Source: a virus. From it: 43,074 nucleotides of DNA. The position numbers and the translations under genes were made by a program. The stretch covers positions 1-43,074 of the IMG/VR virus record IMGVR_UViG_3300009537_000042, one strand, 5' to 3'. The notes beneath the pieces were generated by a model. That model was not told the origin of the DNA. It worked only from the letters and a program-made list of their open reading frames with translations, and searched no databases. Numbering within the stretch: position 1 is the stretch's first letter; each line of letters begins with the position of its first letter. Positions 1 through 43,074 of the stretch are shown one piece after another.

Positions 1-104
1 ACGGCTACGGCGACGGCTACGGCGACGGCTACGGCGACGGCTACGGCGACGGCTACGGCGACGGCTACGGCGACGGCAACGGCTACGGCGACGGCTACGG
101 CGAC
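1..104 (+). repeat. 12-bp tandem repeat GGCTACGGCGAC (about eight units)
   Basis: Six perfect 12-bp units run from base 3 to 74. A six-base GGCAAC interruption follows at 75-80, then two more perfect units at 81-104. The unit length is a multiple of three, so copy number can vary without frameshifting the GYGD protein. The window begins inside the array, so true copy number is uncertain and an assembler may have collapsed it. Confidence 0.95.
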
Positions 105-113
105 GGCTATTAA
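1..113 (+). CDS. C-terminal part of a glycine-rich GYGD-repeat protein (partial at window start)
   Basis: In the frame whose codons begin at base 3, the sequence reads Gly-Tyr-Gly-Asp repeated six times, then Gly-Asn, two more GYGD units and a final Gly-Tyr before TAA at 111-113. The start codon lies outside the window. Such low-complexity Gly-rich proteins occur in phages, but no function is known to me. The last three bases of the window are an ATG overlapping the stop of the preceding gene. If the genome is circular or circularly permuted, that ATG is the likely start of this gene once a few bases lost at the repeat are restored. Confidence 0.6.
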   Translation, partial: GYGDGYGDGYGDGYGDGYGDGYGDGNGYGDGYGDGY

Positions 114-157
114 AGTGACAAAATGGCACAAACACATCCACTATCACGGTACTAGAT

Positions 158-595
158 ATGACTACTCGTATTTGTTCAACCAAAGCCGACTGTCAAGCAG
201 TTTCAGAATTAATGTTAAACATGAAACTTCCAATCACGGTAAACATCAGGAAGGGCAAAGACAGGAGTGTGGAACAGAACAAGCTACAAAGGATGTGGTT
301 GTATGAGGCGGCTGAACAATTACAGGATGAGACTATTGAACAGAAGCGCGGTTACTGCAAGCTGCATTTTGGTGTACCTATTCTCAGGAACGAAGATGAT
401 ACCTTCCGCGAGGCATACGACCGTCTCATCAGGCCGCATACTTACGAGGAAAAGTTACAGATGATGATGATACCACTTGATTTCCCGGTAACGCGCCTGA
501 TGACGACAGGACAGCACAAACGATACCTAGATGATATACACGATTTTTTTACCGGATTGGGTGTGCAATTAACCGAACCAGACGAGGAGAAATGA
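158..595 (+). CDS. NinB-like (lambda Orf family) recombination protein
   Basis: 145 residues. The stretch around residues 26-50 (PITVNIRKGKDRSVEQNKLQ) matches the NinB pattern of a beta strand followed by R-S-x-x-Q-N, and the residues before it match the NinB N-terminal helix, which supports the start at 158. NinB/Orf of lambda binds ssDNA and helps load the recombinase in place of host RecFOR. The C-terminal half (YDRLIRPHTYEEKLQMM, LMTTGQHKRYLDDI) is longer than in lambda NinB. A NinG-like gene lies 270 bases downstream, as in lambda-type nin regions, which supports the call. The start lacks a strong ribosome binding site; the ATG at 221 is the alternative. Confidence 0.7.
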   Translation: MTTRICSTKADCQAVSELMLNMKLPITVNIRKGKDRSVEQNKLQRMWLYEAAEQLQDETIEQKRGYCKLHFGVPILRNEDDTFREAYDRLIRPHTYEEKLQMMMIPLDFPVTRLMTTGQHKRYLDDIHDFFTGLGVQLTEPDEEK

Positions 596-596
596 T

Positions 597-683
597 ATGT
601 GGCGAGAATATATAGGCGGCTTTTTCTTTGTGATGTTCTGTGCCCTGTTGCTTGTAATAGCTTATGTGTTGCAGTCAGTGTGA
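597..683 (+). CDS. 28-residue single-pass membrane peptide
   Basis: ATG at 597 lies just after the TGA at 593-595, with GAGGAGA upstream. It encodes MWREYIGGFFF followed by a hydrophobic run VMFCALLLVIAYVL and a stop at 681-683. The span is long enough for one transmembrane helix. The packed position between two coding genes suggests a real small gene. Function unknown. Confidence 0.5.
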   Translation: MWREYIGGFFFVMFCALLLVIAYVLQSV

Positions 684-690
684 GGTGGAT

Positions 691-885
691 ATGATAGAAC
701 TTAGGTGGTTAGTTAAACATAGGGTTGGCGGACTCTCCCCACAGGAAGAAAAGGTATTGCAATATCGCAATTATTCTTTATTCAAAGAACGGAGAGATGT
801 AAATGGCGATATTGAGCAGGAATATGTTTGGTCAGAATGGAAAGACGTGCCAACGGTGATGGAAGATGAAACGGACGCCCGCTGA
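691..885 (+). CDS. Small phage protein of unknown function (64 aa)
   Basis: An ATG at 691 follows GAGGTGG closely, so I prefer it to the upstream TTG- or ATG-type starts near 664. The protein begins MIELRWLVKH and contains a WSEWKDVPTV motif near the C-terminus. This is a layout I associate with small conserved phage proteins that carry a W-S-E-W-x-D-V-P ending. It overlaps the NinG-like gene by 20 bases. No catalytic residues are visible; function unknown. Confidence 0.65.
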   Translation: MIELRWLVKHRVGGLSPQEEKVLQYRNYSLFKERRDVNGDIEQEYVWSEWKDVPTVMEDETDAR

Positions 886-1300
886 TGATGCCTTCAGTCT
901 ATGTGTACGAGAAAGAGCACATTGGACATGTGAACTCTGCCGGACTTTTTACCCTGAAGCACAGGCTGTTGGACGTTCTCGCAGTCTTGACGCTTCTCAT
1001 TTATTCACTCGTGGTAATTGGTCTGTTCGTTTTATGCCTCTTAATGCGTTTTGCCACTGTACAGCGTGTCACTTCCGCTTTGGCGGGGACAGGGACTTGC
1101 AAAGACAGCACTTCAATGAAGTCTTTGGCGATGGCGCATACATCCTCTTGCTTGAACAAAAACAAAATAGTCTCTATAGCAGAATGGCGAAGCGCGAACA
1201 AAAGGAAATTGCCAAGTATTACCGCGAAGAATTTAAGCGCATGAGATTGTTACGCAAAGATGGGGCAATGGGTAGGATTGAATTTACTGGATACTTCTAA
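866..1300 (+). CDS. NinG/Rap-like zinc-binding nuclease
   Basis: 144 residues. It shows a CELC zinc knuckle at 22-25, an ASHLFTRGNWSVRF segment with His45, Asn60, and a CHCTACH cluster at 63-69. This spacing matches the NinG/Rap family, an HNH-type fold in which Rap of lambda cleaves recombination branch points (Holliday and D-loop structures). The C-terminal third is rich in basic residues (MAKREQKEIAKYYREEFKRMR). It lies downstream of the NinB-like gene, as in lambda. Which junctions it cuts cannot be told from sequence. Confidence 0.7.
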   Translation: MKRTPADDAFSLCVRERAHWTCELCRTFYPEAQAVGRSRSLDASHLFTRGNWSVRFMPLNAFCHCTACHFRFGGDRDLQRQHFNEVFGDGAYILLLEQKQNSLYSRMAKREQKEIAKYYREEFKRMRLLRKDGAMGRIEFTGYF

Positions 1301-1545
1301 TGGCTAACAAGCAAAAATCAGGTGGCGGCAGTCGCAAGAAAGGCAGAAGCAAGAAACGCTGTGAAGTGTATCGCGCACTCGGCAGACGTGAATTGAACAA
1401 GGTCAATCGTGTTGAACGCTATTACAGGCGCTCAATCAAGCACATCGAGAAACGCTTGGGCAAGATTGATGCGGGGCATAAGGACAGGCCGCGCCTGGAG
1501 AAGTCGTTAAGACGATTAACACTGGAGTTTAAACGGGCGGCATGA
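1300..1545 (+). CDS. Highly basic 81-residue protein
   Basis: The ATG overlaps the last base of the upstream TAA (TAATG), so translation is probably coupled. The N-terminus is Gly/Ser/Lys/Arg-rich (MANKQKSGGGSRKKGRSKKR) and is followed by a helical, strongly basic region. The composition suggests nucleic-acid binding or a role next to the NinG-like nuclease, but there is no recognisable domain. Confidence 0.65.
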   Translation: MANKQKSGGGSRKKGRSKKRCEVYRALGRRELNKVNRVERYYRRSIKHIEKRLGKIDAGHKDRPRLEKSLRRLTLEFKRAA

Positions 1546-1667
1546 AAGACATCATCATCATACTTATCGGTACATTCCAGTTGCTTGTATTCACCCCTAT
1601 GGGCTGGATTGGCATGTCTATTATAGCCGGATTGCTGATTTACTTGCGGACAAATTGCGGAGTTTAA
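1542..1667 (+). CDS. 41-residue membrane peptide
   Basis: ATG at 1542 overlaps the preceding stop (ATGA) and the frame ends with TAA at 1665-1667, two bases before the next gene. The sequence is MKDIIIILIGTFQLLVFTP followed by a second hydrophobic stretch (MSIIAGLLIYL), so two short membrane segments are possible. Function unknown. The perfect fit between neighbours supports reality. Confidence 0.6.
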   Translation: MKDIIIILIGTFQLLVFTPMGWIGMSIIAGLLIYLRTNCGV

Positions 1668-1668
1668 T

Positions 1669-1980
1669 ATGAAAGCATATTTTCAGGGTGGTGTTATGGA
1701 AGGTAAATGTCTGGATATAGAGCCAGTGGATGAATTAACTTTTGTTCGTTGGTATTGTGATACATATCCGGCACCTGGCTATCAGATAAATCACACATAC
1801 AGGAAAAAATGCGTTATCAATATTGGCTTGCCAGTTGTTTTTTACACGTCATATACTAAACCAGCAATAATAGGTAGGCCGTATGCTCAGAACACATTAG
1901 CTCAGTTAGCCGCGCAGCAATCTTTAGCTCAAAACCTCAGCAATAGACCATATAATGCTTTGGGTATTTTTAACCAGTGA
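1669..1980 (+). CDS. Hypothetical protein (103 aa)
   Basis: ATG at 1669 directly follows the TAA of the membrane peptide. The protein has mixed composition with a Cys-Tyr-rich first half (RWYCDTYPAPGYQ) and an Ala/Gln/Leu-rich tail (TLAQLAAQQSLAQNL). An internal ATG at 1696 (MEGKCLDIEP) is an alternative start. No known domain was recognised. Confidence 0.55.
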   Translation: MKAYFQGGVMEGKCLDIEPVDELTFVRWYCDTYPAPGYQINHTYRKKCVINIGLPVVFYTSYTKPAIIGRPYAQNTLAQLAAQQSLAQNLSNRPYNALGIFNQ

Positions 1981-2144
1981 ATTTCAAAAAATACCAAACA
2001 GGCGAATGGGACGGACTGGACACACTTATCCTGTATTTCCTGTTCCTGTCCTCATGCAGCATTGTGATCCAGTTGGACGATATAGAAGCATCCCTTGACC
2101 GGCAGACAGAGCATGTGTTGTGGCATAAAATAGAGAGGCAATGA
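1977..2144 (+). CDS. 55-residue protein with one hydrophobic segment
   Basis: A GTG at 1977 overlaps the upstream TGA (GTGA), a coupling used repeatedly in this genome. The product is MNFKKYQTGEWDGLDTLILY, then FLFLSSCSIVIQL as a possible membrane anchor, then a charged helical tail ending KIERQ. Function unknown. Confidence 0.5.
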   Translation: MNFKKYQTGEWDGLDTLILYFLFLSSCSIVIQLDDIEASLDRQTEHVLWHKIERQ

Positions 2145-2176
2145 TTATGTATCCGAGAACTTTTAACTGTGGGTAA
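2141..2176 (+). CDS. Possible 11-codon micro-cistron ahead of the Thg1-like gene
   Basis: ATG at 2141 overlaps the preceding TGA and has AGAGAGG upstream. It encodes MIMYPRTFNCG and stops with TAA at 2174-2176, six bases before the Thg1-like ATG. It may serve translational coupling rather than encode a functional peptide. Several similar micro-frames occur elsewhere in this genome. Confidence 0.3.
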   Translation: MIMYPRTFNCG

Positions 2177-2181
2177 ATGAT

Positions 2182-2880
2182 ATGGGCGTGAGTCTTGGTG
2201 ACAGAATGAAAGCCAATTATGAACATAGAACTAGACATTATTTGACGCGTCGCTGCCCAGTAATTATTCGGCTGGATGGCAGGGCGTTTCATTCCTTCAC
2301 TCGCGGCATGAATAAGCCGTTTGATAAAAATTTAATGATGGCAATGTGTCAATCTGCCGCCAGTGTTGCAAAAGATGCCCAGGGGTTTAAGGCGGCGTAT
2401 ATACAGAGTGACGAGGTATCTTTATTACTGACTGATTATGACGACATTACAACAGAAGCATGGTTTGACTACAATCAGTCTAAGATAGAATCAGTATCAG
2501 CATCTTTAATAACTGGATATTTTAATCAATATATTCAAACGGCGCGGCCAGCCGCGTTTGATGCAAGGGCGTTTAACATTCCGTCGGAAGAAATATCCAA
2601 CTATTTTTTATGGAGGGCAAAGGACTGGGAAAGAAATAGCGTGTCTATGTATTGCCAGTCGTTCTTTTCTCACAAGCAGTTGCACAGTAAATGCAGGCAG
2701 GAGCAGCATGATTTATTACATAGTATTGGTAAGAATTGGACGACTGATTTAAGCAATCACGAAAAGAACGGAATGTTTATAGATCGTATCGGCGCGGCTC
2801 ATGTAGATATTGGCCCATCTTTTTTAGAGGTAAATAATTTTATACAAAAGCAACTTGTAACAAATGTAGATATTAAATGA
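2182..2880 (+). CDS. Thg1-like 3'-5' RNA polymerase (tRNA-His guanylyltransferase family)
   Basis: 232 residues, close to the catalytic core length of Thg1-like proteins. Diagnostic motifs are RLDGRAFHSFTRG at 30-42 (Asp32 as a metal ligand), QSDEVSLLLTDY at 75-86 (Asp77), TEAWFDYNQSKI, and NIPSEEISNYFLWR. Thg1 adds G to the 5' end of tRNA-His; bacterial and viral Thg1-like proteins instead repair 5'-truncated tRNAs by templated 3'-5' addition. In a phage this may repair tRNAs damaged by host anticodon or acceptor nucleases, which is inference. Both metal-binding aspartates are present, so the enzyme is likely active. Confidence 0.9.
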   Translation: MGVSLGDRMKANYEHRTRHYLTRRCPVIIRLDGRAFHSFTRGMNKPFDKNLMMAMCQSAASVAKDAQGFKAAYIQSDEVSLLLTDYDDITTEAWFDYNQSKIESVSASLITGYFNQYIQTARPAAFDARAFNIPSEEISNYFLWRAKDWERNSVSMYCQSFFSHKQLHSKCRQEQHDLLHSIGKNWTTDLSNHEKNGMFIDRIGAAHVDIGPSFLEVNNFIQKQLVTNVDIK

Positions 2881-3068
2881 CATGGCACGTCAATGAAAAG
2901 GACAGCGCAATCAATCAAAAGTATTACCAGATTAACGGTATCTACACGATTTCCAAGACTTGCCATCAAGGGCAATGGCGTTACCACTTATGGAAGCACA
3001 AGAAGATTGGCACGTTTGCAAGTTTTGACGAGGCCGCTAAACAATTAGAGGTGGAACATGAAAGTTAA
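2877..3068 (+). CDS. Hypothetical protein (63 aa)
   Basis: The ATG overlaps the TGA of the Thg1-like gene (ATGA), so it is translationally coupled to it. The product has aromatic and basic residues (KYYQINGIYTISKTC, WRYHLWKHKKIGTFASF) and a short helical tail. The W-x-G-x-F-x-S-F-D-E-A-A pattern resembles small AP2-like or phage DNA-binding modules, but this is too weak for a domain call. Confidence 0.55.
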   Translation: MTWHVNEKDSAINQKYYQINGIYTISKTCHQGQWRYHLWKHKKIGTFASFDEAAKQLEVEHES

Positions 3069-3234
3069 GAAAGAATTTTTATTAACTCATGAAGAATTAG
3101 CCAAGGCCATTGGCCTATATTTATTAGATTGCCGGCATGAGCAGATACCACGCAATAAAGATATTAATACAAAACACAATATTAAAAAAGGGGTAGTATC
3201 ATATACGGTTGAGTGGGAATCAGATAGTGTTTAA
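3058..3234 (+). CDS. Hypothetical protein (58 aa)
   Basis: ATG at 3058 lies inside the end of the preceding gene with GAGGTGG just upstream, a good ribosome binding site. It encodes MKVKKEFLLTHEELAKAIGL, a helix that looks like the start of a helix-turn-helix, then a Cys/His segment and a beta-like tail VVSYTVEWES. TAA at 3232-3234. Function unknown. Confidence 0.55.
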   Translation: MKVKKEFLLTHEELAKAIGLYLLDCRHEQIPRNKDINTKHNIKKGVVSYTVEWESDSV

Positions 3235-3240
3235 CACACG

Positions 3241-3432
3241 ATGAAATGCCCCTATTGCCAGTATGTCAAAACCCTAGTCATTCGTACTGAGAAGATAGAT
3301 GGTTATACCATTAAACGCACTCGTAAGTGTCAAAAGTGTGAAATTATCAATATTTCTTACGAAAAAATTGAAGAAAATGCTATATCTAGCAATCTAGCAG
3401 AAAAAAAAGAGGCAAAATTTGGTAAAATATAA
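3241..3432 (+). CDS. Small zinc-ribbon protein
   Basis: 63 residues. CPYC at 3-6 and CQKC at 30-33 form a classic zinc ribbon, with TIKRTRKCQKC resembling the N-terminal half of NrdR or Ogr-type ribbons. The rest is a Lys/Glu-rich tail. It could be a transcription-associated or DNA-binding adaptor, which is inference from the fold only. Confidence 0.6.
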   Translation: MKCPYCQYVKTLVIRTEKIDGYTIKRTRKCQKCEIINISYEKIEENAISSNLAEKKEAKFGKI

Positions 3433-3448
3433 ATATATGCAATGAAAA

Positions 3449-3745
3449 ATGGCTCAAAAAATTCTCGATGGTATCTTTTCCAGGCTCCGCCAAGCGGAAG
3501 ACGCACTGACCTCCGCCATCTGTGTCCACCAGCGCGAACATTACACCCGCAGCCTTGATCTCAAGAAAGACGCCCATCAGTACCTTATCTCAGCGATTGC
3601 TGAACTGGAAGGACTCTACGGCGAGTATTGCCACGATGAGCAACCTTCCCCGATGAACGCTGGCAGCTATATCGTTACCGCGCAGTCTGAGGAACGGTTC
3701 CGGGATGAGGACATGAATGATTGGTCATGGAAACCGGAACTTTGA
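3449..3745 (+). CDS. Hypothetical protein (98 aa)
   Basis: It opens with MAQKILDGIFSRLRQAEDAL and is mainly helical, with an acidic C-terminus (SEERFRDEDMNDWSWKPEL). Gln/Glu/Arg balance suggests a soluble alpha-helical protein. It overlaps the next small frame at 3727. No domain recognised. Confidence 0.6.
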   Translation: MAQKILDGIFSRLRQAEDALTSAICVHQREHYTRSLDLKKDAHQYLISAIAELEGLYGEYCHDEQPSPMNAGSYIVTAQSEERFRDEDMNDWSWKPEL

Positions 3746-3897
3746 CACAAAAACAACCCACTATTTGTGGCAAATTCGACCCAGCCGAACACCGGACGGA
3801 CGGTTGCGATTTGTCTATTTACGAACATTCATCCGAGCAGTACCCGAAGTTTTATGCGTTAGAACCTGTACAGGACAGCGTACATCCCGGCGATTAG
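3727..3897 (+). CDS. Hypothetical small acidic protein (56 aa)
   Basis: ATG at 3727 within the end of the preceding gene, stop TAG at 3895-3897. The product METGTLTQKQPTICGKFD continues with two Cys and several His/Asp/Glu residues and looks like a soluble protein. A competing frame (3717-3926) gives an Arg-rich, low-complexity product and is less likely. The exonuclease gene starts 25 bases later. Confidence 0.45.
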   Translation: METGTLTQKQPTICGKFDPAEHRTDGCDLSIYEHSSEQYPKFYALEPVQDSVHPGD

Positions 3898-3922
3898 TAG
3901 CGTCAAACCGGAGTTCCTATGA

Positions 3923-4723
3923 TTGAGTATCACGCTCTGCATTGACATAGAGACCCTCCCACTGATAACCCAGTGTTGGGACTTGAAGCAGGAATACAAC
4001 ACGCATGACAATATCATACAGGAGTCGTCCATTGTTTGTGCATCGTGGATGTATGTGGACATAGACAGGAAACCGTCCTCTGTGTCTGTACTGGACTGTA
4101 TGAGCCGGTTTAACAAGTCTGTTTATGATGATGCCCATGTAGTTACAAAACTGCACAGGGTTATCAATGAAGCGGATGTTATTCTAGGCCAGAACTCGGA
4201 CAACTTTGATTTAAAGATCATTAACTGGCGATCCAAGTGTCATGGGCTTGAACCTATCCGGCGCATGGAAACGATAGATACGCTCAAGGAATCACGCAAG
4301 GTATTCCGCCCACCGTCACACCGGCTGGACTACAAGGGTAAGGCGTTAGGACATGGCGGGAAAATACACATGGATATGCAGGACTGGCGGGACATTACTC
4401 AATACAGCTATCCACCGGCAGGACAGAAGCGGGACAGGGACAAGGCGATCCAGGCCATCAGGAAGATGGTGAAGTACAACAAGCGGGATGTGGAACTGGA
4501 TGTAGAGCTTTATCTGGATGAGCGCAGTTGGTACAAGAAGCACCCCAATCGTTTACTCTACGATGCAAAGATAGACGGCTGTCCAACGTGTCCAAGCAAA
4601 GATTACAAGAAGGCCGGATACCGCCGGACATCAACAGGCATATATCAGGCTTACCAGTGCAAGTCCTGTGGCAAGAAGTTCCAAGGGGCCGCACGTCTGG
4701 CAAATGTGGATTTGAAGAATTGA
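3923..4723 (+). CDS. DnaQ/RNase H-like 3'-5' exonuclease with C-terminal zinc ribbon
   Basis: 266 residues. Exonuclease signatures are CIDIETLP (Asp8, Glu10), NSDNFDLKII at 91-100 and KYNKRDVELDVELY at 184-197, the Y-x3-D motif III of DEDDy-type enzymes. A zinc ribbon closes the protein (Cys220, Cys223, Cys246, Cys249). The frame is closed by TGA at 3920-3922, so the TTG at 3923 is the first possible start. No phage DNA polymerase was found, so the enzyme probably processes DNA or RNA rather than proofreading for a linked polymerase. Confidence 0.75.
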   Translation: MSITLCIDIETLPLITQCWDLKQEYNTHDNIIQESSIVCASWMYVDIDRKPSSVSVLDCMSRFNKSVYDDAHVVTKLHRVINEADVILGQNSDNFDLKIINWRSKCHGLEPIRRMETIDTLKESRKVFRPPSHRLDYKGKALGHGGKIHMDMQDWRDITQYSYPPAGQKRDRDKAIQAIRKMVKYNKRDVELDVELYLDERSWYKKHPNRLLYDAKIDGCPTCPSKDYKKAGYRRTSTGIYQAYQCKSCGKKFQGAARLANVDLKN

Positions 4724-5034
4724 TAAACGATCTCAAAATCGGCCAACGCAAGTACAAGGTCAGGAAGAAAAAGATTGACCCGAAGCATTATGCTGAATTT
4801 GATCCACACGCAAGGGAGATACTCTTACAGCCGAATATCAGCAGGCGGCTTGAAGCCATAAGCATTTATCATGAAATACTGCATGGCATATTCGAGCATT
4901 ATATTAAAGATTTACTCACTCCCGAAGAAGAAGAAAAGGTAGTGAAGGGCATAGAAAAGGGCTGGACAGAGTTCAGCCAGAACAATCCAGCCGAGTCCAT
5001 GCTGTTACAGGCAAGGCTATCACTAAAGAAATAA
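4720..5034 (+). CDS. Small zinc-metalloprotease-like protein (HEILH motif)
   Basis: About 104 residues from a TTG that overlaps the previous TGA (TTGA). The motif YHEILHGIFEHY fits HExxH zinc-protease active sites of the ImmA/IrrE-like and related small phage peptidase families, and the preceding KHYAEFDPHAREILLQP looks like the usual beta-hairpin before the active helix. An acidic helix LTPEEEEKVVKGIEKG follows. ImmA/IrrE proteins cleave repressors, so an anti-repressor role is possible but unproven. An upstream start at 4528 would overlap the exonuclease extensively and is rejected. Confidence 0.6.
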   Translation: MINDLKIGQRKYKVRKKKIDPKHYAEFDPHAREILLQPNISRRLEAISIYHEILHGIFEHYIKDLLTPEEEEKVVKGIEKGWTEFSQNNPAESMLLQARLSLKK

Positions 5035-5035
5035 T

Positions 5036-5377
5036 ATGAACGATCAACGTAAAGAAAACGGGAGCCGAGATGATAGAAATCTGGACTGGAAAACAGTGGC
5101 ACTAGGCGCATCCACTTTAATCATTGTCCTGTTAAGCGCATTGGTTACAGTGGCACAAAGCAATTTAAAGGAAGGCATTACAGACAACAAGGATGATATA
5201 AACCAGATTCAGCAGGGCTATGTGACAAAGGAAATACTTGATCTTACTTTAAAGCCACTGGTGAAAAATCAGGAAGAAATGCAAAGAAGCCAGAGAGAGA
5301 TACAGGAATCAATAAAGAGAAACGAAGATAACACGTACAGAATTTTGAAAGAGATAGAAAAACAGCGTAGTCAGTGA
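5036..5377 (+). CDS. Membrane-anchored coiled-coil protein, lysis cassette
   Basis: 113 residues with a charged N-terminus (MNDQRKENGSRDDRNLDWK), one transmembrane helix (TVALGASTLIIVLLSALVTVA at about 19-39) and a long C-terminal coiled coil (LVKNQEEMQRSQREIQESIKRNE). This N-in/C-out topology fits an accessory holin or a second inner-membrane lysis factor. It directly precedes the endolysin. No family was recognised. Confidence 0.6.
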   Translation: MNDQRKENGSRDDRNLDWKTVALGASTLIIVLLSALVTVAQSNLKEGITDNKDDINQIQQGYVTKEILDLTLKPLVKNQEEMQRSQREIQESIKRNEDNTYRILKEIEKQRSQ

Positions 5378-5425
5378 GCACATTGAGATTGAACCCAGAA
5401 GGGCATCAGAGGTTTTTAGAGAAAT

Positions 5426-5890
5426 ATGAGCTTGTTACCAATCCGAGCAACAGACAAATTTGGCTCAGGCGCATATCAGGCCACAAGAGGCCAACGCTTG
5501 CACAAGGGTATAGACCTGGCCTGTTACCCAAATACCCGGATCACCCTCGCATTGATTGGGATTGAGAGTGTTGGCAAGGTCACAAAAATTGGTATGCCTT
5601 ACGAGGACAACCAGCGTACTGAATACAATGAAACGCTTTACAAGTACGTGCAGGTGACAACCCCTAGCAATATCAACGTGAGGTTATTTTACATTACCCC
5701 ACAGGTAGAGGTCGGCCAGTTTATTAATGCCGATGATGTGTTAGGCGTGGTTCAGAACCTGCAACCCATCTATCCGGGCATAACGAATCATATACATGTT
5801 GAAGTCAAGTCAGGTAACGGAAATTACCTTGACCCGAAGCACTACATAAATTCGTGGTGCGATAAAAGCATGGAGTTGATAACGGTTTAA
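5426..5890 (+). CDS. M23-family peptidoglycan endopeptidase (endolysin)
   Basis: 154 residues. Zinc ligands are visible as HKGID (His26, Asp30) and HIHVEV (His122, His124), the LytM/M23 metal site. Supporting segments are GSGAYQATRG before the first ligand and YPGITNHIH before the second. M23 enzymes cut peptide crosslinks in peptidoglycan. There is no signal peptide, so export probably depends on the holin encoded 770 bases downstream. In-frame stops lie just upstream, so ATG 5426 is the first start. The ribosome binding site (AGAG) is weak. Confidence 0.85.
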   Translation: MSLLPIRATDKFGSGAYQATRGQRLHKGIDLACYPNTRITLALIGIESVGKVTKIGMPYEDNQRTEYNETLYKYVQVTTPSNINVRLFYITPQVEVGQFINADDVLGVVQNLQPIYPGITNHIHVEVKSGNGNYLDPKHYINSWCDKSMELITV

Positions 5891-5891
5891 C

Positions 5892-5919
5892 GCAACTAAT
5901 CCGCGATCCGGTAAAGTTG
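5892..5919 (+). terminator. Stem-loop after the endolysin, possible weak terminator
   Basis: GCAACT at 5892-5897 pairs with AGTTGC at 5914-5919, and an inner CCG/CGG pair narrows the loop. The following ATTTATT is only a partial T tract. It could attenuate or process the transcript between the endolysin and the secreted protein. Confidence 0.35.
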
Positions 5920-5940
5920 CATTTATTAACAGCAGGCCGT

Positions 5941-5988
5941 CACCCGGCATGTCACTTATTTACAAATGTCAATATTTGTACACGGGTG
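5941..5988 (+). promoter_or_regulatory. RNA structure that can occlude the ribosome binding site of the next gene
   Basis: CACCCG at 5941-5946 can pair with CGGGTG at 5983-5988, which contains the likely Shine-Dalgarno of the ATG at 5995. Inside lies a perfect hairpin, TACAAAT at 5961-5967 with ATTTGTA at 5974-5980. The arrangement could hold translation of the secreted protein low until the RNA opens. This is inferred from complementarity only. Confidence 0.4.
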
Positions 5989-5994
5989 GCAAGA

Positions 5995-6468
5995 ATGAAA
6001 TTATCTAAATTAGGTGTTGCAGTACCAATAATTGTAGCTTTTTTAAATACGAATGTAGCTTTTGCAGATGGTGTGAAAGAAACCGGATTACTGGAAACAG
6101 TGATAGCCGAATGTGAGAATCTTGGCGGCGAAGCATTGGCAATCCAGGCCATCAGATTTGAATTGAATGATATAACTATTGACGAACTGATTGAGGGGCT
6201 GGACAAGATCATCAAACAGGAAAATCCGGAAGGTTCAAAGAACCAGCCGCTATTCCTGCATAGGGTACGCGCTGTTGCCAAATGGGTGTTCTATCACTAT
6301 CCGCCTAATTTTGATGAGCAACTGGTCGGCTCTACCTACGAAATAGAATGTAAGAACAAGACTACCAAGCAGGTAGCTGATAAATACCCGCATCTGTTTG
6401 GTGAAGGGACAAAAAAGGAACAGGAAAGAAGGGCATGGGAAGCCGAACATCCCGAAGCGCATTTTTGA
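5995..6468 (+). CDS. Secreted protein of unknown function in the lysis cassette
   Basis: 157 residues from the ATG at 5995, preceded by GGGTGG. MKLSKLGVAVPIIVAFLNTNVAFA is a typical signal peptide with an AFA-D cleavage site. The mature part is acidic and helical (TIDELIEGLDKIIKQENPEG) with CENLGG and ECKNKTTKQV cysteines. Longer starts at 5917 would bury the signal peptide. It could be a periplasmic lysis regulator or a virion-independent exclusion protein; neither is shown by the sequence. Confidence 0.65.
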   Translation: MKLSKLGVAVPIIVAFLNTNVAFADGVKETGLLETVIAECENLGGEALAIQAIRFELNDITIDELIEGLDKIIKQENPEGSKNQPLFLHRVRAVAKWVFYHYPPNFDEQLVGSTYEIECKNKTTKQVADKYPHLFGEGTKKEQERRAWEAEHPEAHF

Positions 6469-6493
6469 TTCAAGCTATTATCTAAATACTGAT

Positions 6494-6630
6494 TTAGTGT
6501 GTGTGCGAAAGAGAGCTAACGACTCACCCTAGCGGCAGGGGAGATGACCGCCCTCGTAACTCGCTGTAGTGGCGACAGGATGATACCGGACAGGGCGCGG
6601 GATACCGCTTAAACACGTTCCGCACACTAA
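6494..6630 (+). ncRNA. Candidate structured RNA in the lysis cassette
   Basis: A 190-base gap between genes holds a sequence closed by complementary ends: TTAGTGTG at 6494-6501 with CACACTAA at 6623-6630, or GTGTGCG at 6501-6507 with CGCACAC at 6621-6627. Inside are CGCCCT (6549-6554) with AGGGCG (6592-6597), extendable over a one-base bulge, a hairpin TCGCT/GGCGA (6561-6565/6571-6575), CCCT/AGGG (6527-6530/6537-6540), and GCGG-GATA-CCGC (6597-6608), some mutually exclusive. No open frame of note crosses it. It does not read as a tRNA. It may be a leader controlling the holin that starts 32 bases later, or an independent RNA. Confidence 0.55.
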
Positions 6631-6661
6631 TTAATTAACAGCCGAAAGGCAGAGGTACAAA

Positions 6662-6832
6662 ATGGGTATGTTATCAGGTTACAAAACGTATTTACTGGCA
6701 TTGGTCGCTGTAGTTGGTGGTGTTGTCGGCTATCTGGTTGGCGACATGACACTGATGGAAGCAGCTAACTATGTTTGGGTCGGTGGTGTAGCGGCAGCGT
6801 TACGTGCCGGTGTGGACAAGGCTGGTCTGTGA
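6662..6832 (+). CDS. Holin-like small membrane protein
   Basis: 56 residues: MGMLSGYKTYLLALVAVVGG, VVGYLVGD, then a second hydrophobic stretch NYVWVGGVAAALRAGVDKAG. The pattern of an N-terminal K-T-Y-L membrane helix, a short loop and a C-terminal A-A-L-R-x-G segment is typical of small phage holins. It has a good upstream AGAGG and sits next to the spanins and downstream of the endolysin. The gene is short but its position and composition make it the best holin candidate. Confidence 0.75.
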   Translation: MGMLSGYKTYLLALVAVVGGVVGYLVGDMTLMEAANYVWVGGVAAALRAGVDKAGL

Positions 6833-6915
6833 CTGAAATCATAACCTACATCCTGATCGCCATGTCACTGGCGACAATGGTGTATGCAGTTTATATGCTG
6901 ATGCTCAGGATATGA
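6829..6915 (+). CDS. 28-residue membrane peptide coupled to the holin
   Basis: A GTG start overlaps the holin stop (GTGA). The product MTEIITYILIAMSLATMVYA continues VYMLMLRI and stops at 6913-6915. Almost the whole peptide is one hydrophobic helix. It may act as a second holin component or antiholin, which is speculative. Confidence 0.45.
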   Translation: MTEIITYILIAMSLATMVYAVYMLMLRI

Positions 6916-6918
6916 ACA

Positions 6919-7125
6919 ATGGAAACCAATCTCCACTTGTTGATAGGTATTGTGGTTGCGGTCGGCATTACTATATACGTCTTGATCATGCTCGGCAGGA
7001 AGCAGGAAAGAAAGAAAATGGACGAGGAATCGAAAGATGCAATGCTACGGGTGCTCAGGAACCAAGAAAAGGTGGACGATGCAGTATCAAAAATGTCTGA
7101 TTCTGAGCTGGATTCTCGCCTGTAG
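6919..7125 (+). CDS. Inner-membrane spanin-like protein (i-spanin)
   Basis: 68 residues: METNLHLLIGIVVAVGITIYVLIML gives an N-terminal anchor, followed by a charged helix (GRKQERKKMDEESKDAM) and the ending MSDSELDSRL, a tail often seen in Rz-like proteins (S-D-x-D/E-L-D-x-R-L). It overlaps the lipoprotein gene at 7079 in another frame, the classic Rz/Rz1 nesting. It would span the periplasm together with that partner to fuse the membranes. It is short for an i-spanin. Confidence 0.65.
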   Translation: METNLHLLIGIVVAVGITIYVLIMLGRKQERKKMDEESKDAMLRVLRNQEKVDDAVSKMSDSELDSRL

Positions 7126-7366
7126 CTTGCTTGTTAGCTGTGCCAGTATCACCCCTGTAGCCTCAGTGATAGGCGCAAGTGCAGCAACTACAAGTGCTTA
7201 TTACCAAATCACCCAGGACGAAAGTATCACGGTAATTTCAAGAGAGTGCTTGTGGTACAGGCAGATAAGATTATCTGATGAAAGCAAGGCGGGCATGACA
7301 AGGGCAGACAAGGAACAACTGGTTTACCTTAATCTCATGGCCGAGAAGAACTGTCCAAAACTGTGA
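7079..7366 (+). CDS. Outer-membrane lipoprotein spanin-like protein (o-spanin)
   Basis: 95 residues from ATG 7079. MQYQKCLILSWILACSLLVSC contains a lipobox LVSC with Cys21, so the protein should be lipidated. The mature part has YYQITQDESITVISRECLWYRQIRLS, a pattern I associate with Rz1-like partners of short i-spanins (x-E-C-L-W-Y). It starts within the i-spanin gene in a different frame. An earlier ATG at 7037 would add 14 residues ahead of the signal and is less likely. Confidence 0.65.
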   Translation: MQYQKCLILSWILACSLLVSCASITPVASVIGASAATTSAYYQITQDESITVISRECLWYRQIRLSDESKAGMTRADKEQLVYLNLMAEKNCPKL

Positions 7367-7417
7367 CCAAATACCCGTAAAAAACTTAATAAAATCAATA
7401 CCAGAAAAATACCCATT

Positions 7418-7801
7418 ATGCCAACCAAACCAGATGCGCCTCCGCTAACCAAGCGGTACATAATGAACGAAAGGGCGAGGCTTGCCCAAAGGCTATGTAA
7501 GGTTCATGACCGGCTGATTGATATAGGTCTGGGCGAAGTAGATGCCTCAGCCCCGGCAGTTACCGCGTTAAAAGCTATCCAGGCCAAGCTCATGTCTGAC
7601 GTATCCCCTGAGGACTTTGAAAAGACCACAGCCGAGACTACTACGATTGAGCAGGACATGACCAAGCTAGTCCAAGTATTAGACACCAACGCTATTGTTC
7701 ACCTGGTCAGACACCAAAGGGCAGAGGCCGCAAGGATACATGAAGAACTGGGTAAACAGCTTGAGAACAAGGTAATAGCCTTAAAATGTGGAACTATCTG
7801 A
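7418..7801 (+). CDS. Helical protein of unknown function, possible terminase small subunit
   Basis: 127 residues, almost all alpha-helical (MNERARLAQRLCKVHDRLID, IEQDMTKLVQVLDTNAIVHLV, RAEAARIHEELGKQLENKV). It is the nearest coiled, basic-acidic protein of suitable size upstream of the large terminase, but the two are separated by 2.7 kb and no DNA-binding helix-turn-helix is obvious. The terminase role is a guess from size and place only. ATG 7418 is preceded by an AT-rich spacer. Confidence 0.45.
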   Translation: MPTKPDAPPLTKRYIMNERARLAQRLCKVHDRLIDIGLGEVDASAPAVTALKAIQAKLMSDVSPEDFEKTTAETTTIEQDMTKLVQVLDTNAIVHLVRHQRAEAARIHEELGKQLENKVIALKCGTI

Positions 7802-7941
7802 CCGATACTAACTTTAAAGGCCAGGATACTGTGTCCTTAAACCAGTTGTTAGCAAGTTACGGCATAGTATTAGTGGACGCCAATGAATACCTGAGAGCCA
7901 TTATGAACAACCAGTTAGAGCAGAATATCCACTTACATTAG
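7786..7941 (+). CDS. Hypothetical protein (51 aa)
   Basis: The ATG at 7786 overlaps the end of the previous gene. It encodes MWNYLTDTNFKGQDTVSLNQ and then LLASYGIVLVDANEYLRAI, which looks like a small folded or helical protein, ending NIHLH with TAG at 7939-7941. Function unknown. Confidence 0.5.
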   Translation: MWNYLTDTNFKGQDTVSLNQLLASYGIVLVDANEYLRAIMNNQLEQNIHLH

Positions 7942-8005
7942 GGAATAGCAAGGCAAGGGCACAAGAGAATAGATTGCATACAGGGCAAATATGAAGGCCG
8001 GTAAT

Positions 8006-8119
8006 ATGTATGATCACTTAAAATGGACAGATTTCTACCAATTACCAGTTAAAGCAAGGTACATCATAAAACACCTGGATGAAGCTGATCTATTGTCATG
8101 GCCTGGGATAATGGCATAG
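8006..8119 (+). CDS. Possible 37-residue protein
   Basis: ATG at 8006 opens MYDHLKWTDFYQLPVKARYI and ends LLSWPGIMA with TAG at 8117-8119. The composition (Trp, Tyr, charged) is protein-like, but there is no strong ribosome binding site and the surrounding DNA is poorly coding. Confidence 0.35.
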   Translation: MYDHLKWTDFYQLPVKARYIIKHLDEADLLSWPGIMA

Positions 8120-8176
8120 GGCCAAGGAATTGCGCCAGTGTAACCCACCGGCTCGCGCATCAGAGCAAGTAATGAA

Positions 8177-8359
8177 ATGAAATTAATGCGATTGGTGGTA
8201 TATACAGATCCTGATCCGGCAGAGTTGTTCACAAACAAGGTTGTTATGTATATCTTGACCAAACCCAACGTAATACCATCAAGAGCGTTAGATGTAGCAT
8301 TAGCCGTCACAAATGGGCTAAGTGTACATAACTATAAGCTAGAGCATATATCTTTGTAA
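8177..8359 (+). CDS. Doubtful 60-residue ORF
   Basis: It reads MKLMRLVVYTDPDPAELFTN and ends LEHISL. Upstream GAGCAAGTA is a weak ribosome binding site. An antisense frame (8035-8310) is similarly open, so neither is well supported. I keep it because the frame is free of rare-looking composition. Confidence 0.25.
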   Translation: MKLMRLVVYTDPDPAELFTNKVVMYILTKPNVIPSRALDVALAVTNGLSVHNYKLEHISL

Positions 8360-8659
8360 CCTATTTGTTGACGCTAACAAGAAGGAAGAAGGGGATATCG
8401 TTCGTGCCCACACACACGCCCTCAGGCCAGAACTACCAATAACAGCCCTACATCTTGTGGTCACTGGCTACTTATTAGCCAACCAACTATCAATGAGTTA
8501 CAGCATATCGTTAATGTACGTGCAGGAAACGTAGTGTGCATAACATATTACATCCTTGTATATCAATAGCTTACAGTCCTACTTAACATAATAGGTATTA
8601 TCGACAGTACCAGGCCACACCACAAGAGGGTACGGGGGGTGCTTTGGCTTTGCGGTGTG

Positions 8660-8686
8660 TATGGGGATATCCCACTCCCATATTTT
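8660..8686 (+). terminator. Terminator-like hairpin upstream of the cargo/virion genes
   Basis: TATGGG at 8660-8665 pairs with CCCATA at 8677-8682, followed by TTTT. An alternative inner palindrome GGGATATCCC lies at 8664-8673. The loop is long, so strength is uncertain. Confidence 0.35.
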
Positions 8687-8770
8687 CCAGGTAAAAACCC
8701 AATCGGCTAATTTTTAACCACCTAGTGTTTATGCGGGTTTGGTACGCAAAATGCGGGGTTATATCCAGAC

Positions 8771-8779
8771 TTATCCACA
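8771..8779 (+). promoter_or_regulatory. Single perfect DnaA-box match (TTATCCACA)
   Basis: The nine bases are identical to the strong E. coli DnaA box, eight bases upstream of the ATG at 8788. One box alone is expected by chance now and then, so a role in replication is only a possibility. Confidence 0.35.
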
Positions 8780-8787
8780 GGTAACTT

Positions 8788-9432
8788 ATGCCAACTCCCG
8801 ACTACTCAGGATTGCTTGATGCCCTGCACCGGCAATCACAAGGACAGATGCAGCACGCCCCGCAGAGGCCACCATCCATGAACCCGATGGATGCGATAGC
8901 CCTCTCTACCGCAGCAATTCCAGGGGTGGGGGATGTGACTGGATTATTAGCTGATGCCAGAAGGTTTGCTTATGAACCTGAATCAAGGACTTGGGGTAAT
9001 GCCGCTTTAAGTGGTTTGGGGTTGCTGCCGTTTGTGCCGAGTCTGGGGGTTGTTAAAGCATTGGATGATTTACCACTGACCAATGTAGGTAAAAGTGTAG
9101 ATGGGTTATCAGTGGGGGATGAAATAAAAAATACTCACTCAATCAGTGCGTCATTTAATGATGGTGACTATGAAATATTACCTGGATTAAGGGAAGTTAA
9201 TATTCGTGATTTTAATAGCAAACCAGAAGAATTATTTTACGCAGCAGATGACATTGAAAGAACTCGTAAATTGGCAAAAGAAATAAAATCAAGTGGTTAT
9301 ATTAATCCATTGATTGTTGTGATTGATGAAGAAGGTAAATATATATTGGAGGGTGGGCACAGGCTTGGGGCTTTGAATATTCTTGGTAAAAAGAAATTCC
9401 CCGCATTAGTAGTTAAAGACTTATCGCAATAA
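8788..9432 (+). CDS. Modular cargo-like protein with C-terminal ParB-like domain
   Basis: 214 residues. Residues ~31-90 form a domain (MNPMDAIALSTAAIPGVGD, GLLADARRF, EPESRTWGN, LSGLGLLPFVP) shared with the gene at 9608. The C-terminal half ends in a ParB/sulfiredoxin-like fold: SSGYINPLIVVIDEEGKYI, then LEGGHRLGALNILGKKKFPA, where GGHR is the conserved nucleotide-binding or catalytic motif. Proteins built from a common phage N-terminus and exchangeable effector domains resemble the 'polyvalent' injected proteins described for phages and conjugative elements. Whether this one is packaged in the virion or nicks DNA is inference. Confidence 0.65.
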   Translation: MPTPDYSGLLDALHRQSQGQMQHAPQRPPSMNPMDAIALSTAAIPGVGDVTGLLADARRFAYEPESRTWGNAALSGLGLLPFVPSLGVVKALDDLPLTNVGKSVDGLSVGDEIKNTHSISASFNDGDYEILPGLREVNIRDFNSKPEELFYAADDIERTRKLAKEIKSSGYINPLIVVIDEEGKYILEGGHRLGALNILGKKKFPALVVKDLSQ

Positions 9433-9611
9433 TGTCCACCTCCATCCGTGACTACCGTATCCAGCAACTAGCGCATGAATACTACCAGCGTCTAATCAAA
9501 TACGGTGTGGAATCGGCCTCAATCTGGTTAAGCGACAATATGCAGCATGAAGATATGAACGAATTTAAAGCTATCCAGCCAACGATTGCCGGTAAGTACG
9601 GGTTGAAGTGA
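9432..9611 (+). CDS. Hypothetical protein between the two modular proteins (59 aa)
   Basis: TAATG overlap with the previous stop at its 5' end and GTGA overlap with the next start at its 3' end. It reads MSTSIRDYRIQQLAHEYYQR and then LIKYGVESASIWLSDNM with a helical character. Being locked between two paralogous modular genes, it could be a small partner or immunity-like protein. No domain is recognisable. Confidence 0.6.
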   Translation: MSTSIRDYRIQQLAHEYYQRLIKYGVESASIWLSDNMQHEDMNEFKAIQPTIAGKYGLK

Positions 9612-10285
9612 ACGGGTTACTGGCAGAACAGGGCAACGGGCTACTCGCGGATATGCGTAATGCCCTGTTGCAACAGTCCAGGGCGCAGATGCAACACACC
9701 CCACAGGCCCCTTCCCCGATGAACCCCTTGGATACTATTGCCTTATCAACTATGGCAATCCCCGGTGTCGGTGATGTGGCAGGGTTAGCGGCAGATGCCA
9801 GGCGGTTCATGTTTGAACCGGAATCCCGCACGATGGGAAATTATGCTTTAAGCAGTTTAGGACTACTCCCGTTTGTTCCAAATATGACTTCTATTAAATC
9901 TGTTTCTAAATTACCAGAAGTTAATGTTGATAAGTTTCATATAAATTCAGCTTATGGTCAGAATGATTATATTTCTGTAGCAAAGAATAAGGACGGGGAT
10001 GTAGTTGGCGAACTGTCTTTTAGTGAATATGGAGGAAAGCCACATATAAATATGATTGAGGTTAAGCCAAAATACCGAAGAAAGGGTGTTGGCGCTGAGT
10101 TAATCAGATCGTTGACAAAGCAAAAGAACCAGTATGACCCATCTTGGCAATACAAGGATATACAGTGGGGCATGGCTACTGAAGATGGTATGTGGTTAAA
10201 AAAGAAACTTGATAAGGAATTTTTAGGGCACCCGTTAAGAAATTTAGAAAGAAAAATATTGGAAATACAAAAGGCCAGTAAATAA
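9608..10285 (+). CDS. Modular cargo-like protein with C-terminal GNAT acetyltransferase-like domain
   Basis: 225 residues from a GTG that overlaps the previous TGA. The N-terminal domain (MNPLDTIALSTMAIPGVGDV, LAADARRF, EPESRTMGN, LSSLGLLPFVP) is about 44 of 56 positions identical by eye to that of the gene at 8788. The C-terminus differs completely: INMIEVKPKYRRKGVGAELI is the GNAT motif A (acetyl-CoA pyrophosphate loop R-R-K-G-V-G-A), preceded by strands VVGELSFSEYGG. The likely activity is acetyl transfer, target unknown. This is a clear case of domain replacement behind a shared N-terminus. Confidence 0.7.
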   Translation: MNGLLAEQGNGLLADMRNALLQQSRAQMQHTPQAPSPMNPLDTIALSTMAIPGVGDVAGLAADARRFMFEPESRTMGNYALSSLGLLPFVPNMTSIKSVSKLPEVNVDKFHINSAYGQNDYISVAKNKDGDVVGELSFSEYGGKPHINMIEVKPKYRRKGVGAELIRSLTKQKNQYDPSWQYKDIQWGMATEDGMWLKKKLDKEFLGHPLRNLERKILEIQKASK

Positions 10286-10477
10286 ATGTTTACATTATCT
10301 AGCAAGCAGGCTTCCCCTAAACTTAAATGGGTTACAGATTATCGCTCTGGATATTTACCAACTAATATAAAAAATATATCTACAACTACAGGTAAAGGCA
10401 CAAACAACTTTGTTATCTTTGACGAGAATTTGATTGAGATAGTCAAGCCGAAGAAAAAGTTCAAGATTGTGAAATGA
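10286..10477 (+). CDS. Orphan C-terminal-like fragment (63 aa)
   Basis: ATG 10286 lies directly after the TAA of the GNAT-like gene and the end overlaps the terminase start (ATGA). The tail NNFVIFDENLIEIVKPKKKF resembles the closing strand (N-x-V-x-F-D-x-x-L-I-E-I) found at the C-terminus of some phage effector domains. It has no N-terminal domain of its own. It may be a displaced effector cassette left by recombination, or a small real protein. Confidence 0.5.
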   Translation: MFTLSSKQASPKLKWVTDYRSGYLPTNIKNISTTTGKGTNNFVIFDENLIEIVKPKKKFKIVK

Positions 10478-11955
10478 GCCTAGCGCAAGCCATCTCCAAT
10501 CTGGAACACACCCAGAAGTATTTCAAGTTACAGTCCTTTGTCCCTTACGAATATCAAAAGGCGTTTTACGCTTTAAAGGGGGCGAATGGGAAGTTAGCTA
10601 ATGCCCGCTGTTTAATGGCAGCTAATCAAATTGGCAAAACTCTGGGCGAAGGGGCTGAGGTCGGTATCCACGCAACCGGACTTTATCCCGACTGGTGGGA
10701 GGGGGTCAGGGTCAATCGTAATCCGAATCTTGTCTGTTCAGGCGTTAATTCTTACCGCACCAGAGACTTGATCCAGAGGGAACTTTTAGGAACCACTGAC
10801 AAGGACGATAACAACAATATCGGTACGGGGTGGATTCCTAAACACCTGCTCCACAAGATTGACCGCAAACCCGGCATCCCCGGTGCGGCGGAGAAGATTT
10901 ACGTTAAACGGAATAACAACATGGAACTATCCTCAATCCTTTTACTAGGTTATGAGGACGGCGCAAGGAAATACATGGGGGAAAGGATTGATTACGCCTG
11001 GTGCGATGAAGAGCCGCCCCTTGAAATCTGGAACCAGTGTGTCAGGGGGACTATCGCTACTAACGGATTTTTAGCTTTAACCTATACCCCTGAAAACGGC
11101 ATGACACCCCTGGTCTACCGTTTTATGAATGAATGTCCACCTAGTTACGCTTTATTAAGGGCGACCTGGGACGATGCCCCGCACATGACCCCTGAGAAGC
11201 GGGCAGAGAAGCTGGCGGAGATGATGCCGTATGAACGGGACATGCGTTCTACGGGGACACCGTTAGTCGGGGATTCAATGGTCTTTCCGATCAACGATGA
11301 TGAAATCGCCTGTGATCCGATAGAAATTCCTAAAAACTGGCCGCAGATCATAGGCATTGACTTTGGTGGTGATCATCCGTTTGCGTGTGTGAAGATGGCC
11401 TTTGATCCAATGGGGTCGAAAAAGAAAGGCTATGTGATTGATGTAGCGAAGCAAAGACGTTTGACCGTATCGCAGGAAGCCTCACTGATAAAAGGCATGG
11501 GTGGCGACAAGATACCGGTAGCCTGGCCGCATGATGGTAATAAGTTAGACAAGCAATCCGGTAAACCGATAGCCGATCTGTACCGTCAGGAAGGGGTCAA
11601 GATGCTGGATGAATGTTTTAGTAATCCGGCGGAGGACTGGAAAGAAGAAGGCAAAGGCGGGCAGGGGGTCGAGGCCGGACTAAGGAAGATGTACTGGTCT
11701 ATGACCGAGGGACGGTTGAAGGTCTTTAGACACCTGACCGAATGGTTCAAGGAAAAGGGTGCTTACCATAGAAAATCCAACCCCAACACCGGCGAAGTGG
11801 CCGTAGTCCGAATTAATGAAGATTTAATGTCTGCTACTAGATACGCCTATATGTCGGCTTTAACAGCAGATGATGATTTTCGTTTCGCCAAGTCCATTGA
11901 CAGTAGAAAGGACTTTTTCAAACCGATTAAGTACAACTTTAAATTTGTGAGGTAG
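10474..11955 (+). CDS. terL: Terminase large subunit
   Basis: 493 residues. The ATPase has Walker A AANQIGKT at 49-56 and Walker B IDYAWCDEE at 172-180. The C-terminal RNase H-like nuclease begins with GIDFGGDHP at 294-302 (Asp296). Length and motif spacing fit TerL enzymes of P22-like and related headful or cos phages. TerL packages DNA into the prohead through the portal and cuts the concatemer. ATG 10474 overlaps the preceding stop. No obvious small subunit is next to it. Confidence 0.95.
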   Translation: MSLAQAISNLEHTQKYFKLQSFVPYEYQKAFYALKGANGKLANARCLMAANQIGKTLGEGAEVGIHATGLYPDWWEGVRVNRNPNLVCSGVNSYRTRDLIQRELLGTTDKDDNNNIGTGWIPKHLLHKIDRKPGIPGAAEKIYVKRNNNMELSSILLLGYEDGARKYMGERIDYAWCDEEPPLEIWNQCVRGTIATNGFLALTYTPENGMTPLVYRFMNECPPSYALLRATWDDAPHMTPEKRAEKLAEMMPYERDMRSTGTPLVGDSMVFPINDDEIACDPIEIPKNWPQIIGIDFGGDHPFACVKMAFDPMGSKKKGYVIDVAKQRRLTVSQEASLIKGMGGDKIPVAWPHDGNKLDKQSGKPIADLYRQEGVKMLDECFSNPAEDWKEEGKGGQGVEAGLRKMYWSMTEGRLKVFRHLTEWFKEKGAYHRKSNPNTGEVAVVRINEDLMSATRYAYMSALTADDDFRFAKSIDSRKDFFKPIKYNFKFVR

Positions 11956-11957
11956 TG

Positions 11958-12224
11958 ATGAAAAAGAAAGTTGAAGGCGCAGTAGCCGTTCCTGATGTGG
12001 AAGAAGTTGAGAAAGAAGTTAAAGAACTGAAAGAAGACCCCGATAAAACCTGTTCTGAAAACGGTGTCCCCCCGGTGGAAATGGCAAAAAGAGTTCTAGT
12101 CCACCAGGGCAGTGAATTAAGCAACCGTTTCAAGGCAGCGAATGTCCGTCATGCAATGGAGACACAGGGTTACTCTGATAGCGATATTAAAACAGCCTTG
12201 AAGGAAACGGGACTTGATCAGTAA
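11958..12224 (+). CDS. Hypothetical protein between terminase and portal (88 aa)
   Basis: The ATG at 11958 lies three bases after the TerL stop. The N-terminus is Lys/Glu/Val-rich and low complexity (EEVEKEVKELKEDPDK). The C-terminus looks like a small helical fold (RHAMETQGYSDSDIKTALKE). It overlaps the portal start by 11 bases. Function unknown; a packaging or portal accessory role is suggested only by place. Confidence 0.6.
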   Translation: MKKKVEGAVAVPDVEEVEKEVKELKEDPDKTCSENGVPPVEMAKRVLVHQGSELSNRFKAANVRHAMETQGYSDSDIKTALKETGLDQ

Positions 12225-14607
12225 TGGCGAACTGATCGCAAGAATTGACGCATTAGCGTCTAATGCGATTGGATCAAGTGCTACCGATTCCAGTGTTTCG
12301 ACTGAAAGGGCGGATGCGCTAGACCGTTACTATGGCCGTCCCTATGGGGACGAGATTGACGGAAGGTCGAAAGTCACCTCAAGGGATTTAGCCGAAACGG
12401 TTGACTGGATCATGCCGTCCATTATGCGCGTGATGTTATCTTCCGGTAATGTCGTGGAGTTTCTTCCCGAAGGGCCGGAGGATGTACCGTTAGCCGAGCA
12501 GGAAAGTGACGCAACCAATCACGTCATGTTGGAGGAAAATAACGCTTTTCTGTATTTACATGACTGGTTCAAAGACGCGCTTATTTTAAGAAACGGTTAT
12601 GTAAAGACTTGGTGGGAAGAAACCGAAAAGACTACGGTTGAGGAATACACCGGCCTTTTCGCCGAGGACGTTACCAAACTGTTGATGGGTTATGAAGAAA
12701 GGGGTTGTGATTGTGAAGTATTGGAACAGTCGGAAAACCCGGTGACGCTGATTATCGGTGACGTACCGCAGGAAGTACCTACCTTTGATCTGAAATTACG
12801 GGTCACTACGAAAAAGGGCGCAGTCAAGATCACCGCCGTCCCTGCTGAAGAAGTTTTGGTCTCGAAAAGATGCAGGGGCGATCTGGATGATGCTGACTAC
12901 GTGGAACATAAGACCGTTATCCGCAGGACTGACTTAATTGAAATGGGTATGCCGGATGATTTTGTCAATACTCTCCCGGCCAACAGTAATGAACACAGTT
13001 CAGATCAGACCTCAAGGGATCGGGATGGTGAGTCATGGACGGATGAATCCATTGATCACTCGATGGATGAAATTGAATACCGGGAATGTTGTGTGAGAGT
13101 GGACGCTGACGAGGATGGAAAAGCGGAATTACGGAGAGTCGTTATTGTCGGCAAGAAAATCCCGCCCGGTGAGGAATGGAACAAAGAAGTCCCGTTCCAG
13201 TATTTCGCCTTTGCAACCCCCAAGCGGATGCCGCATAGACACATGGGTGAGTCCATTTATGACGAGATTGTTGATTTACAGTTAGTTAAAACTATTTTAA
13301 CCAGAGGGCTGTTAGACAACACTTACGGTCTGACCAACGCTGAATTTGTGATTAATGAACGGGCGAATCTGGATGACTTTTTAGTAACGAAGCCTTTAGG
13401 TGTTAAGAGGGTGGAGGGGAAACAGCCGGTCGAGGGATCATTCTCACCAATCAATAAACCCAATATTCTAGGGCAGGTTTTACCGGCGATTGATTATATA
13501 GATAAGGTAAAACAGGTTAGAACCGGAGTCGTCCCTGCTTCTACAGGGGTCGATGCCAATATATTAAAAGATGTAAGACGGGATTCTTACATGGAGAACT
13601 TAAACCAGGCCAACGCCAAGATCGAGATGATCTGCCGGATGTTTGCCGAGATCGGTTTGAAGTCTTTGGCGAAGAAAGTCCATGCACTTTTAATCATGCA
13701 CCAGGACAAGCCGAAGATGATGCGGTTACGGAACAAGTTTGTCATGGTTGACCCACAGCAATGGAAAGAACGGGAGAATTTAAAAGTCACGGTAGGTTTA
13801 GGAAACGGCAACCGTGAGGAAACCAAAGACACGATCCGTTTAATTGCTGAAGCGCAGGGGATTCTGGCGCAGTCTTACGGTTTAGTCGGGCCAGAGGAAG
13901 CCTATCACTCGTTTGCTGATTTATGTCGGGCTTTAGGAAAACCGAATCCGGAGAATTACGCAATTAACCCCTCACCAGACAATCCGAAGTATCAGGAAGT
14001 CATGCAGAGAATGGCGCAGCAACAGAGTAACCCGTTGGCCGAGGCCGAACAGGTCAAAGCACAGGCGCAGCTACAGATCACCCAGATCAAGGAACAGGGT
14101 GAACGCGAAAAAGCACAAATGAAACTGCAACTGGAAAACCAGAAACAGATGATGCTGTTGCAGAAGCAGGAATTTGAATCACAGGAAGCCGCTTTGAGAC
14201 TTCAATTAGATCAAAGACAGCAAGCATTTAAAGAATACACCGATAACACTCAGGCGAGTTGTGATCTGGCGATCATGGCCGCGAAAGCACGCACCGAGCA
14301 GGATTTAGTTGATTTCAAGACCGAATTAGCTAAACGGACTTTGGAAGCGGAAACCGCTGAACTGGTGGCTGAGCGTGAACGGATTAAGCTGGAAGTACAA
14401 GCGGCGCAGATTGAGTTTGAGAAACAGCAGATCGAGCAGCATAAGAACGCGCAAAAGGAAATCAATAAAGGCTTTGCCGATATGCACCACTTGGTCATCA
14501 AGGAACTGGCTAAAACCGTACAGGCTCTCTCCAGACCGAGAAAAACAAGGGTACTGTCTGTTGATTCTGATGGCGTACCTACCGAGTCTATTAGTGAGAT
14601 CACTTGA
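12214..14607 (+). CDS. Portal protein (podovirus type)
   Basis: 797 residues, the length typical of P22-like portals. Early segments SKVTSRDLAETVDWIMPSI, MRVMLSSGNVVEFLP and LYLHDWFKDALILRNGYVKT match the conserved portal core. The last ~200 residues are a long Gln/Glu/Lys-rich coiled coil (AEAEQVKAQAQLQ, EREKAQMKLQLENQKQ), comparable to the P22 portal barrel. It forms the dodecameric DNA channel that binds TerL. The only start that extends the frame is TTG 12214, with AAGGAAACGGG upstream. Confidence 0.9.
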   Translation: MISNGELIARIDALASNAIGSSATDSSVSTERADALDRYYGRPYGDEIDGRSKVTSRDLAETVDWIMPSIMRVMLSSGNVVEFLPEGPEDVPLAEQESDATNHVMLEENNAFLYLHDWFKDALILRNGYVKTWWEETEKTTVEEYTGLFAEDVTKLLMGYEERGCDCEVLEQSENPVTLIIGDVPQEVPTFDLKLRVTTKKGAVKITAVPAEEVLVSKRCRGDLDDADYVEHKTVIRRTDLIEMGMPDDFVNTLPANSNEHSSDQTSRDRDGESWTDESIDHSMDEIEYRECCVRVDADEDGKAELRRVVIVGKKIPPGEEWNKEVPFQYFAFATPKRMPHRHMGESIYDEIVDLQLVKTILTRGLLDNTYGLTNAEFVINERANLDDFLVTKPLGVKRVEGKQPVEGSFSPINKPNILGQVLPAIDYIDKVKQVRTGVVPASTGVDANILKDVRRDSYMENLNQANAKIEMICRMFAEIGLKSLAKKVHALLIMHQDKPKMMRLRNKFVMVDPQQWKERENLKVTVGLGNGNREETKDTIRLIAEAQGILAQSYGLVGPEEAYHSFADLCRALGKPNPENYAINPSPDNPKYQEVMQRMAQQQSNPLAEAEQVKAQAQLQITQIKEQGEREKAQMKLQLENQKQMMLLQKQEFESQEAALRLQLDQRQQAFKEYTDNTQASCDLAIMAAKARTEQDLVDFKTELAKRTLEAETAELVAERERIKLEVQAAQIEFEKQQIEQHKNAQKEINKGFADMHHLVIKELAKTVQALSRPRKTRVLSVDSDGVPTESISEIT

Positions 14608-15072
14608 TTGGCCGGACTGTTACAAACTACGTTATACCCTTCAACCGGATTACTCCCGAACGTCTCCATGAAAGATTTAAACAAGATCAGGGTCATCCAG
14701 CAAAAAAGGAAAGGTTTTGATGTAAAACTGGTGAACGGTGTACCGACCATGTATGTCCCGCCGATTGAAAGTGATTCAGACGGCATGACCCATAAAATCT
14801 GGGGCGATGCTTTATATCAATTAATGAACGGACAGCTTGAAGCCTTGAACGGTGATTACCCCGAAGGGGAGATGGATAAAACGATTGATCTTAGGCTGAT
14901 CCAGTTTGATCCATCAGAATCCAGAAAGTATGTCCCTGATGGTGGGGGCGGTGGTTACAAGTTAATCGGCAACACCCACACTCTCTCAGTACCGAAGATG
15001 AAAGATGACTATATGACAAGGCAAATCTGGGGGCATGAACTTGGACATGCTTTTGGTATGAAACACACATAG
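14608..15072 (+). CDS. Metzincin-like zinc peptidase in the head module
   Basis: 154 residues from a TTG next to the portal stop. It ends with HELGHAFGMKH at 143-153, an exact metzincin signature HExxHxxGxxH with three His ligands. A Met-turn after the motif, usual in metzincins, is missing because the protein stops one residue later. Preceding residues include a Gly-rich loop (PDGGGGGYKLIG). It might be a virion-associated protease or a processing enzyme, but the truncation after the zinc site is odd. Confidence 0.7.
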   Translation: MAGLLQTTLYPSTGLLPNVSMKDLNKIRVIQQKRKGFDVKLVNGVPTMYVPPIESDSDGMTHKIWGDALYQLMNGQLEALNGDYPEGEMDKTIDLRLIQFDPSESRKYVPDGGGGGYKLIGNTHTLSVPKMKDDYMTRQIWGHELGHAFGMKHT

Positions 15073-15082
15073 AGGAAATATT

Positions 15083-15505
15083 ATGGCAGGTTACAATAAA
15101 TTTGAAGATTTTGTCAGGGCGTTGGGAATTGGTGAGCATGGGAATTTGCATACCGAAACCTGCAAAGTCTATCTGACTACCAATCCACCTTCCGCGACTC
15201 TGGATAATGTCAAGGCTGATCTGGTGGAGTCCGTTACAGGTACGGGTTACACCGCAGGCGGTGAAGATTCAACCAACACCTACACCGAGGCCAACGGCAC
15301 TGCTACATTTGCCGGATCGGACATTACCTGGACAGCGGGCGCAGCCGACTGGACAACTTTTCAGTATGCCGTTCTGTATAACGACACAACCGCAGGTGCT
15401 ACCGATCCGTTAATCTCATGGTGGGACTACGGTGGTGCAGTAGTATTAGGCAACGGTGAAACCTTTAAAGTGGACTTTGGTGCTTCAATCTTCACGATCA
15501 CTTGA
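15083..15505 (+). CDS. Virion-associated beta protein (decoration/head protein-like)
   Basis: 140 residues. It begins MAGYNKFEDFVRALGIGEH and is beta-rich with GTGYTAGGED, TFQYAVLYNDTTAGATDPLI and a SWWDYGG motif. I recognise this layout from phage proteins encoded among head genes, of unknown exact role. AGAGGAAAT precedes the ATG. It lies between portal and capsid genes, which suits a head decoration or vertex protein. Confidence 0.65.
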   Translation: MAGYNKFEDFVRALGIGEHGNLHTETCKVYLTTNPPSATLDNVKADLVESVTGTGYTAGGEDSTNTYTEANGTATFAGSDITWTAGAADWTTFQYAVLYNDTTAGATDPLISWWDYGGAVVLGNGETFKVDFGASIFTIT

Positions 15506-15699
15506 TGCTGAATAAAGAACAGAATAGACGTTACACGATCTGTAACGGCCTGATCAATCTCTGTTGTGCAAAAACAGAAAACATGGTCAGGCAGAATTTA
15601 CCGGGCAGGGTGTATGTTGATCAATGCCGCGAATGTGGGCGCAAGCACTACACCATGCGGGCAGAACCCGGCATATTCGGCTTAACCCAGAGGAACTAA
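15505..15699 (+). CDS. Small Cys-rich protein, zinc-binding likely
   Basis: 64 residues. The ATG overlaps the preceding TGA. Pairs ICNGLINLCC and CRECGRKHY form a zinc-knuckle-like pattern and the rest is basic. Small zinc proteins of this kind are often found among phage head genes; the role is unknown. A TTG three bases upstream is a possible alternative start. Confidence 0.6.
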   Translation: MLNKEQNRRYTICNGLINLCCAKTENMVRQNLPGRVYVDQCRECGRKHYTMRAEPGIFGLTQRN

Positions 15700-15700
15700 A

Positions 15701-16504
15701 ATGGCAGATGGCGTACCCATTACCGCAGGCGCGGGAACGACAATATTAACCGATGACACCGGCGCAGGCGGTCACGCGCAAGTCGTCAAGCTGGCGATTG
15801 CCACAGACGGATCAGGCGTACTTATCCCCGCAGAAGCCACCAACGGCCTTGATGTTGATGTAACCCGCGTCATACCCGGCGTTACCGCAACGGCTTTAGG
15901 CAAGGCGGAAGATGACGGCCACAGTTCCGGCGATGTTGGGGTCATGGCATTGGCGGTCAGGAACGATGCCGCTGCCAGTTTCGGTGCGAACCTTGATTAC
16001 GCGCCTTTAACTGTTGACTCAGTTGGTAATCAGAATGTAGTCGCCAGACGTGGATTAACCCGCGTTTCAGTGGCTTCAGGTGGTTTAACGACTTCTACAA
16101 CTGCTTATACCGCAGGCGATCAGGTCGGGACACAATTCACCATGCCCGGTTGTGCAAGGGCTTCAGGCGGCACAGGGACGATTGTTTCAGTTGTTCTTGT
16201 TTCTGCTGCAGACATCACCGGCCCGTATGATGTAGTGATATTCAGGGAAAGCGTCACTCTGGCAAGTGATAACGCTCCTTTTGCCATATCTGATGCAGAC
16301 GCATTGAAAATTGTTGCTTTAGTCCAGTTAGCAGGGTCTTTTGATATTGGTAATAACCGTATTGCTCAAGCCTATAATCTGGCCATCCCTTACGACTGCA
16401 ACGGTGGGACAAGTCTTTATGCCGGATTGATTACAAGGGTCGGGCATACGTTCTTTGCTGCCGTGACAGATTTACAACTGATCTTAATGGTTGAATTGAA
16501 TTAA
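15701..16504 (+). CDS. Virion structural protein, beta-rich
   Basis: 267 residues, beginning MADGVPITAGAGTTILTDDT and rich in Ala, Thr, Gly and Val. The pattern VVKLAIATDGSG, VMALAVRNDAA is common in proteins encoded near capsid genes of short-tailed phages (head fibre or decoration type). There are no catalytic motifs. Adjacent genes are coupled: TAATG with the next. Confidence 0.6.
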   Translation: MADGVPITAGAGTTILTDDTGAGGHAQVVKLAIATDGSGVLIPAEATNGLDVDVTRVIPGVTATALGKAEDDGHSSGDVGVMALAVRNDAAASFGANLDYAPLTVDSVGNQNVVARRGLTRVSVASGGLTTSTTAYTAGDQVGTQFTMPGCARASGGTGTIVSVVLVSAADITGPYDVVIFRESVTLASDNAPFAISDADALKIVALVQLAGSFDIGNNRIAQAYNLAIPYDCNGGTSLYAGLITRVGHTFFAAVTDLQLILMVELN

Positions 16505-17334
16505 TGGCTTACACCTTCGGCGCAGGGACGGGCGATGATATTAATTGGGCATCACAAGCCACGATCATGGCTACAGCCAGATCAGTATTAGTCTGTGGCT
16601 GGTGGTATCCAACGACTTTAACCGCTGGTCGCGGTATATGGTCAGCCCATACGACTAATATCAACGGTGCGGAAATAGCAGCAGCAACTAATGAAATAGT
16701 ATTACGCACAGATAATGTCACTACCGATGGTCAGTGGACAACGACCGGCGCAGGTCTGACTTTAAACACATGGACGTTTCTGGCCTTTATGAGTTCGACA
16801 TTAAATGGCACACCTTCGGCTGCATGGCGGGTTTGGTCTGGGACAATAGATACTCCGCCTATTGAATGTACGGTGACACAAAATACTGCACCTGCTGGTA
16901 ATTTTACTGGCGGGGCAATCTTTTACATCGGCAATAAAGGCACAGGCACAGTGGCCTTTCAGGGGATTATAGATGAAGTGGGTTTTTGCACCACCGCCGC
17001 TGCCGCTGGTGCATCCACGCATCCGTTTTCACTGGCTGCAATTGGTGCGATCACAGACGCCGAAGCCCTTTTTACTTATGAACGGTTTATTGTCCCGTAC
17101 TGGTTAGGGTTAGGTTGGGCACCGGCAGGACTGGTGAGGAGAAACGGCTCAAGTGTAAACACCGAAGATGCCTCTTACTGGTCTGGGGACATGCTGGCAA
17201 GGGTTATCCGTTACAACACCGCTACAGGCGAATCATCCGTAGCCCCGACAATTAACGGCGCAACTTATTCACCTGAGGATGGCCCACGTGCCATGTTGAT
17301 CCCAAGTCCGATATTTTCACCGAGGCGGCATTAA
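16504..17334 (+). CDS. Virion protein with concanavalin/laminin-G-like fold
   Basis: 276 residues. The repeated beta pattern (ARSVLVCGWWYPTTL, TLNTWTFLAFMSSTLNG, FYIGNKGTGTVAFQGIIDEV) is that of LamG/concanavalin A-like jelly rolls, with the typical F-x-G-x-I-D-E-V at the end of the fold. In phages such domains are found on capsid or tail surface proteins and bind glycans. It lies within the head module, so capsid display is plausible. Confidence 0.6.
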   Translation: MAYTFGAGTGDDINWASQATIMATARSVLVCGWWYPTTLTAGRGIWSAHTTNINGAEIAAATNEIVLRTDNVTTDGQWTTTGAGLTLNTWTFLAFMSSTLNGTPSAAWRVWSGTIDTPPIECTVTQNTAPAGNFTGGAIFYIGNKGTGTVAFQGIIDEVGFCTTAAAAGASTHPFSLAAIGAITDAEALFTYERFIVPYWLGLGWAPAGLVRRNGSSVNTEDASYWSGDMLARVIRYNTATGESSVAPTINGATYSPEDGPRAMLIPSPIFSPRRH

Positions 17335-17359
17335 TCAAAAAATACTTTAGGCGGTTGTA

Positions 17360-18286
17360 ATGTCATTATTACTTTTATTTAAGTCCGGTGGCGCAACCGC
17401 TTATGTTCTACCAGCCGAAGCAGGAAGTTATACTTACACCGGCACGGCAGCCAGTTTATTACGCGGCAGGTTATTAGCCGCTAACGGCAGCAGTTACACT
17501 TATACTGGCACAGCCGCAGGATTATTTTACGGAAGAAAATTAACCGCTGAATCCAGCAGTTACACCTATACCGGAACGGCAGCGAACTTTGTTTATAACC
17601 GTGTTCTGACTGCATCCGGCAGTTCCTACACTTACACTGGCACAGCCGCTAATCTGGCGCGTAGCAGAATCTTCTCCGCAGAGAGTGGTGCTTACACTTA
17701 CACAGGGACAGCGGCGGCATTACAGTACGGAAGAAAGCTGACTGCTGAAGCCGGTGGTTATACTTATACCGGCACACCTGCATCATTATTTTATAACCGC
17801 GTTTTGATCAGCGCGGCAGGCACATATAACTACAGCGGCACAGATGCGGCTTTACTTTATGGAAGATTATTAGCTGCAAGTGGCGGGGCTTATACCTACA
17901 CCGGCACGGATGCAGGACTGATCTACACACCGCAAGGCGCGTATATTCTATCCGCTGAAAGCGGCGCATATAACCTCACCGGCACTGCCGCAAACACGTT
18001 ATGGAACCGGCAGATCATCGCTGGGAATGGAAGTTATAACCTTACTGGCACAGATGCTAGTCTCATTTACACTACCAGTATCACACCGAGAGTCGGCGGC
18101 GGGAAACGTAGAATCCCCCGTATCATCAGGACGTATGTTGAAGATGAGGAATACGATGTTGAACTTGAAATAGCTGCCAAACCGCAATCCAGGTTTGTTG
18201 AAATAGACATGGAGCGTTATGAAAAGATGCTTGAGGAAAAACGTAAATTGAGGAAGAAAAAAGCTGCCGCCTACTTATTACACTGA
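17360..18286 (+). CDS. Repeat-rich surface protein (ten ~22-residue GSYTYTGTAA repeats)
   Basis: 308 residues. From about residue 19 to 245 there are ten imperfect repeats of the form A-x-S-G-S-Y-T-Y-T-G-T-A-A-x-L-x-Y-x-R-x-L. The last two change TYTGT to NLTGT. The basic C-terminus (GGKRRIPRIIRTYVEDEEYD, EEKRKLRKKKAAA) may anchor it to the capsid. Such repeats are seen in phage head-fibre-like proteins. It is coupled to the next gene by ATGA. Confidence 0.65.
   Translation: MSLLLLFKSGGATAYVLPAEAGSYTYTGTAASLLRGRLLAANGSSYTYTGTAAGLFYGRKLTAESSSYTYTGTAANFVYNRVLTASGSSYTYTGTAANLARSRIFSAESGAYTYTGTAAALQYGRKLTAEAGGYTYTGTPASLFYNRVLISAAGTYNYSGTDAALLYGRLLAASGGAYTYTGTDAGLIYTPQGAYILSAESGAYNLTGTAANTLWNRQIIAGNGSYNLTGTDASLIYTTSITPRVGGGKRRIPRIIRTYVEDEEYDVELEIAAKPQSRFVEIDMERYEKMLEEKRKLRKKKAAAYLLH
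17402..18080 (+). repeat. Ten degenerate ~66-bp coding repeats
   Basis: The DNA repeats TAYACYTAYACYGGCAC about every 66 bases inside the gene at 17360. The copies vary at third positions, so amplification is old or under selection for protein sequence. Confidence 0.75.
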
Positions 18287-18573
18287 TGAATAAAATTACT
18301 TTAGAAGATTCCGTATTTAAAGCCGCCTCTGCACAGTCCTTGCTGGACAACCCGATACTAAAAGAGGCTTTCAGTAAAGTCAGGGCATATCTCGATGACA
18401 AGGAAATCGAAGTCAAGACGACTGATACTGAAAGTTGTAAAGATATTATCAGGACAAAGCAAATCCTGTCTTATCTTGAGAGTGCCATCTATACCATGAT
18501 TAATGACGGGAAGATCGCACGAAAACACCTTGATCTATTAACCCAACAGAAAACGAGTATATTCAGGCGATGA
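18286..18573 (+). CDS. Hypothetical helical protein (95 aa)
   Basis: It opens MNKITLEDSVFKAASAQSLL and continues with helices AFSKVRAYLDDKEIEV and TKQILSYLESAIYTMINDGK. Coupled by ATGA to the repeat protein, it is probably a small virion or assembly protein. No domain recognised. Confidence 0.55.
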   Translation: MNKITLEDSVFKAASAQSLLDNPILKEAFSKVRAYLDDKEIEVKTTDTESCKDIIRTKQILSYLESAIYTMINDGKIARKHLDLLTQQKTSIFRR

Positions 18574-18734
18574 TTAATATCAGACGTTCTTATGAAATGA
18601 TCGGCCATGTTGAAAACGGAAAGTTTATAAGAAAAAAACATTTCACCGGATTTATTATTACTATTTACAATTTATTTAAGCACACGAAACATATCTTTAT
18701 CAATTTTTACTGGAAATTTATTGTTATTACTTAA
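18570..18734 (+). CDS. Small basic, aromatic protein (54 aa)
   Basis: ATG 18570 overlaps the previous TGA. MINIRRSYEMIGHVENGKFI is followed by a Phe/Ile/Tyr/Lys-rich AT-biased tail (IFINFYWKFIVIT). The AT-richness of the 3' half differs from neighbouring head genes. Function unknown. Confidence 0.45.
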   Translation: MINIRRSYEMIGHVENGKFIRKKHFTGFIITIYNLFKHTKHIFINFYWKFIVIT

Positions 18735-18737
18735 ACC

Positions 18738-18800
18738 GTCCCTACCGTAAGGCGGGACATGCTAAGCCGTGAGGCTCAGCAAAAGGGGGAGCAATCCCCC
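18738..18800 (+). promoter_or_regulatory. Leader of the scaffold gene with three GNRA-tetraloop hairpins
   Basis: Three adjacent hairpins: GTCCC/GGGAC (18738-18742/18754-18758) with an inner CC-GTAA-GG; GCTAAGCC-GTGA-GGCTCAGC (18761-18780, one mismatch); and GGGGGA-GCAA-TCCCCC (18785-18800, perfect). All three loops are GNRA (GUAA, GUGA, GCAA). The scaffold start codon is 22 bases after the last stem. Such a compact array can protect a transcript end, mark a processing site or bind a protein. Confidence 0.6.
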
Positions 18801-18822
18801 TTCCCAAAGATGGAGAAAAACT

Positions 18823-19830
18823 ATGGACGCTACCCAAGAGGGCGCAGACATACATGAAAAATTAGTTGCAAAACTAACGCCAAAACCTGATCTACCCGTA
18901 AAGGATGATAACAAACAGGTTGAGGACGCTGGCGGCGAACCGCCCGTTGCCGAGGAACCGGCAGCGCAGGAACACCCTGATGATGGAGAAGCAGCAGAAG
19001 GCCCGCAATTTACGCTCAGTGACTTTGCCGCCGCTTTCGGGATTGAGGAAACATTACTTGATCTGAATGATGACGGTGAGGTGATCTTCAAAGCGAAGAT
19101 CGACAACGAGGAAAAATACGCAAAGGCTTCTGACCTGCTCAAATCCTACCAGCTTGAAGGTCACCTGAACAAGCAGAACATGGATGTTGTGGAGTTACGG
19201 AAATCACTGGAAGCGGAGCGTACACAATACACGCAGCAAGCGACCCAGCGGCTTCAACAACTCGAAGATACCCTTGCACTCACCAGTGCCCAATTCAACT
19301 CTGAATTTCAAAGTGTTGACTGGAACAGGTTAAAGCAGGAAAACCCACAGGAATATACCCGGCTCCGTATAGAGTTTGGGGACAAACAGTCACAACTGCA
19401 AAACAGTTATTCACAGTTAAATACTGCCAGAGAACATCAAAAGGCGGAAATACTGAATACTGAAAAGCGGATGTTGCTTGATAAAATTCCTGAATGGAAA
19501 GACGAAAGCAAGTTTCAGGCAGGCGCAGCAGAGATCATCAACGGGGCGAAACATTATGGTTTCACCGCGCAAGAGGTCACTTCTGCACTGGATCACCGCA
19601 TTTTACTCATGGCGCGTGATGCAATAGCCTATCGGAAATTGCAAGACAAGAAGCCGGAAGTCACACAAAAAGTGCGGACGGCTCCGAAGATCGTCAAACC
19701 GGGTGTCGTGAAACCGACTGCATCGAAAGATGAAGCCCTGAAGAAACTGAAAGCCAGGATACAGAAAGGAGAAGATGGGGCCTTGAGTGCATATCTCATG
19801 CAATCAGGCATCGCTTCTATAAAGCGATAA
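18823..19830 (+). CDS. Scaffolding protein
   Basis: 335 residues from ATG 18823 with TGGAGA upstream; longer starts would run through the leader hairpins. The acidic, Pro/Glu-rich N-terminus (EPPVAEEPAAQEHPDDGEAA) is followed by a long coiled coil (ELRKSLEAERTQYTQQ, RLQQLEDTLALTSAQ) and a basic C-terminus (KLKARIQKGEDGALSAYLMQ). This is the usual make-up of a phage scaffold, and it lies directly before the major capsid gene. It is lost from the mature head. Confidence 0.8.
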   Translation: MDATQEGADIHEKLVAKLTPKPDLPVKDDNKQVEDAGGEPPVAEEPAAQEHPDDGEAAEGPQFTLSDFAAAFGIEETLLDLNDDGEVIFKAKIDNEEKYAKASDLLKSYQLEGHLNKQNMDVVELRKSLEAERTQYTQQATQRLQQLEDTLALTSAQFNSEFQSVDWNRLKQENPQEYTRLRIEFGDKQSQLQNSYSQLNTAREHQKAEILNTEKRMLLDKIPEWKDESKFQAGAAEIINGAKHYGFTAQEVTSALDHRILLMARDAIAYRKLQDKKPEVTQKVRTAPKIVKPGVVKPTASKDEALKKLKARIQKGEDGALSAYLMQSGIASIKR

Positions 19831-19842
19831 TGGAGACCTCAA

Positions 19843-20793
19843 ATGACCCAACCTACAGGTACAGCCAGTTCGTATGATCTGTCTGCTACTAATTTTGAAG
19901 ATTTAGCGGACGTCATCTATGACGTATCCCCAACGGATACGCCGGGACTGACCCGCTTTAAAAAGAACAAAGCCACTGCCACTCTACACGAATGGTCAGT
20001 GGATGCCATTGAAGCCGCAGGCACCAACTACAACGTAGAAGGTGATGAGGCTGTTGGCACAGCCGCAGAAACCCGCGTCAAGCGTGGTAACTACTGCTGC
20101 ATCAGTGACAAAAACCCCATCGTTTCCGGCACACAGGAAGTTGTTTCCAAAGCTGGTATCAGTTCAGAAATGGCTTACCAGATGGAACAGAAGATGAAGG
20201 CGTTGAAAACAGACGTTGAAAAAATGATCTGGGACAACAATGCCCGCGCTGCTGGTAACGATTCAACTGCCCGTGAAGCGGCAGGTATGCCCGCATGGTT
20301 AATCACCAACGTCAACAAGGCGGGTGGTGGTGTACTGGCGACTGGTGACGGTTCGGATGCGTACACACCGGGCGCACCACGCGCTTTACTGGAATCCTAT
20401 GTTGAGGATGCGCTGGCACAAGCCTGGAACTCAGGCGGCAACCCGCGCTGGTGCAATCTTGGATCATTCCAGAAACGTGCAGCGGCTGGCTTTACCGGAA
20501 ACACGACCCGCACACAGGAAACGAAGTCAAGCGGCAAACTCGTAAATTCAGTGGACATATATGTTGATCCGCTAGGTAACGAAGTTGAGCTTGTACCCAA
20601 CCGTTTCTGTGTGAACTCGATCATGACGTTTGTTGATCCTGGTTATGTGAAGTTTTCAACACTTCGCAATTTCCGTTCACACGATCTGGCAATCACCGGC
20701 GACTACATGTCTAAGCAAATTCTTGTTGAATGGACTCTTGAAGTCTGCAACGAGAAAGCCCATGCCATGATAGCCGATCTGACAACCAGCTAA
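19843..20793 (+). CDS. Major capsid protein (SU10 type, HK97 fold)
   Basis: 316 residues. Conserved features of the SU10/DUF5309 family are present: FEDLADVIYDVSPTDTPGL at ~17-35, the segment KATATLHEWSVDAI, and VDIYVDPLGNEVELVPNR. The family forms the HK97-fold shell of many podoviruses. No N-terminal delta domain is seen, in keeping with a separate scaffold gene. A GGAGACC-type ribosome binding site precedes the ATG. Confidence 0.9.
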   Translation: MTQPTGTASSYDLSATNFEDLADVIYDVSPTDTPGLTRFKKNKATATLHEWSVDAIEAAGTNYNVEGDEAVGTAAETRVKRGNYCCISDKNPIVSGTQEVVSKAGISSEMAYQMEQKMKALKTDVEKMIWDNNARAAGNDSTAREAAGMPAWLITNVNKAGGGVLATGDGSDAYTPGAPRALLESYVEDALAQAWNSGGNPRWCNLGSFQKRAAAGFTGNTTRTQETKSSGKLVNSVDIYVDPLGNEVELVPNRFCVNSIMTFVDPGYVKFSTLRNFRSHDLAITGDYMSKQILVEWTLEVCNEKAHAMIADLTTS

Positions 20794-20802
20794 TTTCAAC
20801 CA

Positions 20803-20821
20803 GCGGGGCTACTCGCCCCGC
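20803..20821 (+). terminator. Strong stem-loop after the capsid gene
   Basis: GCGGGGC (20803-20809) and GCCCCGC (20815-20821) form a perfect 7-bp stem with loop TACTC. Only ATTTTA follows, so termination is probably partial. It could raise capsid mRNA stability over downstream genes. Confidence 0.5.
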
Positions 20822-20841
20822 ATTTTAGAGGAATAAATCTC

Positions 20842-22176
20842 ATGAAAAAGTATTTACTTATTTTTCTGGCACTGTTCCCGCTGGTTGTTTACGCTGGCTG
20901 GAACTCACAACAAAAGACCGATGGATCAATGTGTATCACCAATGCGCCCGCAGGGGCAGTTGATGCGATGTGTGTTGACTACGCCGGTAATGTTGTTTTT
21001 GGCGGTGATGTTTCCGCAGTAGGTGAAATATCCTATGACGGAACTACCCCGTTAAATCTGGATGACGGATCAGGTGCATCACCGACATTAACCTTCACTG
21101 ATGAAACCAATGAAACGGCAGTGTTACAAAAAGCCGACTCAGGTTTCTTCGGCATTACCACACTGGCCGCTGACGGCTTGAATGTACTCGTAGGCAATCT
21201 GAAGATTGGCAACGGTGTACCGACAGTCGCTCTGGACGGTGAGGATGCCTATGTTGAAGGCACGTTTGAAGTGGACGGCGCAGCCCAGTTGGATGGTGCG
21301 ATTACCGCAACCTCAAGTCTGTCTGTCAGTGGTGCGATAACCAATTCATCCACGATTACCTCTTCAGGTAACGCGGTTGATCTGACGTTAAGCGCACCCA
21401 CCAATGGCGGCAATGCCGATGCCAAGAACGAGTTTGTTGGCATACCACGCATTAAAGGCTTTGTCACAGGTGCAGGCACCAATGGCGCAGCGGCTGGTAA
21501 AACAGTCACCGGCTACATTGACGAAACACCTGCTGGCGAATGGACAGCCACCGCCAACATGACTGATGCGACTGATGCAGTGAACTACCGTAAAGGTAGT
21601 GCATCGCTCAAGCTGACAGTTGGCGCAACCCCTGCTGCCGGTAACGGTGCAGACAACCCGCTGGCTGGTGGTGATGAGGACTGGAGTGATGATGAGTCGT
21701 TTGGTATGTGGATGATGTGTGATGCCACAACCTCTGCTGGCGATTGGGTTCTGGAAATAACGGACTCAGTGGCCGGTGCTACGACTGTCAACGTACCAGC
21801 CCTTGCCTCGGCTAACAAGTGGACATGGGTGGAAGTGGACATATCCGGCGTGGCTAACGCCTCCAAGGATGTGATCACTGACATCGCCCTTGATCTGTCT
21901 GCTGCCGGTGCGGTGGCATTACCGAGTAAGGTCTGCAACTTCGATTACGCGTACAAGTGGGATGCAACTGAAGAAGACGCAATGACCCTTAACGTGTATG
22001 AAGATGGCGTGATTGCTGTTTACTCAGTCGTAACTGCCTCAGGCCAAGCCAACACTCCCTCCTTATTGACGGAAGGCACTGATTTCTTTGTCCACTATGA
22101 AGCCGGTAACGACTTCCTGGTATGGATAACAGATCAGTCTGCCGCGTCACTCTGGGGTAGTGCCGCAATTCAGTAA
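20842..22176 (+). CDS. Large beta-rich protein with signal peptide, encoded among virion genes
   Basis: 444 residues. MKKYLLIFLALFPLVVYA is a textbook Sec signal peptide with cleavage after VYA. The mature protein is beta-rich and Ala/Gly/Thr-rich (TAADGLNVLVGN-like strands, LDGEDAYVEGTFEVDGAAQL, DISGVANASKDVITDIALDL) like collagen-free tail-fibre or head-fibre stalks. A virion protein should not be exported from the cytoplasm, so the signal peptide is unusual. It may be a cell-surface product such as a superinfection blocker, or the N-terminus may simply be hydrophobic. Confidence 0.6.
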   Translation: MKKYLLIFLALFPLVVYAGWNSQQKTDGSMCITNAPAGAVDAMCVDYAGNVVFGGDVSAVGEISYDGTTPLNLDDGSGASPTLTFTDETNETAVLQKADSGFFGITTLAADGLNVLVGNLKIGNGVPTVALDGEDAYVEGTFEVDGAAQLDGAITATSSLSVSGAITNSSTITSSGNAVDLTLSAPTNGGNADAKNEFVGIPRIKGFVTGAGTNGAAAGKTVTGYIDETPAGEWTATANMTDATDAVNYRKGSASLKLTVGATPAAGNGADNPLAGGDEDWSDDESFGMWMMCDATTSAGDWVLEITDSVAGATTVNVPALASANKWTWVEVDISGVANASKDVITDIALDLSAAGAVALPSKVCNFDYAYKWDATEEDAMTLNVYEDGVIAVYSVVTASGQANTPSLLTEGTDFFVHYEAGNDFLVWITDQSAASLWGSAAIQ

Positions 22177-22183
22177 CCTTTCC

Positions 22184-22210
22184 GGGGGCGCACCCCGCGC
22201 CCCCTTTTTT
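22184..22210 (+). terminator. Intrinsic terminator inside the virion gene block
   Basis: GGGGGCGC (22184-22191) and GCGCCCCC (22197-22204) form a perfect 8-bp GC stem with loop ACCCC, followed by six T. It is the strongest terminator seen on the plus strand besides the one at 38945. It lies only 13 bases before the next ATG, so it must leak or be antiterminated, or the downstream genes have another promoter. Confidence 0.8.
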
Positions 22211-22223
22211 CTTGGAGCAAATT

Positions 22224-22817
22224 ATGAGCGTACAACTTAGAGGCGCAGACTGGACATTGCATGAACGTGGTGCAGATGCCACTTTGGTGTCCTTGTCACA
22301 AGCCGCACCTGCAAGCGGTCAGCGTCACCATGTCACATCATTAGCCTGTAGCTTTGATGATACCGATCATGTCGCGCTGGAACTTTACGGCATGACCAAA
22401 GTAGGGCCGTTTGATGCAACTTCTACCAGTGTAGTCCATCTGGTTAACAACACAATCACCGTTTCCGGGCATGGCCTGACCAACGGTACAAAAGTCACCT
22501 ATAACAACGGCGGCGGTACGAGTATCGGCGGTTTGACTTCCGGTGACAGTTATTTTGTTGTCGGTGTATCCGGCTCGATCTTCCAGTTGTCCGCAACACT
22601 AGGCGGCGCAGCGATTGATCTGACCGGCACCCAGGCGAACTTCGGGACAGCGCAATTAATCATCCCTGTATCAAAGTCATGGATGGTTTATGACCAGATT
22701 GCGATCACTTATCTTTATCCCGTAGCAATGGCCTACAACTGCCCGGTTTATTTAAAAGTAACACCAAGCGCAGGCATACAGGCCTTAGTCCACATGGAAG
22801 GTTTTACGGGTGGCTAA
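22224..22817 (+). CDS. Virion structural protein with a beta-sandwich region
   Basis: 197 residues from the ATG at 22224 with TTGGAG upstream. The middle part (HLVNNTITVSGHGLTNGTKV, SGDSYFVVGVSGSIFQLSAT) resembles the small beta-barrel repeats seen in phage tail and fibre proteins. It overlaps the next gene by eight bases. Role unknown, probably virion. Confidence 0.55.
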   Translation: MSVQLRGADWTLHERGADATLVSLSQAAPASGQRHHVTSLACSFDDTDHVALELYGMTKVGPFDATSTSVVHLVNNTITVSGHGLTNGTKVTYNNGGGTSIGGLTSGDSYFVVGVSGSIFQLSATLGGAAIDLTGTQANFGTAQLIIPVSKSWMVYDQIAITYLYPVAMAYNCPVYLKVTPSAGIQALVHMEGFTGG

Positions 22818-23175
22818 GTTTGAAGTAAACGGGGACATGATACGGAAGTCTATTTACGATGAAGTTGAAAAGAAAATGGTCAACAAGGTCATGCAGGATG
22901 CAGAGCCTTATCTCGACCAAAACCGCATAGATCGCAACTCAACCCCTGAGTTTGGCAAATACAAAAGGCCACTCACCAAAGTCGCATCAATCCCGTTAGC
23001 AATGGTTGAATCCATGATGAATGGGACGTGCTGCACTGAGGGCAAGAAGTACAACCTGTGGTCAGATGATCTGGACGAGAAAAGGCGGGCTTTGGTTCAT
23101 ATCCAGATCAACCATAAAGAACTGATGGCAATTAACGGCACACCCTTCGCACTCAAGAGGCCGACATGGCAATAA
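22810..23175 (+). CDS. Hypothetical virion assembly protein (121 aa)
   Basis: GTG start at 22810. The protein is mostly helical with conserved-looking SIYDEVEKKMVNKVMQDAEP and CCTEGKKYNLWSDD segments. It is encoded between structural proteins and overlaps the adaptor gene by ten bases. A connector or portal-closure role would fit its place, but no family can be named. Confidence 0.5.
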   Translation: MAKFEVNGDMIRKSIYDEVEKKMVNKVMQDAEPYLDQNRIDRNSTPEFGKYKRPLTKVASIPLAMVESMMNGTCCTEGKKYNLWSDDLDEKRRALVHIQINHKELMAINGTPFALKRPTWQ

Positions 23176-23831
23176 CCAATTATTCCGAGCTTAAAAATGC
23201 AGTGCAAAACTGGATAGGCCGGACTGATTCCGATTTCATCAACCGCGTTGATGAGTTCATTGATCTGACGGAAGATCGGATTCATTACGGTTTCGGTGAA
23301 CCGGGCGATCAATACTACAGCGCACCGTTAAGAATAAGGGGCATGGAGACTACCGGGACTTTAACGATCAACGGTCAGACGATTGCCGTCCCTACCGGCT
23401 TTTTAGAGGAAAGGCGTATCTATCTTAATACCGATCCAAAGAATGATCTGGTTTATCTTCCCCCTGATCGCTTCTGGGCTTCTACAGCAGGATCAAGATC
23501 AGCCGGTGGCAAACCTGTCATGTACACCATCGAAGGTTCAAACTTTATCTTTGCCCCATCACCGGATGCCACTTATTCAGGCAAGGTTTTATATGCAAAG
23601 AAAATGGATGCCTTATCCAATTCTACCCCTACCAACTGGCTTATCACCAACGCACCTTCAGTCTATCTCTATGGCGCGTTACACGAAGCGATGATTTGGG
23701 ACTATAACGATGAAGGGGCTTTAAAATATATAAATTTATACAACGGAAAAATTAATGCTTTAGCGCGGCAGGACAGGCTATCAAAGACAGGCGGCGGATC
23801 ACTTTCGCAACGGCCTGACAAGGTGGCCTGA
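23166..23831 (+). CDS. Head-tail adaptor protein
   Basis: 221 residues. It starts MAITNYSELKNAVQNWIGRT, and has DEFIDLTEDRIHYGF, LPPDRFWASTAG and LYGALHEAMIWDYNDEGA, the hallmarks of the adaptor (gp4/gp11-like) family of P22- and SU10-like phages. It joins the portal to the nozzle. The next gene, the nozzle, starts on the last base of its stop (TGATGG). Confidence 0.8.
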   Translation: MAITNYSELKNAVQNWIGRTDSDFINRVDEFIDLTEDRIHYGFGEPGDQYYSAPLRIRGMETTGTLTINGQTIAVPTGFLEERRIYLNTDPKNDLVYLPPDRFWASTAGSRSAGGKPVMYTIEGSNFIFAPSPDATYSGKVLYAKKMDALSNSTPTNWLITNAPSVYLYGALHEAMIWDYNDEGALKYINLYNGKINALARQDRLSKTGGGSLSQRPDKVA

Positions 23832-25333
23832 TGGATCCGATCACCACTACCAGTTTCGGTGAGTATTTACCCGATCTGCCACAGTTAAACAATCCAGGCG
23901 CGACTATTGCTAAAAACGTCATACCGGAAGCAACTGGCTACTTACCTTTACGGACTTTGACACCAGTTTCCAGTGCTTTAAATACGAGGTGTCTGGGGGC
24001 TATCGCGGTCAAGGATGATGCCGCGAACTCTTATAATTATGCCGGGACATTGACAAAACTGTACGTCCAGGCGGCACAGACCATGACCTCGGTAACTAAT
24101 GCGGGTGGTGATTACGTCACCGGCGCAGATGAGTTCTGGGGCTTTGTGAAGTGGGGCGATCAGGTCATTGCTACCAATTACAGCGATCCGGTACAGGTTA
24201 TAGACTTGGGCGGGACGGAGTTTGCCGATCTGGCCGGTAGTCCACCGCAGGCAAGGCATATCGCCGTTATTGGCCAGTTTGTAGTTCTGGGGTTTTTAGA
24301 TGAAGGCACTGTTTACCCCACCAAAGTCCGCTGGTCAGGGATCAACGATGAAACGGCATGGACACCTTCTGCAGCCACGCAGTCTGATTCCCAGATTCTC
24401 CAATCCAATGCGCCCTCCGGCGGCGGCTGGATCATGGGCATATCAGGACACGGTGACTACGGGCTGGTAATGCAGGAATACACTTGTTGGCGGATGACTT
24501 ATATCGGTTCCCCGGCAGTATTCCAGTTTGATGAGATTTTACCAAGTATCGGTACACCCGCCAGAAACTCAATAGTTGATGTTGGGGATTCTACTTTCTT
24601 TCTGGGACAGGACGGCTTTTATGAAATTGTCGGCGGGGCGAATGTCATCCCGATAGGCGCAAATAAAGTTGATCGGACTTTTCTGGCTGACGTTGATCCG
24701 AACTATATTAAAAACGTGATCGGCGCAGCAGACCCTACACAGAAAATCATCATGTGGATTTACCCTGATATAACCGGGGTGCAGATTCCGAATAAATGTA
24801 TTATTTACGATTACGTTAATAAAAAATGGTCGCATGGCGAATTTAACTGCGAATGGATTTATAACGGTCTGGGGGTAGGGTACACCTTAGAGACACTGGA
24901 TGATCTGAGTGCCGATCTGGATTTACTGGAAGCCTCTTTGGACTCAAGGGAATACACCGGCGGCGCGTTACAGTTAGCGGCCTTTAACACCGATCATAAA
25001 AAATCCACTTTCTCCGGTACAGCGTTAAACGCCTGTGTGGAGACTGCCGAAGTCCAGGTATTTAAAAACCAGGTGGAAAGCAGGCGGGCATTAGTGAACG
25101 GTGTCCGGCCTCTAGTGGATGGGGTGGACACGACCTTAACCGTTCAGGTAGGACAAAGAAACAAACAGAACGAACCGATCACTTACGGCTCAGTAGTCTC
25201 TCCTGAATCTGGCACGAACATCGCCCATTTCAGAAGTAATGCGAGATACCATCGCTTTAGAGTATTAACCAGTAATGACTTTGATCACGCTTTAGGCGTT
25301 GAAGTGTACGCTAAACCAACTGGACGTAGGTAA
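23831..25333 (+). CDS. Tail nozzle / stabilisation protein (P22 gp10-like)
   Basis: 500 residues with a beta-propeller-like series of strands (KLYVQAAQTMTSVTNAGG, FWGFVKWGDQVIATNYSD, GLVMQEYTCWRMTYIGS, DSTFFLGQDGFYEIVGG). The order of adaptor followed by a ~500-residue propeller is that of P22 gp4-gp10 and SU10. It closes the tail channel. TAATG coupling with the next gene. Confidence 0.8.
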   Translation: MDPITTTSFGEYLPDLPQLNNPGATIAKNVIPEATGYLPLRTLTPVSSALNTRCLGAIAVKDDAANSYNYAGTLTKLYVQAAQTMTSVTNAGGDYVTGADEFWGFVKWGDQVIATNYSDPVQVIDLGGTEFADLAGSPPQARHIAVIGQFVVLGFLDEGTVYPTKVRWSGINDETAWTPSAATQSDSQILQSNAPSGGGWIMGISGHGDYGLVMQEYTCWRMTYIGSPAVFQFDEILPSIGTPARNSIVDVGDSTFFLGQDGFYEIVGGANVIPIGANKVDRTFLADVDPNYIKNVIGAADPTQKIIMWIYPDITGVQIPNKCIIYDYVNKKWSHGEFNCEWIYNGLGVGYTLETLDDLSADLDLLEASLDSREYTGGALQLAAFNTDHKKSTFSGTALNACVETAEVQVFKNQVESRRALVNGVRPLVDGVDTTLTVQVGQRNKQNEPITYGSVVSPESGTNIAHFRSNARYHRFRVLTSNDFDHALGVEVYAKPTGRR

Positions 25334-26406
25334 TGGCTGATAACAAGCATATCTCCAAACCGCCCAAAGTACATTCAGATGAACGGGCGCACAGGAAGCT
25401 GTTAGCCGAGGCCATCTGGGGGATATTAGACGGAAAACTTTATTGTACTGGTGAAGTGACTTTAACGGCGGATGCCGTGACTACAGTAGTCACCGATCAC
25501 CGGGTAGGAAATGAATCGGTTATTTTATTCATGCCCTTGACGGAAAATGCCGCTTCCCGTTTTACCGAAACAGGGCGGGTCTGGGCGTTCACCTCTCCTA
25601 CAGGTTCAAGCGGCACGTATTATTGGGGTGGGTATTATAACTTCGCTCCGAGCCACAACGACTTTTCCGGCTCACCGACTTTCGGTACTGCCAACGCCGC
25701 TTACGGCGCACACTTCTTTATCGTATTAGGCGCGGTCACGGTTGATGTCTTAACTATAAGAGTCACCGGCACATCGTTTGCCGAGGGTGGAGTAAGGACG
25801 GCAGCGGATACGGAAGATATTGTTATTCCAAATTCCACTCCGGCCAACACTTTTTACCAGACTTCTAAAAGGTGGATTGGGCAGATCACAATTTCGGTAT
25901 TCAGTGGGACAGCCAAAAACTGTAATTATGGATGGGCGGCTTACTGGAACAACGACTACAGCGATTTCACCGTGATCGGTTGTGACTTCACGTGGCTAGG
26001 CGGGGCGAATGATGCTGATGCCAATTTAGGGATCATCCACCATAAAGCGACCGGCTGGACATATAACGCCGGATCAACACCCACCCCACCGGCATTACTT
26101 ACCAGTATGCAGACTGATTATAACACCGAGTATCAAATTAAAAACGGTGAGTTTGGTGCATATAAAAGAACAGGTTTAAGTACCAGTGTGGCGGGGAGTA
26201 ACAAGGAGGGGATCATCGTCTATGTTAAAACGACTGCCAACAAGGCGTTTGAATTGGGTAATGCGGTAATAAGAATCAAGTCGCAGATCAGCCCGCAGCC
26301 TTTCGTGCAGACAACCGATATTGATACGTTAAACCACACATTCACAGTCAATCACATTGACAACGATCTGACCGACAGAGACTTCAGATATTTAATTGTA
26401 GGATAA
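25333..26406 (+). CDS. Tail-associated structural protein (357 aa)
   Basis: The first ~50 residues are helical (HSDERAHRKLLAEAIWGILD) and the rest is beta-rich with Tyr, Trp, Asn and Thr (TYYWGGYYNFAPSHNDFSG, CNYGWAAYWNNDYSDFTV). The gene lies right after the nozzle. It is probably a tail appendage or a tail-interface protein. No enzymatic motif. Confidence 0.55.
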   Translation: MADNKHISKPPKVHSDERAHRKLLAEAIWGILDGKLYCTGEVTLTADAVTTVVTDHRVGNESVILFMPLTENAASRFTETGRVWAFTSPTGSSGTYYWGGYYNFAPSHNDFSGSPTFGTANAAYGAHFFIVLGAVTVDVLTIRVTGTSFAEGGVRTAADTEDIVIPNSTPANTFYQTSKRWIGQITISVFSGTAKNCNYGWAAYWNNDYSDFTVIGCDFTWLGGANDADANLGIIHHKATGWTYNAGSTPTPPALLTSMQTDYNTEYQIKNGEFGAYKRTGLSTSVAGSNKEGIIVYVKTTANKAFELGNAVIRIKSQISPQPFVQTTDIDTLNHTFTVNHIDNDLTDRDFRYLIVG

Positions 26407-26410
26407 AATT

Positions 26411-26728
26411 ATGCCAAATTATGATTATTCCGGCTACAGCCTTGCAAACAGAGTAAGGGGTTTTCAACCAGGTGGGCAAGTGCCGCCTGCACCAGTGAAT
26501 ACTACAACTCCAGTTAACCGCGCTGTCCCGCAGGGAATGGGCGGGTTACTTGGTCAGCCGATGGGGCAGGCTGTACCACAGGGTTACAACCCGATGCAGA
26601 TGGGGCAGATGAATCCGCAGTCCATGAATGAAATAGCAGCCTTGTTACAGAACCAGCAAACCATGTCGGCACAGCAGTATTATCAGGACTTGCTTAATAA
26701 ACTGAGATACGCGCAATTTCTTAAATAG
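26411..26728 (+). CDS. Gln/Pro/Met-rich protein (105 aa)
   Basis: A low-complexity protein (MPNYDYSGYSLANRVRGFQP, MGQMNPQSMNEIAALLQNQQ) with a helical C-terminus (QYYQDLLNKLRYAQFLK). Composition and place at the head of the ejection-protein group suggest a small internal virion protein. It is coupled to the next gene by TAGTG. Confidence 0.55.
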   Translation: MPNYDYSGYSLANRVRGFQPGGQVPPAPVNTTTPVNRAVPQGMGGLLGQPMGQAVPQGYNPMQMGQMNPQSMNEIAALLQNQQTMSAQQYYQDLLNKLRYAQFLK

Positions 26729-27135
26729 TGTTCTGCGGGATACATCATAGTGATGTTGATCTGGTCTGGAAAGACATTAAGCCGCTTGTCCAGAAAGCAC
26801 TTGATAAAAACAATGGTAACGATTACTACACAACGGATGATGTAAAAAAATTCATCAAGAACAGAAGTTTCCAGCTTTGGATTGCCGTTAATAACGATGA
26901 AATAGAAGCGGCATTTATTACCCAGATTGTCATTTACCCACGATGCAAGGAATTAAGCATCTTTCTTGTCAGTGGTAAAAATATTGATTCATGGCTTAAC
27001 GAGGCATGGACGCAGCTTAAAGATTACGGTGCGTCAATGAAATGTAATTACATGAGTGGTATCGGCAGAATAGGCTGGATGAAAGTCATGCCGGAAAGAA
27101 CAGTAAATAAATTTATGTGGATAATTAAAATATGA
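26728..27135 (+). CDS. GNAT-fold-like phage protein in the ejection gene group
   Basis: 135 residues from a GTG overlapping the upstream TAG. SFQLWIAVNNDEIEAAFITQ, IVIYPRCKELSIFLVSGKNI and YMSGIGRIGWMKVMPE follow the strand order of a degenerate acetyltransferase fold that I associate with a widespread small phage/prophage family. The canonical acetyl-CoA loop (R-x-x-G-x-G/A) is absent, so it may not be catalytic. It is ATGA-coupled to the next gene. Confidence 0.55.
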   Translation: MFCGIHHSDVDLVWKDIKPLVQKALDKNNGNDYYTTDDVKKFIKNRSFQLWIAVNNDEIEAAFITQIVIYPRCKELSIFLVSGKNIDSWLNEAWTQLKDYGASMKCNYMSGIGRIGWMKVMPERTVNKFMWIIKI

Positions 27136-28280
27136 CCATATTTGATTTTTATAAAACAATGATAACCGGACTTGGGCTTGGGGGCGGCGGGACAACCTCA
27201 ACAAACACAGTCCAGAACGCCGATCCATGGAAAGGGCAACAGCCTTATTTGACTTACGGCTTTGAACAGGCGAAACAGAACTTTCAAACACCGCAAAGTT
27301 ACTTCCCTAACCAGTCAGTAGTCCCGTTCAGCCCGCAGTCTGACATGGCAATGCGCTTGACCGAAGGCAGGGCGTTGCAAGGTTCACCAGTGAACTTCGC
27401 AGCACAGGACTTGGCGACTAATACGTTAGGTGGAAATTACTTAAACGGAAATCCTTATCTGGATGCCATGTATAACAGTGGCGTATCCGGTATGACGCGT
27501 AACTTTGGCGAGTCTGTCTTACCCAACATAGATTCACAGTTTGCCGGTAAAGGACGCTATGGATCGGACTTGTGGGGCAACCAGAAAGATCAGGCCATGC
27601 AGACGTTTGGCAAGTCACTATCCGATTACGCAACTAATCTTTATGGTGGGGCTTACGAGAACGAAAGGAACCGCCAACAACAGACAATGGCAATGGCTCC
27701 ACAACTTGCCGCGCAGGACTACACCGACTTTGCCCAACTAGGGAATGTCGGCGCAATGACTGAAGGTAAGGCGCAGCAGCAACTAGCCGATCAAATCAAT
27801 CGTTATCAGTTCTATCAGCAAAGACCGGATCAAGCCCTGCAACAGTACATGGGCAACGTCACCGGAAACTACGGCAGCAGTACAACCGGCACAACCACAG
27901 GCGGCACACAGGCCAATCCATTGATGAACGCTTTGGGTTTGGGATTGACTGGTTACGGATTACTGAGTGGCGCAGCCGCACCATTGTCCATGTCTGGTTA
28001 TTCCGGCATACCATTAATGATGTCGGCAGCGGCTAATGCCGCACCAGTAGCTGCCGGTATAGGGGCGTCTGCCTTACCATTTTTCATGTGTTGGGTAGCG
28101 CGTGAAGTGTACGGCGACAGCAATCCCGCATGGTTACGATTCTACGACTGGAAAGAACTGAAAGCCCCGAAGTGGTTTAAGTGGCTTTACAACAAGCATG
28201 GTAAGCAATTTGCAGCATGGATCAAAAACAAGCCCTACATTAAAAACTTAATCCGTAAGTGGATGGATACAAAGATATGA
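27132..28280 (+). CDS. Ejection / tail-associated protein with C-terminal CWVAREVYG domain
   Basis: 382 residues. The N-terminal two thirds are Gly/Gln/Asn-rich and helical (NPYLDAMYNSGVSGMTRNFG, AYENERNRQQQTMAMAPQ), followed by hydrophobic Gly/Ala segments (LGLGLTGYGLLSGAAAPL). The last ~65 residues, beginning CWVAREVYGDSNPAWLRFYD, match a conserved C-terminal module that recurs on many phage virion proteins. It is probably an internal protein ejected with DNA. Confidence 0.6.
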   Translation: MTIFDFYKTMITGLGLGGGGTTSTNTVQNADPWKGQQPYLTYGFEQAKQNFQTPQSYFPNQSVVPFSPQSDMAMRLTEGRALQGSPVNFAAQDLATNTLGGNYLNGNPYLDAMYNSGVSGMTRNFGESVLPNIDSQFAGKGRYGSDLWGNQKDQAMQTFGKSLSDYATNLYGGAYENERNRQQQTMAMAPQLAAQDYTDFAQLGNVGAMTEGKAQQQLADQINRYQFYQQRPDQALQQYMGNVTGNYGSSTTGTTTGGTQANPLMNALGLGLTGYGLLSGAAAPLSMSGYSGIPLMMSAAANAAPVAAGIGASALPFFMCWVAREVYGDSNPAWLRFYDWKELKAPKWFKWLYNKHGKQFAAWIKNKPYIKNLIRKWMDTKI

Positions 28281-29416
28281 ACGGCATTTTGAGCAATCCC
28301 TGGTTTATGGCAGGCACAGGTATTCTTGGCAACCCCATGAATCCTTTAGGCGGAATGTCACAGAATCTCATGGCAGGCGCACAGTACCAGCAGCAGGCGG
28401 AACAACAGAAGATGTTGCAGCAATACTACGAGATGCAAATGGCGCAGCAGAGAAGGGAACTGGAGAAACAGAAGCAAGAGGAAGAATGGATGCGTGGTAT
28501 GCCTATGCCTGTTTCGCATGAATTGTCACAGACTCAGGGTATTTTAAGCCCGGAAACAACTGATCCAAATGCCATGCCTAATTGGATGATGCAATCACCT
28601 GATCTAAATGTCAGGTTGAAGGCTTATGAGATGATGAATAAAAGGCCAGACCCTTATCAGTTAGACGCTGGCGATGTATTGATTGACCCAAATACATATA
28701 AGCAGTTAGCCACCGCACCGTTCAAGTCTGACGTTTTAACACCAGAGGCATTAGCACAAAAGATACAATTAGCAACAGCAGGGCGTTCATCTACCAACGT
28801 GAATGTTGGTGGGGCTGATCCTTTAGATGCAATCCCTAGTGTTTCAGACTTAATCAAATATCGTGATAAGAACGGTAATCCACCTCCCGGCCCAATGAGT
28901 CACAGAGAACTCAGAGAAAAGGGGTATACGCTTTCTGATGTGCCTACTGAAAAGGACAAGGTGGCAAGTTATGTGGCGGATAGTTTAACTACTGCATCAA
29001 GTGAAGTGGACAAGGTTCTATCCAAGCCTGATTTCAATCCATCATCATTTGATGAATTTGCCAAGAATATAACCAACTGGACAGCCTCACCCAATTATCA
29101 ACAGTACAAATCTGCTGCTGATGAATGGGCAACTAACCTTGTATTCCTGAGATCAGGTGCTACTGCGAGACAGGAAGAAAAGGACGCTGCCTTTAACAAT
29201 TACTGGCCGCAGCCAGGAGACAAGCCTGAGACAAGAAAGTTCAAGGAGAAATTCAGGAAGGCGCAGGAAATTAACGCTTATTCAATGGCAGCAATGGGTG
29301 GGCGTGTCAGTAAGGAAAAGGCGGAAGAAAAGATAAAACAACTGCAAAAGGAAATTGATGTAATAGACACAAGCACAGATACATCAACAATGTCTGATGA
29401 TGAGTTATTTAATTAA
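28277..29416 (+). CDS. Internal virion (ejection-type) protein, Gln/Met-rich N-terminus
   Basis: 379 residues from the ATG that overlaps the upstream TGA. A hydrophobic Gly/Met segment (NPWFMAGTGILGNPMNPLGG) is followed by a Gln-rich coiled coil (YQQQAEQQKMLQQYYEMQMA) and a long helical remainder. Ejection proteins of short-tailed phages have this make-up. No enzymatic motif seen. Confidence 0.55.
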   Translation: MNGILSNPWFMAGTGILGNPMNPLGGMSQNLMAGAQYQQQAEQQKMLQQYYEMQMAQQRRELEKQKQEEEWMRGMPMPVSHELSQTQGILSPETTDPNAMPNWMMQSPDLNVRLKAYEMMNKRPDPYQLDAGDVLIDPNTYKQLATAPFKSDVLTPEALAQKIQLATAGRSSTNVNVGGADPLDAIPSVSDLIKYRDKNGNPPPGPMSHRELREKGYTLSDVPTEKDKVASYVADSLTTASSEVDKVLSKPDFNPSSFDEFAKNITNWTASPNYQQYKSAADEWATNLVFLRSGATARQEEKDAAFNNYWPQPGDKPETRKFKEKFRKAQEINAYSMAAMGGRVSKEKAEEKIKQLQKEIDVIDTSTDTSTMSDDELFN

Positions 29417-30795
29417 TGGCACTGACTACAAAAGAAAAATGGCAGGAGATAGCTAACAGGGGATTGCAAGACAGGTTTGATCCTGTTACTCGTTCCAAAT
29501 TTGACGAGGCCGTAAAACGCGGGCTAATCACATTACCAAGTCAGGAATTTTCTGCAATGCAAACGGTTAAAAACATTCCGTCCAGCGCAGTTAAATTTGG
29601 CAAAGATATTACTTATCCGTTCTTGCATCCGGTAGATACCGCGAAAGGATTAGGCAACCTTGCTATGGGCGTGACAGAAAAGGCCATACCCGGAGAACAA
29701 CAGCATGAAGTATATGCTGACCAAGTAGGTCAATTCATTAAGGACAGATATGGTTCTTTAGATGCGGCGAAACAAACATTAATGAATGATCCAGTTGGTA
29801 TGCTTGCTGATATGTCTCTTGCTGTTACTGGTGGTTCAATGTTAATTCCTAAAGTTGGTAAACTCGGGAAGATCAGTAATGTTGCAAAAACAACCGGTAT
29901 GGCAATTGACCCTTTAAATATTGTTTTAAATACCGGTAAGTATGCAGCAGGTAAATTAACACCGGCAAAATTACCAGCATCTATGTACGAAAGTGCTGCT
30001 AAGTTCAGAACTGGACTAGATAAAAAAACCAGAATGAGGATAACTGATACTGCGCTGAATGAAAACATAATGCCAACACAAGCAGGGATAGACAAACTTA
30101 ATAATATAGTTGATGGCTTAAATAATAAAGTTAATGAATTGATCGATACTGCAACCACTAAAGGCGTGTCAGTCCAAAAGGAACAACTATACCAGCATTT
30201 GCATGAACTGCAAAAGAATGTTGGAGGTGTCAAAGTTAATGCTCCAAAAGACCTTCGTATTATTAATACTTATGTTGATGCTATGGATCAATATTTAGAT
30301 GATATTGGTAAAAATACATTAACCCCAAGAGACTTACAGGATTTTAAAGTTGATGCTTATAAAGCGATTGATTTTGACCGAAGTAATTTAAAATCTATCC
30401 GTGCTATAGAAGAAGCCAATAAGGCAATGGCAAAAGCGGCTAAAGCCGAACTTGAGAAAATTTATCCTGAAATAAAAGATCTTAATGCAAGAGAGGGGAG
30501 GCTATTGGAAGCGCGTCCTGAACTTGAACGTAGCGCAAGCAGAATAGGCAATCTTAATGTTGTTAGTTTAGACCCAATGGTTAAGGCTGGTGCTGGTGGA
30601 GTAGTTGGTGGTGCGCCTGGTGGTTTGTTGGGTGGCGGGCTTTCCGTTTTGGATATGCCAAGACCAAAAGCAAAATTAGCACTCATGCTAAAGCAAGCAC
30701 AGAATCAGGGATTATTAGGTTACTTTGATAATAACCTAGAAAACCTTATGGCAAGACAGGGACTATTACAGTCAGGTAGATTAGGACAGCAATAA
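29416..30795 (+). CDS. Internal virion (ejection-type) protein, 459 aa
   Basis: The first ~120 residues show FDPVTRSKFDEAVKRGLITLP, YPFLHPVDTAKGLGNLAMGV and DPVGMLADMSLAVTGGSML, a set I have seen in large phage internal proteins and polyvalent-type proteins. Helical segments follow, and a Gly-rich hydrophobic stretch VKAGAGGVVGGAPGGLLGGG near the C-terminus could insert in a membrane during DNA entry. Start at TAATG after the previous gene. Confidence 0.6.
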   Translation: MALTTKEKWQEIANRGLQDRFDPVTRSKFDEAVKRGLITLPSQEFSAMQTVKNIPSSAVKFGKDITYPFLHPVDTAKGLGNLAMGVTEKAIPGEQQHEVYADQVGQFIKDRYGSLDAAKQTLMNDPVGMLADMSLAVTGGSMLIPKVGKLGKISNVAKTTGMAIDPLNIVLNTGKYAAGKLTPAKLPASMYESAAKFRTGLDKKTRMRITDTALNENIMPTQAGIDKLNNIVDGLNNKVNELIDTATTKGVSVQKEQLYQHLHELQKNVGGVKVNAPKDLRIINTYVDAMDQYLDDIGKNTLTPRDLQDFKVDAYKAIDFDRSNLKSIRAIEEANKAMAKAAKAELEKIYPEIKDLNAREGRLLEARPELERSASRIGNLNVVSLDPMVKAGAGGVVGGAPGGLLGGGLSVLDMPRPKAKLALMLKQAQNQGLLGYFDNNLENLMARQGLLQSGRLGQQ

Positions 30796-30799
30796 CTAC

Positions 30800-30824
30800 C
30801 AGTTTCTTGTCAAAAAAGAAACTG
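30800..30824 (+). other. 9-bp perfect stem-loop between ejection and tail-fibre genes
   Basis: CAGTTTCTT (30800-30808) pairs with AAGAAACTG (30816-30824), loop GTCAAAA. No T tract follows on the plus strand, so it is more likely an RNA processing or stabilising element than a terminator. The rest of the gap 30825-30908 shows only the TTTTTTGGAG ribosome binding site of the fibre gene. Confidence 0.5.
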
Positions 30825-30908
30825 CCCATGCTATCAGTAAGCCAACCGCAGCCCAAAATATAAACTGTTCCATCCCCCAAGTATAACCCCTTTTTTGGAG
30901 TAAACAAT

Positions 30909-32096
30909 ATGTCTGATGTTAGCCAGTGGTCAACTACTGCTGCCTCGAATAATGCCACGCCCCCTAATGGCTGGCCGGAATCACAAGCCCCCTCAACTAT
31001 AAATAACTGTGCGCGGGAGATGATGGCGGCTATCGCCAAGTGGTATTCGGACATGGACGGCACGTTACAGACAGGCGGCGCGGCTAATGCCTACACCTTA
31101 ACCACTAACTCAACCCATGCCGCTTTAGCGGATATGCCGCTTGTGGTATGCCGTGCGAACTTCGGCAATACCGGCGCGGCGACTCTGGCAGTGGACGGAC
31201 TGCCAACCAAAGCCATTAAAAAGAACCATGATGTTGATCTTGCGGATGGCGACATTGAAACCGGACAGGTGTGCATCTTTGTCTATAACGCGACTTCCGA
31301 TGTGTATGAGCTTGTCCATCCGGTAGCGAATATAACAGGCGATCTGGTCTCCCTTAATAACCTGTCCGATCTGGACGACATACCAACGGCAAGGGTGAAT
31401 CTTGGCCTTGAGATCGGGGTGGATGTGCAGGCGTATGACGCGGAACTGGCTGCTCTAGCCGGACTAACATCAGCCGCTAACAAGATACCCAAATTCACCG
31501 GATCAGGAACAGCCTCACTGCTTGACTTCAAGGATGAAGATACGATGGTCTCAGATAGCGATACCGCTGTTCCTAGTCAACAGTCAGTTAAAGCCTATGT
31601 TGACAGCAGGGGCGGGATTACTCTAGGCACAGAACAGGCCACGACTTCAGGCACAGCAATTAATTTTACCGGTATCCCGTCAGGTAAAAAACGTATTACT
31701 GTTATGTTTGAGAATGTGTCAACCAATGGCACATCACCAATCATGGTACAAATAGGTGATTCTGGTGGGATAGAAACTACTGGCTACACAGGCACTAAAA
31801 TACATTTTGCCGGTACTGGTGGTGCTCCAACTCAAGCCGCCTTATCAACCGGATTTGAATTAGGGAACACTGCTGCAACAGACACAAAAAACGGTGTTTT
31901 AACTTTAAATCTTAAAGACGCATCAGATTTTACCTGGGTTTGTCAAGGACACATATCCAATAACACAGGGACATTAAATAGTGGCATAGTTTCTGGCAGC
32001 AAGGCTTTATCCGCTGAACTTGACAGGATAAGAATTACTACTGTTAACGGTACAGATACGTTTGATGCCGGATCAATTAACATTTCCTACGAATAA
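30909..32096 (+). CDS. Tail fibre protein
   Basis: 395 residues. The N-terminal region MSDVSQWSTTAASNNATPPN, CAREMMAAIAKWYSDMDGT, LQTGGAANAYTLTTNSTHA is the common virion-anchoring module of podovirus fibres. A repeat-linker NLSDLDDIPTARVNLGL and a VPSQQSVKAYVDSRG motif of phage fibres follow. The C-terminus (VQIGDSGGIETTGYTGTKI) is a receptor-binding beta domain. TTTTTTGGAG precedes the ATG. Confidence 0.8.
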   Translation: MSDVSQWSTTAASNNATPPNGWPESQAPSTINNCAREMMAAIAKWYSDMDGTLQTGGAANAYTLTTNSTHAALADMPLVVCRANFGNTGAATLAVDGLPTKAIKKNHDVDLADGDIETGQVCIFVYNATSDVYELVHPVANITGDLVSLNNLSDLDDIPTARVNLGLEIGVDVQAYDAELAALAGLTSAANKIPKFTGSGTASLLDFKDEDTMVSDSDTAVPSQQSVKAYVDSRGGITLGTEQATTSGTAINFTGIPSGKKRITVMFENVSTNGTSPIMVQIGDSGGIETTGYTGTKIHFAGTGGAPTQAALSTGFELGNTAATDTKNGVLTLNLKDASDFTWVCQGHISNNTGTLNSGIVSGSKALSAELDRIRITTVNGTDTFDAGSINISYE

Positions 32097-32098
32097 TT

Positions 32099-32683
32099 AT
32101 GCCAAATAACCCCGCACAATTCGCCCAATCCCTGTATGACAGCATGGGTCGCATCAATAATTCATTTGGGTTATTGGGGCAATCCAGCACCCCGCAGGAT
32201 TTCCAGCAGAATACCGCCTCGCTGTTTGCGCCGCCACCGGCCAGATATAATCCTAATCTGCCCTTTGGATCTGGACAGGTAAGAAACCCATCCAGCGCAT
32301 TGGCTAATGTAGGCTTCAACCAGAACCGGTGGAACCCAATACCACAGCAACAGAGTGATACCTACATTCTAAGGCAGATGCTTAACCAGTACACCAACCC
32401 ACAAACTTACGGGCTACCGGCAAATCCAAATTTACAGCCATTTGATATAAAGGGTGATTATGTATCTTACCTGAAAGGACTAAACCCTGATCAGACCAGC
32501 AGTTTCCAGCAGTTTATGAAAGATGAAATAGAGCGCAGGATCAAGACCAACGCCAAAGCGCAGGAAGGGAGTATGTTTGGATCACTGCTAAGCATGGTGC
32601 CGGGGATGATGATGGGTAGTCTGGCTGGCCCAGGGCTGTTCTCTCTCAGTTCAGGCGCGCTGAGTGGCGGTAGAAGGTTATAG
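32099..32683 (+). CDS. Hypothetical protein after the tail fibre (194 aa)
   Basis: Asn/Gln/Pro-rich N-terminus (SFGLLGQSSTPQDFQQNTAS), a helix-rich centre and a hydrophobic Gly/Met C-terminus (MFGSLLSMVPGMMMGSLAG). A short internal virion or chaperone protein is possible. It is the last gene of the rightward block before the convergent operon. Confidence 0.5.
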   Translation: MPNNPAQFAQSLYDSMGRINNSFGLLGQSSTPQDFQQNTASLFAPPPARYNPNLPFGSGQVRNPSSALANVGFNQNRWNPIPQQQSDTYILRQMLNQYTNPQTYGLPANPNLQPFDIKGDYVSYLKGLNPDQTSSFQQFMKDEIERRIKTNAKAQEGSMFGSLLSMVPGMMMGSLAGPGLFSLSSGALSGGRRL

Positions 32684-32693
32684 TACCATTACT

Positions 32694-32713
32694 CATGGGG
32701 TATATCACCCATG
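32694..32713. terminator. Hairpin at the convergent junction
   Basis: CATGGG (32694-32699) and CCCATG (32708-32713) flank the stop codon of the minus gene, with CTTTCTT to the right. It lies between two convergent transcription units, where a bidirectional terminator is expected, but the T tracts are poor. Confidence 0.4.
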
Positions 32714-33292
32714 CTTTCTTAAATCATTTATATAATCCAACCAGGTATTATTATACAGTGCTTGTCTGCCTAGCTGGTTCTGTTGGTTCTGGCCTGGCGG
32801 GTACAACAGTTGGCGGCTCAGGGCTTGTTGCCGGGATGCTGACTGGCTTGACTGTAAATGTTCTTTCTTTCTTTCCAATATCCATCGTTTTCTCTCCTCC
32901 GCGATAGCGCGGGTTTTATCAGTGGGTAGTTTTAAGTACAACTCGCGTAATTCATCCAGATTGACTCTGTGATCTGAACAGTGATCCAAGGTGAGTGGAT
33001 AAGCATATTCCGCCCGATAGCCTTTTTCATGTTCATGGATTTCACCCCACAAAGCGACAGTGCCGGTGATAACACCTGAGTAAGCGAGTAATTCCTTATG
33101 TTCCGGTTTGGCGGCGTAATAGCCAACGAACACAAACATGCCACAATCAGCTTTTATTGCTTTTGGTGTCTCATGCGGGAGCCAATAATAGTCCTGCATT
33201 ATTATTGAACGTAATAACCCATTGCTATATATCCACTGCCTGATTCCTACAATATAGCCTACAGGGTTTTCAAAGCCGGGTAAATAAGTCAT
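32705..33292 (-). CDS. Conserved protein of unknown function (VALWGEIHEHEKGYRAEYAYP family)
   Basis: 195 residues. The centre reads VTGTVALWGEIHEHEKGYRA followed by EYAYPLTL, a motif I know from many bacterial and phage proteins of unknown function, together with YIVGIRQWIYSNGLLRSI and CGMFVFVGYYAAKPEH ahead of it. The C-terminus is Gln/Ser/Arg-rich. It is the last gene of the leftward operon, and its start overlaps a micro-cistron stop (ATGA). Confidence 0.6.
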   Translation of the reverse strand: MTYLPGFENPVGYIVGIRQWIYSNGLLRSIIMQDYYWLPHETPKAIKADCGMFVFVGYYAAKPEHKELLAYSGVITGTVALWGEIHEHEKGYRAEYAYPLTLDHCSDHRVNLDELRELYLKLPTDKTRAIAEERKRWILERKKEHLQSSQSASRQQALSRQLLYPPGQNQQNQLGRQALYNNTWLDYINDLRKHG

Positions 33293-33330
33293 AATTTTTG
33301 TTCCCTGCCCAGGATTTCAGCGTCAGTCAT
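33289..33330 (-). CDS. 13-codon micro-cistron bridging two genes
   Basis: ATG at 33330 overlaps the upstream gene stop (ATGA), encodes MTDAEILGREQKL and stops with a TGA overlapping the next ATG. AGGAGAAA precedes it. It links translation across a gap. It may be purely a coupling device. Confidence 0.45.
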   Translation of the reverse strand: MTDAEILGREQKL

Positions 33331-33653
33331 TTCTCCTCCAGTGCTGCACGGAGCATGGCTTTGTAAACGCTTAATTCAACTCCTGTTGTAAAAAATTCAT
33401 AAGTATTATGTCCAAAACCGTCACAACCACTGTCATACGTGCTGTCTTTGTGATCATCTATGGCATCCTCTCCAGCAATAATCATTTCCTTTGTAACATC
33501 AGCATCAATCAGTGCTTGTATGGCGGCTTTGGCTGTATTGTCATAAATATGTTTACTAATACCGCGATAAGTTGTTTCCAAATTTAATTTAGAATCAATG
33601 TCCGACAACTCAGATTTACATATTGCCTTCGCAACTTGTTCAATAAGTGTCAT
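33327..33653 (-). CDS. Hypothetical protein (108 aa)
   Basis: Helical N-terminus MTLIEQVAKAICKSELSDID, then AAIQALIDADVTKEMIIAGE and an acidic Asp/Gly/Tyr stretch (DSTYDSGCDGFGHNTYEFF). It looks like a common small phage protein of the 'E-x-V-A-x-A-I' type with no known role. ATGA overlaps at both ends. Confidence 0.55.
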   Translation of the reverse strand: MTLIEQVAKAICKSELSDIDSKLNLETTYRGISKHIYDNTAKAAIQALIDADVTKEMIIAGEDAIDDHKDSTYDSGCDGFGHNTYEFFTTGVELSVYKAMLRAALEEK

Positions 33654-34018
33654 TTCTCATCCTCTGGTGGTGCGGGTAGTGGCATCCAGTGTGTTACTTG
33701 TGGTGGCGAAAGAGCATCTTCTATATCTTTTGGTATACCAGCATCCCAATACAGTATTGTCCACCTACCAACAGGGCTGTACCAACCAAGTGTTGTGTCG
33801 CCACAATAAACAAGCACATTACCTCTATGCTCAGGCAATCTCTCACTTACAGATATCCACTTATTAGCCTCCAATTCCTTTATCCTGACATTGGCGGTAG
33901 TGAGTTCTTTTTCTAGTGTCTCTGAATGGGTAATCATAAAGTTTGTCGGATACGTCATAACATAGCCTTTATCAATTAAAAACTGTTTATGTGCATCAGT
34001 TCTAGGTGTCTTACTCAT
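33650..34018 (-). CDS. DUF551 domain protein
   Basis: 122 residues. The C-terminal 70 residues follow the DUF551 pattern: WISVSERLPEHRGNVLVYCG, then VTHWMPLPAPPEDEK. DUF551 is widespread in phages and prophages and its function is unknown. The N-terminal half (PRTDAHKQFLIDKGYVMTYP, LEKELTTANVRIKELEANK) resembles phage proteins with a predicted helix and coiled coil. Confidence 0.75.
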   Translation of the reverse strand: MSKTPRTDAHKQFLIDKGYVMTYPTNFMITHSETLEKELTTANVRIKELEANKWISVSERLPEHRGNVLVYCGDTTLGWYSPVGRWTILYWDAGIPKDIEDALSPPQVTHWMPLPAPPEDEK

Positions 34019-34310
34019 CCTGTGCCTCCAGCCTGTCTAACAGGGCTTGTGCTTTCTTCAATTCAGCTGCCAGCCAATGACGATATTTTTCATCAATATG
34101 GGCGTCGGCTGATTCCATTTCTGCTTTAAGTCTCAAAATATGTTCATGCAGATAAGGCTTCATCTCCCTAACCAGTTCGATGAGTTCCCATCTATGTTCA
34201 TGTGCTTCATGTCTGAAATTAGACGTGTTATTAAAATCAGGTGAGGCTTCAAAATATTGATATTGTTTTTCCGCTTCCTCATGCGCCTCGACTATTTCTT
34301 TGAAGTTCAT
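34011..34310 (-). CDS. Hypothetical coiled-coil protein (99 aa)
   Basis: I start it at ATG 34310, which overlaps the upstream TGA (ATGA), rather than at 34331. Helical throughout, Glu/His/Lys/Arg-rich (MNFKEIVEAHEEAEKQYQYF, LKAEMESADAHIDEKYRHW). No domain recognised. Confidence 0.55.
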   Translation of the reverse strand: MNFKEIVEAHEEAEKQYQYFEASPDFNNTSNFRHEAHEHRWELIELVREMKPYLHEHILRLKAEMESADAHIDEKYRHWLAAELKKAQALLDRLEAQDE

Positions 34311-34618
34311 GGCCCCAGCCTGTAGTTCCATACCCTTGCCAACGACTCAGTGAACCGTTGCAGGTTGGTAAGGGATTGTTGAATAGGGTGGCTACTGGCA
34401 ATATTAACGACCTTTGCTCTTATAATCGGGACGGTCAGGCGAGTAGTAGCCATTGAAATAGGGAGGCTACTCCCCAATCTATCCGGCATCAACCCACTGG
34501 GGGAGGTAGTGTTTGTATCAGCATCAATCTGGTGCTGGGAATGCCTTCTTGAAGTAGCCATAGTGTTCCGCAAAGTACGTTCTGCGGTTCTCAATAATTC
34601 GTTATCGCGGCGGGTCAT
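34307..34618 (-). CDS. Hypothetical Ser/Thr/Arg-rich protein (103 aa)
   Basis: ATGA overlap with the upstream gene. It begins MTRRDNELLRTAERTLRNTM, and its first seven codons are an exact copy of the micro-cistron at 34946-34969. The rest is rich in Ser, Thr and Arg and looks unstructured, so the frame could be non-functional, though it is tightly coupled on both sides. Confidence 0.4.
   Translation of the reverse strand: MTRRDNELLRTAERTLRNTMATSRRHSQHQIDADTNTTSPSGLMPDRLGSSLPISMATTRLTVPIIRAKVVNIASSHPIQQSLTNLQRFTESLARVWNYRLGP
34597..34618 (-). repeat. 22-bp direct repeat, copy 1 (start of 34618 gene)
   Basis: Bases 34597-34618 are identical to 34948-34969. On the minus strand both begin with ATGACCCGCCGCGATAACGA and encode MTRRDNE. 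The copies lie at two gene junctions of the same operon, which suggests duplication of a cassette end. Confidence 0.9.
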
Positions 34619-34938
34619 AGCTTTAGTAATTTAAAAAAGTCAGATGCTTCCAGGCCGCGCTTTTTGTTGTCAAAACTAAGAAATGGCAGTGAGATAAAAT
34701 AATCAGTTTTTACTTTCTTCAAAGTAATTAAACAGCATTTCCATGAACAGAAATATAAGGGTTCAGTTTCTTCCCCATTATGCCGATGTACAGTAGCATC
34801 AATATATTCAATTTCAGGCTTGCTTAAATCCAATTCTTTACCGCAATTATCACAACCAACAGCCCCATCTCTGACAAATTCTCTGTGACCACACTTATCA
34901 CAGGTTTTGTATTCTTCTTCACGGATAACGCGCATCAT
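34615..34938 (-). CDS. Zinc-ribbon protein (107 aa)
   Basis: It starts MMRVIREEEYKTCDKCGHRE, with CDKC (14-17) and CDNC (about 29-32) forming a zinc ribbon, and a further FCSWKCC pair downstream. Two adjacent ATG codons follow the strong SD AGGAGATAG. Probably a zinc-binding regulator or scaffold; role unknown. Confidence 0.65.
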   Translation of the reverse strand: MMRVIREEEYKTCDKCGHREFVRDGAVGCDNCGKELDLSKPEIEYIDATVHRHNGEETEPLYFCSWKCCLITLKKVKTDYFISLPFLSFDNKKRGLEASDFFKLLKL

Positions 34939-34949
34939 CTATCTCCTAT
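34933..34949 (-). repeat. 17-bp junction repeat with SD and ATGATG start, copy 1
   Basis: Bases 34933-34949 are identical to 35269-35285. On the minus strand they read ATAGGAGATAGATGATG, a strong SD plus tandem start codons, used by the genes at 34938 and 35274. The same initiation cassette serves two unrelated proteins. Confidence 0.9.
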
Positions 34950-34969
34950 TCGTTATCGCGGCGGGTCAT
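34946..34969 (-). CDS. 7-codon micro-cistron MTRRDNE
   Basis: ATG 34969 overlaps the upstream TGA, encodes MTRRDNE and stops with TAG, whose last base begins the GGAGATAG ribosome binding region of the next gene. It probably delivers terminating ribosomes to the next start, or is a truncated remnant of the gene that now begins at 34618. Confidence 0.4.
   Translation of the reverse strand: MTRRDNE
34948..34969 (-). repeat. 22-bp direct repeat, copy 2
   Basis: Second copy of the sequence at 34597-34618; here it forms the complete MTRRDNE micro-cistron except its stop codon. Confidence 0.9.
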
Positions 34970-35274
34970 GATAATATCTTTCCATGACTGATTATTGATT
35001 CCACCATCCAATCATATCCACAAAATCCGCATGATTGCTTTCTCAGTGTCCTCGCCTCTTTTGCATCTACTTTTTTAACAGTTACAGCAGCAGCCCAACC
35101 ATCACTAAAATTGTAACGATAGTAACCGCCGTCAAGTATCTCCCGTACTTTGGTTGTGTTTTTTATACTTTGCCCAAAATTCTTGACGATGACATATAAA
35201 TTGTTTTCACCAGACCAACGCCCATCCCATGATGAGCGATTAGGCATGGACAGTGTAAATGATAAGATCATCAT
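34966..35274 (-). CDS. Conserved phage protein of unknown function (YRYNFSDGWAAAVTVKKVD type)
   Basis: 102 residues. The segment YRYNFSDGWAAAVTVKKVD followed by AKEARTLRKQSCGFCGYDWM is a conserved layout that I know from many phage small proteins. It has no known role. A beta sheet followed by a CGFCGY motif suggests a possible zinc or redox site. It starts with ATGATG after a strong SD. Confidence 0.65.
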   Translation of the reverse strand: MMILSFTLSMPNRSSWDGRWSGENNLYVIVKNFGQSIKNTTKVREILDGGYYRYNFSDGWAAAVTVKKVDAKEARTLRKQSCGFCGYDWMVESIISHGKILS

Positions 35275-35285
35275 CTATCTCCTAT
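35269..35285 (-). repeat. 17-bp junction repeat, copy 2
   Basis: Second copy of the SD-plus-ATGATG cassette at 34933-34949. Confidence 0.9.
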
Positions 35286-35295
35286 GGGTGGTCAT
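35275..35295 (-). CDS. 6-codon micro-cistron MTTHRR
   Basis: ATG 35295 overlaps the preceding gene stop (ATGA), encodes MTTHRR and ends with a TAG that abuts the next ATG. The codons for the two Arg residues (AGGAGA) are themselves the SD of the next gene. Probably a coupling device. Confidence 0.4.
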   Translation of the reverse strand: MTTHRR

Positions 35296-35612
35296 ACTTC
35301 CAGACTCTCAAGAAACTTGATTTCACGCTGGACGGCTTGACGAAATTCAGACGGGCGTTTGTGGGAGCCAAAATAGATTTCATAATACAAGCGATGAGCA
35401 TCGTAATAAGGCGTCCCATGACAATTCGCCCTGCCAGATTTCTCTGCAACTGGACAGTCGGAGCAAAATTTAAAAGGTATTGCATACATCTGACAAAAAG
35501 CACAGTTTTCCCCGACAGGCATTTCCTTCCCGGCTTTAATATCCTCTACGCTCAACTTCAACATCCGCCGCCAGTGCGCCAGGACTTTACGTTTTGCCTG
35601 TTTGTTGGTCAT
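35292..35612 (-). CDS. Cysteine-rich phage protein (106 aa)
   Basis: It opens MTNKQAKRKVLAHWRRMLKL and contains CAFCQMYAIPFKFCSDCPVA and a later Cys, giving five Cys arranged like a zinc or iron-sulfur site (C-x2-C-x9-C-x2-C). The sequence GENCAFCQMY is typical of small phage Cys-rich proteins. Function unknown. It is ATGA-coupled to the nuclease gene. Confidence 0.6.
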   Translation of the reverse strand: MTNKQAKRKVLAHWRRMLKLSVEDIKAGKEMPVGENCAFCQMYAIPFKFCSDCPVAEKSGRANCHGTPYYDAHRLYYEIYFGSHKRPSEFRQAVQREIKFLESLEV

Positions 35613-36313
35613 GCTGCCCTCTTTTTCAATTCTTTATCTATCTCGTAGGCTTCCCGGAATAGCTGGAATTGCCGCCATGCGCTTTGTAAGTCACCAAAGT
35701 AATGGTGCCCAAAATCCGGGTAGTCTTTGGCAAAACGTAACAGGTGTGCGCCACCAGATACCTTGAATGGCAACGGTTCGCCGGTGTCCATTCGCACACC
35801 ATGATTAATGAGATGTTGATAAGCGGCTAGCTGGATTAAATGATCAGGATAAACTGCGTTTGAAGTTTTCCAGTCTAGTAAAACAATATCACCATCAATC
35901 TCACCGATAGCGTCTGGCGTACCGCCAAATTTATATTCATGGCTGATAAGTTGGATTTCCTGAAACTTTGAAAGTAGTTTCAAATTTGTCTGTCGCTCCC
36001 ATTTCTCATACATATTGAAAGCGTTTAATGCTTTTTTTGCATCTTCATCATCAGGCAACATTTCATCTATGACTTTATGTGGGTCTAGTCCATTTAACAT
36101 TGCCTCAATTGCAGCGTGCGCTACCGTGCCAATATCCGCCGCTTTCTTAGCAGATTTCATAAATTCAAATGGTTCGCCAGTCTTTCCCTGCTCATAACCC
36201 TGTTGCCAACACCAATACTTCAATCCACCACTATCACCAAAGCGATCCTTGACAGTAGTGGTGCCGGGGACACGGTCTCCGTTTATGTAGTAACCTTTAA
36301 CTGGTGTTGGCAT
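35609..36313 (-). CDS. PD-(D/E)XK nuclease (RecB/Cas4-like exonuclease)
   Basis: 234 residues. Motif I GTVAHAAIE at 62-70 (His66), then GGTPDAIGEIDGDIVLLDWK at 130-149 with Asp134, Asp147 and Lys149, and the QLAAYQ helix at 161-166 form the RecB-type active site. It is paired with the ssDNA-binding gene immediately upstream (TGATG overlap). It probably resects DNA ends for recombination, but no annealing protein (RecT, Erf or Red-beta) is seen beside it. Confidence 0.85.
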   Translation of the reverse strand: MPTPVKGYYINGDRVPGTTTVKDRFGDSGGLKYWCWQQGYEQGKTGEPFEFMKSAKKAADIGTVAHAAIEAMLNGLDPHKVIDEMLPDDEDAKKALNAFNMYEKWERQTNLKLLSKFQEIQLISHEYKFGGTPDAIGEIDGDIVLLDWKTSNAVYPDHLIQLAAYQHLINHGVRMDTGEPLPFKVSGGAHLLRFAKDYPDFGHHYFGDLQSAWRQFQLFREAYEIDKELKKRAA

Positions 36314-36666
36314 CAGAAAGGCACATCCTCTTCATATTCAGGGGCTTTCACATCCAATGGTGTCACTACCCATCCCGTACCCATTTCAGTTTCATGTGTT
36401 GACAAGCCAATTTCCTTACCAACCCATCCCTCACTCTCTTTCCCATACGCAGTAATAAGAATCTTGGTATTGGTTTTATTCAATACCAGGGTTTTTTCTT
36501 TGCCTTCAAAATGCAACGCCCCTTTTGTAGCGGCTGGCTGGCCGTCTTTTGCCGGGTAATTCCTGATTTCAACCTCTGAAATTTTGACTTTCAGATTCTT
36601 GCCAATAAAATCTGCCGCTTTCAGGTCATTTGATTCACTGCTTGCATATTGCGTCATGTCAGTCAT
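36313..36666 (-). CDS. Single-stranded DNA-binding protein-like, acidic tail
   Basis: 117 residues from ATG 36666, preceded by GGAG; an earlier start at 36753 would overlap a different small gene and is rejected. A compact beta-rich core (LKVKISEVEIRNYPAKDGQP, KGALHFEGKEKTLVLNKTN) is OB-fold-like. The C-terminus EYEEDVPF matches the acidic D/E-x-P-F tip of SSB proteins that recruits partner enzymes. It is co-encoded with the RecB-like nuclease. Confidence 0.65.
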   Translation of the reverse strand: MTDMTQYASSESNDLKAADFIGKNLKVKISEVEIRNYPAKDGQPAATKGALHFEGKEKTLVLNKTNTKILITAYGKESEGWVGKEIGLSTHETEMGTGWVVTPLDVKAPEYEEDVPF

Positions 36667-36824
36667 GTTACTTTCTCCGGTTGTACTGTTTTGGATGAGT
36701 CTTTCGGTATAGTCTTTAAGCCATTCCTGTCTTGATTCATTACGTCCAGCCATGCTAAATAACCTGGATCATCCTGTAATTCCTTCTGGCACTTATTGAA
36801 ATATTCACGTTCAGCAGCACTCAT
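36663..36824 (-). CDS. Small protein (53 aa) between endonuclease and SSB-like genes
   Basis: TAATG overlap at its 5' end with the HNH-type gene and ATGA overlap at its 3' end with the SSB-like gene. It encodes MSAAEREYFNKCQKELQDDP, then GYLAWLDVMNQDRNG. The coupling on both sides argues for a real gene. Role unknown. Confidence 0.6.
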   Translation of the reverse strand: MSAAEREYFNKCQKELQDDPGYLAWLDVMNQDRNGLKTIPKDSSKTVQPEKVT

Positions 36825-37258
36825 TACTTATATATCCTATTTCTTTTCAAAACAGGTTTATTTAGAGCTTGTTTTAATGACCATCCATAACAATGTATTC
36901 GTGAATACAATGTTATTGTTTTTAAATTATAATATTCTGCCCATTGTCTTAATGTTTTCTTTTCACCACGAAACTTAATAAATTTCGTAGTATTTCTATT
37001 TATTGCCTGTTCTTGGCGGGTTGCCCATAAGCAATTCTCTGGCGTGTAATTACCATCATTGTTAACTCTTTCTAATGTCAAAGACTCTGGCTTTTCTCCC
37101 ATATCAGTAAGGAAGTTATCAAATGACTCAAGCCATCTATCACAAATCTTAATGCCGCGCCCACCATACCTGTGATAATGCTTTGAGTTTTCGTTTAAAC
37201 ATCTAGAGCGCATATCTGCCCAAGACCGAAAAGTAGCGGTTCTATCTTGTACTCTCAT
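36824..37258 (-). CDS. HNH-type endonuclease with C-terminal DNA-binding module
   Basis: 144 residues. The core HYHRYGGRGIKICDRWLESF, followed by LERVNNDGNYTPENCLWATR at 62-81, is a widespread phage/mobile-element endonuclease pattern (His-Me-like, D/N-x-G-x-Y-x-x-x-N-C-x-W). Residues 100-136 (LRQWAEYYNLKTITLYSRIH, then CYGWSLKQAL) form a helix-turn-helix-like module also found in the gene at 42475. It is likely a free-standing homing-type nuclease. Confidence 0.7.
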   Translation of the reverse strand: MRVQDRTATFRSWADMRSRCLNENSKHYHRYGGRGIKICDRWLESFDNFLTDMGEKPESLTLERVNNDGNYTPENCLWATRQEQAINRNTTKFIKFRGEKKTLRQWAEYYNLKTITLYSRIHCYGWSLKQALNKPVLKRNRIYK

Positions 37259-37443
37259 AAGTCATGCTCATCACGCACAATATGCGGGTGTCTCTGCTCG
37301 TACAATTCCTCTGCATAGTCCGCTTTCATGTCCTGTTCCAGTATGCGGCGGCGTTCCTCGATCTCATCCAGCATTTTCAGGTGATGTTCCAGAATCTTTT
37401 TCATCAGATCGGGGAATACGCTGTCTATTTCTGGTTTGGTCAT
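37255..37443 (-). CDS. Hypothetical helical protein (62 aa)
   Basis: A single amphipathic, charged helix (MKKILEHHLKMLDEIEERRR, ILEQDMKADYAEELYEQR), ATGA-coupled to the next gene. No domain recognised; possibly a small DNA- or protein-binding factor. Confidence 0.5.
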   Translation of the reverse strand: MTKPEIDSVFPDLMKKILEHHLKMLDEIEERRRILEQDMKADYAEELYEQRHPHIVRDEHDL

Positions 37444-37453
37444 GGGCGGCTAT

Positions 37454-37798
37454 TTACAACACTCGTTCCCAAGATGTTGATAAATACACTTTATGATTAT
37501 GCCGCGCATATAATTTAGCTATTTGGTCATAGCCGCCGATAGCTGGTTTCAGTTGCTCTTGTGGTAAATAGTTTTTATGAATTAACTTGGGTACTAGCGG
37601 AATTTTGAAAGATTCAATGGCCTTGAGCACGAAAAACTTATCGCCTGTATGTTCTTTAGCAAGACGTAGAGCCTCTGTTGATGCTCCCTTATAACTCTTG
37701 TGTCGTTTCGTTGGTTTCTCACCGCGCGGGTTGAATACAAAATATATTTCCGGCTCCTGTTCTTCTGCGCCCTTAAGTTTCTCGCCCTTAATTTTCAT
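37454..37798 (-). CDS. Hypothetical phage protein (114 aa)
   Basis: FVFNPRGEKPTKRHKSYKGA, then STEALRLAKEHTGDKFFVLK reads as a beta-hairpin followed by a helix and a strand, a layout common in small phage proteins of unknown role. The upstream GAGAGATAGG is a good ribosome binding site. Confidence 0.55.
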   Translation of the reverse strand: MKIKGEKLKGAEEQEPEIYFVFNPRGEKPTKRHKSYKGASTEALRLAKEHTGDKFFVLKAIESFKIPLVPKLIHKNYLPQEQLKPAIGGYDQIAKLYARHNHKVYLSTSWERVL

Positions 37799-37812
37799 TC
37801 CTATCTCTCCAG

Positions 37813-38694
37813 TTAATTAGTGGTGGGGGTGTGTTCACATATAGATATTAATTGCATTACCCGCGCCCTTGATAAGCCAAGATTACTGGTAATCTCATTA
37901 ATTGAATATCCTTGCTCGCGCATGTTTTTGATTGTGGTAACATGTTGTTTTGTTTTCTTGGCTTGGAAAAGACGGGCACAAGCAAAACCGTTAGTCTGCC
38001 TGGAATTTTCCTCAAGGCTGACCAGATGCACATTGTCTGGTGTAAAATCCTTGCTTTTATCTTTTCTGCCCAAGACTAAACTACTTCTTTTCAGACCGAT
38101 TTTATGAATGTGCGGGGTAATAAATTCTGCATACTCAGGCAGTGTAATACCCCATATCAAGCCTGCCCTAGTAGCGGTATATTTGTGGTGTAAATAGAGT
38201 TTGATAAGTTTGCTGTTCCTGCCCAAACGGGCACAGCCAGTAAGTTCTCTGAATACATCAAAACTACACCCGTATTGGCGCTGACAGCGTTCTTCTCTTG
38301 CTTCAATTCCCGCCTGTTCACGCCTTGCGGTATTGGAAATGCAACGCTGGTGCGCACCGCCATCATTAGCAGTTACGCCAACCGTTACGAGAATCTGCCG
38401 GACACGCTCTCTTGTTATCCCTTCCACCGCGCCGATTTCTGCGAGTGTCATGGTTTTGTACATTTCCTTATAACGGAGAGCGCGTGGCATATTTTTTTCT
38501 ACCGTTTTTTGTCGGCGATCCTGTTTATACAAATCCAGCGTGATTTTGATTTCTTCAATATCATCTGGTTTCCAGAATTGCCGTTGTCCGGCAATAACAG
38601 TCGGCTTAATTATGCCGCACGATACCAACGTCCTGAATTTTGCCAGTGAAACATCAACCAATTTTGCGGTTTCTGCTTGAGTTAATAGTTGCAT
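37813..38694 (-). CDS. Multi-HTH transcriptional regulator at the head of the leftward operon
   Basis: 293 residues. Residues 1-50 (LLTQAETAKLVDVSLAKFRT, GQRQFWKPDDIEEI) form a MerR/excisionase-like winged helix. Residues 82-102 (MTLAEIGAVEGITRERVRQI) match sigma-70 region 4.2. The central part has LKRSSLVLGRKDKSKDFTPD and NVHLVSLEENS, which resembles a worn HNH domain. The C-terminus has a third helix-turn-helix (GYSINEITSNLGLSRARVMQ). It is transcribed divergently from the plus early genes, so it is a good candidate for the switch protein. Confidence 0.65.
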   Translation of the reverse strand: MQLLTQAETAKLVDVSLAKFRTLVSCGIIKPTVIAGQRQFWKPDDIEEIKITLDLYKQDRRQKTVEKNMPRALRYKEMYKTMTLAEIGAVEGITRERVRQILVTVGVTANDGGAHQRCISNTARREQAGIEAREERCQRQYGCSFDVFRELTGCARLGRNSKLIKLYLHHKYTATRAGLIWGITLPEYAEFITPHIHKIGLKRSSLVLGRKDKSKDFTPDNVHLVSLEENSRQTNGFACARLFQAKKTKQHVTTIKNMREQGYSINEITSNLGLSRARVMQLISICEHTPTTN

Positions 38695-38701
38695 ATTGAG
38701 A

Positions 38702-38730
38702 ATTATGGGCTATAGTAACAGCATTGTCAA
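38702..38730 (-). promoter_or_regulatory. Minus-strand promoter for the regulator operon
   Basis: TTGACA (minus, 38730-38725), 17-base spacer, CATAAT (minus, 38707-38702; one mismatch to TATAAT). The ATG of the regulator lies seven bases after the -10, so the message should be leaderless or nearly so, as for lambda cI from PRM. Confidence 0.75.
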
Positions 38731-38772
38731 ATTAATTATTCTATTATATTGCGGTGCACAAAGAAACAGTCA

Positions 38773-38802
38773 TTGACAGACCTATAAATTATAGGCTAAA
38801 CT
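38773..38802 (+). promoter_or_regulatory. Plus-strand promoter for the rightward block
   Basis: A perfect -35 TTGACA at 38773-38778, 18-base spacer, and TAAACT at 38797-38802 (4 of 6). Its spacer is filled by a dyad, so strength may depend on a regulator. Transcription would start near 38809. An alternative TTGTCA with TATATT lies at 38724-38750 but has only 15 bases of spacing. Confidence 0.5.
38781..38795. promoter_or_regulatory. Operator-like perfect dyad CCTATAAATTATAGG
   Basis: Two 7-bp arms around one central base lie entirely between the -35 and -10 of the plus promoter. A protein bound here would block RNA polymerase. The divergent regulator is the obvious candidate ligand, but this is inference. 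A related CTATAG core is present at 38710-38715 in the minus promoter. Confidence 0.6.
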
Positions 38803-38971
38803 CCACCATAACTGATAAAATTGGCGCAGACATGATATGCGGCACATAGAACGGCAAAATTCAACCATGGGCAAATTTGATGCCTTGTAGGGCATTTTTA
38901 CAGCACCGCACTACTCCCCCTCCTCCTATATATGTGCGGTTTACGGGGCAGTCTCCCACTGCCCCTTTTTT
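38803..38971 (+). ncRNA. Candidate small RNA or attenuated leader with C-rich loop
   Basis: Downstream of the plus promoter there is no gene until 38989, but three hairpins follow in a row: GATGCC/GGCATT (38879-38884/38891-38896, with G-U), ACCGCAC/GTGCGGT (38905-38911/38934-38940) and GGGGCAGT/ACTGCCCC (38945-38952/38958-38965) plus T6. The middle loop is 22 nt and contains CCCCCTCCTCCT, complementary to Shine-Dalgarno sequences; the terminator loop is CTCCC. A transcript of about 160 nt would be released at 38971. The 5' end is approximate. Confidence 0.55.
38945..38971 (+). terminator. Strong intrinsic terminator between plus promoter and first gene
   Basis: Perfect 8-bp stem GGGGCAGT/ACTGCCCC, loop CTCCC and six T. 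It is oriented on the plus strand, just 18 bases before the first rightward gene, so it either ends a small RNA or acts as an attenuator that must be overcome to express the block. Confidence 0.85.
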
Positions 38972-38988
38972 AATATGAAGCAGGCTGG

Positions 38989-39228
38989 ATGATGAACCTT
39001 GTTGAATTAATGGCGGAAGATCAGGATCAATATGACTCGCCATGCAAGTACGGGAATATCGTAGCTGGTCATGCTTGCTACTGTCACCATCCAGACAGTC
39101 TCAGAAAATGTCCCGTCTGGAAATATTACGGAGAACAACTGGACAAATGGCACAATCGCGGTAATTGGAATGAGGAATCATGGGATGGCGGCTGTCAATA
39201 TTTCGAGCCACAAGAGCAAGCGGGGTAA
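38989..39228 (+). CDS. Cys-rich small protein, first gene of rightward block
   Basis: 79 residues. MMNLVELMAEDQDQYDSPCK is followed by several Cys and His in CYCHHPDSLRKCPVWKYYGE and a final GGCQYFEP. Two adjacent ATG codons; AGGCTGG upstream. Such small Cys/His-rich phage proteins are often host-takeover or zinc-binding proteins. Function unknown. It lies right after the terminator. Confidence 0.6.
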   Translation: MMNLVELMAEDQDQYDSPCKYGNIVAGHACYCHHPDSLRKCPVWKYYGEQLDKWHNRGNWNEESWDGGCQYFEPQEQAG

Positions 39229-39232
39229 CACT

Positions 39233-39403
39233 ATGAACGACACACTCGATGATGGGTTTGGCAATGTATGGGTGAAGTGCAAGCCCGGTTGCAAAATGGA
39301 AATTGTACGTCCTGGGAAAGTCCAGTGCGAATGTGATCATGGTTGCCCTCATTTATACCTTAAAGCAAATGTAGAATTGCAAGAACTGGTATATGGCGTA
39401 TGA
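39233..39403 (+). CDS. Small Cys-rich protein (56 aa)
   Basis: MNDTLDDGFGNVWVKCKPGC contains CKPGC, and further on CECDHGC, giving five Cys typical of a small zinc site. TAACACT precedes the ATG with little ribosome binding site. It overlaps the next peptide (ATGA). A frame beginning at 39071 shares its 3' end but runs through the previous gene. Confidence 0.55.
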   Translation: MNDTLDDGFGNVWVKCKPGCKMEIVRPGKVQCECDHGCPHLYLKANVELQELVYGV

Positions 39404-39492
39404 CCTACCTCACCATCCCCCTGTTCCTTATTTTGCAATTTGCCCCTGCTACTCTCCCTACGCACCGGGAAGTGTGCATCGAGTTAAAGTAA
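39400..39492 (+). CDS. 30-residue peptide with hydrophobic N-terminus
   Basis: ATGA overlap with the previous gene. MTYLTIPLFLILQFAPATLP is hydrophobic and signal- or anchor-like, ending CIELK. TAA at 39490-39492. Possible toxin-like or membrane peptide; no further support. Confidence 0.4.
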   Translation: MTYLTIPLFLILQFAPATLPTHREVCIELK

Positions 39493-39672
39493 ATGACTGA
39501 ATTTCCACAGGAACTGGTGATTGATATTCGGGGTAATCCAGCGTTGTTCAAGCATTACGGGACGGAATTAGTGGTGAGTAATGATAGCAACGATAAGCGT
39601 AGTTTTTTTAGTGGTACGGTAGATCAGAATATTGAGAGGTATTGTAATGAGAACACAAAAAGAAATTATTGA
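39493..39672 (+). CDS. Hypothetical protein (59 aa)
   Basis: The ATG directly follows the TAA of the previous peptide. MTEFPQELVIDIRGNPALFK followed by beta-like segments and SFFSGTVDQNIERYCNEN. It overlaps the next gene by 26 bases, and the codons for NIERYC carry that gene's SD (GAGAGG). No domain recognised. Confidence 0.5.
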   Translation: MTEFPQELVIDIRGNPALFKHYGTELVVSNDSNDKRSFFSGTVDQNIERYCNENTKRNY

Positions 39673-40081
39673 ACGCGCAATAGATAGGCAGCCAGATGAT
39701 TTTTTAGGGTTTGAATGGGAACAATATCTGAGAGCGCTGACAGCAGAATCAATGGAAACACTACGCGGGACATTACTGGAAGACGATGCTGATTTATCTG
39801 GATGGGAACCAGACTTGGTTGATAATGAGTCCGTTTTGAAAGAGTGTAAGGATTATATGTCTTTCGCATGGGGCAAAGCTAATAATTGTCGTGGTATAAG
39901 TGCAAATAGATCAATTATGCACTATCAGGCATGGCTATGGTTACTTGGCGAAGATCAGTTTGATGCTTTGTTTGATGATTATGAGTTTTATGGGAAACCG
40001 CAGCTTGAAAAAATCTGTACTTTTTTACAAATAGACCCAAAACAATGGGACGATAATATCCGTAGCAATGTTGAATATTAA
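39647..40081 (+). CDS. Hypothetical protein (144 aa)
   Basis: Start at ATG 39647, eight bases after AGAGG; the TTG at 39632 is less likely. It is acidic (DDADLSGWEPDLVDNESVLK, DAMALFDDYE-like segments) and contains several Trp and Tyr residues with a helical C-terminus. It may be a small anti-host or replication accessory protein; no domain recognised. Confidence 0.55.
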   Translation: MRTQKEIIERAIDRQPDDFLGFEWEQYLRALTAESMETLRGTLLEDDADLSGWEPDLVDNESVLKECKDYMSFAWGKANNCRGISANRSIMHYQAWLWLLGEDQFDALFDDYEFYGKPQLEKICTFLQIDPKQWDDNIRSNVEY

Positions 40082-40147
40082 AGTGAATTACAAATGATAA
40101 GCCCTGAAAGCTATGCCACAAGCCACTTTTAGGGGACAGTAGAGGAA

Positions 40148-40171
40148 ATGATAGGAAGGTACTGTGAATGA
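40148..40171 (+). CDS. 7-codon micro-cistron ahead of the methylase-like gene
   Basis: ATG 40148 with SD AGAGGAA encodes MIGRYCE and stops with a TGA that overlaps the next ATG. The GGAAGG within it is the SD of the next gene. A second 12-codon frame (40094-40132) lies just upstream. Both fill the 86-base gap 40082-40167. Confidence 0.35.
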   Translation: MIGRYCE

Positions 40172-40752
40172 AAGTATTAATCGCCTGTGAGTTTTCCGGG
40201 ATTGTCCGTGATGCTTTTATAGCAAGAGGCCATGATGCAATGAGTTGTGATCTGTTACCGACTGAATCACCGGGCCCACATTATCAGGGTGATGTGCTTG
40301 ACATTCTGGAAGATGGCTGGGACATGATGATAGCCCATCCGCCCTGTACTCATCTGGCTGTCTCCGGCGCGAGGTGGTTCAAGGATAAACAGAAAGAACA
40401 ACAGGAAGCGATAGATTTCTTCATGAATTTGATTAACGCACCAGTACCAATGATATGCGTTGAAAACCCTGTATCCATTATGTCCACAAAATACCGCAAG
40501 CCAGATCAGATTATTCAGCCCTGGCAATTCGGGCATGGCGAGACAAAAGCAACGTGTTTATGGTTAAAGAGCCTGCCAAAACTGATACCCACAAAATTTG
40601 TTGATGGCAGGGAAAACAGAATACACCGAATGGCTCCTAGCCCGAACCGGAGTAAAGATCGAAGTCTGACTTATCAAGGTATAGCCAACGCAATGGCTGA
40701 TCAATGGGGCGTACTGGAACACGAGGAAATGGTGAGGGAGTATTGTGGATGA
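40168..40752 (+). CDS. DNA cytosine-C5-methylase-like protein
   Basis: 194 residues. MKVLIACEFSGIVRDAFIAR is a SAM-binding-like start and HPPCTHLAVSGARWF at ~55-69 resembles motif IV (P-P-C) of C5-cytosine methyltransferases, with ENPVSIMSTKYRKPDQIIQP and RSLTYQGIANAMADQWG later. Phages widely carry this compact form; target recognition is not visible. The enzyme may protect DNA from restriction, but catalytic competence is uncertain because the usual target-recognition and motif VIII-X regions are compressed. Confidence 0.6.
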   Translation: MKVLIACEFSGIVRDAFIARGHDAMSCDLLPTESPGPHYQGDVLDILEDGWDMMIAHPPCTHLAVSGARWFKDKQKEQQEAIDFFMNLINAPVPMICVENPVSIMSTKYRKPDQIIQPWQFGHGETKATCLWLKSLPKLIPTKFVDGRENRIHRMAPSPNRSKDRSLTYQGIANAMADQWGVLEHEEMVREYCG

Positions 40753-41216
40753 AATATAGAGATAAACTAAAAGACCCGCGTTGGCAGAAAAAGCGATTGG
40801 GTATTCTTGAGCGTGACGGATTTGCTTGTCAAATGTGTTATGACACACAAACAACACTACATGTTCATCATAAATATTATAACAACCGCGATCCGTGGGA
40901 CATCCCAGATTCGGCACTTGTGACGCTATGCGCTACTTGCCACGAAGAAGAAGGGGAGGCAATTAAAAACGCACTAAATATGTTCAAAATATGCATGGGT
41001 GATTGTGGCGGGATGAGTGGCACAATCGATCAAATTATTGCGGCTTTTACAGACACCGCCTGTTCCAACGCCCAACTTGACGATGTTGAATGGACAATAC
41101 TTACTTCATATATAGATAAAATCTTAAAAGACCGCCTTAATACCGGCCCTTTATGGGGTTCAATAATGAAACAATACTTCGATAAAATAAATACAAAATG
41201 CAATACATCAGAATAA
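40749..41216 (+). CDS. HNH-type protein (155 aa)
   Basis: ATGA overlap with the methylase-like gene. YRDKLKDPRWQKKRLGILER, DGFACQMCYDTQTTLHVHHK and LVTLCATCHEEE form an HNH nuclease fold: two CxxC pairs (CQMC, CATC) plus the VHHK core. It lies beside the methylase-like gene, so a restriction-like or replication-associated nuclease pair is possible. The C-terminal 70 residues are helical. Confidence 0.75.
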   Translation: MKYRDKLKDPRWQKKRLGILERDGFACQMCYDTQTTLHVHHKYYNNRDPWDIPDSALVTLCATCHEEEGEAIKNALNMFKICMGDCGGMSGTIDQIIAAFTDTACSNAQLDDVEWTILTSYIDKILKDRLNTGPLWGSIMKQYFDKINTKCNTSE

Positions 41217-41791
41217 AAAGCTACGAACAATATCAGCATTACAAAGAGCGTAACCCACCCTGGATTAAACTTCACATTGAAATTTTATCCGGCAGAACAT
41301 GGGTCATGCTAGACGATGCTAGCAGAGTGCTAGCAATCACACTCATGTTGCTAGCATCCAAAAACGACAACAAAATCCCCTGCGACAAGGCTTATTTGCA
41401 ACGTGTCGCCTATTTGAATGGTGAGCCTGACTTGTCCCGTTTACTGGAAATGCAATTCATTGAAGTCATTGATGAAAATGGAAATGTGCAAGCGGATGCA
41501 CACAAATGCTTGCAAATGATAACAAATGCTAGACCAGAGACAGAGACAGATACTACTACAGATAAATCTACAGAGGGAGAGGGCGCAAAAAAGCGCCCCG
41601 CTAGCAAACGTTTTGTAAAACCATCAATCAAAGAAATAAAAGACTACTCTGAATCTATTGGCGCAACAACTAATGCGGTTACATTTTTTAATCATTACGA
41701 AACTGTCGGTTGGCTGGTTGGTAAAAATAAATTACCGATGAAAGACTGGAAGGCGGCTGTCAGGGGTTGGAACTCAAGGGAGAACAAATGA
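41198..41791 (+). CDS. Replication initiator / replisome organiser-like protein
   Basis: 197 residues. An N-terminal winged-helix-like region (NPPWIKLHIEILSGRTWVML, DDASRVLAITLMLLA) and a C-terminal segment KPSIKEIKDYSESIGATTNA, then WKAAVRGWNSRE are the layout of phage replication proteins (O- or DnaD-like). Between them lies an acidic Thr/Glu linker. The coding sequence carries the phased TGCTAG iterons and a strong hairpin, as lambda O carries its own origin. No phage helicase or DnaC-like loader was recognised. Confidence 0.65.
   Translation: MQYIRIKSYEQYQHYKERNPPWIKLHIEILSGRTWVMLDDASRVLAITLMLLASKNDNKIPCDKAYLQRVAYLNGEPDLSRLLEMQFIEVIDENGNVQADAHKCLQMITNARPETETDTTTDKSTEGEGAKKRPASKRFVKPSIKEIKDYSESIGATTNAVTFFNHYETVGWLVGKNKLPMKDWKAAVRGWNSRENK
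41307..41356 (+). repeat. Phased TGCTAG iterons inside the replication gene (putative origin)
   Basis: TGCTAG at 41307, 41317, 41328 and 41349; three copies extend to TGCTAGCA. Spacing is 10, 11 and 21 bases, i.e. close to one, one and two helical turns. Another TGCTAG lies at 41527 and a GCTAGCAA at 41599-41606. The copies are read with an otherwise unremarkable codon choice (CTA Leu), so the repeat may be selected at DNA level. Confidence 0.6.
41581..41598. other. Perfect GC hairpin with A6 loop in the replication gene
   Basis: GGGCGC and GCGCCC (41581-41586/41593-41598) with six A between. It lies 230 bases after the iterons within an A/C-rich linker-coding stretch. An origin-type hairpin is plausible, though simple coding constraint could explain it. 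Confidence 0.5.
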
Positions 41792-42225
41792 AAAAGAACT
41801 GTCCTCAATGTGGCGATGCTTTAGTTGACCAGTACAAGTGCGAATGTGGCTGGATAAGTAAAAACTATCAAGCTGCCACAACCAAGCAATGCTTCCACTG
41901 CCACAAAGACATAGACGGTTATTACCGCGTCTTTCATGGCGAACTGGGGATGCGCTACAAGTGCGCTGACTGTCTTTTGTACGCCGATCTGGACTGGCGC
42001 GACAAGCTGATTGCGGAATGGCTGGAGTTGCACCCTGATTTCAAGTTCAAGCCACAGAACGCCCAAGACCAGGAAGATTTACAAGAAATGTCTATGGCAT
42101 ATATCAGGAAGATCACCAAAGGCGGTTCGACTGCACGACTCCCATACGACAAGACGCAACGGCTATCTGACCAAGTCCCGCCAATTCGATTCGATGATCT
42201 GGAGGATAAAGAATGGGCACGATGA
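41788..42225 (+). CDS. Zinc-ribbon protein (145 aa)
   Basis: ATGA overlap with the replication gene. Zinc pairs appear as CPQC, CEC, CFHC and CADC, suggesting two ribbons in the first 65 residues, followed by a helical, acidic C-terminus (QDQEDLQEMSMAYIRKITKG). It may be an accessory protein of replication or transcription, inferred from place. Confidence 0.6.
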   Translation: MKKNCPQCGDALVDQYKCECGWISKNYQAATTKQCFHCHKDIDGYYRVFHGELGMRYKCADCLLYADLDWRDKLIAEWLELHPDFKFKPQNAQDQEDLQEMSMAYIRKITKGGSTARLPYDKTQRLSDQVPPIRFDDLEDKEWAR

Positions 42226-42485
42226 CTAAAAAATCCGACATGAATATCCGCATGGCTTGTGTTGTGGCAAGGAAGCTCAGTTATCAATTTCCTGATTGCA
42301 GGGAAGGCCGACTGATGGCAGCGGTTCTCACTCAAGCCATACTTGATCTGTTTGATGAACGTGAGATGAATAGTGCGATTAATCATCTCAAGGGGCGGAT
42401 ATGGGAAGCGGAAGTGTGCGGTGTGAGTGCTGACTGGATCAGATCACAACTAAACAAAGCGGGAGTGTATCACTTTGAGACCTAG
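42213..42485 (+). CDS. Hypothetical protein (90 aa)
   Basis: MGTMTKKSDMNIRMACVVAR with the helical segments AAVLTQAILDLFDEREMNSA and GRIWEAEVCGVSADWIRSQL. It looks like a small helical phage protein found in replication regions; no function known. It overlaps the previous gene by 13 and the next by 11 bases. Confidence 0.55.
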   Translation: MGTMTKKSDMNIRMACVVARKLSYQFPDCREGRLMAAVLTQAILDLFDEREMNSAINHLKGRIWEAEVCGVSADWIRSQLNKAGVYHFET

Positions 42486-42825
42486 GCTCTACGAGTGGCA
42501 AGGCCGGATGTGGACACTTTCTGAACTTGCAGAGAAGTATGGCAAAAAATATAGCACATTATACTGCCGCCTGTACGCCTATGATTTTACTCTTGAGAAA
42601 GCACTTACTTTGCCAGTCAGGAATGGCGATATTACCAAGTGGGTAAGACACTGGTCAAAAATCACTGGTATCTGTGAAGATACCCTGCGCACACGTGTCT
42701 ATAGGTACAAGCTGACACCAGAGCAGGCAGCAAAAATGCAAGTAACAAAAACATACTACTTCAAGCCAATGACAGACATTTCCCTTAAACCAAATATCAA
42801 AGGCCGGAGGTGGTTGTATGGCTAA
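42475..42825 (+). CDS. Protein with two HTH-like WxLxELAExY modules
   Basis: 116 residues from a TTG. Residues 13-47 (WTLSELAEKYGKKYSTLYCR, LYAYDFTLEKAL) and about 56-88 (KWVRHWSKITGICEDTLRTR, VYRYKLTPEQAA) are two copies of a helix-turn-helix-like module. The first copy resembles the C-terminus of the HNH endonuclease at 36824. A DNA-binding role is likely; no nuclease core is present. Confidence 0.55.
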   Translation: MRPRLYEWQGRMWTLSELAEKYGKKYSTLYCRLYAYDFTLEKALTLPVRNGDITKWVRHWSKITGICEDTLRTRVYRYKLTPEQAAKMQVTKTYYFKPMTDISLKPNIKGRRWLYG

Positions 42826-43072
42826 CGGCAACACTAACCATTGCAAGGACTGTATCTATTTCCGTAGAGGCATGGATAAACAAAATAGCCTGTTCACCTG
42901 TACGTGGTTCGATCACCATCCAGAACACGATTATCCCATGTGGTTGTCCCAGGAACTTATGCCCAAATATTGTCCATGTTGCGGAACAGAGATAAAGCCA
43001 CAGCGTTACAAGATTTTCCCCAATAGTTCAGGGTGCAGGGTGTTTACGCCGGTTGGGGACGAGGCGGCGTAA
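42818..43072 (+). CDS. Cys/His-rich zinc-binding protein (84 aa)
   Basis: MANGNTNHCKDCIYFRRGMD contains CKDC and later CPCCG, which together with His and Cys residues between them gives a zinc-site layout seen in small phage proteins. GGAGGTGG precedes the ATG. Its TAA overlaps the window's final ATG. Confidence 0.6.
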   Translation: MANGNTNHCKDCIYFRRGMDKQNSLFTCTWFDHHPEHDYPMWLSQELMPKYCPCCGTEIKPQRYKIFPNSSGCRVFTPVGDEAA

Positions 43073-43074
43073 TG
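43072..43074 (+). other. Start codon of the next gene at the window edge
   Basis: TAATG at 43070-43074 repeats the coupling seen at most junctions of this block. Joined directly to base 1 the frame would be Thr-Ala repeats; one extra G, or that G plus whole repeat units, puts it in the GYGD frame. The simplest reading is that the window ends sit in the same gene. Confidence 0.4.

What the first reader, a model, noticed from the sequence alone, without database searches (positions are those of the whole stretch)
38803..38971. Candidate small RNA with an anti-Shine-Dalgarno loop at the genetic switch
Between the plus promoter and the first gene lie three consecutive hairpins ending in a textbook terminator. 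The central loop displays CCCCCTCCTCCT, complementary to ribosome binding sites, and the terminator loop is CTCCC. Exposed C-rich loops are the seed of several bacterial sRNAs that silence translation (for example the CCUCCUCC-type RNAs of rhizobia and UCCC motifs of S. aureus RNAIII). Strong phage or host SDs such as AGGAGA would be targets. Alternatively the same RNA is an attenuator that makes rightward expression depend on antitermination.
Basis: partly seen in the sequence, partly recalled or inferred. Interest (0 to 1): 0.76.

Follow-up and report, generated by a model that had tools for sequence, protein, structure and literature searches.

The report
Phage early-operon leader with terminator
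In an uncultured podovirus-like phage, the strongest rightward promoter is followed about 160 bases later by a strong transcription terminator before any gene begins, so it probably makes a short structured RNA by default and must be overridden to switch on the rightward genes; a C-rich loop in that RNA resembles those of ribosome-site-blocking small RNAs, but that role is untested.

Summary
The anatomy is real. Downstream of a strong sigma70-like promoter (38773-38802) lie three hairpins (38880-38895, 38905-38940, 38945-38965), each predicted at about 0.9 probability or more. The last is followed by T6, one of only two canonical terminators in the window. The 14-nt pyrimidine tract CUCCCCCUCCUCCU sits in a 22-nt loop predicted fully unpaired. 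The three-hairpin stretch is far more stable than shuffles (z -5.1, 0/500), although the whole leader is not (z -0.7). First gene: 38989. The rightward unit has no better promoter, so its expression should need read-through.

New here: an 11-bp helix (38881-38891 with 38940-38950) excludes both hairpin 1 and the terminator, and 1/2000 shuffles match it (post hoc). This is attenuator anatomy.

The anti-Shine-Dalgarno sRNA reading is possible but unproven. Rfam's closest family is indeed ar14 (three CCUCCUCCC hairpins), but far below threshold (18.2 vs 58.8 bits). The tract fits SD zones, but only its core beats scrambled controls, and weakly. No relative carries the leader, so conservation could not be tested. 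'Genetic switch' is positional: no recognised repressor or integrase was found.

Verdict: conditional leader terminator (attenuator) that releases a ~163-nt RNA; sRNA activity is a secondary hypothesis.

The parts
38702..38730 (-). Leftward early promoter, TTGACA-17-CATAAT; its start point would lie at the ATG of the 293-aa gene (leaderless mRNA)
   Evidence: Consensus scan, 11/12, best of the window; sequence
38773..38802 (+). Rightward promoter, TTGACA-18-TAAACT
   Evidence: Consensus scan, 10/12
38781..38795 (.). Perfect 7-1-7 palindrome CCTATAAATTATAGG between -35 and -10; possible operator
   Evidence: Only exact copy in the window; 108/5000 shuffles of the region have such a palindrome
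38809..38971 (+). Predicted leader RNA of about 163 nt (start inferred from the promoter, +/-3; end inferred from the terminator)
   Evidence: Fold -44.2 kcal/mol; stretch 38878-38971 z -5.1, 0/500 shuffles
38880..38895 (+). Hairpin 1, AUGCCUUGUAGGGCAU
   Evidence: Pair probabilities 0.81-0.95
38905..38940 (+). Hairpin 2, 7-bp stem ACCGCAC/GUGCGGU with 22-nt loop
   Evidence: Pair probabilities 0.87-0.997
38914..38927 (+). Exposed pyrimidine tract CUCCCCCUCCUCCU in the loop of hairpin 2
   Evidence: Unpaired probability 1.00
38945..38971 (+). Intrinsic terminator, 8-bp stem, loop CUCCC, T6
   Evidence: one of two canonical terminators in the window
38881..38891 (+). 5' strand of the alternative antiterminator helix (overlaps hairpin 1)
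   Evidence: 11 contiguous pairs with 38940-38950; 1/2000 dinucleotide shuffles reach this; dominant in the transcript truncated at 38952
38940..38950 (+). 3' strand of the alternative antiterminator helix (overlaps the 5' arm of the terminator)
38989..39228 (+). First gene of the rightward unit, 79-aa Cys/His-rich protein, function unknown
   Evidence: ORF; relatives in three viral contigs, none with this leader
37813..38694 (-). First gene of the leftward unit, 293-aa protein with sigma70-region-4-like and other HTH matches; candidate regulator
   Evidence: Pfam Sigma70_r4 E 7.4e-12, weak PHROG HTH matches; no close relatives found

Best explanation
It is the leader of the rightward transcription unit and works as a default-off attenuator. 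Host RNA polymerase starts near 38809, makes about 163 nt of structured RNA and mostly stops at 38971, before the first gene at 38989. Rightward genes are expressed only by read-through or active antitermination. Within the leader, the 5' arm of hairpin 1 can pair with its own 3' arm (terminator allowed) or with the 5' arm of the terminator (antiterminator, 38881-38891 with 38940-38950), so a factor that opens hairpin 1 or holds the antiterminator would turn the unit on. Hairpin 2 and its C-rich loop persist in both states and could be the docking site of that factor; the released short RNA may also act in trans. Shown by sequence and computation: promoter match, terminator, hairpins, alternative helix, lack of a comparable promoter between terminator and first gene. 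Inferred: start and end of the RNA, termination efficiency, the inducing factor, any trans role.
For: Best-scoring divergent promoter pair of the window, and a canonical terminator between the rightward promoter and the first gene. Only two canonical terminators in 43 kb. All ORFs kept from 38989 to the end and from the start to 32683 are rightward, and the only other + strand match of 10/12 or more inside that unit is a hexamer pair at 1828. Three-hairpin stretch z -5.1. The 11-bp alternative helix is matched by 1/2000 shuffles, its duplex energy by 25/2000; full leader -44.2 (terminator) against -38.6 kcal/mol (antiterminator forced); the antiterminator dominates in the transcript truncated at 38952 (pair probability about 0.77).
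Against: No RNA data. No related leader, so no covariation or conservation evidence. The antiterminator was noticed after the fact, and a looser test (share of the terminator's 5' arm that is paired) is not significant (84/300). No lambda-type boxA in the leader and no recognised antitermination protein among the genes scanned. The terminator state is favoured by 5.6 kcal/mol, so a switch needs an unidentified factor. Weaker promoters further down could feed the unit.
Confidence: 0.55

Rival explanations
1. Trans-acting small RNA: the terminated leader RNA silences phage or host mRNAs by pairing its exposed CCCCCUCCUCCU loop (and perhaps the CUCCC terminator loop) with Shine-Dalgarno sequences, as in the ar14/NfeR1, LhrC and RsaE type of sRNA.
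For: Loop fully unpaired. The best Rfam match over all 4227 families is ar14, with two of its hairpins and the U-run aligned (18.2 bits, E 0.23). The loop pairs best at -18 to -12 of the phage genes, the SD zone, and its core CUCCUCCUAU beats most scrambles (13/300 as strong). Best own targets: start regions at 33650-34018(-) -17.1 and 42818(+) -16.8 kcal/mol. NfeR1 blocks ntrB translation through such loops (PMC10746234); LhrC carries a CUCCC terminator loop (PMC4132741).
Against: ar14 score far below the gathering cut-off of 58.8 and no match in the whole-record search. The whole loop is no better than scrambles of the same composition (256/300, 106/300). CCTCCTCC occurs at about chance frequency in the window. 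Host and host mRNAs unknown. No homologue to test loop conservation; in the related contigs and phages scanned no terminator has a CCTCC-loop hairpin upstream.
Confidence: 0.25
2. Simple insulator: a constitutive leader terminator that only dampens leak from the rightward promoter; the C-rich loop and the alternative helix are accidents.
For: Terminator strong and self-sufficient; motif frequency at chance; no conservation seen; one looser antiterminator test not significant.
Against: The unit behind it holds recombination, lysis and structural genes and lacks another comparable promoter near its start, so permanent termination would be costly. An 11-bp mutually exclusive helix is rare in shuffles.
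Confidence: 0.17
3. True member of the ar14/cuckoo sRNA family acquired by the phage from an alphaproteobacterial host.
For: ar14 is the top sub-threshold Rfam match; distant structural-gene relatives include phages of alphaproteobacteria.
Against: 40 bits below the cut-off; one full motif instead of three; no match in the whole-record search; host unknown.
Confidence: 0.03

Closest known systems
Bacteriophage lambda p'R leader (lambda 6S RNA, p'R to tR', Q-dependent)
   Same: Strong promoter followed within about 200 nt by an intrinsic terminator before any gene; a short RNA is released by default and a large unit depends on antitermination (own knowledge; lambda 6S is listed among Hfq-dependent phage sRNAs in PMC12197685)
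   Different: Here it is at the divergent early promoter region, no Q homologue was recognised, and there is a C-rich loop and a predicted RNA antiterminator
ar14 / NfeR1 (RF02344) and the CcsR/cuckoo RNAs
   Same: Hairpins with exposed CCUCC-type loops and a terminator; the published structure also has three hairpins (PMC10746234)
   Different: One full tract plus a CUCCC loop instead of three identical CCUCCUCCC motifs; 18.2 against 58.8 bits; phage leader, not a stand-alone alphaproteobacterial gene
LhrC (Listeria) and RsaE/RNAIII (S. aureus) UCCC-loop sRNAs
   Same: CUCCC in a terminator loop and a C-rich upstream loop able to pair with G-rich SDs (PMC4132741; PMC9266662)
   Different: No relation found by Rfam; different genomic context
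Transcription attenuators with mutually exclusive terminator and antiterminator (trp/pyr type)
   Same: Hairpin 1 versus antiterminator versus terminator in one leader
   Different: No ligand, leader peptide with SD, or binding protein identified
Lambda N/nut and HK022 put antitermination leaders
   Same: RNA element between early promoter and early genes (own knowledge)
   Different: No boxA-like site in the leader; put elements were not tested with a model

Membership tests
ar14 sRNA (RF02344) | Score at or above Rfam's gathering cut-off (58.8 bits) | tested here: not met
   18.2 bits, E 0.23 in a 351-nt search; no match in the whole-record search
ar14 sRNA (RF02344) | Three hairpins, each with CCUCCUCCC in an unpaired region (PMC10746234) | tested here: not met
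   One loop with CCCCCUCCUCCU, one with CUCCC, one with UGUA
Transcription attenuator / leader terminator | Intrinsic terminator between promoter and first gene | tested here: met
   38945-38971, gene at 38989, promoter at 38773-38802
Transcription attenuator / leader terminator | Mutually exclusive antiterminator structure | tested here: met
   11-bp helix 38881-38891/38940-38950, 1/2000 shuffles; predicted only, post hoc and in one sequence
Transcription attenuator / leader terminator | Regulated read-through | not testable with these tools
   Needs RNA 3'-end data
Lambda N/nut type antitermination | boxA (YGCTCTTTA) in the leader | tested here: not met
   No site with up to one mismatch between 38700 and 39000
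Lambda Q / p'R type late leader | Q-type antitermination protein encoded | tested here: inconclusive
   No such PHROG, Pfam or NCBIfam match among the genes scanned, but not every ORF was scanned and many proteins have no match
SD-targeting C-rich-loop sRNA (functional class) | Exposed C-rich loop able to pair with SDs | tested here: met
   Unpaired p 1.00; strongest pairing at -18 to -12
SD-targeting C-rich-loop sRNA (functional class) | Pairing stronger than composition-matched controls | tested here: inconclusive
   Whole loop no better than scrambles; core 13/300, 12-mer 20/300, 16S aSD control 1/300
SD-targeting C-rich-loop sRNA (functional class) | Loop conserved while stems vary | not testable with these tools
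   No homologous leader found

The most novel reading that the evidence does not exclude
A dual-function phage leader: by default the rightward promoter yields a terminated RNA that mimics the ribosome's anti-Shine-Dalgarno sequence and damps translation of host or leftward phage mRNAs, and when a phage factor flips the antiterminator the same transcript is extended into the rightward genes, so silencing and operon activation are two outputs of one RNA switch.
Probability: 0.15. Interest if true: 0.7.

Novelty: new member of a known kind. Interest (0 to 1): 0.4.

Why it matters
If right, most of this phage's genome (the rightward unit with recombination, lysis and structural genes) is gated by one early leader terminator, which would point to an unrecognised antitermination factor in a distant LUZ24-like phage. 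If the released RNA also blocks ribosome binding sites, it would be a phage example of the anti-Shine-Dalgarno sRNAs known from alphaproteobacteria.

Tried and rejected
Rfam at gathering threshold: nothing. DNA similarity of 38600-39200 to phages: none. Homologues of the 293-aa protein: none in viral contigs, phage records or related records. Homologues of the 79-aa protein: three, each without this leader. Exact terminator in viral contigs: none. Exact loop 20-mer: two hits in one and the same unrelated sequence. Portal-based relatives in genome contigs: none; in viral contigs 13, none with the leader. Terminase scan: none. Lambda boxA: absent from the leader. Leader peptide: ORFs of 17 and 7 aa end in hairpin 1 but have no clear SD. 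Antisense to the left mRNA: not above shuffles (28/100). Structure prediction of the 293-aa protein from a single sequence: pLDDT 38.5, uninformative. Chance reading of the hairpins: rejected for 38878-38971 (z -5.1), not for the 5' 70 nt.

Full report
WHAT THE WINDOW IS. The window is a 43,074-base virus record. Its major head protein (phrog_1328), portal (phrog_1216) and terminase place it among distant relatives of LUZ24-like and other podovirus-type phages, with best identities of about 36-42% in named phages. In the gene set used here, genes run leftward from 38694 to 32705 and rightward from 38989 to the end and from the start to 32683. The right and left edges may join in a circular or permuted genome, but that is inference. 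No integrase or CI/Cro-type repressor was recognised among the genes scanned, so 'genetic switch' is a statement about position only.

THE OBSERVATION. The divergent promoter pair 38730-38702(-) and 38773-38802(+) contains the best sigma70-like match of the window (11/12) and one of the few 10/12 matches. A perfect 7-1-7 palindrome sits between -35 and -10 of the rightward promoter (108/5000 shuffles have one) and could be an operator. From about 38809 the leader folds into a weak 5' part and three firm hairpins. The pyrimidine tract 38914-38927 is unpaired with probability 1.00, and the last hairpin is a canonical terminator. The three-hairpin stretch is clearly non-random (z -5.1, 0/500), whereas the whole interval is not (z -0.67).

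IS THE C-RICH LOOP SPECIAL? CCTCCTCC occurs once in the window, with 0.77 expected. Its frequency is therefore unremarkable, but its only copy lies in an open loop of the leader. In the related viral contigs and named phages scanned, no terminator has a CCTCC-loop hairpin within 300 nt upstream. Against all 4227 Rfam families the best match to the region is ar14, whose members carry three CCUCCUCCC hairpins (PMC10746234). The score is 18.2 bits against a cut-off of 58.8, E 0.23, and nothing is found when the whole record is searched. It is a resemblance, not membership.

PAIRING WITH START REGIONS. For 68 start regions the loop pairs best at -18 to -12, as the 16S anti-SD does. The 16S anti-SD control beats its scrambles (1/300), so the test is sensitive. 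The loop core (13/300) and the 12-mer (20/300) are weakly better than scrambles, but the whole 22-nt loop is not (106/300; 256/300 with longer regions). The best candidates are the genes 33650-34018(-) and 42818(+) (-17.1 and -16.8 kcal/mol). The first leftward gene has no SD match and is probably leaderless.

ATTENUATOR ANATOMY. Folding truncated transcripts showed that the 5' arm of the terminator first pairs upstream. The partner is 38881-38891, the 5' half of hairpin 1, in an 11-bp helix with 38940-38950. Only 1 of 2000 dinucleotide shuffles of the upstream leader gives a helix this long, and 25 of 2000 an equal duplex energy. A looser measure was not significant (84/300), and the test was chosen after seeing the helix. 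With the helix forced (its inner ten pairs), the full leader has -38.6 kcal/mol against -44.2 with the terminator. The terminator therefore wins unless something intervenes: a default-off attenuator. Hairpin 2 and its loop persist in both states.

RELATIVES. The 79-aa protein has relatives in three viral contigs, all in other contexts and without the leader. Portal-based relatives and named phages share structural genes but not this region. Conservation and covariation are therefore untested, the main limit of this report.

CONCLUSION. The most likely reading is a conditional leader terminator of the rightward unit that releases a ~163-nt RNA (0.55). A trans-acting anti-SD sRNA is possible (0.25), and an accidental insulator is the main deflating rival (0.17). 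No transcript has been shown.

Noticed in passing
22184-22204 (+): The only other canonical terminator of the window, GGGGGCGCACCCCGCGCCCCC-TTTTTT, directly after the 444-aa gene that follows the major head gene; some related phages also have a terminator near the end of the major capsid gene.
   Followed up: partly
8788-9432 and 9608-10285 (+): Two neighbouring proteins share a similar N-terminal part (about 90 aa) but end in different domains, ParB-like and acetyltransferase-like: a modular pair.
   Followed up: no
2182-2880 (+): tRNA-His guanylyltransferase (Thg1-like) gene in a phage genome with no tRNA genes found.
   Followed up: no
1-109: The record starts inside a 12-bp tandem repeat (ACGGCTACGGCG, about 9 copies) that reads as a Thr-Ala repeat; the contig probably broke there.
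   Followed up: no
37813-38694 (-): 293-aa protein with a sigma70-region-4-like HTH, an N-terminal excisionase-like and a C-terminal HTH match, no relatives found, and a start codon at the predicted transcription start (leaderless mRNA).
   Followed up: partly
40168-40752 (+): Small DNA methyltransferase (phrog_757) up to 72% identical to gp12 of Prochlorococcus podoviruses, far closer than the structural genes tested are to any named phage.
   Followed up: no
17360-18286 (+): Protein made of repeats of the type TYTGTAAxLxYGRxLxA, no PHROG match.
   Followed up: no
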